From the NCBI GenBank assembly GCA_947503115.1, contig CANNCS010000003.1, positions 1-64,000 of the forward strand: a stretch of DNA of 64,000 nt, written 5' to 3'. A program made the position numbers and the translations under genes. Numbering within the stretch: the first letter of the stretch is position 1; every line of letters starts with the position of its first letter. The notes under the pieces were generated by a model, which was not told where the DNA came from, made no database searches, and worked only from the letters and a program-made list of their open reading frames with translations. This document shows, piece after piece, positions 1 to 64,000 of the stretch. Source of the stretch: an uncultured Marivita sp. GTDB lineage: Bacteria > Pseudomonadota > Alphaproteobacteria > Rhodobacterales > Rhodobacteraceae.

Positions 1-194
1 CGCCCTACCGGACGTCATCACGTCAATCGGAACCAGAGATTGGGCGAAAGTGGGTCAATGATCGCAGCCCTTGGTATTATAGGACGTCGCATCGCGCGGG
101 GCGAGACCGAATTCTTCAGAACCGTCACTGGTCAGAACCGTCACTGGATTGGGTCCGGTGCCCATGTCCGGTAATCCGCGGTGGATTTAGCAGC
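1..194. other. unassigned edge region with a 16-bp tandem duplication
   Basis: No gene can be assigned here. Frame 1 of the plus strand is open from the window edge to a stop at 172-174 (57 codons), but it has no recognisable motif. A 16-bp unit (TCAGAACCGTCACTGG) is repeated exactly in tandem at 116-131 and 132-147. Because 16 is not a multiple of three, the duplication would shift any reading frame crossing it, so the region may be the decayed end of a gene outside the window. Confidence 0.3.
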
Positions 195-371
195 TTAACG
201 GTCGCGGTCGGGGGCGTTGAGTGAAGGAACCGGCGGCAACGGTAACGTATCCACATTGGGGATCGATGGGAACTTCACCGGGTAGGCAAGTGCCACACGC
301 GGCACAAAGGCCCAGGCAATGATTGTGAGCAAAGCGGCAAACCACGCAATTCGGTTAAGGTAGGTCGTCAT
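195..371 (-). CDS. small secreted or membrane-anchored protein, unknown function
   Basis: A 58-residue protein starting at the ATG of 369-371, which is preceded by an AAAGGGA ribosome binding site. A longer upstream reading to 509 lacks such a site and would overlap the GST promoter. Residues 1-30 form a typical signal peptide: a short basic start, a hydrophobic core and a VALA-YP cleavage-like site. The remaining 28 residues are proline rich and end in charged residues. I do not recognise a family. It is divergent from the GST gene, with about 160 bp between the two starts. Confidence 0.5.
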   Translation of the reverse strand: MTTYLNRIAWFAALLTIIAWAFVPRVALAYPVKFPSIPNVDTLPLPPVPSLNAPDRDR

Positions 372-528
372 CAATATCCCTTTCGCGTCAAATCTGCTGA
401 TCGCTTGCAGTTTATGTGCCAACATTCTGTCGCACGCCCGTAAAGACGGGGTTAAGCTGATCGCTTTTTCACGTCGACGCGCCGCTTTCGCATCGTTGCG
501 GGTTCCCACTTCGCGCTACACCCACAAC

Positions 529-1224
529 ATGAGCTATGTGTTGCACTACGCCCCTGACAACGCCTCGCTGGTCGTCCGACTGGTGCTGGAAGAGCTGCGC
601 CAGCCCTACCGCATCGCGCTGGTGGATCGCAGCGTTTCGGCTCAGCACGGCGCCGCGTTCAAACACCTGAACCCGGTGGGCCGTATCCCGGCTTTGGAAA
701 CACCTGATGGTCCACTCTTTGAAACTGCCGCGATCTGCCTTTGGCTGGCCGATCGCCACCGGGATGTCTTGGTTTTATCACCCGAACTAACTGATCCGGC
801 GCGGGGGGCGTTTCTAAGTTGGGTGTTCTATCTTTCGAACACAGTTCACGCAGAGATGCGCAACTTGTTCTATCCATCGCAGATCGCCGGCCCAGACCAA
901 ACGCAACAGTCTGTGCTCAGCCAACAAGTGCGGGCGTCGCTGGCCAAGCATTTCGATCTGTTGGACACTCGGTTCACCCCTTCGGACAAAGCTTTGACGA
1001 TCCGCGAACTCTACCTTGCGGTCTTGTTGCGCTGGCCTGCGCTTTATCCAGTTGACGCTGATCGGAGCTGGTTCGACCTTGCCCGCTGGCCCAATTTGCA
1101 TTCCCTTGCCGAAAGGATCGAGATGCGCGACTCTGTGCAGGCCGCCGCATGCGCCGAAGGGCTGGGGTCAAAACCGTTTTCCAATCCGCAACCAGCTTCG
1201 CCACCTGAAGGGAGCGCGCTTTAA
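529..1224 (+). CDS. glutathione S-transferase family protein
   Basis: A 231-residue cytosolic GST-like protein. The N-terminal 75 residues form a thioredoxin-fold domain, with NPVGRIPAL (cis-proline region) and ETAAICLWL, the Glu/Thr pair that usually binds the gamma-glutamyl part of glutathione. The rest is an alpha-helical C-terminal domain. I start at the ATG of 529 (MSYVLHYAP) because the GST fold begins there; the open frame extends to 496. The stop is two bases before sdaA and the two probably form one transcript. The substrate is unknown. Roseobacters carry many GST paralogues used in detoxification or aromatic catabolism. Confidence 0.8.
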   Translation: MSYVLHYAPDNASLVVRLVLEELRQPYRIALVDRSVSAQHGAAFKHLNPVGRIPALETPDGPLFETAAICLWLADRHRDVLVLSPELTDPARGAFLSWVFYLSNTVHAEMRNLFYPSQIAGPDQTQQSVLSQQVRASLAKHFDLLDTRFTPSDKALTIRELYLAVLLRWPALYPVDADRSWFDLARWPNLHSLAERIEMRDSVQAAACAEGLGSKPFSNPQPASPPEGSAL

Positions 1225-1226
1225 CC

Positions 1227-2600
1227 ATGTTTTTGTCTGTCTTCGACATGTTCAAGGTCGGGATTGGCCCGTCCTCCTCTCACACGATGGGTCCGATGGT
1301 CGCCGCCGCACGGTTCCTTGACGGGTTGCGCAAAGCACCGTTTTCAGTGGCAGGCGTGAAGGCGTCCCTACACGGCTCTTTGGCCTTCACTGGGGTGGGC
1401 CACGCCACCGACCGCGCCACCATCCTTGGCCTCGCCGGGTTTGTCCCCGAAAGCTATGATCGTAAAAAAGCGGACGCCGCAATGGCCCAGATCAAGGCCA
1501 CCAAAACCGTCACACCGGACGGGTTACCCGCGCTGCGATTTGATCCTGAGACCGATTTGAACTTCGATTTCGGTCCCAACCTACCCGGCCACGCCAATGG
1601 CATGATCCTAAGTGCGACCGACCCGCAAGGCGACGTCATCCAACAAGAGACCTACTATTCCATCGGTGGCGGGTTTGTGATGACCCAAGCCGAACTGGAC
1701 GCAGGCAAGGACACGGACGAAGGCGCACCTGTGCCCTACCCGTTCAAATCCGCAGCCGAAATGCTGGAGATGGCCGCAATCTCTGGCCTCAGCATCGCCG
1801 AGATGAAACGCGCCAATGAGCTGTCCCGCCGGTCTGTCACAGATCTCGACAGTGGTATGCGCCGCCTTTGGCAGGTGATGAACGATTGCATCGACCGCGG
1901 TCTCGAGAATGACGGCATCCTGCCGGGTGGGCTAAGCGTCAAACGCCGTGCCAAGGCTATCCATGAAAAACTGTTGGCGGAACGCGGCATGAACCTGACC
2001 GCACCACATACGATCAACGACTGGATGAGCGTCTATGCGATGGCGGTGAACGAGGAAAACGCCGCCGGGGGGCAGGTTGTGACCGCGCCAACCAATGGGG
2101 CCGCAGGCGTGGTACCCGCCACGATCCGTTACTACCTCGACCATGTGCCGGGGGCGACCGCCAGCAGAGTGCCGGAATTTCTGCTGACCGCAGCCGCCAT
2201 CGGGGGACTGGTAAAGTTCAATGCGTCGATCAGCGGAGCCGAAGCCGGGTGTCAGGCCGAGGTTGGCAGCGCCAGCGCGATGGCCGCCGCCGGACTGTGT
2301 GCCGTTATGGGCGGCACAGCAATGCAGATCGAAAACGCCGCTGAAATTGCGCTGGAACATCACCTTGGGATGACCTGTGATCCGGTCAAGGGATTGGTGC
2401 AGGTGCCTTGTATCGAACGCAACGGGTTGGGGGCAATCAAGGCCGTCAGCGCAGCAAGCCTCGCCCTGCGCGGCGACGGTACCCATTTCGTGCCGCTTGA
2501 TTCGGCAATTGAGACCATGCGGCAGACCGGTGCGGACATGCATGAGAAGTACAAAGAAACCTCGTTGGGCGGGTTGGCGGTCAACATTCCAAACTGCTAA
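1227..2600 (+). CDS. sdaA: L-serine ammonia-lyase (iron-sulfur, single-chain)
   Basis: A 457-residue L-serine dehydratase that deaminates L-serine to pyruvate and ammonia in the cytoplasm. The N-terminal beta domain contains [11 protein letters not shown] (residues 14-24), and the C-terminal alpha domain carries the catalytic cluster. Cysteines at 342 (SGAEAGC), 384 (MTC) and 395 (VPC) match the three 4Fe-4S ligands of the bacterial type-II enzymes in order and spacing. The two domains are fused, as in SdaA/SdaB of gamma- and alphaproteobacteria. A GGGAG ribosome binding site lies within the end of the GST gene. It feeds serine carbon into central metabolism. Identification is firm. Confidence 0.95.
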
Positions 2601-2699
2601 ATCCGGTGCAACTGCCTGAAAGCGAGCGACTTTTGGCTGTGACTCACGGACCAAAAGGAGAGCGTTGACAGGCCAACTCAACCAAGAGTAGCGTTCCGT

Positions 2700-3644
2700 A
2701 TGACACAAGACCGCCCCACCCTTGGAGTCGCGCTCATGCTGGGTTTCTGCGTCGTGGCTCCGATGGGGGACGCGCTTGCCAAAATCCTGTCGGACAAAGT
2801 GGCTCTTGGGCAGTTGTTGCTGGTGCGCTTCGGCATTCAGGCGCTGGTGTTGATCCCGATTATCGCGCTCACAGGGCGGGTCTGGCGAATGTCGGGCCGC
2901 GTGCTGTCTTTGACCTTCCTTCGGACATTGATGCACATCGTCGGGATCGGAACGATGGTGTCTGCGCTTTATTACTTGCCGCTGGCGGACGCGATCGCGA
3001 TCGCCTTTGTGATGCCGTTCATCATGCTTCTTCTTGGCCACTATGTTCTGGGGGAAGAGGTTGGGATGCGCCGAATGGTGGCCTGCGCAGTTGGCTTTCT
3101 TGGTACGTTGTTTGTCATACAGCCGTCCTTCCAAGAGGTTGGCTGGCCTGCCCTTCTGCCTTTGGCTGTGGCGATCAATTTTGCGCTGTTCATGTTGTTG
3201 ACCCGCAAAATCGCCAAGGAAACGGACCCAATCGGGCTTCAGGCTGTATCTGGTGCGATGGCGGTTGCGCTGATGGCACCCGTGATTTTTCTGGTCCCGG
3301 ACAGCGCACTGCCGATCCTTGCATGGGATGATCTTCTGCCCGTAAGCACATGGACGCTTCTGGTCGCCATCGGCCTGTCGGGGACACTCGCGCACCTTCT
3401 GATGACGTGGTCGCTGCGATATGCGCCGTCCGCCACATTGGCGCCGATGCAGTACCTTGAAATCCCGATTGCGACGATCATCGGCTTTGCTGTTTTCGGA
3501 GACTTGCCCGACACTATGGCGTCGGTCGGTATCGCGATCATCGTAGCCTCAGGGCTTTATATTGTGTTCAGAGAGCAGGCCATCGGCCGTCGGACCGCAT
3601 CAGCGCCTGTTCCAGACCACGCCGTTCAGACACCGGCAGAATAA
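2700..3644 (+). CDS. EamA/DMT-superfamily metabolite exporter
   Basis: A 314-residue inner-membrane protein with about ten hydrophobic segments arranged as two EamA repeats (roughly residues 8-140 and 150-290). The tandem repeat and overall length are those of drug/metabolite transporters such as RhaT/YdcZ relatives. The substrate cannot be read from the sequence. It follows sdaA by 99 bp, too far for certain co-transcription, although an amino-acid efflux role would fit the neighbour. Its last 77 bases overlap the end of thiN on the opposite strand, an unusually long convergent overlap in which both proteins look full length. Confidence 0.8.
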   Translation: MTQDRPTLGVALMLGFCVVAPMGDALAKILSDKVALGQLLLVRFGIQALVLIPIIALTGRVWRMSGRVLSLTFLRTLMHIVGIGTMVSALYYLPLADAIAIAFVMPFIMLLLGHYVLGEEVGMRRMVACAVGFLGTLFVIQPSFQEVGWPALLPLAVAINFALFMLLTRKIAKETDPIGLQAVSGAMAVALMAPVIFLVPDSALPILAWDDLLPVSTWTLLVAIGLSGTLAHLLMTWSLRYAPSATLAPMQYLEIPIATIIGFAVFGDLPDTMASVGIAIIVASGLYIVFREQAIGRRTASAPVPDHAVQTPAE

Positions 3645-4251
3645 CCAGCAGACCCGGCCCATACACCGTCAACGATACTGGCCCATCGGCACGGTTCGAT
3701 GTGCCAACACGCGCCCCGGGCGAAAGCTCTAACCCGTCGATGGGCCAATGCAATCCAGTCGATGCCCCCATCACCGAGCGCATCGGGAAAAGCGACACAC
3801 GAGTACCCGGCGACACTGGTAATGTGATCTGCGGCGGCAAATGCGCAACCACGTCTTTTTCCCCCACCAGAACGACGGCGCGGTCACTATGGCGCGCGAG
3901 AACGGTCATGACCGCAAGCAAGTGATCCACCTGCCCCCCTAAAAAGCCGATGCCAATAATCAGCGGCGCCGATATTGACCGCAATGCTTTGTCGAAATCG
4001 GTGCTGTCCTGTTCCGAGATCAAATGCACAGATTGTGACGGAATCGCGGCACGCGTTGCCTCTGATACCGAATCGAGATCACCAATCAGTGCGTCTGGCA
4101 GACGGCCTACAGAGCGCAGCCAATCCGCTCCACTGTCGGCGGCAACGACCGTCTTGACCTCGTCCAATAAGGATAAAAGCTGCGCATTGTCGCCATGCGC
4201 GCCACCAACAAGCAGGATTGGTTCCTGCGCAGAAACGATTATGTCATTCAT
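3568..4251 (-). CDS. thiN: thiamine pyrophosphokinase
   Basis: A 227-residue enzyme that pyrophosphorylates thiamine with ATP to give thiamine diphosphate. It shows ADSGADWL and IGDLDSVS (the conserved GDxDS block that binds Mg-ATP), followed by QDSTDFDKAL and the GGQVDHLLA block typical of TPK catalytic domains. The C-terminal 90 residues form the beta-rich thiamine-binding domain. No THI-box riboswitch is visible upstream. The start at 4251 is 56 bp from the divergent acidic-protein reading frame. The 3' end overlaps the EamA gene. Confidence 0.88.
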   Translation of the reverse strand: MNDIIVSAQEPILLVGGAHGDNAQLLSLLDEVKTVVAADSGADWLRSVGRLPDALIGDLDSVSEATRAAIPSQSVHLISEQDSTDFDKALRSISAPLIIGIGFLGGQVDHLLAVMTVLARHSDRAVVLVGEKDVVAHLPPQITLPVSPGTRVSLFPMRSVMGASTGLHWPIDGLELSPGARVGTSNRADGPVSLTVYGPGLLVILPVSERRGLEQALMRSDGRWPAL

Positions 4252-4390
4252 GGCCGATTAATGACGTTCTGGGAAACAGATCACAATCCGGACATGAAAT
4301 GATACCGTGAGCGGCACAGATTCGATGCGCTTTGGTCTTGGTAAACATGTTAGCAAGTCTTTCGCAGAAGTTTGGAAAGCGGGTGATGTT

Positions 4391-6721
4391 ATGGTGAGTT
4401 CGAACAAGATACTCACGGTATCCTACGGGACCTTCTCATGTACACTCGAAGGATTCGACCAATCCTTCGACACGATGAAGGCGATCTCGGAGTATTTTCG
4501 CGATCTCGCTCAGGATGACCGATATTTTGGTGCAGAACCTCCGACGCCCGACGCGGAAATGTTGGCCCGGATCGCGGAGCGAGAAATCGCACGCAGGGTC
4601 GAAGCCCGCTTTGAGAAAGGTAATCTGGTTCTGCGTCCCAGTGATGATGCCGAGCCGCCGCGAGGGGATGTCGCGCCGCACTCATCTAGGGACGCAGCCC
4701 CCGAGGGCGCGACAGCTGGCGTGGCTGCCACTGCACTGGCTGTCGCGGCCCGATCGGCAGAGGCGCAGCCCCTTGTCGCCTCCCCATCGACTGATGAGGA
4801 CGAAGTCGAAACAGCTGATCTGGACCTGAGCGATCTCGACATCTCAGATGAGACCGAAGCAGAGGAAATGCCTATCGACATCTCGGATGTCGATCTGTCC
4901 GACATATCGGTCGAAACTGCCGACGCTGATGTGATCGCATCACATGATGACGATGTTTTCGGAGCAAGCGAGTACGATGATGCAGACTCGAGCATCGACG
5001 ACCTAATCGCCGAACAAGAAGAGCTTGCAGATCACCGCGCCATTGCAGCTGTCGACGTTTCCGAAGCAGAGATCGTCGCCGAACCCACCCCGGTTGTCAC
5101 TGACTCGGTTGCCGACAAACTTCAACGCATTCGCGCTGTCGTCGCATCCAAGACGCAAGCTGCACCTGAATACATCGAAGACGAACACGCCATGTCTGGC
5201 CCCGATGGCGATGGCAATGACGAAAACGATGCCATCGACACCGAAGAATTCTCCGCGCTCGATGACAACCTTTTCACCGACACGATTGCCGCAGTCATTG
5301 CCGACCAGCTCGACTCCAACGAAGACGAGGATGACGACCCGCTTTTGCCGGAGATGTCTTTCGCCGATGACGAAGACGCGTCAGCCGCCGTCACCAAGGT
5401 CGAAACCGAAAAAGACACCCAGAGCGAACTTGAAATCCTCCGCGCCAAAATCGCGGAGCTGGAAGCACAAGCCGCAGCGGCCAAGGCGACCGAAACCATC
5501 GACGACGATGAGGACCAAGACACTCTTGAGTTCGTTGGCTTGAATGACGACGACGATGAGGATGATACCCTCGACCTATTGCCAGACGACGAAGACGACG
5601 AAACTGTACTCTTTGCCGATGACGAAGAAGACACTGACGCGCCGTTCGTCCTCCAAGATGCCGTGGCCGATGACGACGAAGAAGACGAGGCACCACAACC
5701 AATCGTCGCCCGCGTGACCAAAGCCAAGCGCGCCGACGTCGAAGCTGCGCTCGCTTCCGGCCAGATCGAAGAGTACGAGGACGAAGACGAGGACGCACCT
5801 CTTGCCGTGGTCGAACCTGTACCCGGTCTCGAAGACAGCTCTCTGACTCCTGAGCAAGAGGCAGAATTGGCCCGCGAACTGGCCGATCTGCACGCTGAAA
5901 TCGACGAAGACGACGACTGGAACATCGACGAAGACGATGAGGATGCGATCCTGTCCGAGGCAGACGCAGAGGAAGCAAGCGCTAACATCCGCAAAGCGGT
6001 TAAACTGACCAGCCCTGCGCGCGCGATGCTGACTGATACATCCATCGAGGAAGATACCGAATCCGTCGAACGTCTGGTGGGCAAAACTGACACCGAGATG
6101 GAAGAGCCCGAAGGCAACCGTCGCCGCAGTGCCATTGCCCATCTGCGCGCCGCTGTTGCAGCAACCAAGGCCGACCGCATCCTTGGCTTCGGAAAGAAAA
6201 CCGTTGATGAGGAAGAGCCGTATCGCGAGGACCTCGCCGATGCGGTACGCCCGCGCCGCCCTAAAATTTCTGAAACCCGCTCCGCCCGCCCCGCCCCCGT
6301 ACGCCCGGCGCCGCTCAAGCTGGTTGCAGAACAACGGATCGACGTCGAGGCCATCAAAGAGGCCGCACCCGTCCGCCCCCGCCGTGTGATGCGCAATGTC
6401 GAAGTTGTCGAGACCGCCGATACGACGGGCACTGACACGGGCTTTGTCGAATTCGCCGAAAGCCAGGGCGCACACACTCTGCCCGAACTGCTAGAAGCAG
6501 CGGCGTCGTACATGTCGTTTGTGGAAGGCCGCGACCAGTTTTCGCGCCCGCAATTGATGACCAAGCTGCTTCAGGCTGAAGGCGAAGCAAGCTCGCGCGA
6601 AGAACGTCTCCGCAGCTTTGGCCAGCTTCTGCGCGAAGGCAAGATCGAGAAAAAGGGCGGTGGCCGCTTTGCCGCCTCTGACAATATCGGCTTCAAACCG
6701 GACGCCCGCGCCGCGGGTTGA
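4391..6721 (+). CDS. highly acidic conserved protein of unknown function
   Basis: A 776-residue protein with three parts. Residues 1-75 are a conserved-looking module (MVSSNKILTVSYGTFSC followed by a dynamin-like FDTMKAI segment and PPTPDAEML). About 500 residues are dominated by Asp and Glu, including many runs such as DDDDEDD, with one predicted coiled coil near IAELEAQAAAAKA. A basic linker and an ordered C-terminal helical module end in the last 80 residues (LPELLEAAASYMSFVEGRD onward). I recall the N- and C-terminal blocks as shared by Rhodobacterales homologues, some annotated without support as CheA. There are no catalytic motifs. In-frame alternative starts are GTG 4307 and ATG 4325; none has a strong ribosome binding site. 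It is monocistronic, ending at a strong terminator. Confidence 0.65.
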   Translation: MVSSNKILTVSYGTFSCTLEGFDQSFDTMKAISEYFRDLAQDDRYFGAEPPTPDAEMLARIAEREIARRVEARFEKGNLVLRPSDDAEPPRGDVAPHSSRDAAPEGATAGVAATALAVAARSAEAQPLVASPSTDEDEVETADLDLSDLDISDETEAEEMPIDISDVDLSDISVETADADVIASHDDDVFGASEYDDADSSIDDLIAEQEELADHRAIAAVDVSEAEIVAEPTPVVTDSVADKLQRIRAVVASKTQAAPEYIEDEHAMSGPDGDGNDENDAIDTEEFSALDDNLFTDTIAAVIADQLDSNEDEDDDPLLPEMSFADDEDASAAVTKVETEKDTQSELEILRAKIAELEAQAAAAKATETIDDDEDQDTLEFVGLNDDDDEDDTLDLLPDDEDDETVLFADDEEDTDAPFVLQDAVADDDEEDEAPQPIVARVTKAKRADVEAALASGQIEEYEDEDEDAPLAVVEPVPGLEDSSLTPEQEAELARELADLHAEIDEDDDWNIDEDDEDAILSEADAEEASANIRKAVKLTSPARAMLTDTSIEEDTESVERLVGKTDTEMEEPEGNRRRSAIAHLRAAVAATKADRILGFGKKTVDEEEPYREDLADAVRPRRPKISETRSARPAPVRPAPLKLVAEQRIDVEAIKEAAPVRPRRVMRNVEVVETADTTGTDTGFVEFAESQGAHTLPELLEAAASYMSFVEGRDQFSRPQLMTKLLQAEGEASSREERLRSFGQLLREGKIEKKGGGRFAASDNIGFKPDARAAG

Positions 6722-6744
6722 CCTAGATTACACCTCACATGAAA

Positions 6745-6770
6745 AAGGCCGGACATTCCTGTCCGGCCTT
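6745..6770. terminator. bidirectional intrinsic terminator
   Basis: A perfect 10-bp GC-rich stem (AAGGCCGGAC / GTCCGGCCTT) with a 6-nt loop sits between two convergent genes. It is flanked by A and T runs on opposite sides, so it can end transcription of the acidic-protein gene on the plus strand and of the purA-DUF2842 operon on the minus strand. Confidence 0.85.
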
Positions 6771-6794
6771 ATTTCGTTATGGACGTGCAAATGC

Positions 6795-7016
6795 CTAATC
6801 CTTGGCATCAGGGTCCGGCTGACCGATCCCCTTGAAAACAAACTTGAACGGCACCGCCCAAAGTATCCCCAGAACGACATAGACCAAAAGCTCTACCAGA
6901 AAGGATGGCCGCCCCAGCCAGTTGAGCACCGTAACGCAGGCGATCACATAGGCGGGCATACCCACCAGCAGGATAACCAACGCCCACCGTTTCCTGGCTT
7001 TGTAGCTCAGCGCCAT
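6795..7016 (-). CDS. DUF2842 small membrane protein
   Basis: A 73-residue inner-membrane protein with two hydrophobic helices (about residues 11-33 and 40-60), starting with a basic MALSYKARKR segment. Length and composition match DUF2842, a small alphaproteobacterial family without a known role. A near-perfect Shine-Dalgarno (AAAGGAGG) precedes the ATG. The gene begins 17 bp after purA and shares its transcript. Confidence 0.75.
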   Translation of the reverse strand: MALSYKARKRWALVILLVGMPAYVIACVTVLNWLGRPSFLVELLVYVVLGILWAVPFKFVFKGIGQPDPDAKD

Positions 7017-7032
7017 TTGCGCCTCCTTTCGA

Positions 7033-8328
7033 TCAATCCGCGAACGGATCGGTCACGAGGATCGTGTCTTCCCGCTCGGGTGATGTGGAAAGTAGCGCGA
7101 CCGGACACTCGATCAATTCCTCGATACGGCGGACGTACTTGATCGCTTCAGCAGGCAGATCGACCCAGGATCGCGCTCCTTCGGTCGATTGTGACCACCC
7201 CGGCATTTCCTCGTAGATCGGCGTACAACGCGCCTGCTCTTCGGCGGCGGTCGGTAGATAGTCATAGCGCTGACCGTCCAGTTCATACCCAACGCAGATC
7301 TTCAATGTCTCGAACCCGTCCAGCACGTCCAGCTTGGTCAGAGAGATACCGTTCACGCCGCTCGTCGCACAGGTCTGGCGCACAAGGCAGGCATCGAACC
7401 AGCCGCAGCGCCGTTTGCGCCCGGTGGTGGTGCCAAACTCGTGTCCGCGCTCACCAAGTCGCTGACCGTCGTCGTCGTCCAATTCGGTCGGGAACGGGCC
7501 CTCGCCCACTCGCGTCGTATAGGCTTTGACAATCCCAAGCACGTAATCGATCGCACCCGGCCCAAGGCCGACCCCAGTCGCAGCTTGCCCGGCGATCACG
7601 TTGGACGAGGTCACAAACGGATAGGTGCCAAAGTCGATATCCAAAAGCGCACCTTGTGCACCTTCGAACAGGATCCGCTTGCCCGCTTTGCGCTTCTCAT
7701 TGAGCACCTTCCAAACCGGCGCCGCGAACGGCAGGATCTCGTCAGCAATTTCGGACAGCTGCGCGAGCAGCGCGTCACGATCCACCGGCTCAAACCCAAG
7801 ACCCTTGCGCAACGGATCATGGTGCTGCAACGCCCGGTCGACCCGCGCTTCCAATGTTGCACGATCCGCCAGATCAGCCACCCGCACAGAGCGACGGCCG
7901 ACCTTATCTTCATAAGCCGGGCCGATACCGCGCCCCGTGGTGCCGATTTTGGTGCCCTTGCTGGCCGCTTCTTCGCGCGCCCGATCCAATTCGCCGTGAA
8001 TCGGCAGGATCAGCGGCGTATTCTCGGCGATCATCAATGTCTCTGGTGTGATTTCCACCCCTTGAGCGCGGATCGTCGCGATCTCTTTCATCAGGTGCCA
8101 CGGGTCCAAGACGACGCCGTTACCGATCACCGACAGCTTGCCGCCGCGTACAACACCAGACGGCAACGCATGCAGTTTGTAGACCTTGCCATCGATTACC
8201 AGCGTGTGACCGGCATTGTGCCCCCCTTGAAAGCGGCAGATCACATCCGCGCGCTCCGAAAGCCAATCCACAATCTTGCCTTTGCCCTCGTCGCCCCACT
8301 GGGCTCCCACGACCACCACATTCGCCAT
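7033..8328 (-). CDS. purA: adenylosuccinate synthetase
   Basis: A 431-residue cytosolic enzyme that converts IMP, aspartate and GTP to adenylosuccinate, the first committed AMP step. The N-terminal [11 protein letters not shown] nucleotide loop, [11 protein letters not shown] and [14 protein letters not shown] blocks are all present, as is the C-terminal [12 protein letters not shown] substrate loop. The reading frame extends nine codons upstream to 8355, but the family start [10 protein letters not shown] at 8328 has AAAGG nine bases before it, so I use that start. It is co-transcribed with the downstream DUF2842 gene. Confidence 0.96.
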
Positions 8329-8565
8329 GTCTATAGACCTTTGCTGGAGTTCCATCCGTCAAACCCGCGCCCGTATAGTGAACATTCTAGGCGGGGGGAA
8401 CCGGTTTTCCGAACCATCGGCGCGACATTTCACCATTCGTCCCTCGGACAGCTAGGGAAACTGCCCATTTGCCACAGGAACAAGGGCCTAGTGCACAGCC
8501 CTCTGGACAGTCCACACCGCAGTGGGCGATCAAGCCATACCTGCGATGACGAAAGGCGTAAGATC
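8329..8565. other. divergent purA / DUF6524 intergenic region
   Basis: About 240 bp separate the divergent starts of purA and the DUF6524 gene. An AAAGG ribosome binding site precedes the DUF6524 ATG at 8566. I see no clear repeat, hairpin or operator. The long plus-strand reading frame that crosses this stretch is only the antisense of purA. Confidence 0.5.
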
Positions 8566-8961
8566 ATGGGATTCCTTCTGCGTTGGCTGTTCGCCTTTGC
8601 CCTTGTCGCCGCAACCTACAACCCGACGTCCTACAACTTCACCCGGTGGGCGATGGCCAACGGGCAAGAGCAATTGTCGATCACCGTGCTCGCAGGGCTG
8701 GTGCTTCTGGTCGGCTACATCATCTACCTGCGCGCCACGCTGCGCTCCATCGGCGCGTTCGGGATGATCTTGATCCTTGCTCTGGTAGGGGCACTGCTTT
8801 GGGTGGCATTTGATTTTGGCTTGCTCGACTTACAGAACCGCGCCCTGACCGTCTGGATCGGTATTTTCGCGCTGTCACTGGTGCTGGGCATTGGGCTCAG
8901 TTGGTCCATCGTGCGCCGCAAACTCTCGGGTCAAGCCGATGTGGATGATGTCGAGGAATAA
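8566..8961 (+). CDS. DUF6524 membrane protein
   Basis: A 131-residue integral inner-membrane protein with four hydrophobic segments (about residues 2-20, 37-56, 64-85 and 95-115). It ends in an acidic tail after SWSIVRRKLSGQADVDDVEE, a C-terminus I associate with the Rhodobacterales family DUF6524. The start ATG is preceded by GAAAGG. Function is unknown. A copy of a dispersed 21-23 bp element follows its stop directly. Confidence 0.7.
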   Translation: MGFLLRWLFAFALVAATYNPTSYNFTRWAMANGQEQLSITVLAGLVLLVGYIIYLRATLRSIGAFGMILILALVGALLWVAFDFGLLDLQNRALTVWIGIFALSLVLGIGLSWSIVRRKLSGQADVDDVEE

Positions 8962-8965
8962 CAGG

Positions 8966-8986
8966 TTCTTCTTTTTGCAAATATGC
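8966..8986 (-). repeat. dispersed element copy A (variant)
   Basis: On the minus strand this reads GCATATTTGCAAAAAGAAG plus AA. It is one substitution away from the 23-bp element found exactly twice elsewhere in the window (21435-21457 plus, 48234-48256 minus). It lies five bases after the DUF6524 stop. I recall similar hairpin-linked sequences as frequent in Rhodobacteraceae intergenic regions; their function is not established. Confidence 0.6.
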
Positions 8987-9185
8987 AAATGCGGCGTGCC
9001 CCAACAGCGCACGGACGACTAACGCGACCCTGTGAACACGAGCTTTGATCCAAAGCACAGGCCGTAGGGTCTGAGCCACGACAAACACGCACGCGCCCGT
9101 GTGCAATCAGATCACCCATCACGGGTTGCACCACGCCGAACTTGCCCTTAGATACCCCCCATTCACGAAGAGATCCGGGACAGCC

Positions 9186-9557
9186 ATGGAAAACGTCGTT
9201 CTCATCATCCACCTCCTTCTTGCGCTCGCGCTGATCGGCGCTGTTTTGCTGCAGCGCTCTGACGGCGGTGGGCTTGGCGCTATGGGCGGAGGCGGCGGTG
9301 GCGCGGTCAGCACGCGCAGCGCGGCAACAGGCTTGGGCAAATTGACCTGGGTTCTCGCAATCGCGTTTATCTGCACCTCGCTGACCCTGACCGTGATCGC
9401 GGCGCAGAACGCCTCTGGCAGTTCTATCATGGACCGTCTGACCACCGGTGGCGACACATCCGAGGAAACCGGAACAGACACGCTTGACGCGGATGGCCTT
9501 TTGCCGCCGCCGTCGTCGGTCGATCCGAACGCACCGCTTTTGCCGCGCGCCGACTAA
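9186..9557 (+). CDS. secG: preprotein translocase subunit SecG
   Basis: A 123-residue accessory subunit of the SecYEG translocon. Two transmembrane helices (about residues 3-22 and 52-74) flank a glycine-rich cytoplasmic loop (QRSDGGGLGAMGGGGGGA). The tail is low-complexity and ends in PPSSVDPNAPLLPRAD. The start is the ATG at 9186, since the family begins MENVVLIIH; upstream in-frame residues are not SecG-like. Proximity to pyrG is the usual alphaproteobacterial order. Confidence 0.9.
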   Translation: MENVVLIIHLLLALALIGAVLLQRSDGGGLGAMGGGGGGAVSTRSAATGLGKLTWVLAIAFICTSLTLTVIAAQNASGSSIMDRLTTGGDTSEETGTDTLDADGLLPPPSSVDPNAPLLPRAD

Positions 9558-9782
9558 ACCGGCACCGGCTCCGAAACCAACGCGCGGCTTAATCCGGTCG
9601 CGCGTATTTCTTTGCGCAATAGGCCCACCACCCCTTGAGGCGCACCAATCTGACGTAACATCATCTGGGGTTCGGCCTTGCGTTTTGCCGCCGAATCCTC
9701 TACCGCTCAAATCCCGTGATGCTGTGTGCCCTGGGGCCCGCAGATTGCATGATTTGCAGCGCTTCGCGGGAGGTTTCCACAC
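9558..9782 (+). other. secG-pyrG intergenic / pyrG leader
   Basis: A 225-bp leader before pyrG. GGGAGG lies at an ideal distance from the pyrG ATG. A CTP-responsive pyrG attenuator of the Gram-positive kind (initial G run plus terminator) is not visible, and I see no convincing hairpin with a T tract. Confidence 0.4.
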
Positions 9783-11426
9783 ATGGCACGCTTTATCTTC
9801 ATCACCGGCGGCGTGGTGTCTTCCCTCGGCAAAGGTCTCGCCTCGGCCGCTCTTGGTGCGCTCTTGCAGGCACGCGGCTTTTCTGTCCGCCTTCGCAAGC
9901 TTGACCCCTATCTGAACGTCGATCCCGGCACGATGTCGCCGTTTGAACATGGCGAAGTGTTCGTGACTGACGACGGCGCGGAGACCGATCTGGACCTCGG
10001 TCATTATGAACGCTTTACCGGCGTGCCCGCGCGCAAGACCGACAGCATCTCGTCGGGCCGCATTTACACAAACGTGCTCGAGAAGGAACGCCGAGGGGAT
10101 TACCTTGGCAAAACGATCCAGGTGATCCCGCACGTCACCAATGAAATCAAAGACTTCATCTCCATCGGTGAGGATGAGGTCGATTTCATGCTCTGCGAAA
10201 TCGGCGGGACCGTGGGCGACATCGAAGGCCTGCCCTTCTTTGAGGCCATTCGCCAGTTCTCTCAGGACAAACCGCGCGGCCAGTGTATCTTCATGCACCT
10301 CACGCTGCTGCCCTACATCAAGGCCTCGGGCGAGCTGAAAACCAAACCGACGCAGCACTCGGTCAAGGAACTTCGGTCCATTGGGCTCGCCCCCGACATC
10401 CTCGTGTGCCGTTCGGAAGGGCCGATCCCTGCCAAAGAACGCGAAAAACTGGCGCTGTTCTGCAACGTGCGCCCTGATTCCGTGATTGCCGCGCAAGACC
10501 TCAAGTCGATTTACGAAGCGCCATTGGCGTATCACCGCGAAGGACTGGATCAGGCGGTGCTTGATGCATTCCAGATCACCCCTGCTCCGAAACCCAATCT
10601 AGAGATTTGGGAAGACGTCGCCGACCGTATTTACAACCCCGAGGGCGAAGTGAAGGTCGCGATCGTGGGCAAGTACATCCAGCTTGAGGATGCCTACAAA
10701 TCCATTGCCGAAGCGCTCACTCACGGCGGCATGGCCAACCGCGTCAAGGTCAACATCGAATGGGTCGATGCCGAGATCTTTGAACGCGAAGACCCCGCCC
10801 GCCATCTCGAAGGGTTCCATGCCATCCTCGTGCCCGGCGGCTTTGGCGAACGCGGCACCGAAGGCAAGATCAAGGCAGCGCAATTCGCCCGCGAACACAA
10901 CGTCCCCTATCTGGGCATCTGTCTTGGCATGCAGATGGCGGTCATCGAAGCCGCCCGTAACGTCGCCAAACTGCCCGATGCCGGTTCCGAAGAATTTGAC
11001 CACGAGGCGGGGAAAAAGCGTTTCACGCCGGTCGTTTACCACCTCAAGGAATGGGTACAGGGCAACCAGACCGTCAACCGCAGCGTTGCCGACGACAAGG
11101 GCGGCACCATGCGCCTTGGCGCCTATGACGCGGTTCTGAGCGAAGGCTCAAAGGTGGCGGGCGTCTATGGCTCCACCACCATCGACGAACGCCATCGCCA
11201 CCGATACGAGGTCGACATCAAGTACCGCAAGGCGCTTGAAGAAGGCGGGCTCTGCTTCTCGGGCATGAGCCCCAACGGCCGCTTGCCCGAAATCGTCGAA
11301 TGGCCTGACCACCCGTGGTTCATCGGCGTCCAGTTCCACCCGGAGCTGAAGTCGAAACCGTTTGACCCGCATCCGCTGTTCAAGGATTTCGTCCGGGCGG
11401 CGAAGGATGTGTCGCGGTTGGTTTGA
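9783..11426 (+). CDS. pyrG: CTP synthase (glutamine hydrolysing)
   Basis: A 547-residue enzyme that aminates UTP to CTP using ATP and glutamine. The N-terminal synthase domain opens with [14 protein letters not shown] (nucleotide loop) and includes [20 protein letters not shown]. The C-terminal class-I glutaminase domain has the nucleophile Cys380 in LGICLGMQ and the His/Glu pair in [10 protein letters not shown]. Length is that of the family (E. coli 545). The start is [10 protein letters not shown], with GGGAGG upstream. Identification is certain. Confidence 0.97.
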
Positions 11427-11530
11427 CCCGCCCTCGTAAAACCGCAGGATTGCGATCTCAGCCGCCAACCAAAGCACGCTATTCCAGCCACTCCTGCGCG
11501 CAGAACGAACGCAGCGCCCAGACCTGCCAA

Positions 11531-11560
11531 ATCGCCAGCCCGTCCGGGCGGTCTGGCGAT
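11531..11560. terminator. hairpin downstream of pyrG
   Basis: ATCGCCAG (11531-11538) pairs with CTGGCGAT (11553-11560), with further C/G pairing inside the loop. It lies 105 bp after the pyrG stop and lacks a T tract, so it may be a Rho-associated or processing structure rather than a classical terminator. Confidence 0.4.
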
Positions 11561-11688
11561 GGCGTGGCACCTGCGGTGCTATTCGCGCCAGGCGCATAAC
11601 TCGAAACGCCGTAGGCTGCGTGCTCGCGCGTACCACCCAAACACAAATCCCCCTACCCGATCCACGCCAACTGGCCTATCAAAATCCC

Positions 11689-12456
11689 ATGCTGTCCTAT
11701 CAACACCTCTATCACGCGGGCAATGCCGCCGATGTCCACAAACACGCGGCTCTTGCGCTGGCTCTGGACTACCTGACCCAAAAGCCCAAACCGTTGAGCT
11801 ATATCGAAACCCATGCCGGACGCGGGCGCTATAACCTGACTGCGCCCGAAGCGGTCAAGACAGGTGAAGCGGCGCAGGGCATCGCCCGACTGCGCAACGG
11901 ATTTGCCAAGGACCACCCATACATCAAGGCGCTGTCGGCCCAACCCGAAGACCTCTATCCCGGTTCGCCCGCCGTCGCACAGGCGCTGCTGCGGCCCGAG
12001 GATTCGCTGCATCTGGCCGAACTTCACCCGCAGGAATACGCGGCGCTGCGCACCAATCTGCGCGCACCAAACACCCATATTTACCATCAGGACGGACTGG
12101 AACTGGCACAAAGCCTCTGCCCGCCGACCCCGCGCCGAGGACTGATGTTGGTGGACCCCAGCTACGAGATCAAAGCCGAATACGCCCAGATCCCCAAATG
12201 GCTGTCTGCGATCACCCGCAAATGGAATGTCGGTGTCGTGGTGATCTGGTATCCGATCCTCACGTCCGGTGCACATCGGTCCATGCTGCGCGCGTTGCAA
12301 GCCGACCACCCTGAGGCGCTGACCCACGAGGTCCGCTTCCCCCCTGCGCGCGAGGGACACCGCATGGTCGGATCCGGCCTTTTCGTGGTAAACCCGCCCT
12401 TCGGGCTAGAGGCCGGGCTGAAACCGCTGTCCGCTGCATTCCGTAAACTGGCATGA
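11689..12456 (+). CDS. rlmJ: 23S rRNA (adenine-2030-N6)-methyltransferase RlmJ
   Basis: A 255-residue SAM-dependent methyltransferase. The family start MLSYQHLYHAGN-ADVHKH is at ATG 11689; the frame continues upstream to 11620 but without family residues. The catalytic motif is VDPSYE (the D-P-P/S-Y class of N6-adenine methyltransferases), and YIETHAGRGRY forms the SAM-binding motif I. The E. coli enzyme is 280 residues. Its stop overlaps the next start by four bases (ATGA), so they are translationally coupled. Confidence 0.88.
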   Translation: MLSYQHLYHAGNAADVHKHAALALALDYLTQKPKPLSYIETHAGRGRYNLTAPEAVKTGEAAQGIARLRNGFAKDHPYIKALSAQPEDLYPGSPAVAQALLRPEDSLHLAELHPQEYAALRTNLRAPNTHIYHQDGLELAQSLCPPTPRRGLMLVDPSYEIKAEYAQIPKWLSAITRKWNVGVVVIWYPILTSGAHRSMLRALQADHPEALTHEVRFPPAREGHRMVGSGLFVVNPPFGLEAGLKPLSAAFRKLA

Positions 12457-13124
12457 TCCGCCTCTGCACAGCTTTGCTCTGCCTGCCCGGCCTTGCCGCC
12501 GCAGCCGACCTGCGGGCGGTGCCCTACGACAACCTGCTTCACCAGCTGCACCGGATCGAACGGTTCGACACATTGCCCAGCGCTACCGAACCCGGACACC
12601 GCATAGACCAGCACTGGCGTGCACCGGGACTCACCATCGGGGAACGGCTTGCCGGGCAAGACGTTCAGGATGCCGATGGGTTCGATGCGGTGACCGGCAC
12701 ACCGGCAGCCCCACTTCGCGCCATCCCCGGCGCACCGGGCCAGACATTTGCTATCGCGCATCACGCAGGCTTTGGATCAAACGCACTGTTCCCCGTCGGC
12801 CCTACTGGAGCAGAACAGCCCGAAGGCCGGGGCGAAGGCAGCGCCGCGTTCGTGTTTGACGCACCGCAAATCGCCATCGGCATGCGCCTGCACGCCGAAT
12901 ACTCCGATCCGCTGGGCCAACGCCCCGCACCCGGCAGCGCAGTGCTGACGTTCCACGATGCAGCTGGACAAACCACCCAAATCACGCTGCCGCTGGCACA
13001 CGGCGTCCTGTCTTACGGGTGGTTAAGCGATGTCGGGATCATCGGTTTGACCATACAGAACACCGATCCCGGCGGCATCGCCATAGATGACATCCTGTAT
13101 GATGTGACCGCGCTATCTGGATAA
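12453..13124 (+). CDS. secreted hypothetical protein
   Basis: A 223-residue protein with a short signal peptide (MIRLCTALLCLPGLAAAADL, cleavage near AAA-D) and a beta-rich mature part. The end, GIAIDDILYDVTAL, resembles the last strand of jelly-roll or choice-of-anchor type extracellular domains, but no membrane anchor follows. I do not recognise a defined family. It overlaps rlmJ by four bases and ends 39 bp before a TerB-like gene, so it probably belongs to the same transcript. Confidence 0.6.
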   Translation: MIRLCTALLCLPGLAAAADLRAVPYDNLLHQLHRIERFDTLPSATEPGHRIDQHWRAPGLTIGERLAGQDVQDADGFDAVTGTPAAPLRAIPGAPGQTFAIAHHAGFGSNALFPVGPTGAEQPEGRGEGSAAFVFDAPQIAIGMRLHAEYSDPLGQRPAPGSAVLTFHDAAGQTTQITLPLAHGVLSYGWLSDVGIIGLTIQNTDPGGIAIDDILYDVTALSG

Positions 13125-13163
13125 CCCATTGGCGAAGCGCGCCGCGCGGCATATATCCACGCT

Positions 13164-13601
13164 ATGTTTGCTGATTTCCTCAAGCGCCTGACCGCGCCCG
13201 ACCCCGCCCCGCTTCCCGACACCGACGCACGCCTTGCGCTGACCGCTCTACTGGTCCGGGTCGCCCGCACCGATGGCCATTACGACGAGAGCGAGAAAAC
13301 CCGCATCGATAGGATTGCCGCGTCCCGCTATGGCCTATCGCCCTTTGAAGCCGCCAAGCTGCGTGGCGAGGCCGAAGGACTGGAGGCCGAAGCCCCGGAC
13401 ACGGTGCGCTTTACCGGCGCGATCAAGGATGCCGTGCCCTACGAAGACCGCATCGCAGTGATCGAAGCGCTGTGGCAGGTGGTGCTGGCCGATGGTGTGC
13501 GCGAGGCCGAGGAAGATGCACTATTGCGCCTTGTGGCCAAGCTTCTGGGCGTGAACGACCGCGACAGCGCCTTGGCACGGCAACGCGTCGACACCGCATG
13601 A
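13164..13601 (+). CDS. TerB-family protein
   Basis: A 145-residue cytosolic alpha-helical protein. The helical pairs with ARTDGHYDESEKTRI and VVLADGVREAEEDALL are the acidic metal-binding signatures of TerB domains (PF05099). The name comes from tellurite resistance, but stand-alone TerB proteins in alphaproteobacteria have no proven role, and no other ter gene is present. It overlaps the next gene by four bases (ATGA). Confidence 0.78.
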   Translation: MFADFLKRLTAPDPAPLPDTDARLALTALLVRVARTDGHYDESEKTRIDRIAASRYGLSPFEAAKLRGEAEGLEAEAPDTVRFTGAIKDAVPYEDRIAVIEALWQVVLADGVREAEEDALLRLVAKLLGVNDRDSALARQRVDTA

Positions 13602-14338
13602 CGATAGCCAGCCTGCCGATGTACTGGCGGGCCGAAAACGCGGAACTCTGGCGCGCTTTTTGGTCGGTGGTGCAGGACTGCGCGTGGGACGAAGGGATCA
13701 AGCTGCCTGATTTGACCCCTCCCGAAGACCTGCCCGCCGATTGGTACGCCCATTGGCTGTCCCCCGATCTTGCCCTGTCGATGACTTGCGGCCTGCCGTT
13801 TCGCACCGTTCTCAAAGGGAAAGTGCAATATATTGGCACACTGGACTTCGGCCTCGGCGGTCCACCCGGTTATTACCATTCTCAGATCATCACCCGCCGC
13901 GATTTGTCCGGCCCAGCGCAAAAGCTTGCCTTCAACAGCGCCGACAGCCAGTCTGGCTGGGCCGCGACCCAAGACATCCCGGACCGCGCGTCGATCACTG
14001 CATATATAGAAACCGGTGCACATGCAGCCTCACTCGCTGCTGTGGCCAACGCCCGCGCCGACATCGCTTGCCTTGACACAGTCACATGGCGCATCCTGCA
14101 AAAGGTCGACCCCAACGTGGCCATGGTCGTGCCATCGGGCTCCACCCGGCCAACGCCCGGCCTGCCGTTGATTGCGGCGCATGGCACAGATCCCGCTCCG
14201 CTGCGCCGAGCACTGATCACAGCAATCGCAACCCACACACCCGCAGCGCCTGATCACATGGGCGGACCAATGACCTTCTGCGTGCTGGATCAGCAACGCT
14301 ACTTCGGACAGCCCATTCCCGCGCCACCACCCGCTTGA
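13598..14338 (+). CDS. PhnD-like periplasmic-binding-fold protein
   Basis: A 246-residue protein of the phosphate/phosphonate-binding (PhnD, PF12974) type: MYWRAENAELWRAF, DFGLGGPPGYYHSQ and ARADIACLDTVTWRI are in the usual order. There is no signal peptide at the chosen ATG, which overlaps the terB-like stop. This suggests a cytosolic ligand sensor rather than a transporter subunit, and no phn permease or ATPase is adjacent. The ligand cannot be inferred. Confidence 0.65.
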   Translation: MTIASLPMYWRAENAELWRAFWSVVQDCAWDEGIKLPDLTPPEDLPADWYAHWLSPDLALSMTCGLPFRTVLKGKVQYIGTLDFGLGGPPGYYHSQIITRRDLSGPAQKLAFNSADSQSGWAATQDIPDRASITAYIETGAHAASLAAVANARADIACLDTVTWRILQKVDPNVAMVVPSGSTRPTPGLPLIAAHGTDPAPLRRALITAIATHTPAAPDHMGGPMTFCVLDQQRYFGQPIPAPPPA

Positions 14339-14450
14339 CGCAGGGTTATCGCACAGGTTCCGACAGGTTGCGTCGCTTTCCGCATTGCATCACACCTAGT
14401 TTTGCAGTCATCCTGCGCTCCATCTTTGACCCAACCCGCCAGAGCGTTAC

Positions 14451-15224
14451 GTGACAGACACTCCAGTCCTGGAAATACGCAATCTGCACAAGCAGTACGG
14501 AAACCTTGAAGTCATCAAGGGTGTCGACATTACCGCGCATCGCGGCGACGTCGTCTCTCTGATCGGATCATCGGGGTCTGGCAAATCCACCATCCTGCGC
14601 TGCGCCAACCTGCTCGAGGACAGCCAGAAGGGGGATATTCTGTTCAAAGGTGAAGGTGTCCACTGGAAAGGCACCGGCCTGGGTCGGCACCCTGCCGACG
14701 CAAAACAGGTACTGCGCATCCGCACGAATCTGTCGATGGTGTTCCAGCAATTTAACCTCTGGTCCCACATGACGATCCTGCAGAATGTAATGGAAGCGCC
14801 GGTGACTGTACTTGGCCGAGACAAGGCCGAGGCCGAACAGGCAGCACGAGGGTATCTCGACAAAGTGGGCATCGGCGACAAATGCGACGTCTACCCCGCG
14901 ATGCTGTCGGGTGGCCAGCAACAGCGCGCTGCCATCGCTCGGGCGCTTTGCATGGAGCCAGAGGCGCTTTTGTTCGACGAACCCACCTCGGCACTTGATC
15001 CGGAACTGGAACAGGAAGTCGTCAAAGTCATCAAGGATCTCGCCTCTGAAGGCCGAACGATGCTTATTGTCACCCATGACATGAAAATGGCACGCGACGT
15101 GAGCAACCACGTTGTATTCCTGCATCAAGGCCTAATCGAGGAAGAAGGCGCGCCGGATACGCTGTTCGGCGCACCGAAATCGGAACGTTTGCGGGGCTTC
15201 TTGTCCTCTACAATGGCCGATTAA
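14451..15224 (+). CDS. polar amino acid ABC transporter ATPase
   Basis: A 257-residue ATP-binding subunit with a GTG start. Walker A is GSSGSGKST, the signature LSGGQQQRAAIARAL and Walker B LLFDEPTSALDP, followed by the H-loop (VTHDMKMA). The extended segment between Walker A and the Q-loop, including the GTGLGRHPADAKQV insertion, is typical of HisP/ArtP-class importers of basic amino acids, opines and polyamine-like cations. It is the first gene of an ATPase, binding-protein, permease, permease operon. Confidence 0.9.
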   Translation: MTDTPVLEIRNLHKQYGNLEVIKGVDITAHRGDVVSLIGSSGSGKSTILRCANLLEDSQKGDILFKGEGVHWKGTGLGRHPADAKQVLRIRTNLSMVFQQFNLWSHMTILQNVMEAPVTVLGRDKAEAEQAARGYLDKVGIGDKCDVYPAMLSGGQQQRAAIARALCMEPEALLFDEPTSALDPELEQEVVKVIKDLASEGRTMLIVTHDMKMARDVSNHVVFLHQGLIEEEGAPDTLFGAPKSERLRGFLSSTMAD

Positions 15225-15252
15225 CAATCAAAAAAATTCGGGAGAAACAAAC

Positions 15253-15978
15253 ATGAAATCCATCCTTCTCGGCACAGCTGCACTGGCCATCACAGCCACT
15301 GTTGCATTCGCCGGCAGCCACTCTGTGGTCCGCATGGGCACCGAAGGCGCCTACCCTCCGTACAACTTCATCAACGATGCCGGCGAAGTCGACGGTTTCG
15401 AGCGTGAACTCGGCGACGAACTTTGTGCCCGCGCCGAACTGACCTGTGAGTGGGTCACAAACGAATGGGACAGCATCATCCCGAACCTCGTGTCTGGCAA
15501 CTACGACACCATCATCGCGGGTATGTCGATCACCGACGAACGCGACGAGGTGATCGACTTCACCCAGAACTACACTCAGCCGGACCCGTCCTCTTACCTC
15601 GCTCTTGATGGCGCGGAAGTGGATTTTGACGGCGGCGTGATTGCAGCTCAGGCCAACACCATTCAAGCGGCGTTCATCGCTTCGAGCGGTGCGACCCTCG
15701 TGGAATTTGCCACACCGGACGAAACCATCGCCGCCGTGCGCAATGGCGAAGCCGACGCAGTTCTGGCCGATGACGCTTATCTGCGCCCAATCGCGGAAGA
15801 AAACGCCGACCTCGCGCTGCTCGACAAGCAGGAATTGATCGGCGGCGGCGTCGGCATGGGTGTCCGTGAATCTGACTCCGAGCTGAAAGACAAATTCAAT
15901 GCGGCGATCCAGTCCATGAAGGACGATGGCACACTGAACGCGCTGCTCGCAAAGTGGGAAATCGGACCAGGATTCTGA
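15253..15978 (+). CDS. periplasmic amino acid/amine-binding protein
   Basis: A 241-residue solute-binding protein of family 3 (SBP_bac_3). A signal peptide covers residues 1-20 (ends AFAGSHS). RMGTEGAYPPYNFINDAGEVDGFE and IVPNLVSGNYDTIIAGMS-type segments form the ligand cleft. It lies 28 bp after the ATPase, and a strong terminator separates it from the permeases, which would raise its level over the membrane parts. Downstream gamma-glutamyl-amine genes suggest a cationic amine or amino-acid ligand. Confidence 0.9.
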   Translation: MKSILLGTAALAITATVAFAGSHSVVRMGTEGAYPPYNFINDAGEVDGFERELGDELCARAELTCEWVTNEWDSIIPNLVSGNYDTIIAGMSITDERDEVIDFTQNYTQPDPSSYLALDGAEVDFDGGVIAAQANTIQAAFIASSGATLVEFATPDETIAAVRNGEADAVLADDAYLRPIAEENADLALLDKQELIGGGVGMGVRESDSELKDKFNAAIQSMKDDGTLNALLAKWEIGPGF

Positions 15979-16000
15979 TCCGGCTGTACCCGAAACACCG

Positions 16001-16024
16001 AAGGGGTCGCCAACGCGACCCCTT
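16001..16024 (+). terminator. intra-operon terminator
   Basis: A perfect 10-bp stem (AAGGGGTCGC / GCGACCCCTT) with a 4-nt loop, followed by CTCGTTT. It lies 22 bp after the binding-protein stop and before the two permeases, so partial read-through would set binding protein in excess of permease. Confidence 0.8.
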
Positions 16025-16157
16025 CTCGTTTCTGATCAAGACGCAGGCGTAACCACGGTTTTCCTGAAACCACTCAAGACGTTACGCAACACGGGAATTG
16101 TCAAGCACATCAGGGACGTGCAAGACTTGCCCAACCCAAAGCCGCTCAGGGGAACAG

Positions 16158-17039
16158 ATGTTCAGTTTTTGTGTCGATCCAGCGTCGCTCGACAGCATGG
16201 CATGGATGGCCTGCTACCTGACCACCGGCAAACACATGGCGATCTACACATCGCTGTTCACAGTTCTGTTGCTGCTTGCGATCACCGCGCCCACCGCGTT
16301 GGTCTTTGGCTTTCTCGGAGCCTCAAGCGCCCGTTCGGATTTCGCGCCACTTAGCTGGGTAGGCAAAGCCTATATTGCCATCGTGCGCGGTGTGCCCGAC
16401 ATCGCATTCTTCCTGTTCTTTGTAATCGCACTTGATCAGTTTTTCGAATGGATACGACACGAGATCAAATGCCCGGACTGGGAAGCCGATATCTGGCAAG
16501 GCAACGACTTCGTCGTTTGTGACATCGCCAAGCTGCCCTTGGGCAATTCACCTCAATGGATGCACGAAACATATGGGTTCCTGCTGGCGGTCCTGACCTT
16601 TGCCATCGTCTTTGGCGCATTTGCAGCCAACGTGCTCTACGGTGCAATGCGAGCTGTTCCACACAATCAACTTGAGACCGCTGAATCCTACGGCATGACC
16701 CGAAGTCAGGTGTTCTGGCGCATCCTCGTTCCGCAGATGTGGGTCTTTGCCCTGCCCGGCCTGTCGAACCTCTGGATGGTGTTGATCAAAGCTACACCGC
16801 TGCTGTTCCTGCTGGGGGTCGAAGACATCGTCTACTGGGCCCGCGAATTGGGCGGAGCCAAGACCGCGCGCTTTACCGACTATCCGCATGGTGACTGGCG
16901 TATGTGGTACTTTCTTGCATTGCTGGTGTTTTACCTGCTGTTCACCCGCATCTCTGAAATCGCGTTGGACAAATTGATGATCCGGCTCACCCATGGACAG
17001 GCCACCTTGGGCGGCGAAGCCCAGAGGAAAACGGCATGA
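16158..17039 (+). CDS. ABC transporter permease (HisQ/ArtQ type), first
   Basis: A 293-residue inner-membrane subunit. The start is the ATG at 16158 with AGGGGAACAG upstream. Several transmembrane helices surround the EAA loop (ETAESYGMTRSQVFWRILVPQ). The central region carries an unusual hydrophilic insert (about residues 95-135, including EIKCPDWEADIWQGNDF), longer than in E. coli HisQ, probably periplasmic. It overlaps the second permease by four bases (ATGA), consistent with a heterodimeric channel. Confidence 0.88.
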   Translation: MFSFCVDPASLDSMAWMACYLTTGKHMAIYTSLFTVLLLLAITAPTALVFGFLGASSARSDFAPLSWVGKAYIAIVRGVPDIAFFLFFVIALDQFFEWIRHEIKCPDWEADIWQGNDFVVCDIAKLPLGNSPQWMHETYGFLLAVLTFAIVFGAFAANVLYGAMRAVPHNQLETAESYGMTRSQVFWRILVPQMWVFALPGLSNLWMVLIKATPLLFLLGVEDIVYWARELGGAKTARFTDYPHGDWRMWYFLALLVFYLLFTRISEIALDKLMIRLTHGQATLGGEAQRKTA

Positions 17040-17842
17040 GTTGCTGGGAAACCATCGCTGATTACGGACTGCGCTCCATCGGGATAGGCGAACGCGTCCT
17101 TCCGCGCGAAGGCTACACCCTATGTCAGCAATTTACCCTGATCGGGTCTGGCATGATCTGGAATATCTATTTCGGCGTACTTGCGCTCTGTTCAGGTTTT
17201 TTACTTGCGACCGCCGTGGCCTTGGGAAAAGCGTCTAAGAACCCGGTGCTGCAAAAGGCCAGCGCGTGGTTCATCTTCCTTTTCCGGGGCTCACCGCTGT
17301 TTATCCAGTTCTTCTTTGCCTATTTCGTCTTCTTGTCGCTCAAGCCAGTCTCGCCAATCTTCGATCCATTCACCTCGGCGTGGCTAGGGGCACTGATCGT
17401 ATTGTTCCTAAACACCGCCGCCTATTCAGGCGAGATTTTCTACGGCGCGTTGCAATCGGTCCCCCGCGGCGACATGGAGGCTGCGGATGCCTATGGCATG
17501 TCTGGCTGGTCGCGCTTCAAACGGGTGACATGGCCCACCATGCTGCGGCTTGCCTGGCCGGCCTACACGAACGAGGCGATCTTTCTCTTCCATGCCACGA
17601 CGCTGGTCTATTTCTCAGGTTTCCCTGCTTGGCAACAACGCGGCGACGCGCTGTACTACGCCAGTTTTTTTGCCGACAAGACGTTCAATCCGTTCATCCC
17701 TTACCCAATCCTTGCCTTCTATTTCATCTTGCTGACGCTGTGCGTTATCGGCCTGTTCGGTTTGATCAATCGTCGCCTCAACCGCCACCTGCCGCAAGAG
17801 TCGCGCACCAAGATGAAGCTTAAACTGAACATCATCCGCTGA
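17036..17842 (+). CDS. ABC transporter permease (HisM/ArtM type), second
   Basis: A 268-residue inner-membrane subunit with about five helices and an EAA loop (EAADAYGMSGWSRFKRVTWP). It also contains FRGSPLFIQFFFAYF, the conserved segment of polar amino-acid permeases. It pairs with the preceding permease. The operon then continues, 71 bp later, into the gamma-glutamyl ligase genes. Confidence 0.9.
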   Translation: MSCWETIADYGLRSIGIGERVLPREGYTLCQQFTLIGSGMIWNIYFGVLALCSGFLLATAVALGKASKNPVLQKASAWFIFLFRGSPLFIQFFFAYFVFLSLKPVSPIFDPFTSAWLGALIVLFLNTAAYSGEIFYGALQSVPRGDMEAADAYGMSGWSRFKRVTWPTMLRLAWPAYTNEAIFLFHATTLVYFSGFPAWQQRGDALYYASFFADKTFNPFIPYPILAFYFILLTLCVIGLFGLINRRLNRHLPQESRTKMKLKLNIIR

Positions 17843-17881
17843 ATTTAGCTTGCTAAGTCGGGGTCACAAAGCCTATCTCTA

Positions 17882-17895
17882 AATTTGATCAAATT
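17882..17895. promoter_or_regulatory. 14-bp palindrome upstream of the first GS-like gene
   Basis: AATTTGATCAAATT is a perfect palindrome 18 bp before the ATG of the first glutamine-synthetase-like gene, in an A/T-rich stretch that contrasts with the GC-rich surroundings. It is placed where a repressor would block initiation. It does not have FNR spacing. The regulator is unknown. Confidence 0.4.
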
Positions 17896-17913
17896 ATTGA
17901 AAACGGCACTAAA

Positions 17914-19260
17914 ATGGACTCGCACATTCGCAACTGGCTCCGCAAGAACCCGCAGGTCCGCACGATCCGCGTCGCGGCGTCTGACGTCAACGGACAAGCC
18001 CGCGGCAAACGCGTGCCTGCGCGCTTTGCCGACAAAGTGCTCGAGGGCGGCACCCGTTTTCCGCTCTCGGTTCTGAACCTCGATATCTGGGGCGAAGATA
18101 TTGACGACAGCCCGCTGGTGTTCGAAGCCGGTGATGCCGATGGCGTGCTCTGGCCCACCGATCGTGGCTTCGTCCCGATGCCGTGGCTCGAAGCGCCTAG
18201 CGCCCTGCTGCCGCTCTGGATGTTCCGCGAAACGGGTGAACCTTACGAAGGCGACCCCCGCCACGCGCTCAACGCCGTGGTCCAACGATACAAAGCTCGC
18301 GGGCTGACTCCTGTGGTTGCAATGGAGCTTGAGTTTTTCTTGATCGACGACAGCACCCGCAACCTGCAAGTGCCCGCCTCCCCCCGATCAGGCAAACGTC
18401 GCAAGGCAGGCGAAATTCTGTCGATCCGCCTGATCGACCAGTTTGACCGCTTCTTCACCGATCTTTATGACGCCTGCGAAGCAATGGATATTCCCGCCGA
18501 TACGGTGATCTCGGAAGCAGGTTTAGGGCAGTTCGAAATGAACCTGATGCATTGCGACGACGCCCTGCGCGCCGCCGACGATGCGTGGTTGTTCAAAATG
18601 CTGGTCAAAGGTCTGGCCCGCCGCCACGGCTTTGCCGCATCTTTCATGGCGAAACCCTATCCCGATTATGCCGGATCGGGAATGCACACCCATTTCTCGG
18701 TGCTCGACAAGAAGGGCAAGAACGTCTTCAACAATGGCAGCCCCGAAGGCACGCCGTTGCTGCACAATGCCATCGCCGGGTGCCTGAACGGCATGAATGA
18801 CAGCACACTGCTCTTTGCTCCGCATATGAACAGCTATGACCGCCTTGTGCCCGAAGCGCACGCCCCGACCGGCATCGCATGGGCCTATGAAAACCGCACT
18901 GTCGCAATCCGCGTGCCTTCTGGTAGCCCGGCTGCGCGGCGCGTTGAACACCGCGTGGCGGGCGGCGATGTAAACCCCTACATGACGCTTGCCGCGATCC
19001 TTGGCGCGGCTCTGACCGGCATCGAAGACGGCGCGACTCCACCGCCTCCGGTCAAAGGAAACGCCTACGCACTTGATCTGCCGCAGGTTCCAGACGATTG
19101 GCCCGCTGCAGTTGCGGCCTTCGAGAAAAGTACGATCATGCCGCGCATTTTCCACGAAGAGCTGATCCGCAACCTGGTTCTGACCAAGAAGCAGGAAATT
19201 CGCTATATGCAAGAACTGACCCCGACCGAGCGGGTCGAAATATACCTCGACACGGTTTAG
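17914..19260 (+). CDS. glutamine synthetase-like gamma-glutamyl-amine ligase (PuuA type), first
   Basis: A 448-residue ATP-dependent ligase with the GS beta-grasp N-terminal domain and catalytic barrel. Visible motifs are VVAMELEFFLID (metal-binding Glu), EAGLGQFEMNL, FMAKPYPDYAGSGMHTHFSV (GS signature region) and ENRTVAIRVPSG. The N-terminus (VRTIRVAASDVNGQARGK) is the form seen in gamma-glutamylputrescine synthetases rather than GlnA, and the adenylylation-type C-terminus of GlnA is missing. It probably couples glutamate to an amine, with the neighbouring FAD oxidase acting next. The exact amine is not known. Confidence 0.82.
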   Translation: MDSHIRNWLRKNPQVRTIRVAASDVNGQARGKRVPARFADKVLEGGTRFPLSVLNLDIWGEDIDDSPLVFEAGDADGVLWPTDRGFVPMPWLEAPSALLPLWMFRETGEPYEGDPRHALNAVVQRYKARGLTPVVAMELEFFLIDDSTRNLQVPASPRSGKRRKAGEILSIRLIDQFDRFFTDLYDACEAMDIPADTVISEAGLGQFEMNLMHCDDALRAADDAWLFKMLVKGLARRHGFAASFMAKPYPDYAGSGMHTHFSVLDKKGKNVFNNGSPEGTPLLHNAIAGCLNGMNDSTLLFAPHMNSYDRLVPEAHAPTGIAWAYENRTVAIRVPSGSPAARRVEHRVAGGDVNPYMTLAAILGAALTGIEDGATPPPPVKGNAYALDLPQVPDDWPAAVAAFEKSTIMPRIFHEELIRNLVLTKKQEIRYMQELTPTERVEIYLDTV

Positions 19261-19323
19261 GCGCGTCCCTTGCTGTGCGCCGACAGAACGCATAGCTTGC
19301 ACACACAAACACCTTGGTGCTTC

Positions 19324-20007
19324 ATGAAAATCGGAATCTTGCAAACGGGTCTTGCTCCGGACGAACTTAAAGGGTCGTTCGGCGAGTATCCTGGTTTCTT
19401 CGAGCGTTTGCTCGCCAAAAAAGGGTTCACATTCCAAAGCTGGTCGGTCGTCGAAGACGTCTTTCCCGACGGACCAGAAGACGCCGATGGCTGGCTCATC
19501 ACTGGTTCAAGGCACGGCGCCTACGAAGATCACCCTTGGATCCCACCGCTGGAGCAGCTCATCCGCGACATTGTCGCGGCCAACCGGCCCCTGATCGGTG
19601 TCTGCTTTGGCCACCAAATCATCGCGCAGGCGATGGGCGGTAAAGTCGAAAAGTTTAAGGGCGGCTGGGCCGTGGGCCAGCAAGAGTATGATTTCGGCGG
19701 TGAGACCATGACCATCAACGCGTGGCATCAGGACCAAGTGGTCGCAGTGCCAGACAGCGCGCAGGTTGTCGCCTCTAATGATCACTGCGCCAATGCAGCC
19801 CTTCTGTATCCCGGCAAGGCCTTCACCGTGCAACCACATCCCGAATATGGCGATGACTTTATCACGGGCCTGATCGACACGCGCGGCAAAGGCGTGGTCC
19901 CTGACGATCTGATGCAGGGTGCCCGTCGTCGTATGGGTCGACCGCTCGACAATAGCCGCATGGCCGACCAATTCGCCAAATTCTTCCGCGAAGGAACCAT
20001 CGCATGA
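19324..20007 (+). CDS. class-I glutamine amidotransferase-like protein
   Basis: A 227-residue cytosolic protein with the GATase1 fold. The nucleophile sits in GVCFGHQIIAQAMGG and the catalytic His in VQPHPEYGDDF. It starts at ATG 19324 (MKIGILQTG). No synthetase partner domain is attached. Lying between two gamma-glutamyl ligase genes, it may hydrolyse a gamma-glutamyl intermediate, as PuuD does in the E. coli putrescine pathway, although its motif is closer to GMP-synthase-type amidotransferases. It overlaps the next ligase by four bases. Confidence 0.8.
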   Translation: MKIGILQTGLAPDELKGSFGEYPGFFERLLAKKGFTFQSWSVVEDVFPDGPEDADGWLITGSRHGAYEDHPWIPPLEQLIRDIVAANRPLIGVCFGHQIIAQAMGGKVEKFKGGWAVGQQEYDFGGETMTINAWHQDQVVAVPDSAQVVASNDHCANAALLYPGKAFTVQPHPEYGDDFITGLIDTRGKGVVPDDLMQGARRRMGRPLDNSRMADQFAKFFREGTIA

Positions 20008-21368
20008 CCGACTGGACAGACAGTCTCCCCGATTCCGCCCGTGCGTTTCTGGAAAACCGCAGACTAGACGAGGTCGAATGCATCATCGCCGACCTGCCCG
20101 GCATCGCCCGCGGCAAGGCCGTGCCCGCGTCGAAATTCGCGCGACAGGAATATTTTCACCTGCCGGATTCGATCTTCTTTCAGACAATCACCGGCGATTG
20201 GGGCGAAGCCGCTGACGAAGACGATGGCGGCTTTATCGAACGCGATATGATCCTGCGGCCTGACATGAGCACCGCCACCGCAGCGCCGTGGACCGGTGAC
20301 TGGACCCTGCAGGTCATTCACGATGCCTATGACCGCAAGGGCAAACCGGTTCCATACGCCCCGCGCAACGTTCTCAAACAAGTGGTCGAACTGTACCGCC
20401 AGCAAGGCTGGGAGCCGGTGGTCGCCCCCGAGATGGAATTTTTCCTTACCGCGCGAAACCTTGATCCTGCCAAGCCGATCGAGCCAATGATGGGCCGCTC
20501 TGGCCGTCCCGCCGCTGCGCGGCAGGCATACAGCATGACCGCCGTCGACGAATTCGGCCCGGTCATCGACGACATCTACGACTTTGCCGAAGCCCAAGGC
20601 TTCGAGATCGACGGCATCACGCAGGAAGGCGGCGCAGGCCAGCTTGAAATCAACCTGCGACACGGAGATCCGGTCAAGCTTGCCGATGAGGTTTTCTATT
20701 TCAAACGCCTGATCCGCGAAGCCGCCCTGCGCCACGATTGCTTTGCAACCTTCATGGCCAAGCCGATCGAAAACGAACCCGGCAGCGCCATGCATATCCA
20801 CCATTCGATCATGGATATCGAAACCGGGCGAAACATCTTCTCCGGGCCTCAAGGCGGCGAAACCGATGCGTTCTTCCACTTTATCGGTGGTTTGCAGACC
20901 TATACGCCAGCCGCCATCGCTGTGCTGGCACCTTACGTCAACAGCTACCGCCGCTACGTCAAGGAACACGCAGCCCCCATCAATCTTGCATGGGGCCGCG
21001 ACAACCGCACCACCGGCATCCGTATTCCACTTTCGGGATCGGCCAGCCGCCGTGTGGAAAACCGGCTCGCCGGGATGGATTGCAACCCCTATCTGGGGAT
21101 CGCGGCGTCTTTGGCCTGTGGCTATCTTGGCCTGATGAACGAAAAATGGCCGTCGAAGCCGCTCAAGAAAGACGCCTATGAAGGCGAGGCGGATATCCCG
21201 CAGGTTCTGGGTCAGGCGTTGCAGCTGTTTGAGGAAGCGACCGAGTTGCATGAAATTCTTGGCGCGGATTTCTGCCGCGTCTATTCGATCGTGAAACGAA
21301 CTGAATACGAAGAATTCCTTCAGGTAATCAGCCCGTGGGAACGCGAGCACCTGCTGCTCAACGTCTGA
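20004..21368 (+). CDS. glutamine synthetase-like gamma-glutamyl-amine ligase (PuuA type), second
   Basis: A 454-residue paralogue of the first ligase, with VVAPEMEFFLTARN, GAGQLEINLRHGD, FMAKPIENEPGSAMHIHHS and RDNRTTGIRIPLSG. The N-terminus reads VECIIADLPGIARGKAVP, the IVDLxG form typical of amine ligases. Residues differ enough from the first copy that a separate substrate, or a hetero-oligomer, is possible. It is coupled to the amidotransferase by an ATGA overlap. Two tandem stem-loops follow its stop. Confidence 0.85.
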   Translation: MTDWTDSLPDSARAFLENRRLDEVECIIADLPGIARGKAVPASKFARQEYFHLPDSIFFQTITGDWGEAADEDDGGFIERDMILRPDMSTATAAPWTGDWTLQVIHDAYDRKGKPVPYAPRNVLKQVVELYRQQGWEPVVAPEMEFFLTARNLDPAKPIEPMMGRSGRPAAARQAYSMTAVDEFGPVIDDIYDFAEAQGFEIDGITQEGGAGQLEINLRHGDPVKLADEVFYFKRLIREAALRHDCFATFMAKPIENEPGSAMHIHHSIMDIETGRNIFSGPQGGETDAFFHFIGGLQTYTPAAIAVLAPYVNSYRRYVKEHAAPINLAWGRDNRTTGIRIPLSGSASRRVENRLAGMDCNPYLGIAASLACGYLGLMNEKWPSKPLKKDAYEGEADIPQVLGQALQLFEEATELHEILGADFCRVYSIVKRTEYEEFLQVISPWEREHLLLNV

Positions 21369-21376
21369 ACAAAAGG

Positions 21377-21427
21377 GGTCGGACTGGCTGCGCCAGTCCG
21401 ACCGATGCGAGGGGCTCTGCCCCTCGC
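21377..21427 (+). terminator. two tandem hairpins
   Basis: The first hairpin has a 12-bp stem (21377-21388 with 21392-21403, 3-nt loop). The second has a 9-bp stem GCGAGGGGC / GCCCCTCGC (21407-21415 with 21419-21427). No T tract follows; instead the dispersed element begins 7 bp later. This hairpin-plus-element arrangement may stabilise or end the upstream mRNA. Confidence 0.6.
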
Positions 21428-21434
21428 GCTCCCC

Positions 21435-21457
21435 GGCATATTTGGAAAAAGAAGAAG
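21435..21457 (+). repeat. dispersed element copy B
   Basis: A 23-bp sequence beginning GGCATATTTGGAAAAAG, identical to 48234-48256 on the minus strand. It lies just after two hairpins and 14 bp before the oxidase start. Its A/G-rich end (GAAGAAG) could act as a ribosome-loading enhancer. Confidence 0.65.
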
Positions 21458-21471
21458 ATCAGGACCGCGTT

Positions 21472-22776
21472 TTGAACCTGTTGTTCAGCAATGACACCCG
21501 AGGGGCCTATCCGCAAAGCTGGTATGCCTCAACGGCGACCCCACTTGCGCCTTTCGCCCCCTTACAGGGCGAAACACGCGCTGATGTTTGTATTGTCGGC
21601 GGTGGTTATACCGGGCTGTCTGCCGCGCTGCACCTGGCCGAAATGGGCGTGGACGTGGTGCTGCTGGAGGCGCATCGCGTCGGCTTTGGTGCATCAGGGC
21701 GCAATGGCGGGCAGTTGGGATCGGGGCAGCGGCAGGACCAGATCACACTGGAAAAAATGGTGGGCGCGGATACCGCCCGTCTGCTCTGGGATCTGGGCGA
21801 AGACGCAAAGGCGTTGGTGCGTGGATTGATCGCCAAGCATGGGATTGACTGCTCTCTCAAGGACGGTATCGCCTGGGCCGCATCGCGACCGTCAGACAGG
21901 ACCGACCTGCATGACTATGCCGAGCATCTGCAAACACGCTACGGCTATAGCCAGATCAAACCGCTCGATCGCGACGCCTTCCACGCGCTTTGTCCGTCGC
22001 CTGACTATATCGGCGGAACGCTTGATATGGCGGCCGCACATCTGCATCCGCTGCGGCTGGCGCTGGGTCTGGCCAAGGCCGCCACCACGGCTGGCGCGCG
22101 CATTCACGAACGCAGCCATGTTCATGACATCCGGCACGGATCCAAAGTAATCATACGCACGGATGCAGGTCATGTGATCGCCGACCATGTCATCCTTGCC
22201 GGCAACGGTTATCTGGGTGGGCTCGACCGGCAGGTGACAGCGCGGGTCATGCCGATCAACAACTATGTCATTGCCACCGAGCCCTTGGGGGATGACGCTG
22301 CAAACGTGCTGACGCAGGACGTAGCCGTTGCGGATTCCCGCTTTGTCGTCAATTACTTCCGCCTGACCCATGATAAACGTCTTTTGTTCGGCGGCGGTGA
22401 AACCTACGGCTATCGTTTCCCATCAGACATCCCCGCGCTGGTGCGCAAACCGATGTCAGTGATCTTTCCACATCTGCACAATGTCCCTATCGACTATGCA
22501 TGGGGCGGAACTCTGGCGATCACGATCAAGCGGATGCCGTATCTGGCGCGGGTGCGCCCCAACGTTCTTTCGGCTTCGGGCTATTCCGGGCATGGCGTCG
22601 GCAACGCGATCCAAGCGGGCAGACTGCTGGCCGAGGCAACACGCGGACCCTCGGAAGGGTTTGCAGCATTCAACACAGTGCCGCACTCCCCCTTTCCAGG
22701 CGGCGGCATAATGCGCACACCAATTCTGAAGCTCGCCATGTCCTGGTATGCGATGCGCGATCGGCTGGGTGTCTGA
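21472..22776 (+). CDS. FAD-dependent gamma-glutamyl-amine oxidase (PuuB/DAO type)
   Basis: A 434-residue flavoprotein of the DAO superfamily. The dinucleotide fold is VCIVGGGYTGLSAALHLAE with the acidic strand end VVLLEAHRVG. GFGASGRNGGQLGSGQ and the C-terminal GYSGHGVGNAIQAGRLLAEA complete the FAD site. I choose the TTG at 21472 because AGGA lies seven bases upstream and the product then begins MNLLFSND, the usual family start; another in-frame TTG lies at 21442. It should oxidise the gamma-glutamyl amine to an aldehyde, following the ligases. Confidence 0.85.
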   Translation: MNLLFSNDTRGAYPQSWYASTATPLAPFAPLQGETRADVCIVGGGYTGLSAALHLAEMGVDVVLLEAHRVGFGASGRNGGQLGSGQRQDQITLEKMVGADTARLLWDLGEDAKALVRGLIAKHGIDCSLKDGIAWAASRPSDRTDLHDYAEHLQTRYGYSQIKPLDRDAFHALCPSPDYIGGTLDMAAAHLHPLRLALGLAKAATTAGARIHERSHVHDIRHGSKVIIRTDAGHVIADHVILAGNGYLGGLDRQVTARVMPINNYVIATEPLGDDAANVLTQDVAVADSRFVVNYFRLTHDKRLLFGGGETYGYRFPSDIPALVRKPMSVIFPHLHNVPIDYAWGGTLAITIKRMPYLARVRPNVLSASGYSGHGVGNAIQAGRLLAEATRGPSEGFAAFNTVPHSPFPGGGIMRTPILKLAMSWYAMRDRLGV

Positions 22777-22795
22777 CACACGAAACACGGTTGGC

Positions 22796-22813
22796 TTGTC
22801 ATACCTCTGTCAT
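22796..22813 (+). promoter_or_regulatory. Pho-box-like direct repeat
   Basis: TTGTCAT-ACCT-CTGTCAT: two 7-bp units 11 bp apart, close to the PhoB consensus CTGTCAT-N4-CTGTCAT, with a third degenerate unit (ACGTGAC) in phase at 22818. It lies 52 bp before the aminotransferase ATG. Confidence 0.45.
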
Positions 22814-22864
22814 AAAGACGTGACAGCGCGTATCTTAGAAATAGAATAGACAAGAGGCGCAGCC

Positions 22865-24055
22865 ATGGCACATCTACCCAACATGCATGATGCAGAGCCC
22901 ATCCCCGAAGCTGCGCGGCGCGAGATCGACCGCCTGTTACAAACGGGAGACCTGTTCCGCTACACCGCCCCGGAAGGTGCGCCCGTGTCTGTTCTCGAGG
23001 AAGAATTTGCCGCGATGATGGGCGCGAAATATGCGTTGGCTGTCAGCAGCTGTTCCGCCGCTTTATTCCTGTCACTCAAAGCACTTGGCCTACCCCGTGA
23101 CGCCCGCGTCCTGATCCCGGCTTTCACCTTTGCCGCTGTTCCGTCCTCGATCGTCCACGCCGATTGTGTGCCGGTGCTTTGCGAAGTGGATGGCAGCTAC
23201 CGCATCAACATGGCCGATTTCGAAGCCAAAATCGACGATGTTCAGGCGGTGATGATCAGCCATATGCGCGGGCACACTTCTGACATGGACGCGATCCTGT
23301 CGCTCGCCAATGATCGCGGCATTCCAGTGAGAGAAGACGCCGCGCATTCGCTTGGCACCCGCTGGAACGGGCAACGGATCGGAACGCTTGGCCATGTCGG
23401 CTGTTTCAGCTTTCAAAGCTACAAGATGCTCAATGCAGGCGAAGGGGGTATTCTGCTGACCGACGATGCAGATCTGATTGCCCGTGCAGTGATTCTTTCG
23501 GGTGCGTATGAACACAACTGGAAGAAACACCCCGTCCTGCACGACGCCTTTGCCAAGTGGCAGAACAAACTGCCGCTTTACAATCTGCGCTTATCAAACC
23601 TGTCAGCCGCCGTGATCCGCCCGCAATTGGTCGAGCTGGACCGCCGTGTCCGCGATGGCCGCCGCAACCATGATCACGTCGCCGCCCGGCTTGACCAATC
23701 GCCGTGGATCACGGTGCCTCCAGCACTTCCGCAAGAAGATCGGGCGCCGGATTCGCTCCAGTTCACCCTGTGCGACATGACCAACGCGGATGTGGATGTT
23801 TTTGTTGAGACCGCCAAAGCGATGGGCGTGTCAATCCAAGTCTTCGGTCGCAGCACCGACAATGCCCGCGCGTTCTGGAACTGGGAATTCCTTGGACCGG
23901 CCCCCGACCTGCCCAAGACACGAGAGATGTTGTCGCGCGCCTGCGATTGCCGTCTGCCCGCGCGACTGACTGTGGCAGAGTGCGATGCTGTGGCGGACGT
24001 CATCCTGTCCGCCATCAATCACGTCATGCACCCACCAGTTCAGGCAAGGGCCTGA
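22865..24055 (+). CDS. DegT/DnrJ/EryC1/StrS-family PLP aminotransferase
   Basis: A 396-residue PLP enzyme of the sugar-aminotransferase fold. Lys187 lies in FSFQSYKMLNAGEGG and forms the cofactor Schiff base; Asp158 in REDAAHSLG binds the pyridine nitrogen. Family members transaminate keto-sugars or related metabolites for surface polysaccharides or antibiotics, but no glycosyltransferase or nucleotide-sugar gene is nearby, so the substrate is open. The promoter region carries a Pho-box-like repeat. Its stop abuts the phaR stop inside a TGATCA palindrome. Confidence 0.85.
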   Translation: MAHLPNMHDAEPIPEAARREIDRLLQTGDLFRYTAPEGAPVSVLEEEFAAMMGAKYALAVSSCSAALFLSLKALGLPRDARVLIPAFTFAAVPSSIVHADCVPVLCEVDGSYRINMADFEAKIDDVQAVMISHMRGHTSDMDAILSLANDRGIPVREDAAHSLGTRWNGQRIGTLGHVGCFSFQSYKMLNAGEGGILLTDDADLIARAVILSGAYEHNWKKHPVLHDAFAKWQNKLPLYNLRLSNLSAAVIRPQLVELDRRVRDGRRNHDHVAARLDQSPWITVPPALPQEDRAPDSLQFTLCDMTNADVDVFVETAKAMGVSIQVFGRSTDNARAFWNWEFLGPAPDLPKTREMLSRACDCRLPARLTVAECDAVADVILSAINHVMHPPVQARA

Positions 24056-24640
24056 TCACTTGCCGAGTGTCGACAGCTTTTTCTGAAGCTCTGCAAGCTG
24101 GGTCTTGATTGCGTCCAGGTCATCAGCGCCCGACGAAGGCTCTGCCGATTTGGACGGCGGAACAGTCCCGTCCCCTTCTTGGGACGGACCCGACCATGAC
24201 CCAGACATACCGCCCGTCATCGCCTTCAGAAATGCTTCTTGCTGCGCTTGAATGGCTTCGAACCCAGGCACACCCGACATCGGGTTCGCCTTGTTCATAT
24301 TCTCCATCCATTTCGACTGACTGTCGCGAAACATCTCGAAACTCGCAGAAAGGAACTGCGGCACGGCGCTTGTCGCGGTGGTGGTGTAACTGCGGACCAG
24401 ATCGTTCAGCACATTAGTCGGCAGCACGCTTTCGCCCCGGCTCTCGTGTTCTGCGATGATCTGCAACAGGTACTGACGCGTTAGGTCGTCGCCTGATTTA
24501 AGATCGACGATCTTGACCTCGCGCCCACCACGGATAAAGCCCGCAATATCTTCCAAGGTCACGTAATCGGATGTTTCGGTATTGTAGAGACGTCGGCTCG
24601 CGTAGCGCTTGATCAAAAGCGGATTTTGGTCTTCGGCCAA
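24056..24640 (-). CDS. phaR: polyhydroxyalkanoate synthesis repressor PhaR
   Basis: A 194-residue DNA- and PHB-binding repressor of phasin genes. The N-terminal PHB_acc_N domain is clear: LLIKRYASRRLYNTETSDYV and VKIVDLKSGDDLTRQYLLQ, followed by PHB_acc repeats and a variable Gly/Ser-rich tail with a short coiled coil. I use the TTG start at 24638-24640 because GGGAGGGG precedes it at the right distance; a GTG at 24694 would add 18 residues lying on a PhaR-type site. It is in the same orientation as phaP and phaC but has its own promoter region. Confidence 0.9.
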   Translation of the reverse strand: MAEDQNPLLIKRYASRRLYNTETSDYVTLEDIAGFIRGGREVKIVDLKSGDDLTRQYLLQIIAEHESRGESVLPTNVLNDLVRSYTTTATSAVPQFLSASFEMFRDSQSKWMENMNKANPMSGVPGFEAIQAQQEAFLKAMTGGMSGSWSGPSQEGDGTVPPSKSAEPSSGADDLDAIKTQLAELQKKLSTLGK

Positions 24641-24665
24641 GGTGTCCCCTCCCCCGTTATCTTCG

Positions 24666-24676
24666 CTGCATTGCAG
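24666..24676. promoter_or_regulatory. PhaR-type site at phaR
   Basis: CTGC-ATT-GCAG lies 26 bp before the phaR start, with a second TGCAGC nearby. The CTGC-N3-GCAG form is what I recall for PhaR of Paracoccus denitrificans, suggesting autoregulation. Confidence 0.55.
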
Positions 24677-24732
24677 CCTAAGCACATGCAGCACAAAAAG
24701 AAAGCACTGGTGTCAGGGAGTAAGAACAAAAA

Positions 24733-24759
24733 AGGCCGGATCCACAAGGGACCCGGCCT
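24733..24759 (-). terminator. phaP terminator
   Basis: On the minus strand a stem AGGCCGG / CCGGCCT with an inner GGG/TCC extension (one mismatch) is followed directly by TTTTTTGTTCTT. It ends the phaP transcript 50 bp after its stop. Confidence 0.85.
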
Positions 24760-24808
24760 AAGGATAGCGTTCCAATTTGGGAGGAGAGAACGCTAGTTCG
24801 TAAAAAGC

Positions 24809-25258
24809 TTACTTTGCAGCAGCAGTTGCCTTCTTGGCAGCTGTTGTCACGTCAGCCGTTGCTTTCTTGACTGCGGCAGTTGCGTCCTCGGAGAGGTCCT
24901 TGCCTGCGGCCATCATCAGCTCAACGGTGTCCATCTGGACTTTTTTCGCGATCTCGGCGAATGCGGCCATGTTTTCGGCAGCAACTTCAGCCTGAGCAGA
25001 AGCGAAATCAGTCATCGCCTTGGCGTAGTCTGCCGGCTCTGTTTTCGCTTTGGACATTTCGCCCAGCTTGGCGAGAGTGTCTTTGGTCCACTTTGCAGAG
25101 ATCTCAGCAGACTTGTCAGCCGCTTCGATTGCAACGTTGGACAACTTCTCGTTCAGAGTTGCTGTTGTTTTGAAAGCGTCTTCCATTGCTTTCGTGTCAA
25201 CCGGGAACGCGCCCATCATTTCTTTCAGGGTCGCTGTCATGTCGGGTGTCTTAGCCAT
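24809..25258 (-). CDS. phaP: phasin (PHA granule surface protein)
   Basis: A 149-residue phasin, mostly amphipathic helix and rich in Ala, Lys and Glu, ending in a low-complexity Ala/Lys tail (KKATADVTTAAKKATAAAK). It coats PHA granules and limits coalescence. The start at 25258 (MAKTPDMTATLKEM) fits phasin_2 proteins; upstream in-frame residues overlap the promoter. It is a single-gene transcript between a PhaR-operated promoter and an intrinsic terminator, next to the synthase. Confidence 0.88.
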   Translation of the reverse strand: MAKTPDMTATLKEMMGAFPVDTKAMEDAFKTTATLNEKLSNVAIEAADKSAEISAKWTKDTLAKLGEMSKAKTEPADYAKAMTDFASAQAEVAAENMAAFAEIAKKVQMDTVELMMAAGKDLSEDATAAVKKATADVTTAAKKATAAAK

Positions 25259-25303
25259 TGTCTCAAATCCTTTCCTGCTCGGCGGGCCCACCCCGCTGTC
25301 TTG

Positions 25304-25364
25304 TGCAGATGCAGAATATATACATGCCGCACTGCAGCATTTCAAGTCTTTTTCTGCACTGCAG
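25304..25364. promoter_or_regulatory. TGC-rich PhaR-type sites at phaP
   Basis: TGCAG-A-TGCAG (25304-25314), CTGCAG in the spacer (25332-25337) and CTGC-ACT-GCAG (25354-25364) surround and overlap the phaP promoter, as expected for PhaR operators. Confidence 0.6.
25317..25345 (-). promoter_or_regulatory. sigma-70 promoter of phaP
   Basis: On the minus strand TTGAAA (25345-25340), a 17-bp spacer and TATATA (25322-25317). The spacer contains TGCTGCAGTGC, so a repressor bound there would occlude RNA polymerase. Confidence 0.7.
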
Positions 25365-25395
25365 CAAAATTCCTTGACCAAGCGTCAATGACAGG

Positions 25396-27189
25396 TCAGG
25401 CGCGTGCCTTGATCCGAACATAGGTGCCCGGCGCCGGAGCTAATGACGGGTGGGATTTATCCCCTACTTCCCGCGCCTTAATCCATTTCCCCGATCGCTT
25501 CGCCAACCATTTTTCCCAGATCGCCCACCAAGAACCCTCGGTGAATTCCGCCGAGGACTTCCAGTCTTCAGGGGACAAAGACAGGTCATCATTTGTGTAA
25601 TGACCGTATTTATTTTTGGTCGGCGGGTTCACGATCCCGGCGATGTGGCCCGACTCGGACAGGATGAAATTTTTGGATTTCGACCCCATCGCTTGAACCC
25701 CGCGATAACAATCCTTCCAAGCGGCGATGTGGTCGGTCTCACAGGCGATCGAACACAAAGGTACGTCCACATCACGCAGCGACAGGGTATGCCCCATCAA
25801 CTCGAAATCGCCGTTTGCGAACCTGTTGGACTGGCACAGACCACGCAGGTACTGCATCGCCATGCGTCCCGGAAGGTTCGCACCGTCGCCGTTCCAATAC
25901 AGCAAATCAAACGCGGGAGGCGTTTCACCCATCATGTAACTTTTGATCGCAGGACCGTAGATCAGGTCGTTGGATCGCAGGAAGCTGAACGTGCGGGCCA
26001 TGATAAAGGACTTAAGAATCCCCGTGTCACCGATCTCGGCTTCGATCCCGTCGATGAAATCGTTCTGAAGGAAGGGTGTGAATTCCCCCTGATCCGAGAA
26101 ATCGGTCAGCGTGGTAAAGAACGTAGCCGACTTGATGGAATCATCGCCCCGCTGTTTGAGCAGAGACAAAGTCAGGCTAAGCGTGGTGCCCGCGATGCAA
26201 TACCCAATGGCGTTGACCTTATCGACACTGCAGATGGATTTAATCTCTTCGACCGCCTGCAGATAGCCATCTTCGATATAGGTATCGAGACCAACATCCT
26301 TGTAGGACTCGTCCGGGTTGATCCAGCTTACCACAAACAAAGTGTATCCCTGATCGACAACCCAGCGGATGAACGAATTCTCCGGTTTCAGATCGAGGAT
26401 GTAGAACTTGTTGATCCAGGGCGGGAACAGCACGATAGGGGTCTCACGAACCTTTTCGGTGGTCGGCTTGTACTGGATCACTTCCATCATGTGGTTGCGA
26501 TAGATCACCTCGCCCTCGGCGGTGGCAATGTTCGACCCGATCTCGAATGCGCCCTCGTCAGCCAGACGTACAACCAGCTCACCATTATTTGCTTCAAGAT
26601 CTGCAACAAGGTTTTCGAGCCCTTTGACAAGGCTCTCGCCCTCGGTCTCAAGCGCTTTCTGCAATGCATCGGGGTTCGTGGCGAAAAAATTCGTCGGCGC
26701 GAACATATCGACGATCTGCTGCGCAAAGTAGCGCAGGCGCTTTTTCTCGATCTCGTCCATGTCTTCGACATCGTCCACCGCATGGCGGATGGCTTCGGCG
26801 TTGATCAGGTACTGCTGCTTGATAAAGTTGAAATAGGGATGTTCATCCCAAAGCGGGTTCTTGAACCGGCGGTCTTTGGGGCCCGGATCGGCAGGCGGTT
26901 GCAACTTACCCTTGGCCAACGCTTGCTGAGCCTCGACATAATGTGTGACGGACTTGCCCCAGAATTCGATCTGGTGCTCAAGGATTTTGGCCGGGTTTTG
27001 CAACCACTCCTGCCAATAAGCCTGCAACGCTTTGCCATAAAGCATTGTGTCCGGACCATGCAAAGACGGGTTGATCTGTCGCTTGTGCGACAGCGCCGAC
27101 ATCAGACGCTGCGACAGCGTCTCGATCTTTTGCAAATTGGCCTCCAGCTCCACGCTGATTTCCGGTGCGGCAACGTCGTTGGTTGTCAT
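25396..27189 (-). CDS. phaC: class I poly(3-hydroxyalkanoate) synthase
   Basis: A 597-residue polymerase of 3-hydroxyacyl-CoA acting at the granule surface. The alpha/beta-hydrolase core has the lipase-like box GYCIAG with nucleophile Cys331. The catalytic Asp486 is in CETDHIAAW, and His515 is in SGHIAGIVNPP. The N-terminal 200 residues are the helical region of class I enzymes. Length matches class I (about 590). The ATG at 27189 has GGGGGAAAG upstream; a TTG six bases earlier is less likely. It is divergent from phaZ. Confidence 0.96.
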   Translation of the reverse strand: MTTNDVAAPEISVELEANLQKIETLSQRLMSALSHKRQINPSLHGPDTMLYGKALQAYWQEWLQNPAKILEHQIEFWGKSVTHYVEAQQALAKGKLQPPADPGPKDRRFKNPLWDEHPYFNFIKQQYLINAEAIRHAVDDVEDMDEIEKKRLRYFAQQIVDMFAPTNFFATNPDALQKALETEGESLVKGLENLVADLEANNGELVVRLADEGAFEIGSNIATAEGEVIYRNHMMEVIQYKPTTEKVRETPIVLFPPWINKFYILDLKPENSFIRWVVDQGYTLFVVSWINPDESYKDVGLDTYIEDGYLQAVEEIKSICSVDKVNAIGYCIAGTTLSLTLSLLKQRGDDSIKSATFFTTLTDFSDQGEFTPFLQNDFIDGIEAEIGDTGILKSFIMARTFSFLRSNDLIYGPAIKSYMMGETPPAFDLLYWNGDGANLPGRMAMQYLRGLCQSNRFANGDFELMGHTLSLRDVDVPLCSIACETDHIAAWKDCYRGVQAMGSKSKNFILSESGHIAGIVNPPTKNKYGHYTNDDLSLSPEDWKSSAEFTEGSWWAIWEKWLAKRSGKWIKAREVGDKSHPSLAPAPGTYVRIKARA

Positions 27190-27213
27190 GGCCAACTTTC
27201 CCCCCTATTCATG

Positions 27214-27224
27214 CTGCCATGCAG
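27214..27224. promoter_or_regulatory. PhaR-type site at phaC
   Basis: CTGC-CAT-GCAG lies 25 bp upstream of the phaC ATG within the phaC-phaZ divergent region. An identical 11-mer recurs at 27417-27427 within phaZ codons (Pro-Ala-Met-Gln). The pair could allow looping, or the second may be chance. Confidence 0.5.
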
Positions 27225-27301
27225 AATACAGTCGCCTGCGGTGGGAGGCAAAGCGACGAATTGGCTCGGTTGTGCCGGCTTAAGCTTAAGGAGACGCCTC
27301 T

Positions 27302-28582
27302 ATGCGCTACATGATGACCTACGACCTCATGGAAACAGTTCGCAATACAAATCAATGGCTTGGCGCAACAGCACGCACCATGGCGTCCTACCCCGCCTGG
27401 GCTATGCTGCCCAACCCTGCCATGCAGTGGATGGCGGCTTGGGGTGAAGTGACAGAACGCACTTTCGAACGGATGGTCACGAAACCTGACTGGGGGATTC
27501 GGACTTTCACCCACGAAGACGGCAAGGATCACCTTGTTGAGGTTAAGACTATAGTCGAACGTCCCTTCGGCGACTTGATCCACTTTGACGTCGTCGGCCG
27601 TGAAGAACAGCCGCGCAAAATCCTGCTGGTCGCACCGATGTCCGGCCACTATGCAACGCTCCTTCGCTCCACGGTTAAATCCCTAATCGTGAACTGCGAA
27701 GTTTACGTGACAGACTGGCACAACGCCCGCGACATTCCCGTCAGCGCCGGTAAGTTCGACGTTGAGGATTACACCCTCTACCTGATGGAATTCATGCGCG
27801 AGCTGGGCCCTGACACAAACGTCGTCGCCGTGTGTCAGCCGGTACCACTGACCTTGGCCGCCACCGCCTATCTGGCCGAACTGGACCCAGATGCGCAGCC
27901 GCGCACGCTGACGCTGATCGGCGGACCGGTCGACCCCGATGCGACCCCAACCGACGTGACCGACTTTGGCCGCCGCGTAACAATGGGTCAGCTCGAAGAA
28001 ACCATGATCCAGCGCGTCGGCTTCAAGTACAAAGGCGTCGGCCGCATGGTCTATCCCGGCCTCTTGCAGCTTGCGTCGTTCATCTCGATGAACGGTGAAC
28101 GTCACGCCAGCGCGTTCTCAGAGCAGATCCAGAACGTAATGCGCGGCGAAGCATCTGATCATGACCCGCACAATCGCTTCTATGACGAATATCTGGCCGT
28201 CATGGACATGCCCGCCGAATTCTACCTCTCCACTGTCGACCGCATCTTCAAAAAGCGCGAAATTGCGAAGAACGAATTTGTCGTCGCCGGACACAAGGTC
28301 GACATGGGTGCGATCACCAAAGTCGCTGTGAAGACCGTGGAAGGCGCGAATGATGACATTTCCGCCCCCGGCCAATGTATTGCCGCGCTTGGTCTGTGCA
28401 CCGGTCTGCCCGATGACATGAAGGCCAGCCATGTAGAACCCGGAGCCGGTCACTACGGCATCTTCGCCGGCAAAAGCTGGCGCAACAACATCCGGCCCCT
28501 TGTGCTCGATTTCATCGACAGCAATGCGGGCGACCGCAACAAGGGCAAAAAAGCCAAACCGGCGAACACCAACGCCGCATAA
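27302..28582 (+). CDS. phaZ: intracellular polyhydroxyalkanoate depolymerase
   Basis: A 426-residue intracellular depolymerase that mobilises amorphous PHA granules. The nucleophile is Cys178 in VVAVCQPVPLTLA, the thiol form of the lipase box seen in PhaZ1-type enzymes rather than secreted serine depolymerases. Other blocks are VLLVAPMSGHY, VYVTDWHNARD and HVEPGAGHYGIF (catalytic His region). An AAGGAGA ribosome binding site lies seven bases before the ATG. It is transcribed away from phaC and ends at a strong terminator. Confidence 0.94.
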   Translation: MRYMMTYDLMETVRNTNQWLGATARTMASYPAWAMLPNPAMQWMAAWGEVTERTFERMVTKPDWGIRTFTHEDGKDHLVEVKTIVERPFGDLIHFDVVGREEQPRKILLVAPMSGHYATLLRSTVKSLIVNCEVYVTDWHNARDIPVSAGKFDVEDYTLYLMEFMRELGPDTNVVAVCQPVPLTLAATAYLAELDPDAQPRTLTLIGGPVDPDATPTDVTDFGRRVTMGQLEETMIQRVGFKYKGVGRMVYPGLLQLASFISMNGERHASAFSEQIQNVMRGEASDHDPHNRFYDEYLAVMDMPAEFYLSTVDRIFKKREIAKNEFVVAGHKVDMGAITKVAVKTVEGANDDISAPGQCIAALGLCTGLPDDMKASHVEPGAGHYGIFAGKSWRNNIRPLVLDFIDSNAGDRNKGKKAKPANTNAA

Positions 28583-28586
28583 ATCA

Positions 28587-28619
28587 AAAGGGCTGATCTT
28601 CGGATCAGCCCTTTTTCTT
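28587..28619 (+). terminator. phaZ terminator
   Basis: A perfect 12-bp stem (AAAGGGCTGATC / GATCAGCCCTTT) capped by a TTCG tetraloop and followed by TTCTTT, four bases after the phaZ stop. Confidence 0.92.
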
Positions 28620-28642
28620 TCTACCCAGTAAAACCTGCCCGG

Positions 28643-29611
28643 TCAGCGCTCCGCCGCCCAGATCATATCGATCAAGGCTTGCGTACCTTGGCTAAACTCC
28701 AGCGGACAGGGATACTCTGCCTCTCCACGCACCGCAGCGCCAAACGCTTCGACCTGCCGTACATACTGGTTCACACCAGGATAGCGACACATCTCCATCG
28801 GTCCAGACTTGCGCATCAGCCGCACCTCGGCATCGCCATAGCCCAGCGGATTGAACGGCACCGGCACCTCAATCACGCCATCCGTTCCTTGGAAGGTCAC
28901 CGATTGATAGCGCAGCATCCGCATCGAGGTGAGCGAGGTAAGGGTGAACCCGTCGAACTGCACCAGCGCTTCGGCCCGCACCTCAACACCGTTCTCACGT
29001 CGAATGTCTGCAAACAGCACGGCATCAGGCTCCTGCCCGCTCACATACCGCGTGCAACCCAACGTATAGACCCCGATATCCGGCAGGCTACCACCGCCAG
29101 TCTTCACCGCGTTGCGAATGTTCGACGGATCACCGGAATTGTCATATGTGAAGGTGGCATTGACCCGCCTCAAATCTCCGATGGCCCCGCCTTGCACCCA
29201 GTCGCGCACCTGCTGCCATTGCGGATGATGCACAATCATATAGGCCTCGGCCGCCACCAACCCGGACTGGTTCCGCAGGGCAATCAACCCGTCTATCTCA
29301 TCGGCCTGCATGGCGATCGGTTTCTCGCACAACACATGTTTGCCTGCCTCAAGCGCCTTGCGTGTCCACTCCACATGCAGCGAATTGGGCAGCGGAATAT
29401 AGACCGCATCGATATCGGGATCGGCCAGCACCGCCTCATAGCTATCCACCACGCGCAAGGCACCATCCATCGCCTGAAACGGCGCGGCTTTCGCAGGATC
29501 GGATGTCGCAAGAACCGCCAAACGAGACTGCCGCGCGGCATGAATCGCCGGAGCCATCTGCTCGCGCGCGAACTTCGCCGCCCCAAGAATACCCCATCGC
29601 ACCTCTGTCAT
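28643..29611 (-). CDS. Gfo/Idh/MocA-family oxidoreductase
   Basis: A 322-residue NAD(P)-dependent dehydrogenase. The N-terminal Rossmann domain starts WGILGAAKFAREQMAP, and VLCEKPIA carries the family Lys-Pro. The C-terminal alpha/beta domain contains GGGSLPDIGVYTL, with the Asp and upstream residues of the substrate site. The start is ATG 29611; the open frame runs to 29683 but crosses the rpoH terminator. The substrate, probably a sugar or polyol, is unknown. It stands alone. Confidence 0.85.
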   Translation of the reverse strand: MTEVRWGILGAAKFAREQMAPAIHAARQSRLAVLATSDPAKAAPFQAMDGALRVVDSYEAVLADPDIDAVYIPLPNSLHVEWTRKALEAGKHVLCEKPIAMQADEIDGLIALRNQSGLVAAEAYMIVHHPQWQQVRDWVQGGAIGDLRRVNATFTYDNSGDPSNIRNAVKTGGGSLPDIGVYTLGCTRYVSGQEPDAVLFADIRRENGVEVRAEALVQFDGFTLTSLTSMRMLRYQSVTFQGTDGVIEVPVPFNPLGYGDAEVRLMRKSGPMEMCRYPGVNQYVRQVEAFGAAVRGEAEYPCPLEFSQGTQALIDMIWAAER

Positions 29612-29653
29612 GCCGGAACCCTCCTGTGTGTCTAACCCCGGCCTAACACGAAA

Positions 29654-29679
29654 AAACGCCGGACACAGGCCCGGCGTTT
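29654..29679 (-). terminator. rpoH terminator
   Basis: On the minus strand AAACGCCGG / CCGGCGTTT (9 bp, 8-nt loop) is followed by TTTCG, 25 bp after the rpoH stop and upstream of the oxidoreductase start. Confidence 0.85.
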
Positions 29680-29703
29680 CCAATCTTAAACGGCGTCGAT
29701 CGC

Positions 29704-30600
29704 TTAGACCGCTGCCAGCAAACCCTGTTCCTTCGCAAGGTCGCGCATGCGTTTCTGCAACTTCTCGAACGCACGCACTTCGATCTGACGAATACGCTCG
29801 CGGCTCACGTCATACTGGCCCGACAAATCTTCAAGAGTGACCGGCTTTTCCGACAAACGTCGCTGGGTCAGAATGTCCTTCTCGCGGTCATTCAACACAT
29901 CCATCGCCTGCACCAGCATCGCCCGGCGCGCTTCCAACTCGTCACGTTCTTCGTAGTCACCAGCCTGATCCGCGCTCTCGTCCTCAAGCCAGTCCTGCCA
30001 TTGCATTGTGCCTTCGCCTTCGGACCCGACCGTCGCGTTCAGCGACGCGTCACCGCCCGAAAGACGCCGGTTCATCGAAATCACTTCGGCTTCAGTCACA
30101 CCCAGATCGGTGGCGATCTTGTGAACGTGCTCGGGGCGCAGATCGCCTTCTTCCAGCGCGCCGATACGCGACTTCGCCTTGCGAAGGTTGAAGAACAGCT
30201 TCTTCTGCGCACTTGTTGTGCCCAACTTCACCAGCGACCAGGACCGCAGGATGTATTCCTGAATCGAGGCGCGAATCCACCACATGGCATAGGTCGCCAG
30301 TCGGAAACCCTTTTCCGGGTCAAACCGTTTGACCGCCTGCATCAGACCGACATTTGCCTCCGAAATCACTTCGGCTTGCGGCAAACCATAGCCGCGATAG
30401 CCCATCGCAATCTTCGCAGCGAGGCGCAGGTGGCTTGTGACCATCTTGTGCGCGGCTTCTTTATCTTCTTGCTCGACCCAGCGCTTGGCGAGCATGTACT
30501 CTTCTTCCGGCTCCAGAAGCGGGAACTTCCGGATCTCTTGAAGATAGCGGCTCAGTCCAGCTTCCGGTGACGGGGCCGGGAGATTCGCGTAATTGGCCAT
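29704..30600 (-). CDS. rpoH: RNA polymerase sigma-32 factor (RpoHI type)
   Basis: A 298-residue heat-shock sigma factor. Region 2 is intact (AAKIAMGYRGYGLPQAEVISEANVGLMQAV, then FDPEKGFRLATYAMWWIRASIQEY), and the RpoH box QKKLFFNLRKAK is present. The region 4 helix-turn-helix is LEDLSGQYDVSRERIRQIE. The near-identity that I recall to Rhodobacter RpoHI, as opposed to RpoHII, suggests this is the canonical heat-shock copy. It has its own promoter of RpoH type and a terminator. In Rhodobacter this factor helps drive the CcsR sRNAs found at the end of this window. Confidence 0.95.
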   Translation of the reverse strand: MANYANLPAPSPEAGLSRYLQEIRKFPLLEPEEEYMLAKRWVEQEDKEAAHKMVTSHLRLAAKIAMGYRGYGLPQAEVISEANVGLMQAVKRFDPEKGFRLATYAMWWIRASIQEYILRSWSLVKLGTTSAQKKLFFNLRKAKSRIGALEEGDLRPEHVHKIATDLGVTEAEVISMNRRLSGGDASLNATVGSEGEGTMQWQDWLEDESADQAGDYEERDELEARRAMLVQAMDVLNDREKDILTQRRLSEKPVTLEDLSGQYDVSRERIRQIEVRAFEKLQKRMRDLAKEQGLLAAV

Positions 30601-30637
30601 ACCCTTGTCCCTCCAATGTTTACGGGCTTAACATCCA

Positions 30638-30665
30638 ATTTGGGAAGCAACCCGAGAATTTCAAG
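30638..30665 (-). promoter_or_regulatory. RpoH-type promoter of rpoH
   Basis: On the minus strand CTTGAAA (30665-30659), a 14-bp spacer, then CCCAAAT (30644-30638), close to the sigma-32 consensus CTTGAAA-N11-16-CCCCATNT. The predicted start is about 30 nt before the ATG. Confidence 0.6.
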
Positions 30666-30753
30666 TATTTGCGTTTCGTTAAATCTAATTTAGCGCACAC
30701 CGACGCGGTTGTAAGAGCCATGTCAGTGCGCTCACGCACATGGGACGATTGTT

Positions 30754-31779
30754 TCAGCCACGCAAATTCGTGATCAGATCATCCATGTCTTGGGGTAACG
30801 CGGCCTCGAAACGAATGGTTTCACCGGTCACGGGATGCTCAAACCCCAACACAGCGGCATGTAACGCCTGACGATCAAACCCCGCCAAAAGCGCCATCGC
30901 CGCATCCGACAAAGCGCCCTTGGCCACCTTGCGTCGTCCACCATAGACAGGGTCGCCAATCAGCCCATGCCCAGCATGCGCCATATGTACCCGAATCTGA
31001 TGGGTGCGCCCTGTTTCAAGACGACACTCCAACAACGACACCTGCGCCGGAGTTCCATAAACCTCAAGCACTCGGGCCCGCGTGATCGCGTGTTTGCCAT
31101 GCCCAAAGAACACCGCTTGCCGCTGCCGGTCGGTCTTGTGTCGCGCAAGATCACTGGTGATCTTGATCACCGCCCCCGGCTCAATCGAAACACCCCGCAC
31201 ACCGCGCAGCCGCGGATCACCTGGATCGGGATGCCCATGCACCAAAGCTTGATAAAGCCGCTCGACACTGTGCGCCGCAAACTGGTCCGCCAGCCCATGA
31301 TGCGCCCTGTCTGATTTGGCGATCACCAACAACCCGCTTGTGTCCTTGTCGATCCGGTGCACGATGCCCGGCCGGCCAACGCCGCCCACACCAGACAGCT
31401 TGCCGTCAAAATGATGCAACAGTGCATTGACCAAGGTGCCAGACGGCGTCCCCGGCGCCGGATGTACAACCATGCCCGCAGGTTTCATGACCACGATCAG
31501 ATCGTCATCTTCGAACCGCACGTCCAACGGCAGATCTTCTGCTTCGATATGGCTCTCCGTAGCCTTGGGCAAAGAAATCTCGATCACGTCACCCTCTGCC
31601 ACACTGGCCTTGGGATTCGTAACCACCGCGCCCGCGTGCCGGACAGCACCCGCGTCGATCAACTTGGACAGCCGTGTTCGCGACAACGCCGCATCCTCTG
31701 GCACGTCGCGCGCCAAGGCCTTATCAAGACGCGGCGGCGGCTCGGCCCCGATGGTCACGCGCAAAATGGAGTCAGACAT
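30754..31779 (-). CDS. rluD: RluA-family 23S rRNA pseudouridine synthase
   Basis: A 341-residue pseudouridine synthase with an N-terminal S4 RNA-binding domain (about residues 15-75) and the catalytic core. Asp144 in HRIDKDTSG is the nucleophile. LIVVMKPAGMVVHPAPG and RLETGRTHQIRVH complete the RluA signature. The presence of the S4 domain favours RluD (positions 1911/1915/1917 of 23S rRNA) over RluA. Its ATG shares a 4-bp CATG palindrome with the divergent DUF6476 start. Confidence 0.88.
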   Translation of the reverse strand: MSDSILRVTIGAEPPPRLDKALARDVPEDAALSRTRLSKLIDAGAVRHAGAVVTNPKASVAEGDVIEISLPKATESHIEAEDLPLDVRFEDDDLIVVMKPAGMVVHPAPGTPSGTLVNALLHHFDGKLSGVGGVGRPGIVHRIDKDTSGLLVIAKSDRAHHGLADQFAAHSVERLYQALVHGHPDPGDPRLRGVRGVSIEPGAVIKITSDLARHKTDRQRQAVFFGHGKHAITRARVLEVYGTPAQVSLLECRLETGRTHQIRVHMAHAGHGLIGDPVYGGRRKVAKGALSDAAMALLAGFDRQALHAAVLGFEHPVTGETIRFEAALPQDMDDLITNLRG

Positions 31780-32083
31780 GGACAACGCCCCCGAAGATCA
31801 GGCCCCCGAACCGGCCAACCTGCGATTCCTGCGGCGGCTGGTGACGGTCCTGACCGCTACTATGATCGCGGGGGTCATACTCATCACCGCGCTGATTGTC
31901 ATCCGTTACAATCAATCCAGCACACCCCTGCCCGATTCAATCACCCTGCCTGACGGGACAACCGCCACTGCGTTCACTCAAGCGCGCAATTGGTACGCCG
32001 TGGTGACTGAGGACGACCAAATCTTGATATTCGCCCGCGACTCAGGCCGCCTGCTCCAAACCATCAACATCGAAACAGAGTGA
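31778..32083 (+). CDS. DUF6476 membrane-anchored protein
   Basis: A 101-residue protein with one transmembrane helix (about residues 20-42, VTVLTATMIAGVILITALIV) and a small outside domain (TLPDGTTATAFTQARNWYAV, then ILIFARDSGRLLQTI). I recognise the pattern as DUF6476, known only from Rhodobacterales. GGAG lies six bases before the ATG. The start codon overlaps the start codon of rluD on the other strand, so each promoter must lie within the other gene's coding sequence. Confidence 0.7.
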   Translation: MDNAPEDQAPEPANLRFLRRLVTVLTATMIAGVILITALIVIRYNQSSTPLPDSITLPDGTTATAFTQARNWYAVVTEDDQILIFARDSGRLLQTINIETE

Positions 32084-32086
32084 GAA

Positions 32087-32163
32087 TGGTACCGACACCC
32101 CGGCTCGAACGGGGGACCTCTTGATCCACAATCAAGCGCTCTAACCTACTGAGCTATGTCGGC
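32087..32163 (-). tRNA. tRNA-His (GTG)
   Basis: A full cloverleaf on the minus strand. The 7-bp acceptor GCCGACA / TGTCGGT, D-loop AGCTCAGTAGGTTAGAGC, anticodon arm CTTGA-TTGTGGA-TCAAG (anticodon GTG), T-arm with GTTCGAGCC and an encoded CCA are all visible. Base 73 is A, not the usual C, and the base before position 1 is T, so there is no encoded G-1. This matches the variant His tRNA known from a large alphaproteobacterial clade with a co-adapted HisRS. Confidence 0.95.
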
Positions 32164-32215
32164 ACTGAGGGGCGAAATAACGGGACGGTCCGGCCTTTGC
32201 AAGACCCATCTGCCG

Positions 32216-32701
32216 CTAGAATGTGACTTCCCACGCCTGTTCGACCAGATCGACCCCAAAGCTGTGTACAGGTTTGGACGATATGCAGTGCCAACCGTTG
32301 GCGCGGTACAGGGCGCACGCTGCCTGATGGCTTTCATGCGTCCAAAGTTGCATCCCGGCATAGCCACAATCCCGCGCGAATCTCATGCAGGCCTCCAGCA
32401 TCCGCTTGCCCAAACCAATGCCCCGCGCCTCGGGCGACAAAATGAACAACCGCAGCTTGGCTGTCTGGTTGTCCTGTTTCACGCAAAAGACACTACCCAA
32501 CCTCGTGCCGTTCTGAACCGCAACCCAACCCCGCTCGCAGGTCGGATCAAATTGCGCCTCGAAATCTCGAAGAATCGTCGCCACCAGAGGTGCAAACGTG
32601 GCATCAAAGCCCTCAGCCTCTGAGTAATAGCGACCATGTAGATCGACCAACCAGTCGAAATCGCCGGGGCCATAATCGCGCAAGATCACATCATCAGACA
32701 T
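32216..32701 (-). CDS. GNAT-family N-acetyltransferase
   Basis: A 161-residue acetyltransferase. The acetyl-CoA-binding motif A is RLFILSPEARGIGLGKRMLEAC (R/Q-x-x-G-x-G/A type), and the C-terminal half has ALYRANGWHCIS. The order fits free-standing GNAT enzymes fused in other bacteria to MarR regulators. The start at 32701 gives MSDDVILRDYG; ATG 32716 is an alternative with AAGG upstream. The acceptor substrate is unknown. Confidence 0.8.
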   Translation of the reverse strand: MSDDVILRDYGPGDFDWLVDLHGRYYSEAEGFDATFAPLVATILRDFEAQFDPTCERGWVAVQNGTRLGSVFCVKQDNQTAKLRLFILSPEARGIGLGKRMLEACMRFARDCGYAGMQLWTHESHQAACALYRANGWHCISSKPVHSFGVDLVEQAWEVTF

Positions 32702-32790
32702 GGCCGCACTCTGCATCGGCTCGACCTTGCAAAACAAGCCCCCCGGCGCTATGGCGTCGCACCTGACCTGAAACCCGCCGGAGACCTGTC

Positions 32791-32988
32791 ATGGGCATCA
32801 ACACTGAACGCGACATCGAAGCCAACCTGCAAATCGGCCCGACCGATCAGGGCATGGTGCGCCTGTTCATTCTGGCAGACGGCATCGAGATTCCAATGGA
32901 TTTCTCGCCCGAAGAAGCCGACGAAATCGCAGAAGAAATCAAGCTCGCCGCGACCGCTGCGCGCAAGGCCAAACCCAAGCGCAAATAA
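32791..32988 (+). CDS. DUF6324 small protein
   Basis: A 65-residue soluble protein: MGINTERDIEANLQIG, a central strand-turn region (MVRLFILADGIEIPMDFSPEEA) and a basic tail KAKPKRK. It matches the Rhodobacterales family DUF6324. Compact, charged and without membrane segments; function unknown. It starts about 90 bp from the divergent GNAT gene. Confidence 0.7.
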   Translation: MGINTERDIEANLQIGPTDQGMVRLFILADGIEIPMDFSPEEADEIAEEIKLAATAARKAKPKRK

Positions 32989-33183
32989 CGGCGCTGTGCC
33001 GGTCACGTCCCAGCCAGTTCTAAACTTGGTTTGGCCACCTTTCTATTGAGCTTACCAAGCCAACTGCCAGACGGGTGCACCGCAGGCAGAACCTTTACTT
33101 GTTCGCGCTACATGCCTCGGGGCGCCCAAGCCCAGAAAACGCTGACCAGAACGCTCAGCCTTTGGTAATTCAGACCAATCCAC

Positions 33184-33663
33184 TCAAGCCCATGCGCTCA
33201 GCAAAGCTTCAGGATCGCGTAACGCATGTAGCCGGCGCGCCGCATGTGTCGCAAATTTGCGGATCAACGCATTCCGCCGTGCCCCAGCAAGTTTATCTTC
33301 TGGCGACATTCGAACGATCTCTGCGTCATAGCCATCTGCAATGATCAATCCGGTTTCCTCTGGCAACAGCTCTGACGGAAAGTCCAAATCGACCGCCCAA
33401 AAATACCGGTCACACCAGTCGAGATATCCCTCCCATTTATGATCGGATTGGAAATCAGCCCGAGAGGACTTGCATTCCACGATCCAGATCTCACCTTTCG
33501 GCCCCAACGCCATCACATCGACCCGCAGACCGCGATCCGGCACGAATTCCTCGATCACCGAAAATCCGTGGCTGGCAAGGTGGCGGCACACCCCCCGCGC
33601 CAGAATTTGTCCGGGCTGCAAATCGGCGCCTGCGCCAATACGCTGATCAGGTAAGACTGTCAT
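33184..33663 (-). CDS. mmcB: MmcB-family DNA repair protein
   Basis: A 159-residue PD-(D/E)XK-fold protein. RVDVMALGPKGEIWIVECKSS holds the Asp, and the ECK catalytic pattern, of an endonuclease-like core. The family (PF06319) includes Caulobacter MmcB, induced by DNA damage. Start ATG 33663 gives MTVLPDQRIG. A perfect LexA box lies 14 bp upstream, and the open frame beyond the ATG would run through it, which supports this start. It is divergent from the candidate structured RNA. Confidence 0.85.
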   Translation of the reverse strand: MTVLPDQRIGAGADLQPGQILARGVCRHLASHGFSVIEEFVPDRGLRVDVMALGPKGEIWIVECKSSRADFQSDHKWEGYLDWCDRYFWAVDLDFPSELLPEETGLIIADGYDAEIVRMSPEDKLAGARRNALIRKFATHAARRLHALRDPEALLSAWA

Positions 33664-33676
33664 ACCCAACACACAT

Positions 33677-33691
33677 GAACAAAGTGTGAAC
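33677..33691. promoter_or_regulatory. LexA (SOS) box
   Basis: GAAC-AAAGTGT-GAAC is an exact match to the alphaproteobacterial LexA operator (GAAC-N7-GAAC, the complement of GTTC-N7-GTTC). It lies directly upstream of the mmcB start. Confidence 0.85.
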
Positions 33692-33731
33692 AAAAATCAA
33701 GCCATCCGCGCGAATGACCCGAAATACCCCC

Positions 33732-33760
33732 TTGCCAGAGCCCCGTATCGCGCCTACCTG
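33732..33760 (+). promoter_or_regulatory. candidate promoter of the structured RNA
   Basis: TTGCCA (33732-33737), a 17-bp spacer and TACCTG (33755-33760). Predicted initiation is near 33768, which is exactly where the closing helix of the RNA begins. Confidence 0.4.
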
Positions 33761-33767
33761 AGCAACA

Positions 33768-33927
33768 GGCGGGCTTCTACGCTTCTCGTGACAGGTTGCA
33801 TTCCGGTGGCCTTAAGCAATTCCGAGGGAGTTGGCTCTGTCCGGGCCCTGGTCCGGTTACCCGACGCCCACCTGTATATACAGGTCCTCGGGAATGAGAG
33901 AACCGCACGGTTGCCGTGGTTCCCGCC
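33768..33927 (+). ncRNA. ssrS: structured RNA, candidate 6S RNA
   Basis: A 160-nt stretch without a plausible gene can fold into one long rod. GGCGGG (33768-33773) pairs with CCCGCC (33922-33927). TTCTC pairs with GAGAA, and ATTCCGAGG pairs with CCTCGGGAAT, enclosing a large bulged centre with GTTGG/CCGAC and a perfect ACCTGTATATACAGGT hairpin. Length and architecture fit 6S RNA, which sequesters sigma-70 polymerase. A hairpin with a T-rich tail (TTATTTTCTTT) ends it. I recall ssrS lying beside a small membrane-protein gene in Rhodobacter, which is also true here, though the orientation differs. Confidence 0.4.
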
Positions 33928-33929
33928 GC

Positions 33930-34262
33930 TTATTTTCTTTGAAAATTCCGAACTCGACTGCGCGGAGCGGTCGCTTCAACGCGGATCGGGGTCAATCCAA
34001 CCGGCATGCCGCGATGATCATCATCGTCGTCATCATCATCGTCATACTTCATCATCATGATAGTGATGCCGAACTGCACACCGGCAAAAACAATTCCGTT
34101 GAACAACCAAAGCAAAAAAACTGCCAACAACCCGACATCGGTATGCGTCACCAAATGCCAAAGATTGACGACGTTAAAATACAGCAAAAGCGCGACAAAC
34201 ACGGCTGAAAGGGCAAAACCTATGGCCGTCTGGCGGATATACATTTTGATCAGGTCGGGCAT
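33930..34262 (-). CDS. small membrane protein with a poly-Asp tract
   Basis: A 110-residue protein with two transmembrane helices (about residues 12-32 and 43-68). These are followed by a run of nine aspartates (KYDDDDDDDDDHRG) and a short basic tail. The Asp run is encoded by a mixed GAT/GAC triplet tract, so its length may vary between strains. Rhodobacterales homologues of the membrane part are known to me only as hypothetical. It neighbours the candidate 6S RNA on the opposite strand. Confidence 0.65.
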   Translation of the reverse strand: MPDLIKMYIRQTAIGFALSAVFVALLLYFNVVNLWHLVTHTDVGLLAVFLLWLFNGIVFAGVQFGITIMMMKYDDDDDDDDDHRGMPVGLTPIRVEATAPRSRVRNFQRK

Positions 34263-34339
34263 GAGCCACCTCGCGAGTCTATGATTAAAATAGGCCGCTT
34301 GGCTGGCATATCAAAGCGCTCAATCCGCGCACCCCTGAC

Positions 34340-34828
34340 TCAGAACGCTTCTGGCCGTGCCTCACGCGCCATGTGGTCTAGAACCGCGTTCACGAATTGA
34401 GCTTCCTTGCCTTCAGGAAAGAACGCCCGCGCCACATCAACATATTCGTTGATGATCACTTTCGGCGGCGTTTCGGTCGCCACAAGTTCAGCCCCCGCGG
34501 CGCGGAACAGCGCCCGCAGAGTTGGGTCGATCCGCGCAATCGGCCATTTCGCCACCAGTCCACGATCGGTCATCTGGTCGATCTTGGCCTGCCAATTCAC
34601 CGCCTCTTCCGAGATTCGGCGGAACAGGTCCACATCCCCTTCGACCAATTCTTCGTCGTCGACTTGCGCCAGACCGAACCGATGGTCTAGGAATTCCACC
34701 GCAACCTTGTCCACCGACTGGCCTGACTGTTCCATCTGAAACAGTGCTTGCACGGCATAAAGTCGCGAGGCAGACCGTTTTTGGCGTTTCTCATCCACCT
34801 TTTTTGGCGGCTTGGCAGCGTGGCTCAT
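34340..34828 (-). CDS. nusB: transcription antitermination factor NusB
   Basis: A 162-residue all-helical NusB protein: SRLYAVQALFQMEQSGQS at the N-terminus, and VIINEYVDVARAFFPEGKEAQFVNAVLDHMA at the C-terminus. It acts with NusE on boxA during rRNA transcription. It follows ribH with a four-base overlap. The ribBA-ribH-nusB order is common in alphaproteobacteria. Confidence 0.93.
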   Translation of the reverse strand: MSHAAKPPKKVDEKRQKRSASRLYAVQALFQMEQSGQSVDKVAVEFLDHRFGLAQVDDEELVEGDVDLFRRISEEAVNWQAKIDQMTDRGLVAKWPIARIDPTLRALFRAAGAELVATETPPKVIINEYVDVARAFFPEGKEAQFVNAVLDHMAREARPEAF

Positions 34829-35376
34829 GCGATGTTCGGGTCCTTGGTGTCACCAGCGATCTGGTACTCGTCCTTTGCAGGAACAAATCCCACACCCTTG
34901 CGGGCAGAGCCCCATTTACGGCTGAGCGCGATCAGGTGCAAGGCAGCAGCCGCAGCCCCGCCGCCTTTGTTCTGACCATCCGCCTGCGCGCGGGCTTCTG
35001 CCTGTGCCATGTTCTCGACCGTCAAGATACCATTGCCGATGCAAAGCCCCTGTAAACCAAGCAGGGTCAACCCACGCGAGCTGTCATTACACACAGTGTC
35101 GTAATGCGTGGTTTCGCCCCGGATGATGCAGCCCAAGGCGACATAGCCATCGAAATTCGACATGCGTTCTGCAATGCCAATAGCCGTCGGAACCTCCAAC
35201 GCGCCGGGGACTTCGACCAGTTCATGTGTACCGCCACACGCCTCGATCTCGGCCTGCGCCCCAGCGATCAGCTGATCCGCGATATCCTTGTAATAGGGCG
35301 CGACCACTATCAAAAGCTTAACGGGCTTATCGAAATTCGGCCGTGCTAGTGTGTAGTGCTCAACAGATGCCGCCAT
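34825..35376 (-). CDS. ribH: 6,7-dimethyl-8-ribityllumazine synthase
   Basis: A 183-residue enzyme that condenses the ribBA product with the aminopyrimidine to give lumazine, the riboflavin precursor. VPGALEVPTAIGIA and YVALGCIIRGETTHYD are the substrate-binding segments, and GLTLLGLQ-LCIGNGILTVE is the conserved GI/LTVEN block. It abuts ribBA with shared bases at 35376 and overlaps nusB. Confidence 0.93.
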   Translation of the reverse strand: MAASVEHYTLARPNFDKPVKLLIVVAPYYKDIADQLIAGAQAEIEACGGTHELVEVPGALEVPTAIGIAERMSNFDGYVALGCIIRGETTHYDTVCNDSSRGLTLLGLQGLCIGNGILTVENMAQAEARAQADGQNKGGGAAAAALHLIALSRKWGSARKGVGFVPAKDEYQIAGDTKDPNIA

Positions 35377-36518
35377 CAGCCCAACTCCGAAATTTTGCGT
35401 GTTCCAACGATTTGAAGGCCATAGGCGTCCAAGCCGACAACCTTGGGCGTCGGTGAATTCGTCAGCAGCGTCAGTTTCGACAGACCCAGCGACGACAAAA
35501 TCTGCGCACCCAACCCATATTGGCGCAGCGTCTTGGGCGACACTTCGTCCCCGACATCCAGCTTCATCGATGTGTCCCGCAGCAGCACAACAACGCCCCT
35601 GCCCTCAGCCGCAACCGCCTGCATCGCATCTTGGAATTCGTCCGCACGCCCCTTTGGACCAGCGCCCACCACGTCCAGCATCGGATCCAAAGCGTGCATT
35701 CGCACCAGCACCGGATCATCGCCCGACAGATCACCCTTGGTCAGCACGATATGTTCGTCGCCATGGGTTTCGTCGGTGTAAATCCGCATCTGCCAGTCAC
35801 CGCCAAATTCCGAGGTGATGGTCTCTTCCTTACGCACCCGAACAAGATTATCGTGGCGACGGCGATACGCGATCAGGTCGCTGATCGTCCCGATCTTGAG
35901 GTTATGCCGCTGCGCAAAGGCCACCAGTTCGGGCAAACGGGACATCGACCCGTCTTCGTTCATGATCTCGCAAATCACACCCGCTGAGTTCAGCCCCGCC
36001 AGACGCGACACATCCACTGCCGCTTCGGTATGACCTGCACGCACCAAGACACCGCCGTCTTTTGCCCGCAACGGGAACACATGCCCCGGTGTCGCAATGT
36101 CCTGCGCACCCTTCGTGCCGTCGATGGCCACAGACACGGTGCGCGCGCGATCCGCTGCCGAAATCCCTGTCGTTACACCTTCACGCGCCTCGATGGACAC
36201 TGTGAACGCCGTTTCGTGCCGAGACGAATTGTTGGTCGACATGAGCTGCAGCCCAAGTTCCTCGATTCGACTTGAGGTCATCGCGAGGCAGATCAATCCA
36301 CGGCCGTGCGTCGCCATAAAATTGATTACGTCCGGTGTCGCCCATTGCGCGGGAATCACCAGATCTCCTTCGTTCTCGCGATCTTCGTGATCGACAAGAA
36401 TGAACATCTTACCGTTACGCGCATCGTCTATGATCTCTTCGACCGAAGAAATGGCGTCTTTCCAGTTTTCCTCAACCGGACCGGGGGTTTCAAATGTCGT
36501 CACGCGGACCTCCGTCAT
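35376..36518 (-). CDS. ribB: 3,4-dihydroxy-2-butanone-4-phosphate synthase with degenerate GTP cyclohydrolase II domain
   Basis: A 380-residue two-domain protein. The DHBP-synthase domain (1-205) is intact: DHEDRENEGD at 43-52, THGRGLIC at 70-77, and the GHVFPLRAKDGGVLVRAGHTEA block. The C-terminal half has the RibA fold but not its three zinc cysteines: the expected C-x2-GD-x8-C-x-C position reads MHALDPMLDVVGAGPKGRAD. GTP cyclohydrolase II activity must therefore come from another gene. The start is ATG 36518. No FMN riboswitch is visible. Confidence 0.9.
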   Translation of the reverse strand: MTEVRVTTFETPGPVEENWKDAISSVEEIIDDARNGKMFILVDHEDRENEGDLVIPAQWATPDVINFMATHGRGLICLAMTSSRIEELGLQLMSTNNSSRHETAFTVSIEAREGVTTGISAADRARTVSVAIDGTKGAQDIATPGHVFPLRAKDGGVLVRAGHTEAAVDVSRLAGLNSAGVICEIMNEDGSMSRLPELVAFAQRHNLKIGTISDLIAYRRRHDNLVRVRKEETITSEFGGDWQMRIYTDETHGDEHIVLTKGDLSGDDPVLVRMHALDPMLDVVGAGPKGRADEFQDAMQAVAAEGRGVVVLLRDTSMKLDVGDEVSPKTLRQYGLGAQILSSLGLSKLTLLTNSPTPKVVGLDAYGLQIVGTRKISELG

Positions 36519-36567
36519 TGCCCTTGGGGGCTTAAAACACAGCGCCGGAATTGACCAGTGCAACGTC

Positions 36568-36703
36568 CCGTACGGACGCACCGTACGGTGCAACACAACT
36601 AACCGTACGGTTCACCCAAAACTGTGCCCAAATCGACGGAAAAGCTGCAAAAACCGCAATAATACCTCATGAACCGTACAAACCCGGCGGTCCAAACGTA
36701 CGG
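36568..36703. promoter_or_regulatory. cluster of CCGTACGG palindromes
   Basis: Three exact CCGTACGG octamers (36568, 36581, 36603) and two near-copies (CCGTACAA at 36673, ACGTACGG at 36696) lie between ribB and the zinc-ribbon gene. Centre spacings are 13, 22, 70 and 23 bp, so two pairs are about two helical turns apart. Two copies extend to ACCGTACGGT-like 10-mers. They precede ribB at 50-185 bp and look like an operator array for an unidentified regulator. Confidence 0.55.
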
Positions 36704-36704
36704 A

Positions 36705-37031
36705 TCAGTCAAAAATATCTTCAATCACGTCGAACGCTTCTTCGAAAAACCGCCGCGTCAGTGTCTTGCGCTTTTTTGGTTTTTTCTTCTTCGACCCTTT
36801 TGCCTCACGATCCCACGCGGGAAACGGGGTTGGCGCAGTCTTGGGTCGGCTGGCATGTCGATGCTTTGTTGCGATCGGTGCTTCCCCGACCTCAGCACGC
36901 AGCATCTTCATGTCATGCAACGGCGCACCACAGGCCGAACAGCTTAACTCGCGCCGCGTTTCCCCTTTTAAAACAAGGGCTGCACGGGTTCCGCAATAGC
37001 AGCAAGTAGCGATCTTCGTTCCATGGGGCAT
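36705..37031 (-). CDS. zinc-ribbon protein of unknown function
   Basis: A 108-residue protein. Two CxxC knuckles (C10-x2-C13 in TCCYCG and C31-x2-C34 in SCSACG) form a zinc ribbon in the first 40 residues. The middle is basic (KGSKKKKPKKRKTLTRR) and the end acidic and aromatic (FFEEAFDVIEDIFD). The layout suggests a nucleic-acid or ribosome-associated adaptor. ATG 37031 is used, with GGAG upstream. One of the CCGTACGG-like sites lies at its stop. Confidence 0.7.
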   Translation of the reverse strand: MPHGTKIATCCYCGTRAALVLKGETRRELSCSACGAPLHDMKMLRAEVGEAPIATKHRHASRPKTAPTPFPAWDREAKGSKKKKPKKRKTLTRRFFEEAFDVIEDIFD

Positions 37032-37080
37032 GACGTCTCCTTCGTCAGAGATATTGGCACGCCACCCCCTGACCGCAAGT

Positions 37081-37860
37081 TCACGCCCGTGCGGCGTATA
37101 GCGCCACCGCCGCCGCGTTCGACACGTTGAGAGACCCGAACGCCTGTGCAAAGGGGATCTTCACCAAGGCATCACAGGTTTCTTTTGTCTTCTGTCGCAA
37201 ACCCGGCCCCTCGGCTCCAAGTACCAGCGCAATTGGTCTGTCACGCACCGGAGCGATGGCGTCATCTATCGACTGCTCGGCTTCACCATCAAGACCAAAG
37301 ATGACGTAACCCATTGATCTTAAACGCTCCATCGACTCAGCAAGATTGCGTTCGCGCAGATACGGCTGCCGCTCCAATGCGCCAGAGGCAGTCTTCGCCA
37401 ATGCGCCTGTTTCTGGTGCCGAATGATGCAACGTGCCCACAACAGCCGATGCACCAAACACTTCGGCAGACCGGAGAATCGCCCCCACATTGTGCGGATC
37501 TGTCACCCGATCGAGCATGACAATACGCGGAGGACCGTCCCCCGACCCAAGTGCCACATCCTCCAAGCGCCCCCAGTTCAACGGCTTCACTTCCAACGCC
37601 GCGCCTTGGTGTACGGATTGCGGATCAATCGGCGCTGCGAACTTTCGCGGATCACTCATTTCCGCTTCGATTCCAGCGACTTCAATGGCATCAGCCAATT
37701 TATCCATCGCATTGCGCGTCACCACCAACCGCAGCCGCTCGCGGTTCGGGTTGACCAGTGCATCGCGCACGGCATGCAAACCGAACAGCCAAACGGTTTC
37801 TGCAGCGGCCGCTTTCTTGGACTGCTCTTTGGCCACCACCCATTTCGGTTTTTTGACCAT
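37081..37860 (-). CDS. rlmB: 23S rRNA (guanosine-2251-2'-O)-methyltransferase
   Basis: A 259-residue SPOUT (TrmH-family) methyltransferase. LFGLHAVRDALVNPNRERL is the N-terminal substrate domain start. The trefoil-knot motifs are MLDRVTDPHNVGAILRSAEVFGA, ALVLGAEGPGLRQKT and PFAQAFGSLNVSNAAAVALY. Length and N-terminal domain favour RlmB. It is divergent from tRNA-Tyr. Confidence 0.9.
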   Translation of the reverse strand: MVKKPKWVVAKEQSKKAAAAETVWLFGLHAVRDALVNPNRERLRLVVTRNAMDKLADAIEVAGIEAEMSDPRKFAAPIDPQSVHQGAALEVKPLNWGRLEDVALGSGDGPPRIVMLDRVTDPHNVGAILRSAEVFGASAVVGTLHHSAPETGALAKTASGALERQPYLRERNLAESMERLRSMGYVIFGLDGEAEQSIDDAIAPVRDRPIALVLGAEGPGLRQKTKETCDALVKIPFAQAFGSLNVSNAAAVALYAARA

Positions 37861-37980
37861 GACAGTCCCTTCCTTCCCGCAGTTTTTTGTACCTGTCGCT
37901 TGATGGGATTTTCCTGTTGACGCCGCAAGGGGGCAATTGTAATCACCCGCTCACGCCAAGGGCTAGGCCTTTGGGTAAGT

Positions 37981-38064
37981 GGGCGACAGGCCGCAAGGTG
38001 TGGCAGGGGACTGTAACTCCCTCGCGGAGACGCACGCCTGGTTCGATTCCAGGGTCGCCCACCA
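37981..38064 (+). tRNA. tRNA-Tyr (GTA)
   Basis: An 84-nt class-II tRNA: acceptor GGGCGAC / GTCGCCC, anticodon loop CTGTAAC (GTA), a long variable arm (CTCGCGGAGACGC) as expected for tyrosine, T-loop GTTCGATTCC, A73 and an encoded CCA. Confidence 0.96.
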
Positions 38065-38153
38065 CTTATCCCTAAATGTCAAAGTGAACGCGATGCATCA
38101 GCTAACCGATGCAAGCATTTGACTTTTATCGCAATTACAGCCCTAATCTTGGC

Positions 38154-39419
38154 ATGACCGAGATCGACATGCTCCGCACCCAGGCCCGGCTATTGTTTGA
38201 CGCTGCTGTGACAGCCGCAGATCCTGCGCATGCTGTGAGACGCGGATTGGGGCAATCCCCGCTGCCTCCGCAAGACCCCGCCGGAAGGACATTCCTGATC
38301 GCTATTGGCAAAGCCGCGCCCGCAATGTTGCGCGAAGCGCTGAAGGCATTGCCCCCCCCCTACGCCGCTCTTGCGGTCACGCACCACGAAAACGACGCAA
38401 CGCTACAAGGTGCCGAGCTTTTACGCGCAGGACACCCCGTCCCCGACGAGGCTGGCGCACGGGCCGCGCAGCGTGTGATGGCTCTTTTGTCGGAAGCTAC
38501 CGAAAAGGACAGGGTTATCGCGTTGATTTCTGGGGGCGGCTCTGCGCTGTTGCCCGCCCCGCCTGAGGGTGTCAGCCTGACAGACAAGGCACGGCTAAAC
38601 GATCTGTTGCTTTCGGCCGGGCTCGACATTGTGCAAATGAACCTTGTGCGCCAACAGGTTAGCCTGCTCAAAGGCGGTGGCTTTGTGCGTCACGCCGCCC
38701 CTGCACCGGTCTATGCATACCTACTTTCGGACGTGATCGGTGACGACTTGCGCGCAATTGCGTCTGGCCCCACGGTCAGCGCGATCGGAACCGCAGCAGA
38801 TGCGATCGAAACGCTCAAATCCGCCGTGATCTGGGACGCGACACCAACATCGATTCGCACTCATCTCGAAACAAACAAGCATAAAGAACCAGCGCCTTTG
38901 CCAAAGGTCAGCAATACGCTTGTCGGATCAAACCGCCTGTCGCTCGAAGCGATGCTGCACGAGGCGAGTAGCATTGGCCTGAACGCCCGCATCGTCAGCG
39001 ATGCGCTGGTCGGGGATGTAGATGCCGCCGCACAAGAGGTGTTGGCCGAACTGATCGCACGCCCGGAACCCACCGCTCTGCTTTTTGGCGGCGAAACCAC
39101 AGTGAAACTCACGGGCACCGGGCGCGGCGGACGCAATCAGGAACTCGCCCTTCGCGTCGCTATGCAAACATCTGAAATCACGGCGAAATGGGTTTTCCTG
39201 TCTGGAGGTACCGATGGCCGAGATGGCCCGACCGACGCCGCAGGCGGTGTGGTCGATGCTGGAACCCTAACCCGGATCAAGGCCGCAGGTCAGGACGTGA
39301 CAACATTGTTGGCCAACAATGACAGCTATGCAGCGCTCGCCGCTGCGGGTGACCTGTTGATGACCCGCGCCACTGGCACCAATGTGGCCGATGTTCAGGT
39401 CTTGCTTATCGCGCCCTGA
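38154..39419 (+). CDS. glycerate 2-kinase (DUF4147/MOFRL)
   Basis: A 421-residue class-II glycerate kinase (GckA/TtuD type), which phosphorylates D-glycerate to 2-phosphoglycerate in the serine/glyoxylate routes. The N-terminal domain has FLIAIGKAAPAML and VIALISGGGSALL; the C-terminal MOFRL domain has LLFGGETTVKLTGTGRGGRNQELAL and FLSGGTDGRDGPTDAAGG. Starts at 38109, 38154 and 38169 are all possible; none has a strong ribosome binding site. Older annotations call such genes hydroxypyruvate reductase. Its end overlaps pxpA by 25 bp, convergently. Confidence 0.85.
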   Translation: MTEIDMLRTQARLLFDAAVTAADPAHAVRRGLGQSPLPPQDPAGRTFLIAIGKAAPAMLREALKALPPPYAALAVTHHENDATLQGAELLRAGHPVPDEAGARAAQRVMALLSEATEKDRVIALISGGGSALLPAPPEGVSLTDKARLNDLLLSAGLDIVQMNLVRQQVSLLKGGGFVRHAAPAPVYAYLLSDVIGDDLRAIASGPTVSAIGTAADAIETLKSAVIWDATPTSIRTHLETNKHKEPAPLPKVSNTLVGSNRLSLEAMLHEASSIGLNARIVSDALVGDVDAAAQEVLAELIARPEPTALLFGGETTVKLTGTGRGGRNQELALRVAMQTSEITAKWVFLSGGTDGRDGPTDAAGGVVDAGTLTRIKAAGQDVTTLLANNDSYAALAAAGDLLMTRATGTNVADVQVLLIAP

Positions 39420-40177
39420 CGCCCTTCAAACCGCTGCAACGTCACACCGGCACCAGCCAGCGCGCCGCGCACCGTGCGGGCGATCTGCACCGCCGTTGCG
39501 CCATCACCATGCAGGCAAATCGTGTCCACAGCCGCCGGGATATGTTTGCCGCTTTCGGTGATAATCGCGCCCGCCGTGACCATGTCGACCATGCGCTGCC
39601 CCGCAACGTCCGCGTCATGAATCACCGCCCCCGGCAGGCTTCGGTCCACCAAGGTTGCATCGTCATTATAGGCCCGATCCGCGAAGATCTCGCCCGCCCA
39701 ACGACAGCCCAGCGCCTCGACCGCATCCTGTTGCTGAGTCGCGGCCAGCACCATGATGATAATATCCGGGTTCACCGACAGCGCGCCTTCGTAACACGCC
39801 GTCGCCATCGCGACATCCTCGGATGCCATGTTGGCCAGCGCGCCATGAAGCTTCAGATGCCGCACGTCTCCGCCAACCGAAGCCGCCATCGCTTGCGCCG
39901 CACCCAATTGATAACGCACGAGATTTCTCAAGGAGTCATGGCTCAGATGCATCCGGCGCCGACCAAATCCCTGCAAGTCAGGAAAGCCGGGATGTGCCCC
40001 GATTCCCACACCGTTGTTCACCGCAAGAGACATGGTTTCCGACATCACATCCCAGTCGCCCGCATGAAACCCGCAAGCCACATTGGCCGAGGTAATGACC
40101 TCAAGCAGCGCCGCATCCGATCCCATCGGCCACGGCCCAAAGCTTTCTCCCATATCGGCGTTCAGATCGACATGCAT
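39395..40177 (-). CDS. pxpA: 5-oxoprolinase subunit A (LamB/YcsF)
   Basis: A 260-residue subunit of the ATP-dependent prokaryotic 5-oxoprolinase, which opens 5-oxo-L-proline to glutamate. The start DLNADMGESFGPW and VACGFHAGDWDVM, GVGIGAHPGFPDLQGFGRR and CLHGDGATAV motifs are family hallmarks. It is the last gene of pxpB-pxpC-pxpA, three bases after pxpC. The pathway links with glutamine/glutamyl metabolism, where 5-oxoproline forms spontaneously. Confidence 0.93.
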   Translation of the reverse strand: MHVDLNADMGESFGPWPMGSDAALLEVITSANVACGFHAGDWDVMSETMSLAVNNGVGIGAHPGFPDLQGFGRRRMHLSHDSLRNLVRYQLGAAQAMAASVGGDVRHLKLHGALANMASEDVAMATACYEGALSVNPDIIIMVLAATQQQDAVEALGCRWAGEIFADRAYNDDATLVDRSLPGAVIHDADVAGQRMVDMVTAGAIITESGKHIPAAVDTICLHGDGATAVQIARTVRGALAGAGVTLQRFEGRQGAISKT

Positions 40178-40180
40178 AGC

Positions 40181-41203
40181 TCACTCCTTTTCGTCACGGA
40201 CGTCACCCGCTGTGACCCCGCTGATCAATTGATAGCTCAGCAGATCGCGAATCTGCGATGGATCGCGCACCAACGGCGCGCACAGTTTCGGCAAGGCGCG
40301 CAAATGGTCACGTCGCTTGCGTTCCGCCTCCAGCGCTTCAGTGCGTGAAACAAAGCGGAATCGCAGCACACCCCCCGCAGGTGTCTGTACCGCGCGAGGC
40401 AAATCAGCGGGAATCACAGTGGCGATTCTTGGATAGCCGCCGGTTGTCTGGCTTTCCCACAACAGCAGATAAGGTGTGCCATCACCGGTGACCTGAATAT
40501 CACCAGGCAGAATCGATTCCGAAAGAATGTTCAGCCCCGCAGAAGTGGCAAACCCCTCCCCGTCGGAATTGAGTCGCATTCCCATACGGTTGGCCCGCGC
40601 ATCGCGGGAAAACGCGGTCTCTGTGAACCGCTCCCGTGTCCTTGCGTCAAAAACCGCTGTCTGAAAGCTCTCGATCACACGCAGAACACCACCGTCGAAC
40701 CGGGCGTCCTGCGGCAGACTTAGCCCAACAGCACTGCCGCGATCCTCGGCCACCGGAAGAACCTCACCCGCCTGCACGGCCCTGCCGATTCCGGCTGCCA
40801 AATGCGCCGACCGCGACCCAAGCTGTTTCGGCAGGTCAAACCCACCCCCCACATGCAGGTATCCATAGCTACCGGCCGAAGCACCTCCGACCTCGATCCG
40901 GGCGCCGGAATGCACTGTATGAGAGGCGTTCCAAACCAAAGGCGCACCATCCAGCATCGCCCGCATCGGCGCGCCCGTAAGGGCAATGCGCAAAGGTGCT
41001 GTCGCCTCGAACACGCCGCCTGAGCCCGGCAATTCCAAAGCCGCGCATTCGGTCGATTGCCCCAGCAAGGCTGCACCTTCGGCCAAGGCAAGCGGATCCG
41101 CCGCCCCACCCCGCGAAACGCCAAACGCGCGATATCCGGCACGGCCTTGGTCCTGCACCGTGGCACCCGGTGCGATGCGATGGACAGTCAGCGCACGGGT
41201 CAT
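40181..41203 (-). CDS. pxpC: 5-oxoprolinase subunit C
   Basis: A 340-residue carboxyltransferase-subdomain protein (KipA/AHS2 type). GATVQDQGRAGYRAFGVSRGGAAD is the N-terminal signature, with SYGYLHVGGGFD and RANRMGMRL following. It overlaps pxpB by four bases. With pxpB it forms the ATP-dependent module fed by PxpA. Confidence 0.92.
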   Translation of the reverse strand: MTRALTVHRIAPGATVQDQGRAGYRAFGVSRGGAADPLALAEGAALLGQSTECAALELPGSGGVFEATAPLRIALTGAPMRAMLDGAPLVWNASHTVHSGARIEVGGASAGSYGYLHVGGGFDLPKQLGSRSAHLAAGIGRAVQAGEVLPVAEDRGSAVGLSLPQDARFDGGVLRVIESFQTAVFDARTRERFTETAFSRDARANRMGMRLNSDGEGFATSAGLNILSESILPGDIQVTGDGTPYLLLWESQTTGGYPRIATVIPADLPRAVQTPAGGVLRFRFVSRTEALEAERKRRDHLRALPKLCAPLVRDPSQIRDLLSYQLISGVTAGDVRDEKE

Positions 41204-41946
41204 TGAATCGCCTCTATCAAGGCACCGCCATCGGGATCATTCTTGTGCCGCTCCAACACATCGGGGCTTGCCTGCACGAATTGCACCTCATCCCCTGGAC
41301 GCAGGAAAAAGGGCGTATCGCTATCTTCTCGAAACAGCCGCAACGCGGTTTGCCCGATATGCCGCCAGCCCGTAGGGTTGGCCACCGAAAACAGAACGAA
41401 CTGCCGGATCGCAACCACCAAAGCGCCTTCAGGCACAGCCTTGGTCAGCGCAGTTTGGCGCGGGATGTTCCACGCTTCGGGCAAAAGGCCAAGATACGGC
41501 TGACCAGGGGCGAATCCGATGGTCTGCACCCGCACGCGCGCCTCCGACATCTGGGCGATGGCTGCCTCGACAGTGAGGCCAGCCGCCTGTGCCGCTTCTT
41601 CCAGCTGCGGGGCCAGTTCGGTGCCATAGACCGTGGGCACCCTGATGAACCGCCGTCCATCGGGCATCGGCGCGGCATACCAATCCTGCTCGGCCAAAAG
41701 TTCAGTCAACCTACCAGTCAGAGCCTCAAGGCTCAGATGCAAAGGATCGAATTGAACGAAGACCGACACCAGAGACGGTGCGCATTCTTCGACGCCGTCG
41801 ATTCCGGCGCGTGCGACCGCAGCGGTAAAGGCCAGTGCTGCCCGGTTGCCCGGTTCGGTCAGCGTATCGCCAAAGCTCACCAGTACTCCGTTCAAACCCG
41901 CAGAGCGGATAACGGGAGCAAAAGAAAGGAATGTCGTGCCAGTCAT
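41200..41946 (-). CDS. pxpB: 5-oxoprolinase subunit B
   Basis: A 248-residue KipI/AHS1-type protein. GDTLTEPGNRAALAF, RVPTVYG-ELAPQL and FAPGQPYLGLL are in order, as is PTGWRHIGQTALRLF. ATG 41946 (MTGTTFLSF) is used; a TTG six bases earlier is less likely. First gene of the pxpBCA operon. In Bacillus, KipI also inhibits a sporulation kinase, a role not expected here. Confidence 0.92.
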   Translation of the reverse strand: MTGTTFLSFAPVIRSAGLNGVLVSFGDTLTEPGNRAALAFTAAVARAGIDGVEECAPSLVSVFVQFDPLHLSLEALTGRLTELLAEQDWYAAPMPDGRRFIRVPTVYGTELAPQLEEAAQAAGLTVEAAIAQMSEARVRVQTIGFAPGQPYLGLLPEAWNIPRQTALTKAVPEGALVVAIRQFVLFSVANPTGWRHIGQTALRLFREDSDTPFFLRPGDEVQFVQASPDVLERHKNDPDGGALIEAIQ

Positions 41947-41984
41947 GATCAAGCGGTATCACGCAGGTCGCCTGAAACAAGTCG

Positions 41985-42176
41985 TTAGTGCAGCTTGTCC
42001 GTGGATGCCGCCACGTGTTGCGCAGCCTCGATCGCGGCTTCGATGTCCTCTGGATCGTCCGACGGCACCGCATAGTTGCCGTTCAACCAGCGCGCCAGAT
42101 CGACATCGGCGCAGCGTTTGGAACAGAAAGGACGGGCGTCAGGGTTGGTCTCTTTACCACAGATGGGACAGCTCAT
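41985..42176 (-). CDS. yacG: DNA gyrase inhibitor YacG
   Basis: A 63-residue zinc protein. Four cysteines (3, 6, 18, 22: SCPICGKE and PFCSKRC) bind zinc, followed by DLARWLNGNYAVP, the conserved segment contacting GyrB. It overlaps the upstream RNase-like gene by four bases. The yacG/RNase E-G/maf/infA order is usual in alphaproteobacteria. Confidence 0.9.
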   Translation of the reverse strand: MSCPICGKETNPDARPFCSKRCADVDLARWLNGNYAVPSDDPEDIEAAIEAAQHVAASTDKLH

Positions 42177-43195
42177 GTCAGCACCTCGCTCAGGGAAAGT
42201 CGGTCACGCTTACGTTGTAACTCGATATGCCCAAGCGGCGTCCAGCCGACGAAAACGGTTTCTACACTGTCCCGCTTCAAAGCCGCCCGCAGCGCGCTTT
42301 CGATTTGACGGCGATCTTTCTTGGCTGTGGGGGCTGGATCAATCACGATCTGGCCACCAAGCCCGCGCAACCGCAATTGGCGTGGCAGGTCTTTCACCGC
42401 AGCAAGATTGGCCTTGAGACCCGCCGCAGGGCTGGTGTCGCCCCCAGTGTTCACATCCACCGCGACCAACGCCCGTGTCGGCTCAATTGCCATAGAGGCA
42501 GGGCCACCCAAAGGCACATCGCGGGCTTTCAACCCGTCAAGCACATCCAGAATACCGTGGCGGTCAAAACTGCCATCGGCGCTGTCAATTTCGGCTTTGT
42601 CCGTCCACTCACGCCATGCCAGCAGGTGCGGCCCGTCACCTTCGATCAACGTTTCCGCCTCACCAGTGGCGTCTGCCATCACCTTTGCAGCCAGATCAGA
42701 CATCGCCGCGATGTCATCCGAAATCTCGTCCGCATCCGCGCCTTCGCACGAAGACCGCAGGATCAGGCCAAAATCGCCGCTATCCATGATCTCATGCGCA
42801 ACCGCCAACAGCTCTTCGCGCGCATCTTCATCCTTGATCCGGCGCGACACGTTGATCCCCGGCGCATCCGGCGTGACAATGGCATAACGGCTCTTGAACA
42901 GCACCTTGTGTGTGACCGGAATCGCCTTGCCCGGCTCGGCATACCCCGTGACCTGCACAAGCAGCGTTTGACCGGGGGACAAACCCTTGACTTGCCGTAC
43001 AAAGGCCGACCCGTCGGGCGTACGCAGAAACATCCCACCTTGCCCCTTCATCGGGCGCTCTACGATGGCACGATAAATGGTGCCGGGTGCAGGCTGGTCG
43101 GTGTCAAAAAACAGGTCTTCGACCAGTCCATCCACCATCAGCGCCGCCGCTTCACGATCCCCTATGTGATCAAGTGCGATCAACCGACCTTTCAT
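42173..43195 (-). CDS. RNase E/G-family protein
   Basis: A 340-residue protein related to the catalytic core of RNase E/G. The Mg-binding Asp block [10 protein letters not shown] and the second acidic site QIVIDPAPT are retained. An S1-like segment may occupy residues 30-100, but the zinc-link CPxCxG of RNase E/G is absent and the protein is shorter than RNase G (489 residues). It may be an rRNA-processing enzyme or an inactive relative. The start at 43195 overlaps maf by four bases; the open frame upstream to 43294 lies inside maf. Confidence 0.75.
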
Positions 43196-43770
43196 GCCGT
43201 ACCCCCATAAAGCGGATAGCCTGCCGCAACGAGCAGGTTCGCAGTTTCCGCCAAAGGCAGACCGACCACCGCGCTGAAACTGCCGTTGATCCATGGCACA
43301 AACGCGCCTGCAGGGCCTTGGATAGCATAGCCGCCTGCCTTGCCGCGCCAGTCTTCGCTGGCCAGATAGGCGTTCACTTCGGCATCGCTAAGTGACTTCA
43401 TTTTCACCTGCGTGACCACGTCCCGTTCCCACAACTTGTCGCCTCGGCGCACGGCAACCGCCGTGACAACCCGGTGCCTGCGACCAGACAAGGCATACAG
43501 GAACTGCGCCGCTTCGGCCGCATCTTCGGGCTTGCCCAAAATGCGCCGTCCCAAAGCGACAGTGGTGTCCGCAGACAAAACGATCTCTTCGTCGCTGGCA
43601 GGAATCGCCAAAGCCTTCTCGCGCGCAAGACGCACACAATAGGGACGCGGCAATTCGCCGGGACGAGGATCTTCGTTGATATCGGGCGGGCGGATATCAT
43701 CCGCCTCCACCCCGATCTGAGCCAAAAGCTCCCGCCGCCGGGGGCTGCCGGAGCCAAGGATCAGCTTCAT
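43192..43770 (-). CDS. maf: Maf-family nucleoside triphosphate pyrophosphatase
   Basis: A 192-residue house-cleaning enzyme that hydrolyses modified or non-canonical pyrimidine nucleotides. [14 protein letters not shown] is the N-terminal Maf signature, and [18 protein letters not shown] holds the catalytic Asp. AGGYAIQG and [13 protein letters not shown] complete it. It ends seven bases before infA in transcription order. Confidence 0.9.
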
Positions 43771-43777
43771 GAACCGC

Positions 43778-43996
43778 TTACTTGAAGCGGTAATTGATCC
43801 GACCTTTGGTCAGATCGTAGGGCGTCATTTCGACTTGCACCTTGTCGCCTGCAAGAACACGGATGCGGTTCTTGCGCATCTTGCCTGCCGTGTGCGCGAT
43901 AATCTCATGGCCGTTCTCAAGCTCGACCCGAAACGTCGCGTTAGGCAGGAGTTCCTTAACGACACCGGGAAATTCGAGCGTATCTTCCTTGGCCAT
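43778..43996 (-). CDS. infA: translation initiation factor IF-1
   Basis: A 72-residue S1/OB-fold protein beginning [19 protein letters not shown] and ending KGRINYRFK, with [17 protein letters not shown] in the centre. Length and sequence are canonical. First gene of the infA-maf-RNase-yacG run; GGAGA precedes the ATG. Confidence 0.97.
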
Positions 43997-44078
43997 GGTT
44001 TCTCCTTAACTAACCACCCCGTCATAGTGCGAGGCGCGCTACTAAATGGGGCCAAACGGCCAATTTATCAAGGCCTAT

Positions 44079-44963
44079 TCAACCCAGTTTCCGCGTTGCG
44101 GCAATCACGTCACGTCCCATTTGATCGTCCCAATGCCGCCGGTTGAGCACAACACCATCCGCACGCACATGGGCAATCTGCCCCAGATCGACATCCGCAT
44201 AGGTCCAACCGGGCTGGTTCAGCACACCTTCCGCGATCACGCCCGTGGGCGGGAAACCCGTGTCGGGCGGTCCAAATATACCCCCCATGCCGGTGTTTTC
44301 ATCCACTGCCTCGGACCAATCGCACGCACCTACCGTTGAGGACATGACGGTAACACACTGATTTTCCAATGCCCGCGCCATCGACCCAATCCGCACCCGC
44401 GAATAACCGGTCAGCGCTTCGGTGCAGGACGGCACAAGGATCAGATCCGCCTCTGCCACCGCCCGCCCCAACAGCGGGAATTCGCTGTCATAGCAGATCA
44501 GGATGCCGATCTTGCCCAGCGCTGTGTCGAACAACTGCAACGGCCCACCGGCTACGACACCCCATTCCTCACGTTCGAATCGCGTCATGATCTGCTTGTC
44601 CTGATGCGCCATACTGCCATCCGGCGCAAAGAATCGGGCGCGATTCACTGGGCGGGCCCCTAGCTCTGGATCAAACACCGGTGCCGAGGCCGCCAGAATA
44701 TGCACCCCAAACTCCTGCGCCAGATTCGCATGCAGCTCATCGGCCTTTGGGATTTGGTCTGACACCGCCCGAAGCGACGCCTCCAGATCCAGCGCCACAT
44801 CGCGGCCCGCCAACGTTGCCAGCTCCATTGCGCCGTATTCCGGGAACACCAAAAGATCAGCCCCAGCACCCGCCGCATCGCTCACCCAACGCGTTAACTT
44901 TTCCTCATAACCACCCCAAGAAGATAGAAAATCCATAGGATAGGCAGCCGCCGCAACTTTCAT
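44079..44963 (-). CDS. carbon-nitrogen hydrolase (nitrilase superfamily)
   Basis: A 294-residue amidase-like enzyme with the triad Glu42 (VFPEYGAMEL), Lys123 (HQDKQIMTRFE) and Cys157 (IGILICYDSEFP). These are the hallmark of C-N hydrolases that cleave small amides, omega-amides or N-carbamoyl compounds. The ATG at 44963 shares one base with the upstream GNAT stop; a GTG at 44966 is also possible. Last gene of an operon with a phosphatase, an NTF2-like protein and a GNAT enzyme; the substrate is not evident. Confidence 0.88.
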   Translation of the reverse strand: MKVAAAAYPMDFLSSWGGYEEKLTRWVSDAAGAGADLLVFPEYGAMELATLAGRDVALDLEASLRAVSDQIPKADELHANLAQEFGVHILAASAPVFDPELGARPVNRARFFAPDGSMAHQDKQIMTRFEREEWGVVAGGPLQLFDTALGKIGILICYDSEFPLLGRAVAEADLILVPSCTEALTGYSRVRIGSMARALENQCVTVMSSTVGACDWSEAVDENTGMGGIFGPPDTGFPPTGVIAEGVLNQPGWTYADVDLGQIAHVRADGVVLNRRHWDDQMGRDVIAATRKLG

Positions 44964-45556
44964 CACTCATGCTCCGTCAATGCCCGCGTCCAAACCTGCA
45001 AAGGCTTTCGCGTCGGCTCTGCCTGGTCGATGTCTTTCCACGAAAACTGCGCCACCGCGCCCTCAAGTGGTGCATAGCCGCGCTTGCGCCAGAACGCATC
45101 CAGTGGCCTATACCCGCCTGGTCGCAACGGATGGTCCACCGACCGCACAACCCCACAAAAAGCAGCCAGTTTCGCCCCCAATTCGCGCGCATGCGCTTCG
45201 CGAAGATCAAAGAAGCGATGCCCAACCCCGCGCCCGCGATACTCTGGTAACAGCACTGACTCAGCACAGAAGAAGATGTCGTTCAGTGCTAATCCTGTAC
45301 CATCAAACGCCGCCGCAAAGTCATCTGCATGATCTGCCATCGGTGTGCCGGTCGCAGCGCCCACCAGACGCGCTCCGTCAAAAGCACCAACAAGGATCGC
45401 CGCGTCCGAAGCGCGATAGGCTTCCAGATAGCCGCGCTCATATTCAAGATCACCGTCATAAAGATAAGGCCAGTCGCGGAACACCCGAATGCGCAACCCT
45501 GCCACATCATCCAAAGCCGCATCCAACGCCTCTCCGGTCAGCGCTTCGATCCGCAT
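44963..45556 (-). CDS. GNAT-family N-acetyltransferase
   Basis: A 197-residue acetyltransferase with ESVLLPEYRGRGVGHRFFD as the acetyl-CoA loop, and FWRKRGYAPLEG near the C-terminus. It is sandwiched between NTF2-like and nitrilase-like genes with one- or four-base junctions, which in nitrilase-GNAT pairs often reflects a shared substrate. The acceptor is unknown. Confidence 0.82.
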   Translation of the reverse strand: MRIEALTGEALDAALDDVAGLRIRVFRDWPYLYDGDLEYERGYLEAYRASDAAILVGAFDGARLVGAATGTPMADHADDFAAAFDGTGLALNDIFFCAESVLLPEYRGRGVGHRFFDLREAHARELGAKLAAFCGVVRSVDHPLRPGGYRPLDAFWRKRGYAPLEGAVAQFSWKDIDQAEPTRKPLQVWTRALTEHE

Positions 45557-45951
45557 CACGAGACCTGTTTGATCCAGTCGCTCAGGTTGTAATAGGTTAC
45601 CACACGACTGATCTTGCCATCCGTCAGCGAAAAGAACGACCCCGCAGGCAGACGATACCCCTGCCCTTTGGCCTCAGGCAAACCGGCATCTGTGACCAGA
45701 TAGGTGCCATTGACCATGAACTCAGCTGCGCCGCGCGTGCTGTTTTCGGCCACGAAAACCACCATTTCGGTCAATGTCTCGTCGTAACAGCGCGCCATGT
45801 GCTTGCAGAATTCCTCAAAGGCCGCGCGCCCGATCCGCACATTGCCTTCGTTCACATGATGCGCAACATCATCGGTCAGACAGTCCAGCATGCCTTCAAT
45901 GTCCTTGCGATTAAACGCATCGAAATACCGCTCGAGTGTTGCCCGGCTCAT
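45556..45951 (-). CDS. NTF2-like/SnoaL-like protein
   Basis: A 131-residue protein of the ketosteroid-isomerase/SnoaL cone fold: LERYFDAFNRKDIEGMLDCLTDDVAHHVN at the start, and FSLTDGKISRVVTYYNLSDWI at the end. Members are small enzymes or ligand-binding proteins. ATG 45951 is used because GGGAGAGG lies just upstream; it overlaps the phosphatase stop by four bases. Confidence 0.82.
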   Translation of the reverse strand: MSRATLERYFDAFNRKDIEGMLDCLTDDVAHHVNEGNVRIGRAAFEEFCKHMARCYDETLTEMVVFVAENSTRGAAEFMVNGTYLVTDAGLPEAKGQGYRLPAGSFFSLTDGKISRVVTYYNLSDWIKQVS

Positions 45952-46397
45952 GGCTGCCTCTCCCATTTTCGTTTCAACTGGTCCACCAGCTGATCGCGCG
46001 TTTGCCGATAGGCGTTCAACTTCTGCTCGCGCGTTTCCCCCAAACCGGTCGGGTCCATGATCGGCCAGTATTCCACCGTCAGATGGTAAAACCGCGTCAA
46101 ATCCAGCGCCCGCCTCTGTGATGCAGGCGACAAGGCCACCACCAGATCAAACCCCGACAAGGCCTCACCGTTCTCTTCCAACTCATCGAAAGACCGGGAC
46201 CGATGGCGGCTCATTTCGACCCCGATCTCCTTGCAGACCGAGATCGCAAACCCGTCGATCTCAAGATCATTCACCACGCCGACCGACTGCACATAGGTCT
46301 CAAACCCATAGAGCTTTTTCATGATCCCTTCAGCCATCGGGGATCGCACGGCATTATGATCGCAGCAAAACAGAATCGACTGCGGCAGCGCTCTCAA
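45948..46397 (-). CDS. low-molecular-weight protein tyrosine phosphatase-like protein
   Basis: A 149-residue LMW-PTP/ArsC-like protein. The P-loop is C12-x5-R18-S (CDHNAVRS), and the acid Asp is in IMDPTGLG. The His and Asn after Cys12 differ from the usual CxGNxCRS, which places it near the alphaproteobacterial branch of unknown substrate; arsenate reductase activity is possible but lacks the extra redox cysteines. First gene of the four-gene overlapping operon; UPF0262 lies immediately upstream. Confidence 0.8.
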   Translation of the reverse strand: MRALPQSILFCCDHNAVRSPMAEGIMKKLYGFETYVQSVGVVNDLEIDGFAISVCKEIGVEMSRHRSRSFDELEENGEALSGFDLVVALSPASQRRALDLTRFYHLTVEYWPIMDPTGLGETREQKLNAYRQTRDQLVDQLKRKWERQP

Positions 46398-46400
46398 AAC

Positions 46401-46880
46401 TCAGCCCCCGAAATGCAGGACGCAGACCAGCGTGAAGAGACGCCGCGCTGTGTCGTCATCCACCGTCACCTTGCCCTCGAGCCGCTCTTGCAGGATGCGC
46501 GCACCTTCGTTGTGAATCCCGCGCCGCGCCATGTCGATGGTTTCAATCTGGCTCGGCGGCAGGGTTTTTACCGCATCGAAATAGGATTTACAGATCTGGA
46601 AATAGTCCTTCACCACCTGTCGAAACGGCGACAGTGACAGATGAAATTCCGCAGCCTTTTCATGGCTTTCGGCGGTTACATCAAAGACCAGACGCTTGTC
46701 CCGGATCGACAACCCCACGTTATAAGGCCCAGGCGGCACAGGTCGCCCGTCCCGGTCGGGCAGTTCAAACGTGTTGTGCTCCATCAAATCGAACATCGCC
46801 ACACGGCGTTCCTGTTCGATCTCAGGTGTGGGCGGGGGCAGATTGCCGTCGTCCAGTTCTATATGGGCAATGCGTGTCAT
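46401..46880 (-). CDS. UPF0262 family protein
   Basis: A 159-residue soluble protein that I recognise as UPF0262: MTRIAHIELDD, RVAMFDLMEHNTFELP, PYNVGLSIRDKRLVFDV and FRQVVKDYFQICKSYFDAVK are its conserved blocks. Conserved in alphaproteobacteria with no known function. It stops three bases before the phosphatase start, so it probably heads the same operon. Confidence 0.85.
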   Translation of the reverse strand: MTRIAHIELDDGNLPPPTPEIEQERRVAMFDLMEHNTFELPDRDGRPVPPGPYNVGLSIRDKRLVFDVTAESHEKAAEFHLSLSPFRQVVKDYFQICKSYFDAVKTLPPSQIETIDMARRGIHNEGARILQERLEGKVTVDDDTARRLFTLVCVLHFGG

Positions 46881-46948
46881 GGGCAGTCTTCCTTGATCTG
46901 CGCACCTCCCTAACGCGCGTTGATATTCCGCGCAATCTGACCTTTGGC

Positions 46949-48169
46949 CTAACCCCGCGTCTCGTCCTTATCCGGCAACAGACCATAACGGGCGGCGACA
47001 CGCCAGACATGTGTTGGCACCATATTCTTGATCCGCGCAGGATGTGCCCGACGCAGATGCAAAATCGTCTCAATCGCTTTCATCTCAACCCGCGCACGGG
47101 CAAATTCTAAACCCCGTGGCCCGGTGCGCGGCTGCAACCACGCCACGATGGGCCGCACCCAGTCGGGCATCCGCCGCAACGGCAACCCACCGGCGGCACG
47201 CTCGGTGTTGGCCATGAATCCCTTGACCGCCGCCTCACGCCTGCCCTTGTCCGTCAAATCCCGCCGCACCACCCGGTCGCCCAAACGATCCAGCACCGCG
47301 GCCCCACGCGCATTGCGCACGATCAGCCATTGATCACCATCGCCGCCCATGTAGCCCACGGTAATGTCCGCCAGCCGGTTGGTGTAGTCGACACAGGTCT
47401 TGCAGGTCATGGGAAAGAAATCCGCCGGCAGGTCCGACAGAGGCAAATTGAGAAAGGGCACAAAGCGTGGCTTTCGCCCATCGTCAAACCGCAACTCCAC
47501 TCGGTAATCCGCACGGAACTCAAGGTAGGACACGGTTTCCGGCCGATCATCAAGCCGCGCCAGAAACGCGTGGAAGTTCTCGGTTGTGGTATTGTCCGAA
47601 CAGGGCGTACCGATCACAGTGATCTCGTCAAAGCCCAGCTCCACCTCAAGCGCGCGCAACGCATAGACCTGACAGGGCACACCAACCACTGCGATCCGCC
47701 GATACCCGGCCTCCCGCGCAGGTTCCAGCAGCGCCAAGAGCGGGCCATAACCCATCCGCATGCCCCGGCACTGGGCCATCTGCTCGGCGTCAGTCACGAT
47801 CACCGGCAGCGGTTTCCAGCGATCCAGCGGATCAGGTGCCGTGGCCAATACCGCATCCACCGCCCCCGCACGCAACAACTCTGCGGCAAGCGCGGTGGTC
47901 AATCCGGTCCACTGCGCCCCCTCCGCCGCAGGCTCCAGCCGCGCGCGATACATGGCTTGAGATACCCCGAAAAACGCCTCATCCCCGGCACCGGCAACAC
48001 GCCCGTGCACCGACGTCTCTAGGTTCTCGTAATCCGGTTGAATGAACTGACAGGCCTTGCCGCATCCACGGCCATCGCCCATCCGCGACACGCCGCAATC
48101 CGTACAAAGTCCCGACCGAGGAGCGCCGCCAATCTCGGGAACCGTCAGGCCAATGCGACCACCATCCAT
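46949..48169 (-). CDS. FrhB/BciB-like iron-sulfur flavoprotein
   Basis: A 406-residue protein of the coenzyme-F420 hydrogenase beta-subunit family. Cysteines LCTDCG, GCGKAC, CQFIQP and MTCKTC can bind 4Fe-4S clusters; VVGVPCQVYALRALE and FVDYTNRLADITVGYMGG-type blocks are shared with BciB, the ferredoxin-dependent 8-vinyl reductase of (bacterio)chlorophyll synthesis. Whether it acts on a chlorophyllide or another substrate cannot be told. ATG 48169 is chosen because GGAGAGG precedes it. A TGTC-N10-GACA palindrome of PpsR type lies 24 bp upstream. Confidence 0.75.
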   Translation of the reverse strand: MDGGRIGLTVPEIGGAPRSGLCTDCGVSRMGDGRGCGKACQFIQPDYENLETSVHGRVAGAGDEAFFGVSQAMYRARLEPAAEGAQWTGLTTALAAELLRAGAVDAVLATAPDPLDRWKPLPVIVTDAEQMAQCRGMRMGYGPLLALLEPAREAGYRRIAVVGVPCQVYALRALEVELGFDEITVIGTPCSDNTTTENFHAFLARLDDRPETVSYLEFRADYRVELRFDDGRKPRFVPFLNLPLSDLPADFFPMTCKTCVDYTNRLADITVGYMGGDGDQWLIVRNARGAAVLDRLGDRVVRRDLTDKGRREAAVKGFMANTERAAGGLPLRRMPDWVRPIVAWLQPRTGPRGLEFARARVEMKAIETILHLRRAHPARIKNMVPTHVWRVAARYGLLPDKDETRG

Positions 48170-48192
48170 GTCAGCCTCTCCATGCAGCAACA

Positions 48193-48210
48193 TGTCAACT
48201 TTAGTTGACA
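48193..48210. promoter_or_regulatory. PpsR/CrtJ-like palindrome
   Basis: TGTCAACTTTAGTTGACA: two perfect 8-bp arms around TT, matching TGT-N12-ACA and the Rhodobacter PpsR form TGTC-N10-GACA. It lies 24 bp before the FrhB/BciB-like ATG, in a position to repress. Confidence 0.5.
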
Positions 48211-48233
48211 GGTACATGAAAAGCGAGTCTGCG

Positions 48234-48256
48234 CTTCTTCTTTTTCCAAATATGCC
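48234..48256 (-). repeat. dispersed element copy C
   Basis: On the minus strand this 23-mer (GGCATATTTGGAAAAAG onward) is identical to 21435-21457. It lies 65-87 bp upstream of the FrhB/BciB-like start, and as in copy B the element points toward the next gene. Confidence 0.65.
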
Positions 48257-48356
48257 CGCGCACCGCAGACACAGGCACATTGCAAGCCAAAGGCGTCACA
48301 ACACCCTTGGCCCGAGGACGTCGCCAAAGGCGTAAGGACAAGTCAAACTGCGCGCG

Positions 48357-49439
48357 TTAGCGCACCTTCAACGTCGCCAATCCGATCAATGCAAGGATCA
48401 AAGAAATGATCCAGAACCGGATCACGATCTGCGGCTCGGCCCAGCCCTTCTTCTCGTAATGGTGATGGATCGGCGCCATCAGGAACACGCGTTTGCCGGT
48501 GCGCTTGAAATACAGCACCTGAATGATCACCGACAGTGCCTCGACCACAAACAGACCGCCGACAATCGCCAGAACGATCTCGTGTTTGGTCGCCACCGCA
48601 ATCGCTCCCAAAGCGCCCCCAAGCGCCAAAGAACCCGTGTCACCCATGAACACCGCCGCAGGCGGCGCGTTGTACCACAAAAAACCCAGACCGCCGCCAA
48701 ACAACCCGGCAGTAAAGATCAGGATTTCGCCCGTACCCGGCACGTAATGCACGTCCAGATATTCGGTAAAGTCGACACGGCCCACAGCATAGGCAATCAC
48801 ACCCAACGCGCCTGCCGCGATCATCACCGGCATGATGGCCAGCCCGTCCAAACCGTCCGTCAGGTTCACCGCATTGGCCGCACCAACAATCACGATCACC
48901 GCAAAGGGAACGAACAAGTAACCCAGATTCAACAACGTGTCCTTAAACACCGGGAACGCCAATTGGTTGGTCAACTGCTCGGGATGGTATTGCGCGGCCC
49001 AATAGCCAGCGATGGCGGCAATCAGAAAGCCCAGCAAAAGCCGCACCTTACCTGACACACCGGCGGTGTTCTGCTTCTTCACCTTGGCATAATCATCGGC
49101 GAACCCGATCAGCGCGAAACTCATGGTGACGAACAGCACCATCCATACAAACGGGTTGTCCAACCGCGCCCACAAAAGCGTCGACGTCAGCAAGGCGCCG
49201 ACGATCAACAACCCACCCATGGTAGGTGTGCCCGCCTTGGCGAAATGCCCCTCCGGCCCATCCGAGCGGATTGGTTGCCCCTTGCCCTGCCGCTTGCGCA
49301 ACACGTTGATCAATGGTTTGCCGAACAGGAAGCCAAAGATCAGCGCAGTCAGAAACGCACCACCGGCGCGGAACGTGATATAGCGAAAGAGGTTGAAGAA
49401 ATCCCCCCCGTCCGACAGTGCGGTTAACCAATACAACAT
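48357..49439 (-). CDS. mraY: phospho-N-acetylmuramoyl-pentapeptide transferase
   Basis: A 360-residue inner-membrane enzyme with about ten helices that makes lipid I from UDP-MurNAc-pentapeptide and undecaprenyl phosphate. [11 protein letters not shown] and [11 protein letters not shown] carry the catalytic aspartates, and [13 protein letters not shown] is the conserved cytoplasmic His loop. Last gene of the visible division/cell-wall cluster; seven bases after murF. Confidence 0.96.
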
Positions 49440-49446
49440 GAACTTT

Positions 49447-50889
49447 TCATCCTTCCGCCTCGTCGCGCGCGCTGCCTTGGCTCATATTGCGGATGGCGTC
49501 AACCACACGCGCCAGCCGCATTGACAGAGATCCCTTAACCATCACCACATCCCCAGCGTCAAGCTGCCGTGGCAACCGCGCCGCCATGTCCTCGGAGGTC
49601 TCGAACCAAAGCCCCCGCCGGTTCTCAGGCAAGGCGTCAAAAAGGTTCCGCATCAGCGGCCCGACACAATAAACCTTGTCCAACGCTTGGGTCGCGTCCA
49701 GATCGGCCAAGGCTGCATGCAAATCCGGCCCGGTCGGCCCCAATTCCTTCATGTCACCCAGCACCGCGATCCGGCGCCCTTTGCTGACCCGTCCCACATC
49801 GTGCTGCACAGGCGCGGCTGCCAGAACAGCCATCGCGGCTGCCACCGAAGCCGGGTTGGCGTTGTAGGCGTCATCAAACAGCGCCAACGTCGCATTCGGA
49901 TCCGCCTCGTCCAACTGGATCGTCACATGCGCGCCGCGCCCCGCACCTGGATGCCACCGCCCCATTGCCGCCAGCGACAGCGCCCGATCAAGCTCCAGCA
50001 CCTCGCAGACCGCCAGAACGGCAGCCCCGTTGATCGCGAAATGCCGTCCCGGCGCATCGATCTTGTACAAAAGCTCGCCTCCGTCCAACACCGCCTGCGC
50101 CACGCTGTGCCCGTCGCTTTCCCGGACCGAGGTCACGCGCATGTCGCATTCCGCGTTCTCGCCAAATGACACGCTCACTGCGGCCAAGTTGGCGGCCCGA
50201 GATTGCAAAATCCCACTGGTCGGCAGATCACCGTTCCAGATCGCCACGCCTCCGGGCTCTAATCCCTCAAAAATCGACGCCTTTTCATGCGCGATCCCGT
50301 CAATACTGTCGAAGGCCTCAAGATGCGCTGGCGCCACGATGGTCACAATGGCCACATGTGGGCGCGCGATCCGGCTCAGCGGCGCAATCTCACCGGGATG
50401 GTTCATCCCAATTTCGATCACCGCGAATTCAGCATCACGCGGCATCCGCGCCAGCGTCAAAGGCACACCCCAATGGTTGTTGTAGCTGGCCTCGGCCGCA
50501 TGCACGCTGCCATGGGCACTTAGAACCGTCCGCAGCATTTCCTTGGTCGAAGTCTTACCAACCGAACCGGTCACCCCAACCACCTTAGCCGACGACCGCG
50601 CGCGCGATGCACGCCCCAAGGCCTCAAGCCCGGACTGCACATCATCCACGATCACAAGCGGTGCATCCGCGGCCACACCTTCGGGCACGCGGGCCACCAA
50701 TGCGGCAGCCGCACCCTTTTCCAGGGCCTGTGCGACAAAGTCATGCCCATCGCGCGCTGCGGTCAAAGCAATGAACAAATCCCCCGGCTGGATCGTGCGT
50801 GTGTCAATCGAGACACCCGTTGCCGTCCAATCCCCGGTCACGCGACCGCCTGTTGCTTCTGCTGCTTCTGCGCTTGTCCAAAGGGTCAT
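49447..50889 (-). CDS. murF: UDP-MurNAc-tripeptide D-Ala-D-Ala ligase
   Basis: A 480-residue Mur ligase that completes the pentapeptide precursor. The ATP loop is [14 protein letters not shown], followed by [22 protein letters not shown] and [16 protein letters not shown]. Three-domain length is normal. It overlaps murE by four bases. Confidence 0.95.
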
Positions 50890-52370
50890 GCCAATTTCCC
50901 GTCCAAAGCCGCGACTGCCACGCTGGCCTGCTCCACATCGTCAAACGGATAGACCGTGTCGCCCACGATCTGTCCGGTCTCGTGCCCCTTGCCACAGATC
51001 AGCAGCGCGTCACCCGGACCCACCGCATCCACCCCGCGCAAAATCGCCTCGGCGCGATCCCCCACTTCGACGGCCTCGGGCGCACCCTCCAATACCGCCG
51101 CCCGGATCAAGGCGGGGTCTTCGCTGCGCGGATTGTCGTCCGTGACAATCACCTGATCGGCAAACTCTGCCGCGGCGGCCCCCATCAGAGGTCGCTTGCC
51201 GGGATCACGATCGCCCCCCGCACCGACGATCGCCACCAGACGCCCCATGACATGCGGACGGATCGCCCGGCAGGCGGTCGCCACGGCATCGGGCGTGTGT
51301 GCGTAGTCGACATAAACCGCAGCGCCATTGTCGCGGGTCGCCGCAAGCTGCATCCGGCCGCGCACGGTTTCCAATTCAGGCAATACCGCAAACACCCGAT
51401 CAGGCGCAGATCCGCTGGCAATCACCAGACCAGCTGCAACCATGACGTTTTCAGCCTGAAACCCGCCGACAAGGTTCAGCCGGGTCTGAAAGGTCTCGCC
51501 GCCAAACTTGATCCGCACGTCCTGACCTGTGGCGTCAAACCGCTGTCCCAGCAGCACCATGTCCGCACCGATGTCTCGACCGACGGTCATGGTCTCCTGC
51601 CCCCGCGCACGCGCGATGGCAAGCATGTCTACACCGCGCGCATCATCGATATTAATCACCGCAATACCATCTTCTGGCAGCACGCGTGCGAACAGCCCCG
51701 CCTTGGCATCGAAATACGCCTCAAAGCTTTCGTGATAGTCCAGATGGTCCTGCGTGAAGTTGGTAAACCCAGCCGCGCGAAGGTTCACACCATCCAAGCG
51801 CCGCTGCGCCAATCCATGCGAGGACGCCTCCATAGCCGCATGTTCAATCCCGGCCTCAGCCGCGCCTGCCAAAGCGCGGTGCAGCGTGATCGGTTCGGGC
51901 GTGGTGTGCATCAGCGGCGCTTGCCAATCGCCCTCAACACCGGTGGTGCCAAGGTTGACCGCTGGGATACCCAGCAATTGCCACATCCGTCGCACAAAAC
52001 TGGCCACGCTGGTCTTGCCGTTGGTCCCGGTGACCGCAACCATCGTGTCGGGCTGCTGTTCAAACCAAAGCGCAGCGCAATACGCCAAGGTCTGGCGTGG
52101 ATCGGCAGCAATCACCACCGCCGCAGGCGATCCCGCCAACTCATCCTTGGCGATCTCCGCACCTTCCATGTCGGTCAGGATGGCCGCAGCGCCCATACGC
52201 AGCGCATACTGGATGAACTCACCCCCATGCACCTTGGTGCCCGGCAACGCCGCAAACAGGTAGCCTTCTTTGACATCCCGACTGTCTACGGCAAGCCCGG
52301 TGACAATCGCATCCGCGCCGCCGCGCGCCGTCAGTCCCAGCTCGCTCAGGCTTTTGCCCTTTGCTGCCAT
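50886..52370 (-). CDS. murE: UDP-MurNAc-L-Ala-D-Glu:meso-diaminopimelate ligase
   Basis: A 494-residue Mur ligase. ATP loop VTGTNGKTSV, ASSHGLAQRRLDGV and the specificity motif DDNPRSEDP (DNPR selects meso-diaminopimelate over lysine) predict a Gram-negative peptidoglycan stem. YVDYAHTPDA is the catalytic-domain block. It is 44 bp after ftsI and overlaps murF. Confidence 0.95.
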   Translation of the reverse strand: MAAKGKSLSELGLTARGGADAIVTGLAVDSRDVKEGYLFAALPGTKVHGGEFIQYALRMGAAAILTDMEGAEIAKDELAGSPAAVVIAADPRQTLAYCAALWFEQQPDTMVAVTGTNGKTSVASFVRRMWQLLGIPAVNLGTTGVEGDWQAPLMHTTPEPITLHRALAGAAEAGIEHAAMEASSHGLAQRRLDGVNLRAAGFTNFTQDHLDYHESFEAYFDAKAGLFARVLPEDGIAVINIDDARGVDMLAIARARGQETMTVGRDIGADMVLLGQRFDATGQDVRIKFGGETFQTRLNLVGGFQAENVMVAAGLVIASGSAPDRVFAVLPELETVRGRMQLAATRDNGAAVYVDYAHTPDAVATACRAIRPHVMGRLVAIVGAGGDRDPGKRPLMGAAAAEFADQVIVTDDNPRSEDPALIRAAVLEGAPEAVEVGDRAEAILRGVDAVGPGDALLICGKGHETGQIVGDTVYPFDDVEQASVAVAALDGKLA

Positions 52371-52414
52371 GACGACCCCCTCGTGTCTGTGCCCCGCGAC
52401 CGCGGCAATCGCCC

Positions 52415-54202
52415 TCAGTTCGAGGTGTTGATGATGCCCGTCAATTGCCGCGTTTCGACCTCTGGACGCAAGCCCAGAAGCGGCGCAACGCGACGGATCA
52501 TTTCAGCCGCAACAGGCACAGCCGTCCAGCCAGCGGTGCGACGTGGTTTGGTGCCGCTGGTTTCCACCGGCTCGTCCAATGTCACGATCAGTACATATTT
52601 CGGATCATTGGTCGGGAAGATCGACGCAAAGGTGTTGATCACCTTGTCATCATAATACCCGCCGCCGCGCGGTTTCGGTTTGTCGGCGGTTCCAGTCTTT
52701 CCACCGACGAAATACCCCGGCACCTCACCAAAGCTGGCCGTGCCCTCGGTCACAACTTTTCGCAACATTTCAAGCGATTGCCGCGCCGTGCGCTCCGACA
52801 TCAAACGCGGACCCAACTTGGCCCCGTTCCGTTTAAGAAGCGTCGGCTCGACCTTATAACCACCATTGGCAATCGCCGCATATCCGGCCGCCAGATGAAG
52901 TGGGCTCGACGACAGACCGTGACCATAGGAAATCGTCACACTCGACAAGTCGGTCCAACGCTGCGGCAACAACGGCTTGCCGCCTGCGGCTTCTACGATC
53001 TCCAAGGGCGTAGGTTCAAAGAACCCCAGCCCCTTCAGGAACTCTTGCTGACGCTGCGTGCCAATCGCCAACGCCATGCGCCCAGTGCCCCGGTTCGAGC
53101 TTTTGACAATAATGTCCGAGACCGACAAAGGCCCGTAATTCTTGTTGTTGAATTCACCGATCTTGAACCCGCCGACCTTCATGGGGCCGGTTGTGTCGAT
53201 CACCGTTTCGGGATGCACCAGCCCCAACTCTAGCGCCTGCGCCGAGGTGAACACCTTGAAGGTCGACCCCAGCTCGTAAACACCCTGAACCGCGCGATTG
53301 AACAGCGGGCTGTCCGCTGCCTCGCCTTCGGTCAACGGGCGCGGGCGATCATTCGGATCAAAGTCCGGCAGGGACGCAATCGCGATCACCTCGCCGGTGT
53401 GCACATCCATCAATACGCTGGCCGCACCCTTGGCATTCATCAGCTTCATACCACCCAGAAGCACCCGCTCGGTCGCGGCCTGAATCGTCAGATCCAGGGA
53501 CAGCTCCAAAGGTGCACCCTCGCGGGCCGGGTCGCGCAACTCTTCGTCAAAGAACTTCTCGATCCCTGCGGTGCCGATGACTTCTGCGGAATGAACCCCT
53601 TCACGACCAAAGCTCGCTCCACCAAGGATATGCGACGCAAGCGCCCCGTTGGGATAAAGGCGCATCTCCCGCGGCCCGAACAACAGCCCCGGCTCGCCAA
53701 TATCATGCACCTTCTGCTTCTGCTCTGGGCTTAGTTTTTTACGCACCCACATGAACTTACGTTTGCCAGTGAAATCTTTACGCAAACGTTCTTCGCTAAG
53801 CTCCGGAAAAATTTTGGCCAATTCGACCGCAGTACGGATAGGATCGACCATCTGCTGCGGATGCGCATAAAGCGAGAACGTCTCCATATTGGTCGCCAGA
53901 ATACGCCCCTGACGGTCCACAATATCCGCCCGGCTGGCGATGATCGACGCGCCCGTAGCCTGTGCGCGCGGCTCTTCTGCCTCAGAGGCTGCCAGCGTAC
54001 CCATACGGGCGCCGATCACACCGAAGGCGCAAAAGAACATCACCGCCATGACCAACAAACGGCCCTCGGCCCGAGACCGCGCCTTGTCGCGCATCTGCTC
54101 GTGGCGAATACGCAGATTCTCGCGTTCGATGGCGTCGGGATTTTCGCCCTTTCGACGGGCATCAAGAATGCGCGCCAAAGGCCGAAGCGGCGTGCGGATC
54201 AT
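52415..54202 (-). CDS. ftsI: peptidoglycan transpeptidase FtsI (PBP3)
   Basis: A 595-residue septal class-B penicillin-binding protein. One N-terminal transmembrane helix (about residues 47-67), a pedestal domain beginning SRADIVDRQGRILATN, and a transpeptidase with Ser313-TFK, SSN370 and K502TG motifs. It cross-links septal peptidoglycan with FtsW. It overlaps ftsL by four bases. Confidence 0.95.
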   Translation of the reverse strand: MIRTPLRPLARILDARRKGENPDAIERENLRIRHEQMRDKARSRAEGRLLVMAVMFFCAFGVIGARMGTLAASEAEEPRAQATGASIIASRADIVDRQGRILATNMETFSLYAHPQQMVDPIRTAVELAKIFPELSEERLRKDFTGKRKFMWVRKKLSPEQKQKVHDIGEPGLLFGPREMRLYPNGALASHILGGASFGREGVHSAEVIGTAGIEKFFDEELRDPAREGAPLELSLDLTIQAATERVLLGGMKLMNAKGAASVLMDVHTGEVIAIASLPDFDPNDRPRPLTEGEAADSPLFNRAVQGVYELGSTFKVFTSAQALELGLVHPETVIDTTGPMKVGGFKIGEFNNKNYGPLSVSDIIVKSSNRGTGRMALAIGTQRQQEFLKGLGFFEPTPLEIVEAAGGKPLLPQRWTDLSSVTISYGHGLSSSPLHLAAGYAAIANGGYKVEPTLLKRNGAKLGPRLMSERTARQSLEMLRKVVTEGTASFGEVPGYFVGGKTGTADKPKPRGGGYYDDKVINTFASIFPTNDPKYVLIVTLDEPVETSGTKPRRTAGWTAVPVAAEMIRRVAPLLGLRPEVETRQLTGIINTSN

Positions 54203-54552
54203 GGCTCTTGCTCCTGTGCGCCTGCACTTGAAATTTCAATCGGATCGGTGATCGGCAATTCGGGAGGTTTCGGATAAGCGATCTGATCGACACGCCCGAA
54301 CTGATCCGGCTCAAGCGGCATCAGACTCAGACGTTCGAAATTCACCTCGGCCAGATCGCGCAGCCGGTCAGGGCGGTTCAAATAGGCCCATTCCGCCCGC
54401 AAAACGGCCAGTCGCGCCCGCGCCTCGGCGATTTCCCCACGCACAGCTTGCGCATCACCCAACGCGGCCTGCGTCTTGTAATTCTCGTGATACGCCCAGA
54501 ACGCCGCCCCGATAACGGTCAAAAATGTCAGGACATACAACAGGGAACGCAT
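54199..54552 (-). CDS. ftsL: cell division protein FtsL
   Basis: A 117-residue bitopic protein: an N-terminal transmembrane helix (residues 1-20), then a short periplasmic coiled coil (QAALGDAQAVRGEIAEARARL) and YLNRPDRLRDLAE. Poorly conserved in sequence but identified by position between rsmH and ftsI. It belongs to the FtsQLB complex that activates septal synthesis. Confidence 0.85.
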   Translation of the reverse strand: MRSLLYVLTFLTVIGAAFWAYHENYKTQAALGDAQAVRGEIAEARARLAVLRAEWAYLNRPDRLRDLAEVNFERLSLMPLEPDQFGRVDQIAYPKPPELPITDPIEISSAGAQEQEP

Positions 54553-55544
54553 CAGCGATCCTCCTTCAGTTGAGGCAAAGCGATCTGGCCGGCGTCGATC
54601 TCACCAGCAGGTGCATCGGTGCGCCGCGCCACCCTCAGCTTGGCTGAACGTGACCGCGGGTTGATCGCCAACTCGTCATCATCCGGCCCAACGGCTTTGC
54701 GGGTCATGATCTCGAAGGCTGGGGTTTCCGCTTCGATTTCAGGCGCATAGCGGTTAGCGCGGCCCGCTTGCCCGCCACGGGCCTGCAAGAACCGCTTGAC
54801 CATCCGATCCTCGACCGAATGAAAGCTGACAACAGCCAGCAAGCCACCGGGCTTTAGCGCCCGCTCAGCGGCCATCAACCCTTGCATCAGCGCGCCATAT
54901 TCGTCGTTCACCGCAATCCGCAACGCCTGAAAACTGCGCGTGGCCGGGTGCGATTGGCCCGGCTTGGGACGCGGCAGGCAGCTTTCAACGATCCCGGCCA
55001 ATTCCAAAGTCCGCGTGATTGGCGCAACCTTGCGCGCCGCGACAATCGATTTGGCGATCCGGCGCGACGCACGCTCTTCACCGTATGTGTAAAGAATATC
55101 CGCGATATCGAACTCATCCGCCGAGTTGACGATATCCGCTGCCGATGGGCCATCCTGCCCCATCCGCATATCCAACGGGCCGTCCTTCATGAACGAAAAG
55201 CCGCGCTCTGCCAGATCCAACTGCATCGATGATACACCAAGGTCCAACACAACGCCGTCGACGCCAGCCGCGATCTCGTCCATCTCGGCAAAATTCGCGC
55301 GGTGCAGTTCGATCCGGCCGCCAAACTCACCCAGCCACGTCGACGCCATCTCATACGCCAGCGGATCACGATCAATGCCGATGACCTTCTCGGCCCCGGC
55401 CTCGATCAGCCCGCGCGCATACCCACCCGCGCCAAAGGTGCCATCAACCCAAACACCTGCCACCGGCGCCACCGCCCGCAAGAGCGGAGCAAGAAGGACG
55501 GGGATGTGTGGGTCAGTCGAAGGGGAAGAAGCGGCAGCAGACAT
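54552..55544 (-). CDS. rsmH: 16S rRNA (cytosine-1402-N4)-methyltransferase
   Basis: A 330-residue SAM methyltransferase (MraW). Motif I is [44 protein letters not shown] and [15 protein letters not shown] are the RsmH signatures. ATG 55544 gives [16 protein letters not shown]. It shares one base with ftsL and begins seven bases after mraZ. Confidence 0.95.
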
Positions 55545-55550
55545 ATCCAA

Positions 55551-56060
55551 TCAGCCCCCCGGTTGCTGATCCAAGAAGATGAGCGGATCGACATCGTCGG
55601 GCAGATCATCCAACCATTCGTCGGTCGCAGACTGTTCCTCGGCCTCAAAGGTGTCAGGATCCCAGATTTGGAACGTGTCACCTGCACCGATGAAAAACGC
55701 CTCGGAGCTCAGGCCGATCTTCTCCCGCAACTTGGCGGGCAGCACCAGCCGCCCGGTCTCGTCGACGCTGGTCGCGTGGGATTGGCCATTGAACAAACGT
55801 TGCAGCATTTTGCGCTCAACCGATCCCCGTGGGAGCGCTTCGATCTTTTCGTCCACCTCTTCGATGGCCGCGACCGTATAACATTCAAGATATTTGCGGC
55901 GCTTGTCGCCGTAGACAATGACCAACTCGGGATTCAGACCATCAGTAAAGCCAGGATCGCCCGCCTCGAGGACACGACGAAACGAGGCCGGGATAGATAC
56001 CCTGCCCTTGCCATCAACCTTGTGATGACTTTCGCCTCTGAACCTCAGTCTACGGGTCAC
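55551..56060 (-). CDS. mraZ: transcriptional regulator MraZ
   Basis: A 169-residue regulator with two SpoVT/AbrB-like domains: KVDGKGRVSIPASFRR near residue 15, and VDETGRLVLPAKLREK near residue 90, each with the DGKGR/DETGR turn. It forms rings and represses its own division cluster through TGGG repeats. I start at GTG 56060 (VTRRLRFRGES), where similarity begins; the frame is open to 56126. An acidic C-terminal tail follows the second domain. First gene of the division cluster. Confidence 0.92.
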   Translation of the reverse strand: MTRRLRFRGESHHKVDGKGRVSIPASFRRVLEAGDPGFTDGLNPELVIVYGDKRRKYLECYTVAAIEEVDEKIEALPRGSVERKMLQRLFNGQSHATSVDETGRLVLPAKLREKIGLSSEAFFIGAGDTFQIWDPDTFEAEEQSATDEWLDDLPDDVDPLIFLDQQPGG

Positions 56061-56103
56061 TGCCCTACTGGTCCTTTCATTCCTATTGTCCCTGGAAACG
56101 GAA

Positions 56104-56141
56104 ACGGCGGGTTGATCTGCTGCCACTGATCAACCCGCCGT
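56104..56141 (-). terminator. leader attenuator hairpin before mraZ
   Basis: A perfect 14-bp inverted repeat (ACGGCGGGTTGATC / GATCAACCCGCCGT) with a 10-nt loop. On the minus strand it is followed by TTTCCGTTTCC, a weak U tract, suggesting partial termination before mraZ. Confidence 0.7.
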
Positions 56142-56337
56142 CCGTGTCCCGTCTCCGGGAAGTCCGACTGCGCGCGCCACCTGGGGGGATGTCTGCTCGC
56201 CCGCGCGCCGGATCTCTGTGTTAGATGAAAGCGGGTGCCTGTATGAAACCTGCTTTTTTATTTATTTGGATACCGCGTCGAGGTCTGTGCCGCCTCGTTT
56301 GCTGTTCCTGCTCTCATCTCGTGCATTAGGGATGCCA

Positions 56338-56371
56338 TGGGAAAGCATGGGTCGCAACAGTTTTTTATGGG
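56338..56371. promoter_or_regulatory. MraZ-type TGGG repeats at the mraZ promoter
   Basis: Plus-strand TGGG at 56338, 56348 and 56368, in a 10-bp phase, lie just downstream of a candidate -10 (TATATA, minus strand, 56387-56382) with TTCTGA 17 bp before it. MraZ proteins bind such phased repeats. Confidence 0.5.
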
Positions 56372-56508
56372 AATTTGCGTCTATATACTGTCTGCGCACC
56401 CCATTCAGAACTGCATCTTGTGGATAAGTGATCGAATTTGAGCAAAATACGCCACAAGCCGAGAAAATAAACACAATATGTAGACGCTAACGACCCGAAG
56501 GAAAGTTG

Positions 56509-56691
56509 CCCATAATTTCCCACAAGCGAAACAAACAAACCAAGAACATCGAAATTCCGCAATGTCTCGAAGCCATGAAACGGGCGGTTTTTCCCAAATT
56601 TCCACCCGAATCAACCGATTGATTCGAGATGTCGCACGGGAACTGGGCAGTCCGTCCCATCTTTTCCCATGCACAATCCCACCTATTCCCA
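56509..56691 (-). promoter_or_regulatory. second array of phased TGGG repeats
   Basis: On the minus strand TGGG occurs at plus coordinates 56509, 56519, 56593, 56656, 56666, 56678 and 56688, with 10-, 12- and 10-bp steps in the last group. An inverted repeat CGAATCAA-CCGA-TTGATTCG (56607-56626) sits within the array. The stretch between the UpsM-like promoter and the riboswitch otherwise shows no gene. Confidence 0.4.
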
Positions 56692-56783
56692 TTTCGGCCC
56701 CATACCAACCCAACACGCGGCCCATGATCGCCCACCGATCGGCAAAGCTTGCAATGCGCCCTGCCCGGTTGTACGCCCAACAC

Positions 56784-56940
56784 GTCATGGTCCGGGCCAA
56801 ACCCGGTGAAAAGGGAACGTGGTGAAACCCCACGACTGCCCCCGCAACTGTAAGCGGCGAGCGTGTTCGGCACATGCCACTGGGAAACCGGGAAGGCCCG
56901 ACGCACGCAACGACCCGCAAGTCAGGAGACCTGCCGTGAC
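56784..56940 (+). ncRNA. cobalamin riboswitch
   Basis: Adenosylcobalamin-sensing leader RNA. Conserved elements in order: GGTGAAAAGGGAACGTGGTG, CCCCGCAACTGTAAGCGG, GCCACTGGGAAACCGGGAAG and the B12 box GTCAGGAGACCTGCCGTG. It lies 118 bp before btuC. A later hairpin (57006-57014 with 57019-57027, loop CACG) without a T tract may form the expression platform, acting on translation or Rho. Confidence 0.93.
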
Positions 56941-57058
56941 AGATCACCCTACACTCGCGCGGGGTGCGTGGGCTGTGACGGTACTCCGGTGTGGTGACAG
57001 TCACCGCCTTTGGGCACGCCCGAAGGCTTGATATGTTCGATGCGCGGGAGGCAGGGCG

Positions 57059-58039
57059 GTGAAGCTCTTTAGTGCGCTAGTTATTTTGACCGGAGTGATG
57101 TTCCTTGCATCCCTCTTTGTCGGCTATGCTGCGATCTCTATCCCGGAAGGACTGTCGGCGCTGATTGGCCGGGGCAATCCGCTTTACGTCACCATTATGC
57201 AAGACATACGCCTGCCTCGCGCGCTTCTGGCGGCGATGGTTGGTATGTCGCTCGGACTTGCCGGTGCGGCGATGCAGGGCTTCCTGCGGAACCCGCTGGC
57301 CGAACCCGGCCTGATCGGCGTATCCGGCTCCGCGGCCCTCGGCGCGGTGATTGCCCTCCAAACCGGATTGGCCGCTGCGTTCACCTTGGCCCTGCCCGTC
57401 GCCGCGCTGGCCTTCGCCGCACTCGCTGTCGGGCTGATTCTGCTGCTCGCCGGTCCGCGCGGGTCGTCCTTGACCCTCATACTCGCCGGGATCGCCGTAT
57501 CTGCTTTCGCGGCAGCCCTGACCTCCCTGACCCTGAACCTTTCGCCCAACCCCTACGCCGCGTCCGAGATCATGTTCTGGATGATGGGGTCAGTCGCCAA
57601 CCGCGCCATGAGCCATGTCTGGTTGGCGCTGCCGATCATGGCACTTGGCTGGATCGCACTGGCCGGTCTGGGCCGGGGCCTCGACGCGCTGACGTTGGGC
57701 GAAGACGCCGCCGAGGCATTGGGCATCTCGCTCTCTCGACTGCGCTTGCAACTGCTGTTTGGCACCGCTGCCGCCGTGGGCGCAGCCACGGCAATAGCCG
57801 GAGCGGTGGGCTTTGTCGGGCTTGTGGTGCCGCACATCCTGCGCCGCTTTGCCCATGGTCGTCCCTCGACCCTGCTCTGGGCCTCGGCCCTTGGCGGAGC
57901 GGCAATGGTGCTGGCGGCCGACTTGACCACCCGCCTTGTCCTGCCGGACCGCGACCTGAAACTTGGCGTTGTCATGGCTCTGATCGGCGCGCCGCTGTTC
58001 CTGCACCTTATATATAAGACACGGAGGGAAATCGCATGA
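57059..58039 (+). CDS. btuC: cobalamin ABC transporter permease (FecCD family)
   Basis: A 326-residue inner-membrane permease with nine to ten helices. GAAMQGFLRNPLAEPGLIGVSGSAALGAV and GAVGFVGLVVPHILRRF are FecCD/BtuC hallmarks, and LGEDAAEALGI is the coupling loop. GTG start with GGGAGG upstream. The cobalamin riboswitch just upstream supports B12 rather than siderophore transport. It overlaps btuD by four bases. Confidence 0.92.
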   Translation: MKLFSALVILTGVMFLASLFVGYAAISIPEGLSALIGRGNPLYVTIMQDIRLPRALLAAMVGMSLGLAGAAMQGFLRNPLAEPGLIGVSGSAALGAVIALQTGLAAAFTLALPVAALAFAALAVGLILLLAGPRGSSLTLILAGIAVSAFAAALTSLTLNLSPNPYAASEIMFWMMGSVANRAMSHVWLALPIMALGWIALAGLGRGLDALTLGEDAAEALGISLSRLRLQLLFGTAAAVGAATAIAGAVGFVGLVVPHILRRFAHGRPSTLLWASALGGAAMVLAADLTTRLVLPDRDLKLGVVMALIGAPLFLHLIYKTRREIA

Positions 58040-58794
58040 CCCTCCTTTCCGTGCAAAACCTTACCGTTCGACGCGGCGAATGCCCGGTGGTGGACGCCGC
58101 ATCGCTCACCATTGGCCTCGGAGAATGTGTTGGCCTGATCGGTCCCAACGGCGCGGGCAAAACCTCGCTCCTGCGTGGTGCGCTGGGTCTCTTACCATAT
58201 GAAGGCACCAGCAGCCTGGCCGCCCTGTCCCCAAAACAGCGTGCTGGCCAAGCCGCGTGGCTGCCCCAGACACGCGAAATCGCCTGGCCAATGAGCGTCG
58301 AGCGCATCGTGGCCCTTGGCCGTCTGCCTTACCTCGCCCGCGGCGCGCGCCTTAGTCCCGCCGACCAAAGCGCCGTTGACGCTGCACTGACACGCATGGG
58401 CCTGCAGAACTACCGCACCCGGCTGGCCACCGCCTTGTCGGGCGGCGAACAGGCTCGCGTGCTGATCGCCCGTACTCTGGCGCAGGACACGCCATTGCTG
58501 ATGGCGGATGAACCCATCGCCGGGCTGGACCCGGCAGCACAGATCGCCACGCTACAGGTGTTCGAAACCCTCGCCCAAGAGGGCCGCGCGGTGCTGACGT
58601 CACTGCACGACCTGTCGTTGGCCGGGCGCTATTGCACCCGGCTCATCCTGATGGGTGCTGGCCAGATCATTGCGGATGGCACACCAGATCAGATCCTGAC
58701 CGCCGAACGTTTGGAAGAGGTGTTTCACCTGCGCGCCAACGTCGTGCCAACGCCGCATGGCCCACTTGTGCAACCCTTGGGTGTGATCCAATGA
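58036..58794 (+). CDS. btuD: cobalamin ABC transporter ATPase
   Basis: A 252-residue ATPase: Walker A GPNGAGKT (36-43), signature LSGGEQARVLIARTL, Walker B LLMADEPIAGLDP and the switch His in SLHDLSLAGRYC. It drives BtuC. It overlaps btuF by four bases. Confidence 0.92.
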   Translation: MTLLSVQNLTVRRGECPVVDAASLTIGLGECVGLIGPNGAGKTSLLRGALGLLPYEGTSSLAALSPKQRAGQAAWLPQTREIAWPMSVERIVALGRLPYLARGARLSPADQSAVDAALTRMGLQNYRTRLATALSGGEQARVLIARTLAQDTPLLMADEPIAGLDPAAQIATLQVFETLAQEGRAVLTSLHDLSLAGRYCTRLILMGAGQIIADGTPDQILTAERLEEVFHLRANVVPTPHGPLVQPLGVIQ

Positions 58795-59579
58795 CCGCGC
58801 CCAACCGCATTGTGTGCCTGACCGAAGAAACGGTCGAAACGCTTTATCTCTTGGGTCAAGAGGACCGCATCGTCGGTGTCACAGGCTATGCCGTGCGCCC
58901 CAAACGCGTCCGTCAGGAAAAGCCGCGCGTTGGGGCATTCACCTCTGCCGACATCCCCAAGATCCTCGCCCTGCGGCCCGATCTGGTCCTTACCTTCTCG
59001 GACCTGCAAGCCGACATTGCCGCCGAGCTGATCCGTGCCGGGATCGAAGTGATGGCTTTCAACCAGCGCAACGTGGCAGGCATCCTGCGCATGATCCGAA
59101 CGCTGGGCCGACTGACAGACTGCATTGAACAAGCCGAAGCTCTGGCGCAAAGCTATGAAGCCCGCATCACCACCCTACGAAACGCTACGCCAGCACACCG
59201 CCCCCGCGTCTATTTTGAAGAATGGGACGACCCGATGATCACCAGCATCGGCTGGGTGTCCGACCTGATCGACATCGCTGGCGGCACCGATTGCTTTGCC
59301 CACCTGCGGCACGAACAGTCGGCAAAGAACCGCATTGTGACGTCGCAAGACGTGATCGCCGCCGCACCCGAAGTGATTGTCGCCTCATGGTGTGGCAAAA
59401 AGGCGAGACCGGAAAAGATCGCCGCGCGCCCCGGATGGGATGTCATCCCAGCCGTCGCCCAAAACCGCATCATCGAAATCAAATCGCCGCTGATCCTGCA
59501 ACCGGGACCAGCCGCCCTGAGCGACGGGCTTGACGCCCTGATCGCCGCCCTCTGCCCCAAGGACGTGCCCGCATGCTGA
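58791..59579 (+). CDS. btuF: cobalamin-binding protein-like (BtuF type) without signal peptide
   Basis: A 262-residue protein of the periplasmic-binding fold of class III: RIVCLTEETVETLYLLGQEDRIVGVTGY, RPDLVLTFSDLQAD and VYFEEWDDPMITSIGWVSDLIDIAGG are BtuF-like. There is no signal sequence at the ATG (MTAPNRIVCL) that overlaps btuD, and upstream in-frame codons are btuD antisense-frame residues, not a leader. The protein may be cytosolic or exported by an unknown route. Ends seven bases inside exbB. Confidence 0.8.
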   Translation: MTAPNRIVCLTEETVETLYLLGQEDRIVGVTGYAVRPKRVRQEKPRVGAFTSADIPKILALRPDLVLTFSDLQADIAAELIRAGIEVMAFNQRNVAGILRMIRTLGRLTDCIEQAEALAQSYEARITTLRNATPAHRPRVYFEEWDDPMITSIGWVSDLIDIAGGTDCFAHLRHEQSAKNRIVTSQDVIAAAPEVIVASWCGKKARPEKIAARPGWDVIPAVAQNRIIEIKSPLILQPGPAALSDGLDALIAALCPKDVPAC

Positions 59580-60193
59580 CCCAGATCACCGATTTCCTGA
59601 ACATCGGCGGCCCCGCCTTGTGGGTGATTGCTGGGCTAAGTGTGGTGACGCTGGGCCTGATCCTATGGAAATTATGGCGCTTGTCCCTGATGGGCGCTTG
59701 GCGGCGCGATGCAACCGACGCCGCCATCGGTCAGTGGCAGATTGGCCAATTTGACAATGCCGTTGTCAGTTTGCGCAATCGCAATGGCCTGCGCGCCCGC
59801 GTGGTCAGGGCCGCGATGCAAGCCAGCCAAACGCTCTCTTCCGAGGACGCCCGTGACGAAACCACCCGCGTCGCCCGAGGCGCGCTGATGGATGCAGGTA
59901 GCGGCCTGCGCGCGCTTGATCTGATTGCCACGATCGCCCCGCTTGTGGGCCTGCTGGGCACCGTCCTTGGCATGATCGACGCGTTTCAGGCGTTGCAAGA
60001 CAGCGGCGCCCGCGCTGACCCATCAGCCCTTGCAGGCGGTATCTGGGAGGCGCTTTTGACCACCGCCGCCGGTATGGCCGTGGCGATCCCCGCCTCGATG
60101 GCGCTCAGCTGGTTCGACAGCATCAATGACCGACTCGCGCATGATTTCGACGACCTCGCCACCCGCGTTCTGACCAAAGGCAAACAGGGCTGA
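59573..60193 (+). CDS. exbB: ExbB/MotA/TolQ-family proton channel
   Basis: A 206-residue inner-membrane protein with three helices (about residues 12-34, 120-145 and 155-180). LIATIAPLVGLLGTVLGMIDAFQAL and TTAAGMAVAIPASMALSWF are the conserved channel helices. With ExbD it uses proton flow to energise TonB. The gene overlaps btuF, an unusual joining of import and energiser genes. Confidence 0.93.
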   Translation: MLTQITDFLNIGGPALWVIAGLSVVTLGLILWKLWRLSLMGAWRRDATDAAIGQWQIGQFDNAVVSLRNRNGLRARVVRAAMQASQTLSSEDARDETTRVARGALMDAGSGLRALDLIATIAPLVGLLGTVLGMIDAFQALQDSGARADPSALAGGIWEALLTTAAGMAVAIPASMALSWFDSINDRLAHDFDDLATRVLTKGKQG

Positions 60194-60194
60194 C

Positions 60195-60569
60195 ATGCTG
60201 AACCTTACGCATCAGTCACGCCGCCGCCGCATCGGGCTCACACCGATGATCGACGTCGTGTTCCTGTTGCTGGTGTTCTTCATGCTTGCCGCCCGCTTTG
60301 GCGTGACTGACGCGATCCCGGTCACTCTGTCGGGCGGCGCGGCACAACCCTATGACGGCCCACCACGACTGGTCACCGTCTTGCCTGACGCGCTGCGCGT
60401 AAACGGCATTGAAACCTCCGATCCGATTGCCAGCCTGACCCCCCTCATGGGCGTTGAATCCGACATCATCCTGCTGCGCGCCCGCGATGGGGCCTCGGTC
60501 CAGCACCTGCTCGATGTCATGGGCACGCTGCGCGGCGCGGGCTGGACCAACCTTGTGGTACTGGAATGA
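60195..60569 (+). CDS. exbD: ExbD-family transporter, Asp-containing copy
   Basis: A 124-residue bitopic protein. The single transmembrane helix TPMIDVVFLLLVFFMLAARF carries Asp20, the proton-carrying residue of ExbD. The short periplasmic domain ends at residue 124. It overlaps the next exbD by four bases. Confidence 0.93.
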   Translation: MLNLTHQSRRRRIGLTPMIDVVFLLLVFFMLAARFGVTDAIPVTLSGGAAQPYDGPPRLVTVLPDALRVNGIETSDPIASLTPLMGVESDIILLRARDGASVQHLLDVMGTLRGAGWTNLVVLE

Positions 60570-60955
60570 GACGCGCGCCGCTTGTTCCCCCACGTCCAAG
60601 ACGGGCCGCGCGCGAACCGGTCGTGCCGATGATCAACGTGGTGTTCCTGCTGCTCATCTTCTTCCTGATGACCGCGCAGATCGTGCCACCTGCCCCTTTT
60701 GACCTTTCCTTGCCCAATGCCAGCGGCGACGAAGACACCGGCCAGACCGCTCTTTATATCAGCGCAGACGGCGAGATCGCGTTTGACGCCGCACGGGGCG
60801 ATGCCGCGTTGGCGCAAGCGGTTGCCGCAACGCAGGACGTGCCACTGCGCCTCTACGCCGACGCAAACCTCCCTGCCGCGACTTTGGCGCAGCTGTTGAC
60901 GCAACTTGCCACGCTCGGCGCCTCGCAGGTCGAGATCGTGACAGAGGGCAACTGA
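60566..60955 (+). CDS. exbD: ExbD-family transporter, Asn variant copy
   Basis: A 129-residue ExbD homologue whose helix reads PMINVVFLLLIFFLMTAQI: the conserved Asp is replaced by Asn24 (codon AAC at 60635-60637). The rest of the fold, including a periplasmic domain of about 80 residues, is intact. Because E. coli ExbD needs that Asp, this copy probably cannot carry protons alone and may form a mixed dimer with the upstream ExbD inside the ExbB pentamer. It shares a base with tonB. Confidence 0.92.
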   Translation: MRRAPLVPPRPRRAAREPVVPMINVVFLLLIFFLMTAQIVPPAPFDLSLPNASGDEDTGQTALYISADGEIAFDAARGDAALAQAVAATQDVPLRLYADANLPAATLAQLLTQLATLGASQVEIVTEGN

Positions 60956-61923
60956 TGCGGATCATCGAGTTCACCGCCTTCATTGCCCTTTCCGGCGCAC
61001 TACATGCCGCATCGCTGGCCATTGCCCCGCTTCCCGGAGGCGGTAGCAGCGGCGGCCAAGGCGGCACAGCGGACGTTACACTGCAAGCGGCAACGCCAAC
61101 TCTGGCCGCGATGGTGCAGGACTGGGACCGCCCACCCGAAGTAAGCGACGCCCCTGACTTGGTCACACCGGATGCCACCGCGGCACCGGATCGCCCCGCG
61201 CAGGACATAGCTCCGGCCCCGCATCCTCAGATCGCCGCCCTCGCGGCCCCTCAGGCAGAAGCCAATCTGCCACGAACCGACACCCGCCTGCCCGCGCCCC
61301 CTGTGCCGTTTGCAGCCCCGCCCCCCGAGGCACTGCCTTTGCCACAGGCCGACGCAACCGCGGTGCCGGATATGCCTCGCGCAGAACGGGACGCGCGCCC
61401 AAAAGTGCCCGCGCAACTGCATATGGCAGACGCCGCCCCCGCACTGCCAGAGGTGGACACCACGCCCGCCGCTCCGCGCATCGCGCCGCTGGCCTCGTTG
61501 CGCCCGGAAACCCGCCCTGAACGACGGGTCGCAGCACCAAGTGCCGCGCGCCCGGCGCAAACGGCCAAGGGGAGCGGGGCAAAAGCCACCACAGCCAAGG
61601 CACCAGCGCGGGCCGCGCCGGTGGCAAAAGGCCCTTCAACGGCGCAACTGGCGTTATTGGAACAGCAATGGGGGGCGCAGATCACAACCGCATTGCGACG
61701 CGCGCACCGACCTTCACGCGGGCCAAAGGGGACAGTGAAGCTGGTGATCTCAATCAGTCCAGCCGGGCGCGTCGCGAGCGTGTCTCTGGCTGCATCGTCG
61801 GGCAACAGCCGTCTGGATCAAGCTGCCCTCGCAGCAGTCAAACGCGCCCGGTTCCCTCGTGCGCCAGAGGGGCTGACAAAATCCAGCTACCGCTTCAGCC
61901 AACGTCTGACCGTGTCGCGGTGA
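60955..61923 (+). CDS. tonB: TonB energy transducer
   Basis: A 322-residue protein: an N-terminal helix with the SxxxH motif (Ser13, His17 in SGALH), a long Pro/Ala-rich periplasmic spacer (about residues 60-225) and a C-terminal TonB domain (WGAQITTALRRAHRP, then KLVISISPAGRVASVSL and AALAAVKRARFPRAP). It transmits energy to outer-membrane receptors; no receptor gene is in the window. Last gene of the riboswitch operon. Confidence 0.92.
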   Translation: MRIIEFTAFIALSGALHAASLAIAPLPGGGSSGGQGGTADVTLQAATPTLAAMVQDWDRPPEVSDAPDLVTPDATAAPDRPAQDIAPAPHPQIAALAAPQAEANLPRTDTRLPAPPVPFAAPPPEALPLPQADATAVPDMPRAERDARPKVPAQLHMADAAPALPEVDTTPAAPRIAPLASLRPETRPERRVAAPSAARPAQTAKGSGAKATTAKAPARAAPVAKGPSTAQLALLEQQWGAQITTALRRAHRPSRGPKGTVKLVISISPAGRVASVSLAASSGNSRLDQAALAAVKRARFPRAPEGLTKSSYRFSQRLTVSR

Positions 61924-61971
61924 CGGCACATCACCGGCGCGCGGCGATGCGTTGGCGCATTGCGCGCAGGT

Positions 61972-63039
61972 TCAGGCCATACCGCCCTTGATCAGCCCGT
62001 CAGCGAGTTTGGCGTAGGCCTCGGCCATCGGTCCGTCACCCGCCGCAATAGGCTCCCCGCCATCGCCTGCAAGCCGCGTGTCCAGATCAAGCGGCAATTG
62101 CGCAAGCAGCGGCACCCCCCGCGCCGAGGCTTCGGCCACTGTTCCGCCAGAGCCGAAAATATGGCTTTGACCACCGCAATGCGGACAGGTGAAAACGGCC
62201 ATGTTTTCGATCAACCCCAGCACCGGAGTTTTCAACGTTTCAAACATGTCGAGAGCCTTGCGCGCATCCAGTAGCGCCACATCCTGCGGTGTGGACACAA
62301 CGATGGCCCCCGACACCTGCGCTTTTTGGCACAGCGTCATCGAAACGTCGCCCGTGCCTGGTGGCAGGTCAACCAACAGCACATCCAACGCGCCCCAAGC
62401 GACCTGACCCAGCATCTGTTGCAATGCCCCCATGAGCATGGGCCCGCGCCAGACCACGGCCTTTTCCTCGGGCAGCATCAGGCCGATGGACATAACCGTG
62501 ACGCCATGCGCCTTCAGCGGTATGATCGTCTGACCATCTGGGCTCTCGGGTTTTTGCGACACGCCCATCATAAGCGGCTGACTGGGGCCGTAGATATCGG
62601 CATCCAACAATCCGACCCGGCGGCCCGCCCGCGCGAGGGCCACGGCAAGGTTCGAAGACACGGTGGATTTTCCCACGCCGCCCTTGCCTGATCCAATTGC
62701 CAGAATCCGCGCGACACCCGACGGCTTCAACGATCCGATCTGAGGCTTCATATGACCACCGATCTTGAGGCCGGACGGCGGTTTCGACGCCGGGCCATGC
62801 GCCGTAAGCGCCACAGTCACCTGCGATACTCCTGGCAAGTCGCCCACAACGGCCTCTGCGGCCTTGCGCACGGGCTCCATCAAGCGGGCGATTTCGGGCG
62901 ATGGCGCTTCGATGACAAAGCGCACAACCGAACCATCGATCTGAATCGCCCTGACCAAATCCCCCGAGATCAAGTCTTTGCCATCGGGAATCGCCACGCG
63001 CGACAGAGCTGCGCGAATCTGTTCGGTCGTTATGGCCAT
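61972..63039 (-). CDS. mrp: Mrp/NBP35-type iron-sulfur carrier ATPase
   Basis: A 355-residue P-loop ATPase with an N-terminal MIP18-like domain (about residues 5-75), the deviant Walker A GSGKGGVGKST near residue 115, and VLLVDLPPGTGD. A C-terminal CPHC pair in AVFTCPHCGGQ binds a bridging 4Fe-4S cluster for delivery to apoproteins. ATG 63039 (MAITTEQIRAAL) with AAAGG upstream. It is convergent with tonB. Confidence 0.93.
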   Translation of the reverse strand: MAITTEQIRAALSRVAIPDGKDLISGDLVRAIQIDGSVVRFVIEAPSPEIARLMEPVRKAAEAVVGDLPGVSQVTVALTAHGPASKPPSGLKIGGHMKPQIGSLKPSGVARILAIGSGKGGVGKSTVSSNLAVALARAGRRVGLLDADIYGPSQPLMMGVSQKPESPDGQTIIPLKAHGVTVMSIGLMLPEEKAVVWRGPMLMGALQQMLGQVAWGALDVLLVDLPPGTGDVSMTLCQKAQVSGAIVVSTPQDVALLDARKALDMFETLKTPVLGLIENMAVFTCPHCGGQSHIFGSGGTVAEASARGVPLLAQLPLDLDTRLAGDGGEPIAAGDGPMAEAYAKLADGLIKGGMA

Positions 63040-63163
63040 GCTCAACCTTTCATCTTTGTGTCGCAGAGATGACAGTCAGATAGTCCGGTTTCAATCAGTT
63101 GCTGCGTAAACAGGCCCGTTAGCGCAAAACGCACAAATTTGAACCATCGGGCCTATGCAATTG

Positions 63164-63174
63164 CTGCATAGCAG
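63164..63174. promoter_or_regulatory. PhaR-type site upstream of the DUF1127/CcsR locus
   Basis: CTGC-ATA-GCAG, with further TGCAATTGC copies at 63196-63205, lies about 90 bp before the DUF1127 ATG. It has the same CTGC-N3-GCAG form as the sites at phaR, phaP and phaC. Confidence 0.45.
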
Positions 63175-63265
63175 CATTGAGGCGAATTTCCATTGTGCAA
63201 TTGCAGCATTCGCCTATCTTTGGATCAAGCGAACGGAAACACACAAATTCGAACAGAGCAGACAC

Positions 63266-63484
63266 ATGGCATACGAAACAAACAGTATCGGCGCAGTCGG
63301 CAACACCATCATGGATCGGGTGAACAGCCTGATCGCAGATTACCGCGCCCAAGCGGCACGCCGCAAGGTCTACCGCGACACGCTGCGCGAACTCAACGCG
63401 CTGACGCACCGCGAATTGTGCGATCTTGGCTTGAACCATTCCGAGATCAAGCGCGTTGCATATCAGGCAGCTTACGAAAGCTGA
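63266..63484 (+). CDS. ccaF1: DUF1127 protein (CcaF1-like)
   Basis: A 72-residue basic protein with the DUF1127 core (RDTLRELNALTHRELCDLGL, then SEIKRVAYQAAYES). ATG 63266; the open frame runs further upstream without similarity. In Rhodobacter sphaeroides the matching gene (CcaF1, RSP_6037) encodes an RNA-binding protein, and its mRNA is processed into four CcsR sRNAs. The same arrangement follows here. DUF1127 proteins are commonly stress-induced by RpoHI/HII. Confidence 0.85.
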   Translation: MAYETNSIGAVGNTIMDRVNSLIADYRAQAARRKVYRDTLRELNALTHRELCDLGLNHSEIKRVAYQAAYES

Positions 63485-63536
63485 ACGAAATTCGGTGAGC
63501 ATGGCCCGGTTCGGGCCCCTCGCCAAACCGGCTCGG

Positions 63537-63561
63537 ACGTCCTCTCCTCCTCCCTGGACGT
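63537..63561 (+). ncRNA. CcsR1-type stem-loop
   Basis: ACGTCC / GGACGT stem with loop TCTCCTCCTCCCT. The loop holds the CCUCCUCCC anti-Shine-Dalgarno-like motif of CcsR sRNAs. First of four repeats after the DUF1127 stop. Confidence 0.8.
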
Positions 63562-63570
63562 TCCGGACTT

Positions 63571-63607
63571 GACGGTGGCACCTCTCCTCCTCCCTGGTGC
63601 CACCGTC
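63571..63607 (+). ncRNA. CcsR2-type stem-loop
   Basis: A perfect 12-bp stem (GACGGTGGCACC / GGTGCCACCGTC) with the identical 13-nt loop TCTCCTCCTCCCT. The strongest hairpin of the series. Confidence 0.85.
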
Positions 63608-63638
63608 ACAAAGTTTCGGGCTTCGGCCCACACGATCT

Positions 63639-63667
63639 CGGCATCCTCTCCTCCTCCCTGGATGCCG
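63639..63667 (+). ncRNA. CcsR3-type stem-loop
   Basis: An 8-bp stem CGGCATCC / GGATGCCG with the same 13-nt CCTCCTCCC loop. Stem sequences differ between copies while the loop is constant, which indicates selection on the loop. Confidence 0.82.
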
Positions 63668-63678
63668 TGAACTGGAAG

Positions 63679-63714
63679 CGGTGGTGCCTCTCCTCCCTTG
63701 GCACCACCGTTTTT
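63679..63714 (+). ncRNA. CcsR4-type stem-loop and terminator
   Basis: A 10-bp stem CGGTGGTGCC / GGCACCACCG with a shortened loop TCTCCTCCCTT, directly followed by TTTTTCTTG. It serves as the last sRNA hairpin and as the intrinsic terminator of the ccaF1-CcsR transcript. Confidence 0.85.
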
Positions 63715-63842
63715 CTTGTCCGCCCCCCGCATCGTCCAGTTTTTCCAACAGCGCCAAAAAACGACCCAAAGCGGTCGCGTTCTTTTTGGATCAGAGCACC
63801 TCTGCATCGCACGCTTGCGCATCTTTCAAAGGTGCTTTCACA

Positions 63843-64000
63843 GTGCGACATGACCCTTTTTCAGACATGCTCGAAGCGCTCGCGGCGATCTATGATGGCG
63901 AAGCCGACCCGCAAGGTCCGCATACGGCGCACACGCTTCGAGTCACGCCGCCCCCCGTGGCCTTTGACGCGCGATCTGCCTGTTTGCTCGACACCGGGAT
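63843..64000 (+). CDS. partial gene at the window edge, unidentified
   Basis: A plus-strand frame opens at GTG 63843 (VRHDPFSDMLEALAAIYDG) and continues to the window edge for 52 codons; an ATG at 63867 is an alternative start. Its codon use is GC-rich in the third position, like neighbouring genes. I do not recognise the family from the visible residues. Confidence 0.4.
   Translation, partial: MRHDPFSDMLEALAAIYDGEADPQGPHTAHTLRVTPPPVAFDARSACLLDTG

Follow-up and report, generated by a model that had tools for sequence, protein, structure and literature searches.

Introduction

In the delta subunit of RNA polymerase, an acidic part tunes the affinity for DNA. In Alphaproteobacteria, the polar organising protein PopZ is usually encoded in a pcm–tolC neighbourhood. 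The intrinsically disordered region (IDR) of PopZ has an Asp plus Glu (D+E) fraction of 0.29 and a net charge per residue of −0.28 (PMC9512792).

Here we describe P0001, a 776-residue protein encoded in a 64,000-nucleotide stretch of DNA from an uncultured Marivita sp. (Rhodobacteraceae), to which we refer as the window. P0001 resembles PopZ in its layout, with folded parts flanking an acidic IDR, and in its charge density (family median −0.245 versus −0.28). Judged by its sequence, however, it is not PopZ, because it has no PF10691 match, a different C-terminal end (C-end) and locus, little proline and no correlation between linker length and charge (rho −0.06), and because the same genome has a separate PopZ-like gene.

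Reading frame and locus

The P0001 frame was found where a sequence-only reading of the window had placed it (Table 1). Matches start at query residue 1 in all 80 relatives kept from 571 loci, which come from genera of Rhodobacterales or from MAGs whose titles are general, and a start codon stands at that position in each (ATG in 78, GTG in 2), which makes the ATG at 4391 very likely the start of P0001. The protein contains 26.8% D+E and carries a net charge of −137. The 12 neighbouring reading frames tested contain only 5.5–18.6% D+E, so the acidity is a property of this gene and not of its surroundings. Within P0001, the acidic linker spans 465 residues with 33% D+E, followed by a slightly basic segment that carries conserved motifs (residues 561–676, net +5); both ends are near neutral (net −6 and −3). 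The earlier reading had thus recognised a genuine acidic region but overestimated its extent, which is about 60% rather than two thirds of the protein. On a charge–hydropathy plot, the linker and the basic segment fall on the disordered side and the two ends on the ordered side, the ends barely so. Searches of P0001 against Pfam and NCBIfam gave no model at or over cut-off, and a literature search by titles and abstract beginnings, conducted without a locus tag, returned no described function.

From recognition of their sequences, we take the neighbouring genes to be thiN, a DUF2842 gene, purA, secG and pyrG. A divergent thiN lies upstream in 80/80 named loci. On the convergent side, DUF2842 was seen within 1.5 kb in 38 and purA in 37 of the 77 loci where 800 nt or more could be inspected, numbers that are lowered by short flanks. 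The divergent thiN and the convergent DUF2842–purA pair leave P0001 with a promoter region to itself and without a partner in an operon from which its function could be read. The proposal that the gene is expressed alone between strong boundaries stands for the layout only, namely the divergent thiN, the hairpin and the convergent DUF2842–purA. The DUF2842-type small protein of the window is encoded at 6795–7016 and adjoins purA.

A simple scan upstream of the P0001 gene gave no sigma-70-like promoter. Cell-cycle control through GANTC sites was considered and rejected: such a site occurs at most 160 nt upstream in 72/80 near relatives, but at genus level in only 18/43 regions (two genomes counted twice), which is the chance expectation (shuffle mean 19.7); the excess among near relatives results from common ancestry. 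A CtrA-type TTAA-N7-TTAA pattern was found in 0/80 upstream regions.

Table 1. Features of the P0001 locus, with positions in the window
Feature	Position	Strand	Basis or remark
Intergenic region with divergent thiN	4252–4390		Strongly conserved within Marivita
P0001 coding sequence, 776 aa	4391–6721	+	ORF, dN/dS, orthologues
N-end module, residues 1–90 (KILTVSYGTFSCTLEGF...DRYFGAEP)	4391–4660	+	dN/dS 0.031, profile, low-confidence model
Acidic linker, predicted disordered, residues 96–560, net −133	4676–6070	+	Composition; absent from same-locus short forms
Motif A, residues 239–251 SVADKLQRIRAVV, within acidic linker	5105–5143	+	KLxRIR in 83/94 proteins
Motif B, residues 441–454 RVTKAKRADVEAAL	5711–5752	+	Basic core in 41/94 proteins; alignment
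Motif C, residues 483–504 SSLTPEQEAELARELADLHAEI, acidic-helix look	5837–5902	+	Very loose pattern in 77/94 proteins; alignment
Motif D, residues 576–596 NRRRSAIAHLRAAVAATKADR, basic amphipathic-helix look	6116–6178	+	xxIx[HQ]L[RK]AAVAA in 66/94 proteins
Motif E, residues 611–624 YREDLADAVRPRRP	6221–6262	+	[YF]RxxLxx[VAM][VM][RQ]P in 79/94 proteins
Motif F, residues 638–651 RPAPLKLVAEQRID	6302–6343	+	PLxL[VA]xxQR[VI] in 92/94 proteins
Motif G, residues 660–666 PVRPRRV	6368–6388	+	[VI]RPRR[VI]-like element in 86/94 proteins
C-end module, residues 685–776, winged helix (predicted)	6443–6718	+	AlphaFold2, fold comparisons, profile
Terminator-like hairpin, 11 pairs, between the P0001 gene and convergent DUF2842	6745–6770		

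Selection and conserved parts

Among 12 Marivita-group sequences (the window and 11 others), the median of pairwise dN/dS values was 0.031 for the N-terminal end (N-end), 0.047 for the C-end, 0.056 for motif A (residues 235–252) and 0.105 for the basic segment. The low values of the ends, motif A and the basic segment indicate that the frame is under purifying selection and encodes a real, selected protein. For the linker the median was 0.277, a rough value since linker dS was frequently above 1. The linker thus appears to be the least constrained part of P0001, changing faster than the ends yet still constrained.

Motif order was constant in 81/81 proteins having at least four of the five tested motifs. 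By the patterns used, motif B was absent in 53/94 and motif D in 28/94 proteins. Both anchors of the linker were found in 65 of 94 proteins; its net charge per residue in these has a median of −0.26 and lies between −0.33 and −0.14. In a second linker set (91 of 92 proteins) the median was −0.245, with a median D+E of 0.30, and the linker in the window has −0.29. Linker sequence and length drift, and charge density stays roughly constant in the long forms.

Fold of the two ends

The AlphaFold2 model of the C-end had a mean pLDDT of 82.7, and 53 of its 105 residues reached 90. Its elements (H26–40, H48–59, H65–77, E81–85, E88–91) form a three-helix core with a beta wing, and in this model the C-end is a winged-helix fold. 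In a fold comparison, 972 of the 1000 listed chains reached a Z-score of at least 2, many of them winged helices; the neighbours included the WHB domain of cullin (Z 8.6), MukE (7.9) and the C-terminal domain of the kleisin Scc1 (7.5), as well as DNA-binding winged helices (ORC2, SSV1 F-93). The score of MukE ties with those of cullin, ORC and others, in a range that the tool calls common, and Foldseek returned no E-value below 0.001. The predicted fold is clear, whereas Z-scores of 7.5–8.6 single out no nearest functional relative; although MukE, Scc1 and cullin share the fold, the C-end has no significant sequence relation to them in Pfam and PDB searches. The net charge of the C-end ranges from −1 to +7 in 21 proteins, and a value near zero gives no encouragement to the idea of non-specific DNA binding. 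The earlier picture of two ordered ends flanking a disordered acidic region, in a scaffold or condensate, was borne out in part: it agrees with the composition, with the charge density and with the C-end being modelled as a winged helix.

The N-end model was poor (mean pLDDT 63, pTM 0.37), with a possible beta-hairpin followed by a helix. The best Z-score for this poor model was 3.4, and four of the top seven rows were titled ZapA. On sequence, ZapA was set aside for the N-end, as there was no alignment in either direction and the scores ranked among shuffles; the window's genome also carries its own ZapA besides P0001. A weak but repeated match of the C-end (window 6404–6718) to mitochondrial ribosomal protein S31 is probably due to chance, with Pfam matches in 7/21 members (best E 0.033) and a PDB E-value of 0.13. 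An AbiEi match in PADLOC (E 0.0067) was not significant.

Distribution in Rhodobacteraceae

In a set of 295 Rhodobacteraceae genomes, one per genus, the N-end profile matched 242 and the C-end profile 244; among good genomes only, each matched 221/260. Across the class (289 sampled genomes), the N-end profile had four matches, all in Rhodobacteraceae, and the C-end profile five, of which the fifth (G159, E 3.2e-6) lies outside the family. Outside the family, only scattered short proteins with a common C-end were found, and the N-end had no match in plasmids or phages. P0001 thus appears to be family-wide in Rhodobacteraceae and hardly to extend beyond it, and the claim of conserved ends holds past close relatives. 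A gene with no Pfam or NCBIfam match over cut-off is carried by 242/295 sampled genera of one family. A weak N-end match in G043 (E 9.4e-4) looks like a chance ORF.

The sole listed genome with two N-end matches, G019, contains a stand-alone 74-residue N-end copy (L047:5962–6183) amid four genes for dynamin-like GTPases (Dynamin_N matches with E-values of 4e-10 to 2e-17).

Short forms and gene absence

We inspected the surroundings of thiN in 18 genomes with no profile match or only a weak C-end match, and located thiN in 17. The P0001 gene was cleanly missing in 10 of these 17; where it is missing, DUF2842 is the direct, co-directional neighbour of thiN, 11–414 nt away. In G349 the locus held other DNA, in G030 and G362 it was rearranged, and in G024 and G033 a contig end lay near it. 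G358 had a 55-residue ORF with a C-end match (E 0.0029). G031 encoded a 314-residue orthologue with a net charge of −1, its C-end found by profile and its N-end, which the profile did not find, guessed by eye.

In a further 28 genomes picked for divergent ends, a C-end match was present in 27. In four of them (G453, G538, G477 and G334), the place between a divergent thiN and a convergent purA is taken by a gene for a short protein. Both ends were found by profile in G453 (210 aa, net −1, N-end E 8e-20), G334 (352 aa, net −9, N-end E 3e-19) and G538 (225 aa, net −9, N-end E 2.5e-4). The G477 protein has 184 residues from the first in-frame ATG (242 in the open frame) and a C-end frame without an N-end by profile. 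By eye, motif D is retained in G453 and G334, and the G453 protein consists of little more than the N-end, the C-end and motif D, with almost no sequence between them. Five genomes thus have a short, near-neutral form at this locus, three of them with both ends by profile. Since some same-locus relatives lack the linker and still have both ends, the giant acidic linker seems to be optional, and the ends and motifs seem to be the parts that are kept. Loss of the gene in several genera shows that the role of P0001 can be dispensed with there.

A quick tree of PurA, calculated without a mixture model and flagged with a warning that long branches meet, covered the window and the 64 of 115 loci with 390 residues of PurA. 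On it, the four short forms (G453, G334, G538 and G477) need four changes, at least three of them forced by starred branches, and absence (12 rows, with G031, G024, G033 and G358 not scored as absent) needs seven, at least four of them forced. The longest branches (G030, G362, G333 and G393), whose placement is unsure, all belong to genomes without the gene, so the gene may have arisen after their split. The long-linker, linkerless and gene-less variants at one locus offer a test of what the linker contributes to the conserved ends.

Proposed function and comparison with PopZ

With the scales about evenly balanced, we read P0001 as a Rhodobacteraceae-specific and probably cytosolic scaffold or adaptor: its ends and motifs would hold partners, and its linker would be a tunable repulsive spacer. 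The N-end would associate with itself or bind one partner, self-association being a guess given the poor N-end model. Other partners would be bound by the basic segment and by the winged helix, for which a protein would be more likely than DNA, as its net charge is near zero. The acidic linker would set the reach of the molecule and prevent over-packing; it would modulate the function rather than make it, because some lineages without it keep both ends.

A different reading makes P0001 a condensate hub like PopZ, with the ends and motif helices providing attraction and client binding, and the linker repulsion and fluidity. The PopZ-like layout agrees with this, as do the linker medians, which lie close to the PopZ values cited above, and self-coacervation could arise from an acidic linker lying beside a basic segment with motifs. 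We nevertheless consider this reading rather unlikely. The C-end is a predicted winged helix and not the PopZ oligomerisation helices, and P0001 did not match PF10691 (DUF2497) up to E 10. Median proline content is 7%, compared with 23% in PopZ, and the linker is several times longer than that of PopZ. The length–charge compensation reported for PopZ was not found in the P0001 family (rho −0.06, p 0.59), and short forms without a linker exist. The locus also differs, being thiN / DUF2842–purA and not pcm–tolC. Finally, the window's genome encodes a separate PopZ-like protein of 427 residues on another contig (G000:C67, L254:3830–5113, + strand) that falls under the DUF2497 cut-off and lies beside ORFs that look by eye like pcm and tolC.

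Similar PopZ-like ORFs were seen in G004, G028 and G029. Rhodobacteraceae PopZ seems to have diverged enough to miss the Pfam cut-off; matches to PF10691 over cut-off are rare in the family and occur in G024 and G033, genomes without P0001 matches. The idea that P0001 is a "missing PopZ" was dropped because the window's genome and some others have such sub-threshold ORFs.

A more specific scenario, in which a short hairpin-plus-winged-helix ancestor was joined by the basic segment and a 280–830-residue spacer to give a second, PopZ-independent hub, with reversal in some lineages, is in our view doubtful. If true, it would mean that a single syntenic locus offers natural alleles of three kinds, long, short and null.

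An upstream palindrome and the C-end as a possible regulator

Alternatively, P0001 may be a DNA-binding regulator whose winged helix reads a site, perhaps in its own promoter, and whose linker tunes DNA affinity as in the RNA polymerase delta subunit. Beyond the winged-helix model of the C-end, this reading draws on a palindrome, GTTC-N8-GAAC, which occurs 63–76 nt 5′ of the start in 24/116 upstream regions, always with a spacer of eight. Shuffles gave a mean of 1.2 and a maximum of 6. It occurs in some other genera (for example L084 and L064) and was unmatched in the window, in the window's genus and in 92/116 upstream regions. Upstream of thiN, it was absent from 16 loci that showed no long gene, as well as from 6 forms that are short or divergent (17 rows plus 6, with G031 in both and the G033 stretch partly visible). 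In seven genomes chosen for having the palindrome, its 12-base version gave ten matches, seven at the P0001 gene, as follows from that choice, and three elsewhere. Three is also the number for a control pattern, so exact sites of this kind gave no hint of a regulon beyond the P0001 gene.

This pattern would fit autoregulation by a winged helix, though the palindrome is unmatched in the window's genus; it may instead be part of a promoter or an operator of thiN. The near-zero net charge of the C-end also argues against a regulator, and no known DNA-binding family scored over cut-off. The Pfam model of the delta subunit (HARE-HTH) did not match P0001 or its C-end (E up to 10), nor 21 C-end members (E up to 1). 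We judge a regulatory role rather unlikely.

Distant short proteins sharing the C-end

Short relatives of the C-end were found in G159, G080, G235, G803, G030 and G396, with 162–169 residues from the Met used (the frames are longer). In all six (L117, L202, L203, L204, L318 and L319), the C-end match outranked 1800 shuffles, with E-values of 2e-8 to 0.0065 against 0.28 for the best shuffle, and hhalign aligned the C-end with three of them at P 9.4e-7 (probability 91). By these comparisons, their C-end is clearly homologous to that of P0001. The short proteins start with a hairpin-like pattern, KIxIKxGxxxxxxEG, which resembles the N-end by eye. The hhalign comparisons with the N-end were in register (P 0.0044 and 0.008), and in HMM tests most short proteins stayed at shuffle level, with G523 at rank 1 of 3311; homology of the N-end is only suggestive. 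Unlike P0001, the short proteins have no acidic linker, no conserved motif segment was seen in them, and they are scattered at other loci. In G030 and G396, there is no long gene at the thiN locus. The short family had no match in viral contigs, and the L117 protein none in plasmids.

These relatives could mean that P0001 is the domesticated, linker-expanded descendant of a former defence-type protein, the short forms persisting in anti-phage cassettes. Beside the C-end homology, this very unlikely origin finds some encouragement in a gene next to L117 with a weak PD-T7-3 match (E 1.4e-5) and a gene of similar appearance next to L202 (by eye). That downstream gene is only weakly defence-like, however, the N-end homology is unproven, as the hhalign P-values and shuffle-level ranks show, and two of the three short proteins in genomes of the family (G803 and G396) lie near a lepA-like gene (by eye) with no evident defence context. 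It is extremely unlikely that the acidic polymer itself is the function, as a cation buffer or osmotic filler: its D+E content over 465 residues and several relatives with marine-sounding names (from titles only) would fit, but neighbouring proteins are not unusually acidic, the conserved parts are the ends and motifs, and some same-locus orthologues lack the acidic linker, which weakens the earlier suggestion of cation buffering.

G159 and G080 have a similar-looking second gene 3′ of the short-relative gene. In G159 (L117:4833–6598) it belongs to a three-gene set, in which a winged-helix-like protein of 173 residues accompanies the short relative and the PD-T7-3-like gene. This set is a possible uncharacterised defence cassette; the HEPN proteins listed in PMC10952713 include PD-T7-3.

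Follow-up and report, generated by a model that had tools for sequence, protein, structure and literature searches.

How might a Ton motor run if just one of its two ExbD chains could carry protons? Two identical chains that carry protons are regarded as a requirement of this motor; in the locus described here, and in hundreds of its relatives, one of two exbD genes keeps the aspartate (Asp). The locus lies in a stretch of 64 kb from an uncultured Marivita sp., the whole of which is called the window below.

The operon and its two exbD genes

The operon runs on the + strand in the order riboswitch, BtuC-, BtuD- and BtuF-like genes, exbB, exbD1, exbD2 and tonB, with the following features.

56771..56952, + strand: cobalamin riboswitch 5' of the operon (Rfam RF00174; score 130.5 bits, gathering score 31.5)
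57059..58039, + strand: BtuC-like permease (Pfam FecCD, 275 bits; top NCBIfam match BtuC, below the equivalog cut-off)
58036..58794, + strand: BtuD-like ATPase (Pfam ABC_tran; top NCBIfam match corrinoid ABC transporter ATPase, below cut-off)
58791..59579, + strand: BtuF-like substrate-binding protein (Pfam Peripla_BP_2, 153.6 bits; NCBIfam matches include BtuF, below cut-off)
59573..60193, + strand: ExbB (Pfam MotA_ExbB, 100.7 bits; Thr148 and Thr181, E. coli numbering, retained)
60195..60569, + strand: ExbD1, the Asp copy (Pfam ExbD, 50.4 bits)
60252..60254, + strand: GAC codon of ExbD1 Asp20, the protonatable site, read from the sequence
60566..60955, + strand: ExbD2, the Asn copy (Pfam ExbD, 71.4 bits; modelled periplasmic domain similar to ExbD structures)
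60635..60637, + strand: AAC codon of ExbD2 Asn24, which replaces the essential Asp (sequence; 211 distinct Asp/Asn pairs)
60955..61923, + strand: TonB (Pfam TonB_C, 47.1 bits; the sole TonB_C protein in a search of the organism's own genome)

The two exbD genes overlap by the four letters ATGA (60566-60569). ExbD1 reads LTPMIDVVFLLLVFFML, with Asp20 in the helix LTPMIDVVFLLLVFFMLAARFG, and ExbD2 reads VVPMINVVFLLLIFFLM, with Asn24 in the helix VVPMINVVFLLLIFFLMTAQIV. The essential transmembrane Asp, corresponding to Asp25 of E. coli ExbD, is present in the former and absent from the latter. Direct reading of the sequence thus bears out the first-pass annotation, which had proposed an Asp-to-Asn exchange in the second copy; the positions that it gave, 60632-60637, cover an Ile-Asn dipeptide, of which the Asn codon proper is 60635-60637. 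Both proteins pass the cut-off of 25.4 bits of Pfam PF02472 (ExbD/TolR). The NCBIfam ExbD equivalog TIGR02803 (cut-off 152.95 bits) is not reached; ExbD1 scores 38.7 bits, and ExbD2 is absent from the matches, its one NCBIfam match being tolR with 32.3 bits. Because the two proteins share just 35 identical residues over 124 and 129, the pair is not the product of a recent duplication. AlphaFold models ExbD2 with moderate confidence (mean pLDDT 77.9), and the periplasmic part of the model resembles solved structures of the ExbD domain in complex with TonB or a D-box peptide, with a target TM of 0.73-0.74, a probability of 1.00 and an E value of ~0.003 against the TonB-bound ExbD periplasmic domain. 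ExbD2 is a member of the ExbD family by descent and fold that lacks the functional Asp.

The genome (99.95% complete) encodes three ExbD-family proteins, namely TolR and the ExbD1/ExbD2 pair, two ExbB/TolQ proteins, of which the ExbB of the window is the sole non-Tol ExbB, one TonB and one TonB-dependent receptor, which makes the pair part of the sole Ton motor of this genome. The sole receptor (L322 1363-3195, contig C91) is BtuB-like, its top matches being the TonB-dependent B12 receptor model and solved BtuB; it scores 216.7 bits with the B12 receptor model, below the equivalog cut-off of 599.7. A second cobalamin riboswitch stands before it (L324 3781-3988, contig C91). The marks of a B12-dedicated Ton system are all found, with cobalamin riboswitches at both loci, BtuCDF-like genes and a BtuB-like receptor, and the job of the motor is most likely B12 uptake alone.

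Elsewhere in the window, a DUF1127 gene (63266-63484) is followed by four hairpins (63533-63714) whose loop is CUCUCCUCCUCCCUGG or a shortened version of it, the last one with a U run. This arrangement is similar to that of the CcsR ('cuckoo') RNAs of Rhodobacter, which are located behind a DUF1127 gene; an Rfam search of the hairpins gave no match above the gathering score.

Occurrence and history of the Asp/Asn pair

Tandem ExbD pairs were collected by searching whole genomes of the family, the order, the class and the phylum, from which 60 and then 34 more regions were fetched; most searches used ExbD2 as the query, which biases the set toward relatives of ExbD2. Among the 245 distinct pairs, 211 are Asp/Asn and 34 are Asp/Asp, and none has the reversed order (Asn/Asp) or Asn in both copies. 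A solo Asn copy was not seen either, the 27 ExbDs that stand alone in the fetched regions all carrying Asp. The Asp/Asn pairs are spread over 30 coded families, 28 within the Alphaproteobacteria and two outside the class but inside the phylum. A control sample drawn with the general Pfam ExbD model from 46 genomes, with roughly one genome for each family in the class, contained 17 tandem pairs, of which 11 are Asp/Asn and 6 are Asp/Asp. In the genus of the window, a Pfam search of 17 genomes found 34 adjacent ExbD pairs besides TolR and no unpaired Ton-type ExbD; 17 pairs are of B12 type and all 17 of these are Asp/Asn, 5 belong to a second Asp/Asn type, and 12 are of an Asp/Asp type from another operon. 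A search of a plasmid collection gave no match.

The first-pass annotation had asked whether Asn is fixed in the second copy of Rhodobacterales tandem pairs, and alignment answers in the affirmative: a contig scan with ExbD2 yielded 80 further loci of the Rhodobacteraceae in the broad sense, where copy 2 has Asn in 80/80 and copy 1 has Asp in 80/80. With the 211 distinct pairs, in which the order is constant, the comparative claim extends far beyond the Rhodobacterales. Two apparent exceptions in gene structure were discarded. In L176 (1030-1911) both ExbD copies stand within one open frame of a draft assembly; copy 1 appears to end in a frameshift, and a natural fusion of the two copies would have the wrong membrane topology. 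The seeming loss of copy 1 in L048 is an artefact of a long stop-to-stop frame, and the Asp copy is present.

The Asn codon is AAC in 153 and AAT in 48 of 201 pairs, and at least 12 switches between the two fall on a tree of 50 representatives with Asn throughout; the codon changes synonymously while the residue is constant, and therefore the site is free to mutate yet held at Asn. The flanking positions also differ between the copies. Four residues before the site, Thr stands in 194 of 201 copy 1s and Val, Ile or Leu in 199 of 201 copy 2s, and seven residues before it an acidic residue (Glu or Asp) is found in copy 2 only (183/201); in the ExbD2 of the window, the -7 and -4 positions are residues 17 and 20 (60614-60625). 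E. coli ExbD carries the Thr, a nearby acidic residue and the Asp all on a single chain, and from these alignments the three look as if split over two chains here. The ExbB proteins of Asp/Asn loci retain Thr at positions 148 and 181 (pore-lining in E. coli) in 198/198 aligned sequences. At position 176 of the E. coli numbering they have Glu (147), Val (34) or Gln (8), and the Trp at 175 is invariant; Glu176 of E. coli ExbB has been reported to be essential (PMC8599685).

The history of the pair was followed on an ExbD tree built with the Asp/Asn trait column taken out, in which few forks are resolved, the proteins being short. One side holds the copy 2s of the B12 kind together with those of type B (SH-aLRT 93), and the opposite side holds copy 1, TolR, E. 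coli ExbD and type C, with two weakly placed rows deviating. Constraining the copy 2s of types A and B to one clade was not rejected and gave a likelihood above that of the free quick tree. Asp in both copies, which the first-pass annotation had regarded as counting against its reading, does occur, mostly in operons of another kind (type B, type C and tandems that resemble TolR) but also in three loci otherwise of B12 kind (L214, L242 and L268). The Asp-bearing copy 2 of L268 is the sister of an Asn copy (support 97), and that of L242 falls inside a Rhodobacteraceae group (support 95); these placements suggest a return to Asp from Asn. A clade of the Asn copies alone is likewise not rejected (p 0.30), and gain and loss are not separable for all of the Asp cases. 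Asn in copy 2 is overwhelmingly kept, yet it is not indispensable in every lineage, because L214, L242 and L268 carry Asp.

The type B operon (L101, L105, L111, L256, L260-L264, L284, L299, L301, L303, L306 and L307) encodes the tandem ExbD with Asp in both copies and an ExbB; the next protein is of ~357 aa, and the L105 example of it has no Pfam match.

A probable motor with two unlike chains

In rotary models the proton channel switches from one Asp to the other in turn, with 36 degrees per proton (PMC12215075), and the ions per turn amount to 10 (PMC9389320). In E. coli, ExbD(D25N) is inactive (PMC11658791), so that an Asn/Asn dimer is unlikely to act as a motor alone. As the first-pass annotation had proposed, ExbB, ExbD1 and ExbD2 probably form one motor, with an Asp/Asn heterodimer in the ExbB pentamer and one protonatable chain, a reading drawn from the sequences of the genes and their relatives. 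It is favoured by the gene overlap, the single Ton-type ExbB, the strict pairing, the fixed order and the lack of solo Asn copies; the Asp in copy 2 of L214, L242 and L268 speaks against it, indicating that Asp can be tolerated there. A PDB sequence search returned no Asn-type ExbD chain, and no structure, cross-link or mutant of any Asp/Asn pair was found in the sources searched.

For such a heterodimer we infer a 1:1 ratio of the chains, a 5:2 stoichiometry and also the stroke and the number of protons. Inside the ExbB pentamer, the pore helices would come from a single ExbD1 (Asp) and a single ExbD2 (Asn), and ExbD1 alone would take up and release protons. The Asn of ExbD2 would occupy the opposite position as a permanent stand-in for a protonated, neutral Asp; the MotB D22N exchange mimics the protonated state (PMC9389320). 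Alternation between two Asp is excluded for this heterodimer because it has a single Asp, and the 36-degree, 10-proton cycle would give way either to strokes of 72 degrees, each driven by one proton and adding up to 5 protons at most in a full turn, or to rocking back and forth. The periplasmic domain of ExbD2 would still be offered to TonB, on which the motor would pull to import B12 through BtuB. Whether a widespread branch of 5:2 motors consists of obligate Asp/Asn heterodimers of this kind, with a single protonatable site, 72-degree strokes or rocking and no more than 5 protons per turn, appears to us an evenly balanced matter.

The main rival to the heterodimer is a working motor of ExbD1 homodimers (Asp/Asp), for which alternation would be feasible, with ExbD2 as an accessory or a regulator; we consider it unlikely, though clearly ahead of the remaining explanations. 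As a regulator, ExbD2 might join the pentamer only when the system is resting or signalling, and switch the motor off with an Asn that cannot be deprotonated, a role to which the imitation of the protonated state by MotB D22N (PMC9389320) would be suited, and in Xanthomonas campestris exbD2 is dispensable for iron uptake and required for other TonB-linked functions (PMC3551730). However, the overlapping genes and their obligate pairing in 30 families point to two proteins that are made in equal amounts and work together, and exbD1 and exbD2 of Sphingobium SYK-6 are both non-disruptable (PMC8599685), although that pair is reported as Asp/Asp. An Asp/Asn heterodimer could also be tuned to another ion or pathway, with Asn24 or the acidic residue at -7 binding an ion such as Na+. 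The near-fixation of that Glu or Asp in copy 2 would fit this proposal, as would the many carriers that are marine genera, judged by name; but the threonine ring of ExbB is unaltered, an acidic residue near the -7 place is found in canonical ExbD and TolR as well, and we regard the proposal as improbable.

Loss of the active residue is a common early sign of decay, from which ExbD2 might be taken for a decaying duplicate. The retention of Asn in 211 pairs amid synonymous codon change already contradicts this, and the Pfam score and the periplasmic fold of ExbD2 are intact, leaving decay very little credence. Still less, indeed next to none, is left for a sequencing or assembly error, which the first-pass annotation had allowed for: AAC is just one base off GAC, but the identical residue appears across independent isolates, assemblies and many genera, and its presence in 80/80 loci and 211 pairs rules the error out.

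Related motors and the meaning of the pair

Tandem exbD genes were already known, and it is the conserved Asp/Asn pair, as read from the sequences, that appears to be the new part; a literature search, with most subscription journals outside its scope and hence weak as evidence of novelty, found no paper that describes Asn at this position of ExbD or an ExbD1-ExbD2 heterodimer. The E. coli ExbB-ExbD-TonB motor (5:2) shares with the present one Thr148 and Thr181 of ExbB, a single-helix ExbD with a TonB-binding periplasmic domain, TonB as partner and the B12 receptor BtuB as client, but it has one exbD gene, and both of its pore helices carry Asp25, whereas two proteins with Asp on one are found here. 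Sphingobium sp. SYK-6 likewise has tandem exbD genes after one exbB (tonB1-exbB1-exbD1-exbD2), each of which resisted disruption; unlike here, Asp25 is reported in both ExbD1 and ExbD2 and tonB comes first in the order (PMC8599685). The X. campestris genes also form a tandem in a tonB-exbB cluster, where exbD2 is unneeded for iron uptake (PMC3551730), this pair being compared by description only. Beyond Ton systems, the AglRQS gliding motor of Myxococcus combines one MotA-like protein with two MotB-like proteins, and whether these form a heterodimer or homodimers is an open question; in contrast to the present pair, both are described with Asp, and the motor serves gliding, not transport (PMC9389320). 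TPH-vWA proteins with TolQ homologues similarly place heterologous pairs of transpore helices in a TolQ-like pentamer, but their helices are described with a conserved Asp, and they have a vWA domain and no ExbD periplasmic domain (PMC12204202).

An experiment that fixes a 5:2-type motor to one active and one inactive chain was not found in the literature search, and nature appears to have fixed just this combination across many families. The Asp/Asn pair labels both chains, which is impossible in symmetric motors, and would make the step size, the proton count and the roles of the chains measurable; the genome of the window allows clean genetics because it has one receptor and one Ton motor only. 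The pair would thus serve as a natural counter-example against which rotary models that assume two-Asp alternation can be tested (PMC12215075). If the reading is true, two acidic chains in alternation are no requirement of 5:2 motors, and the picture of two alternating sites may fail for a whole bacterial branch.
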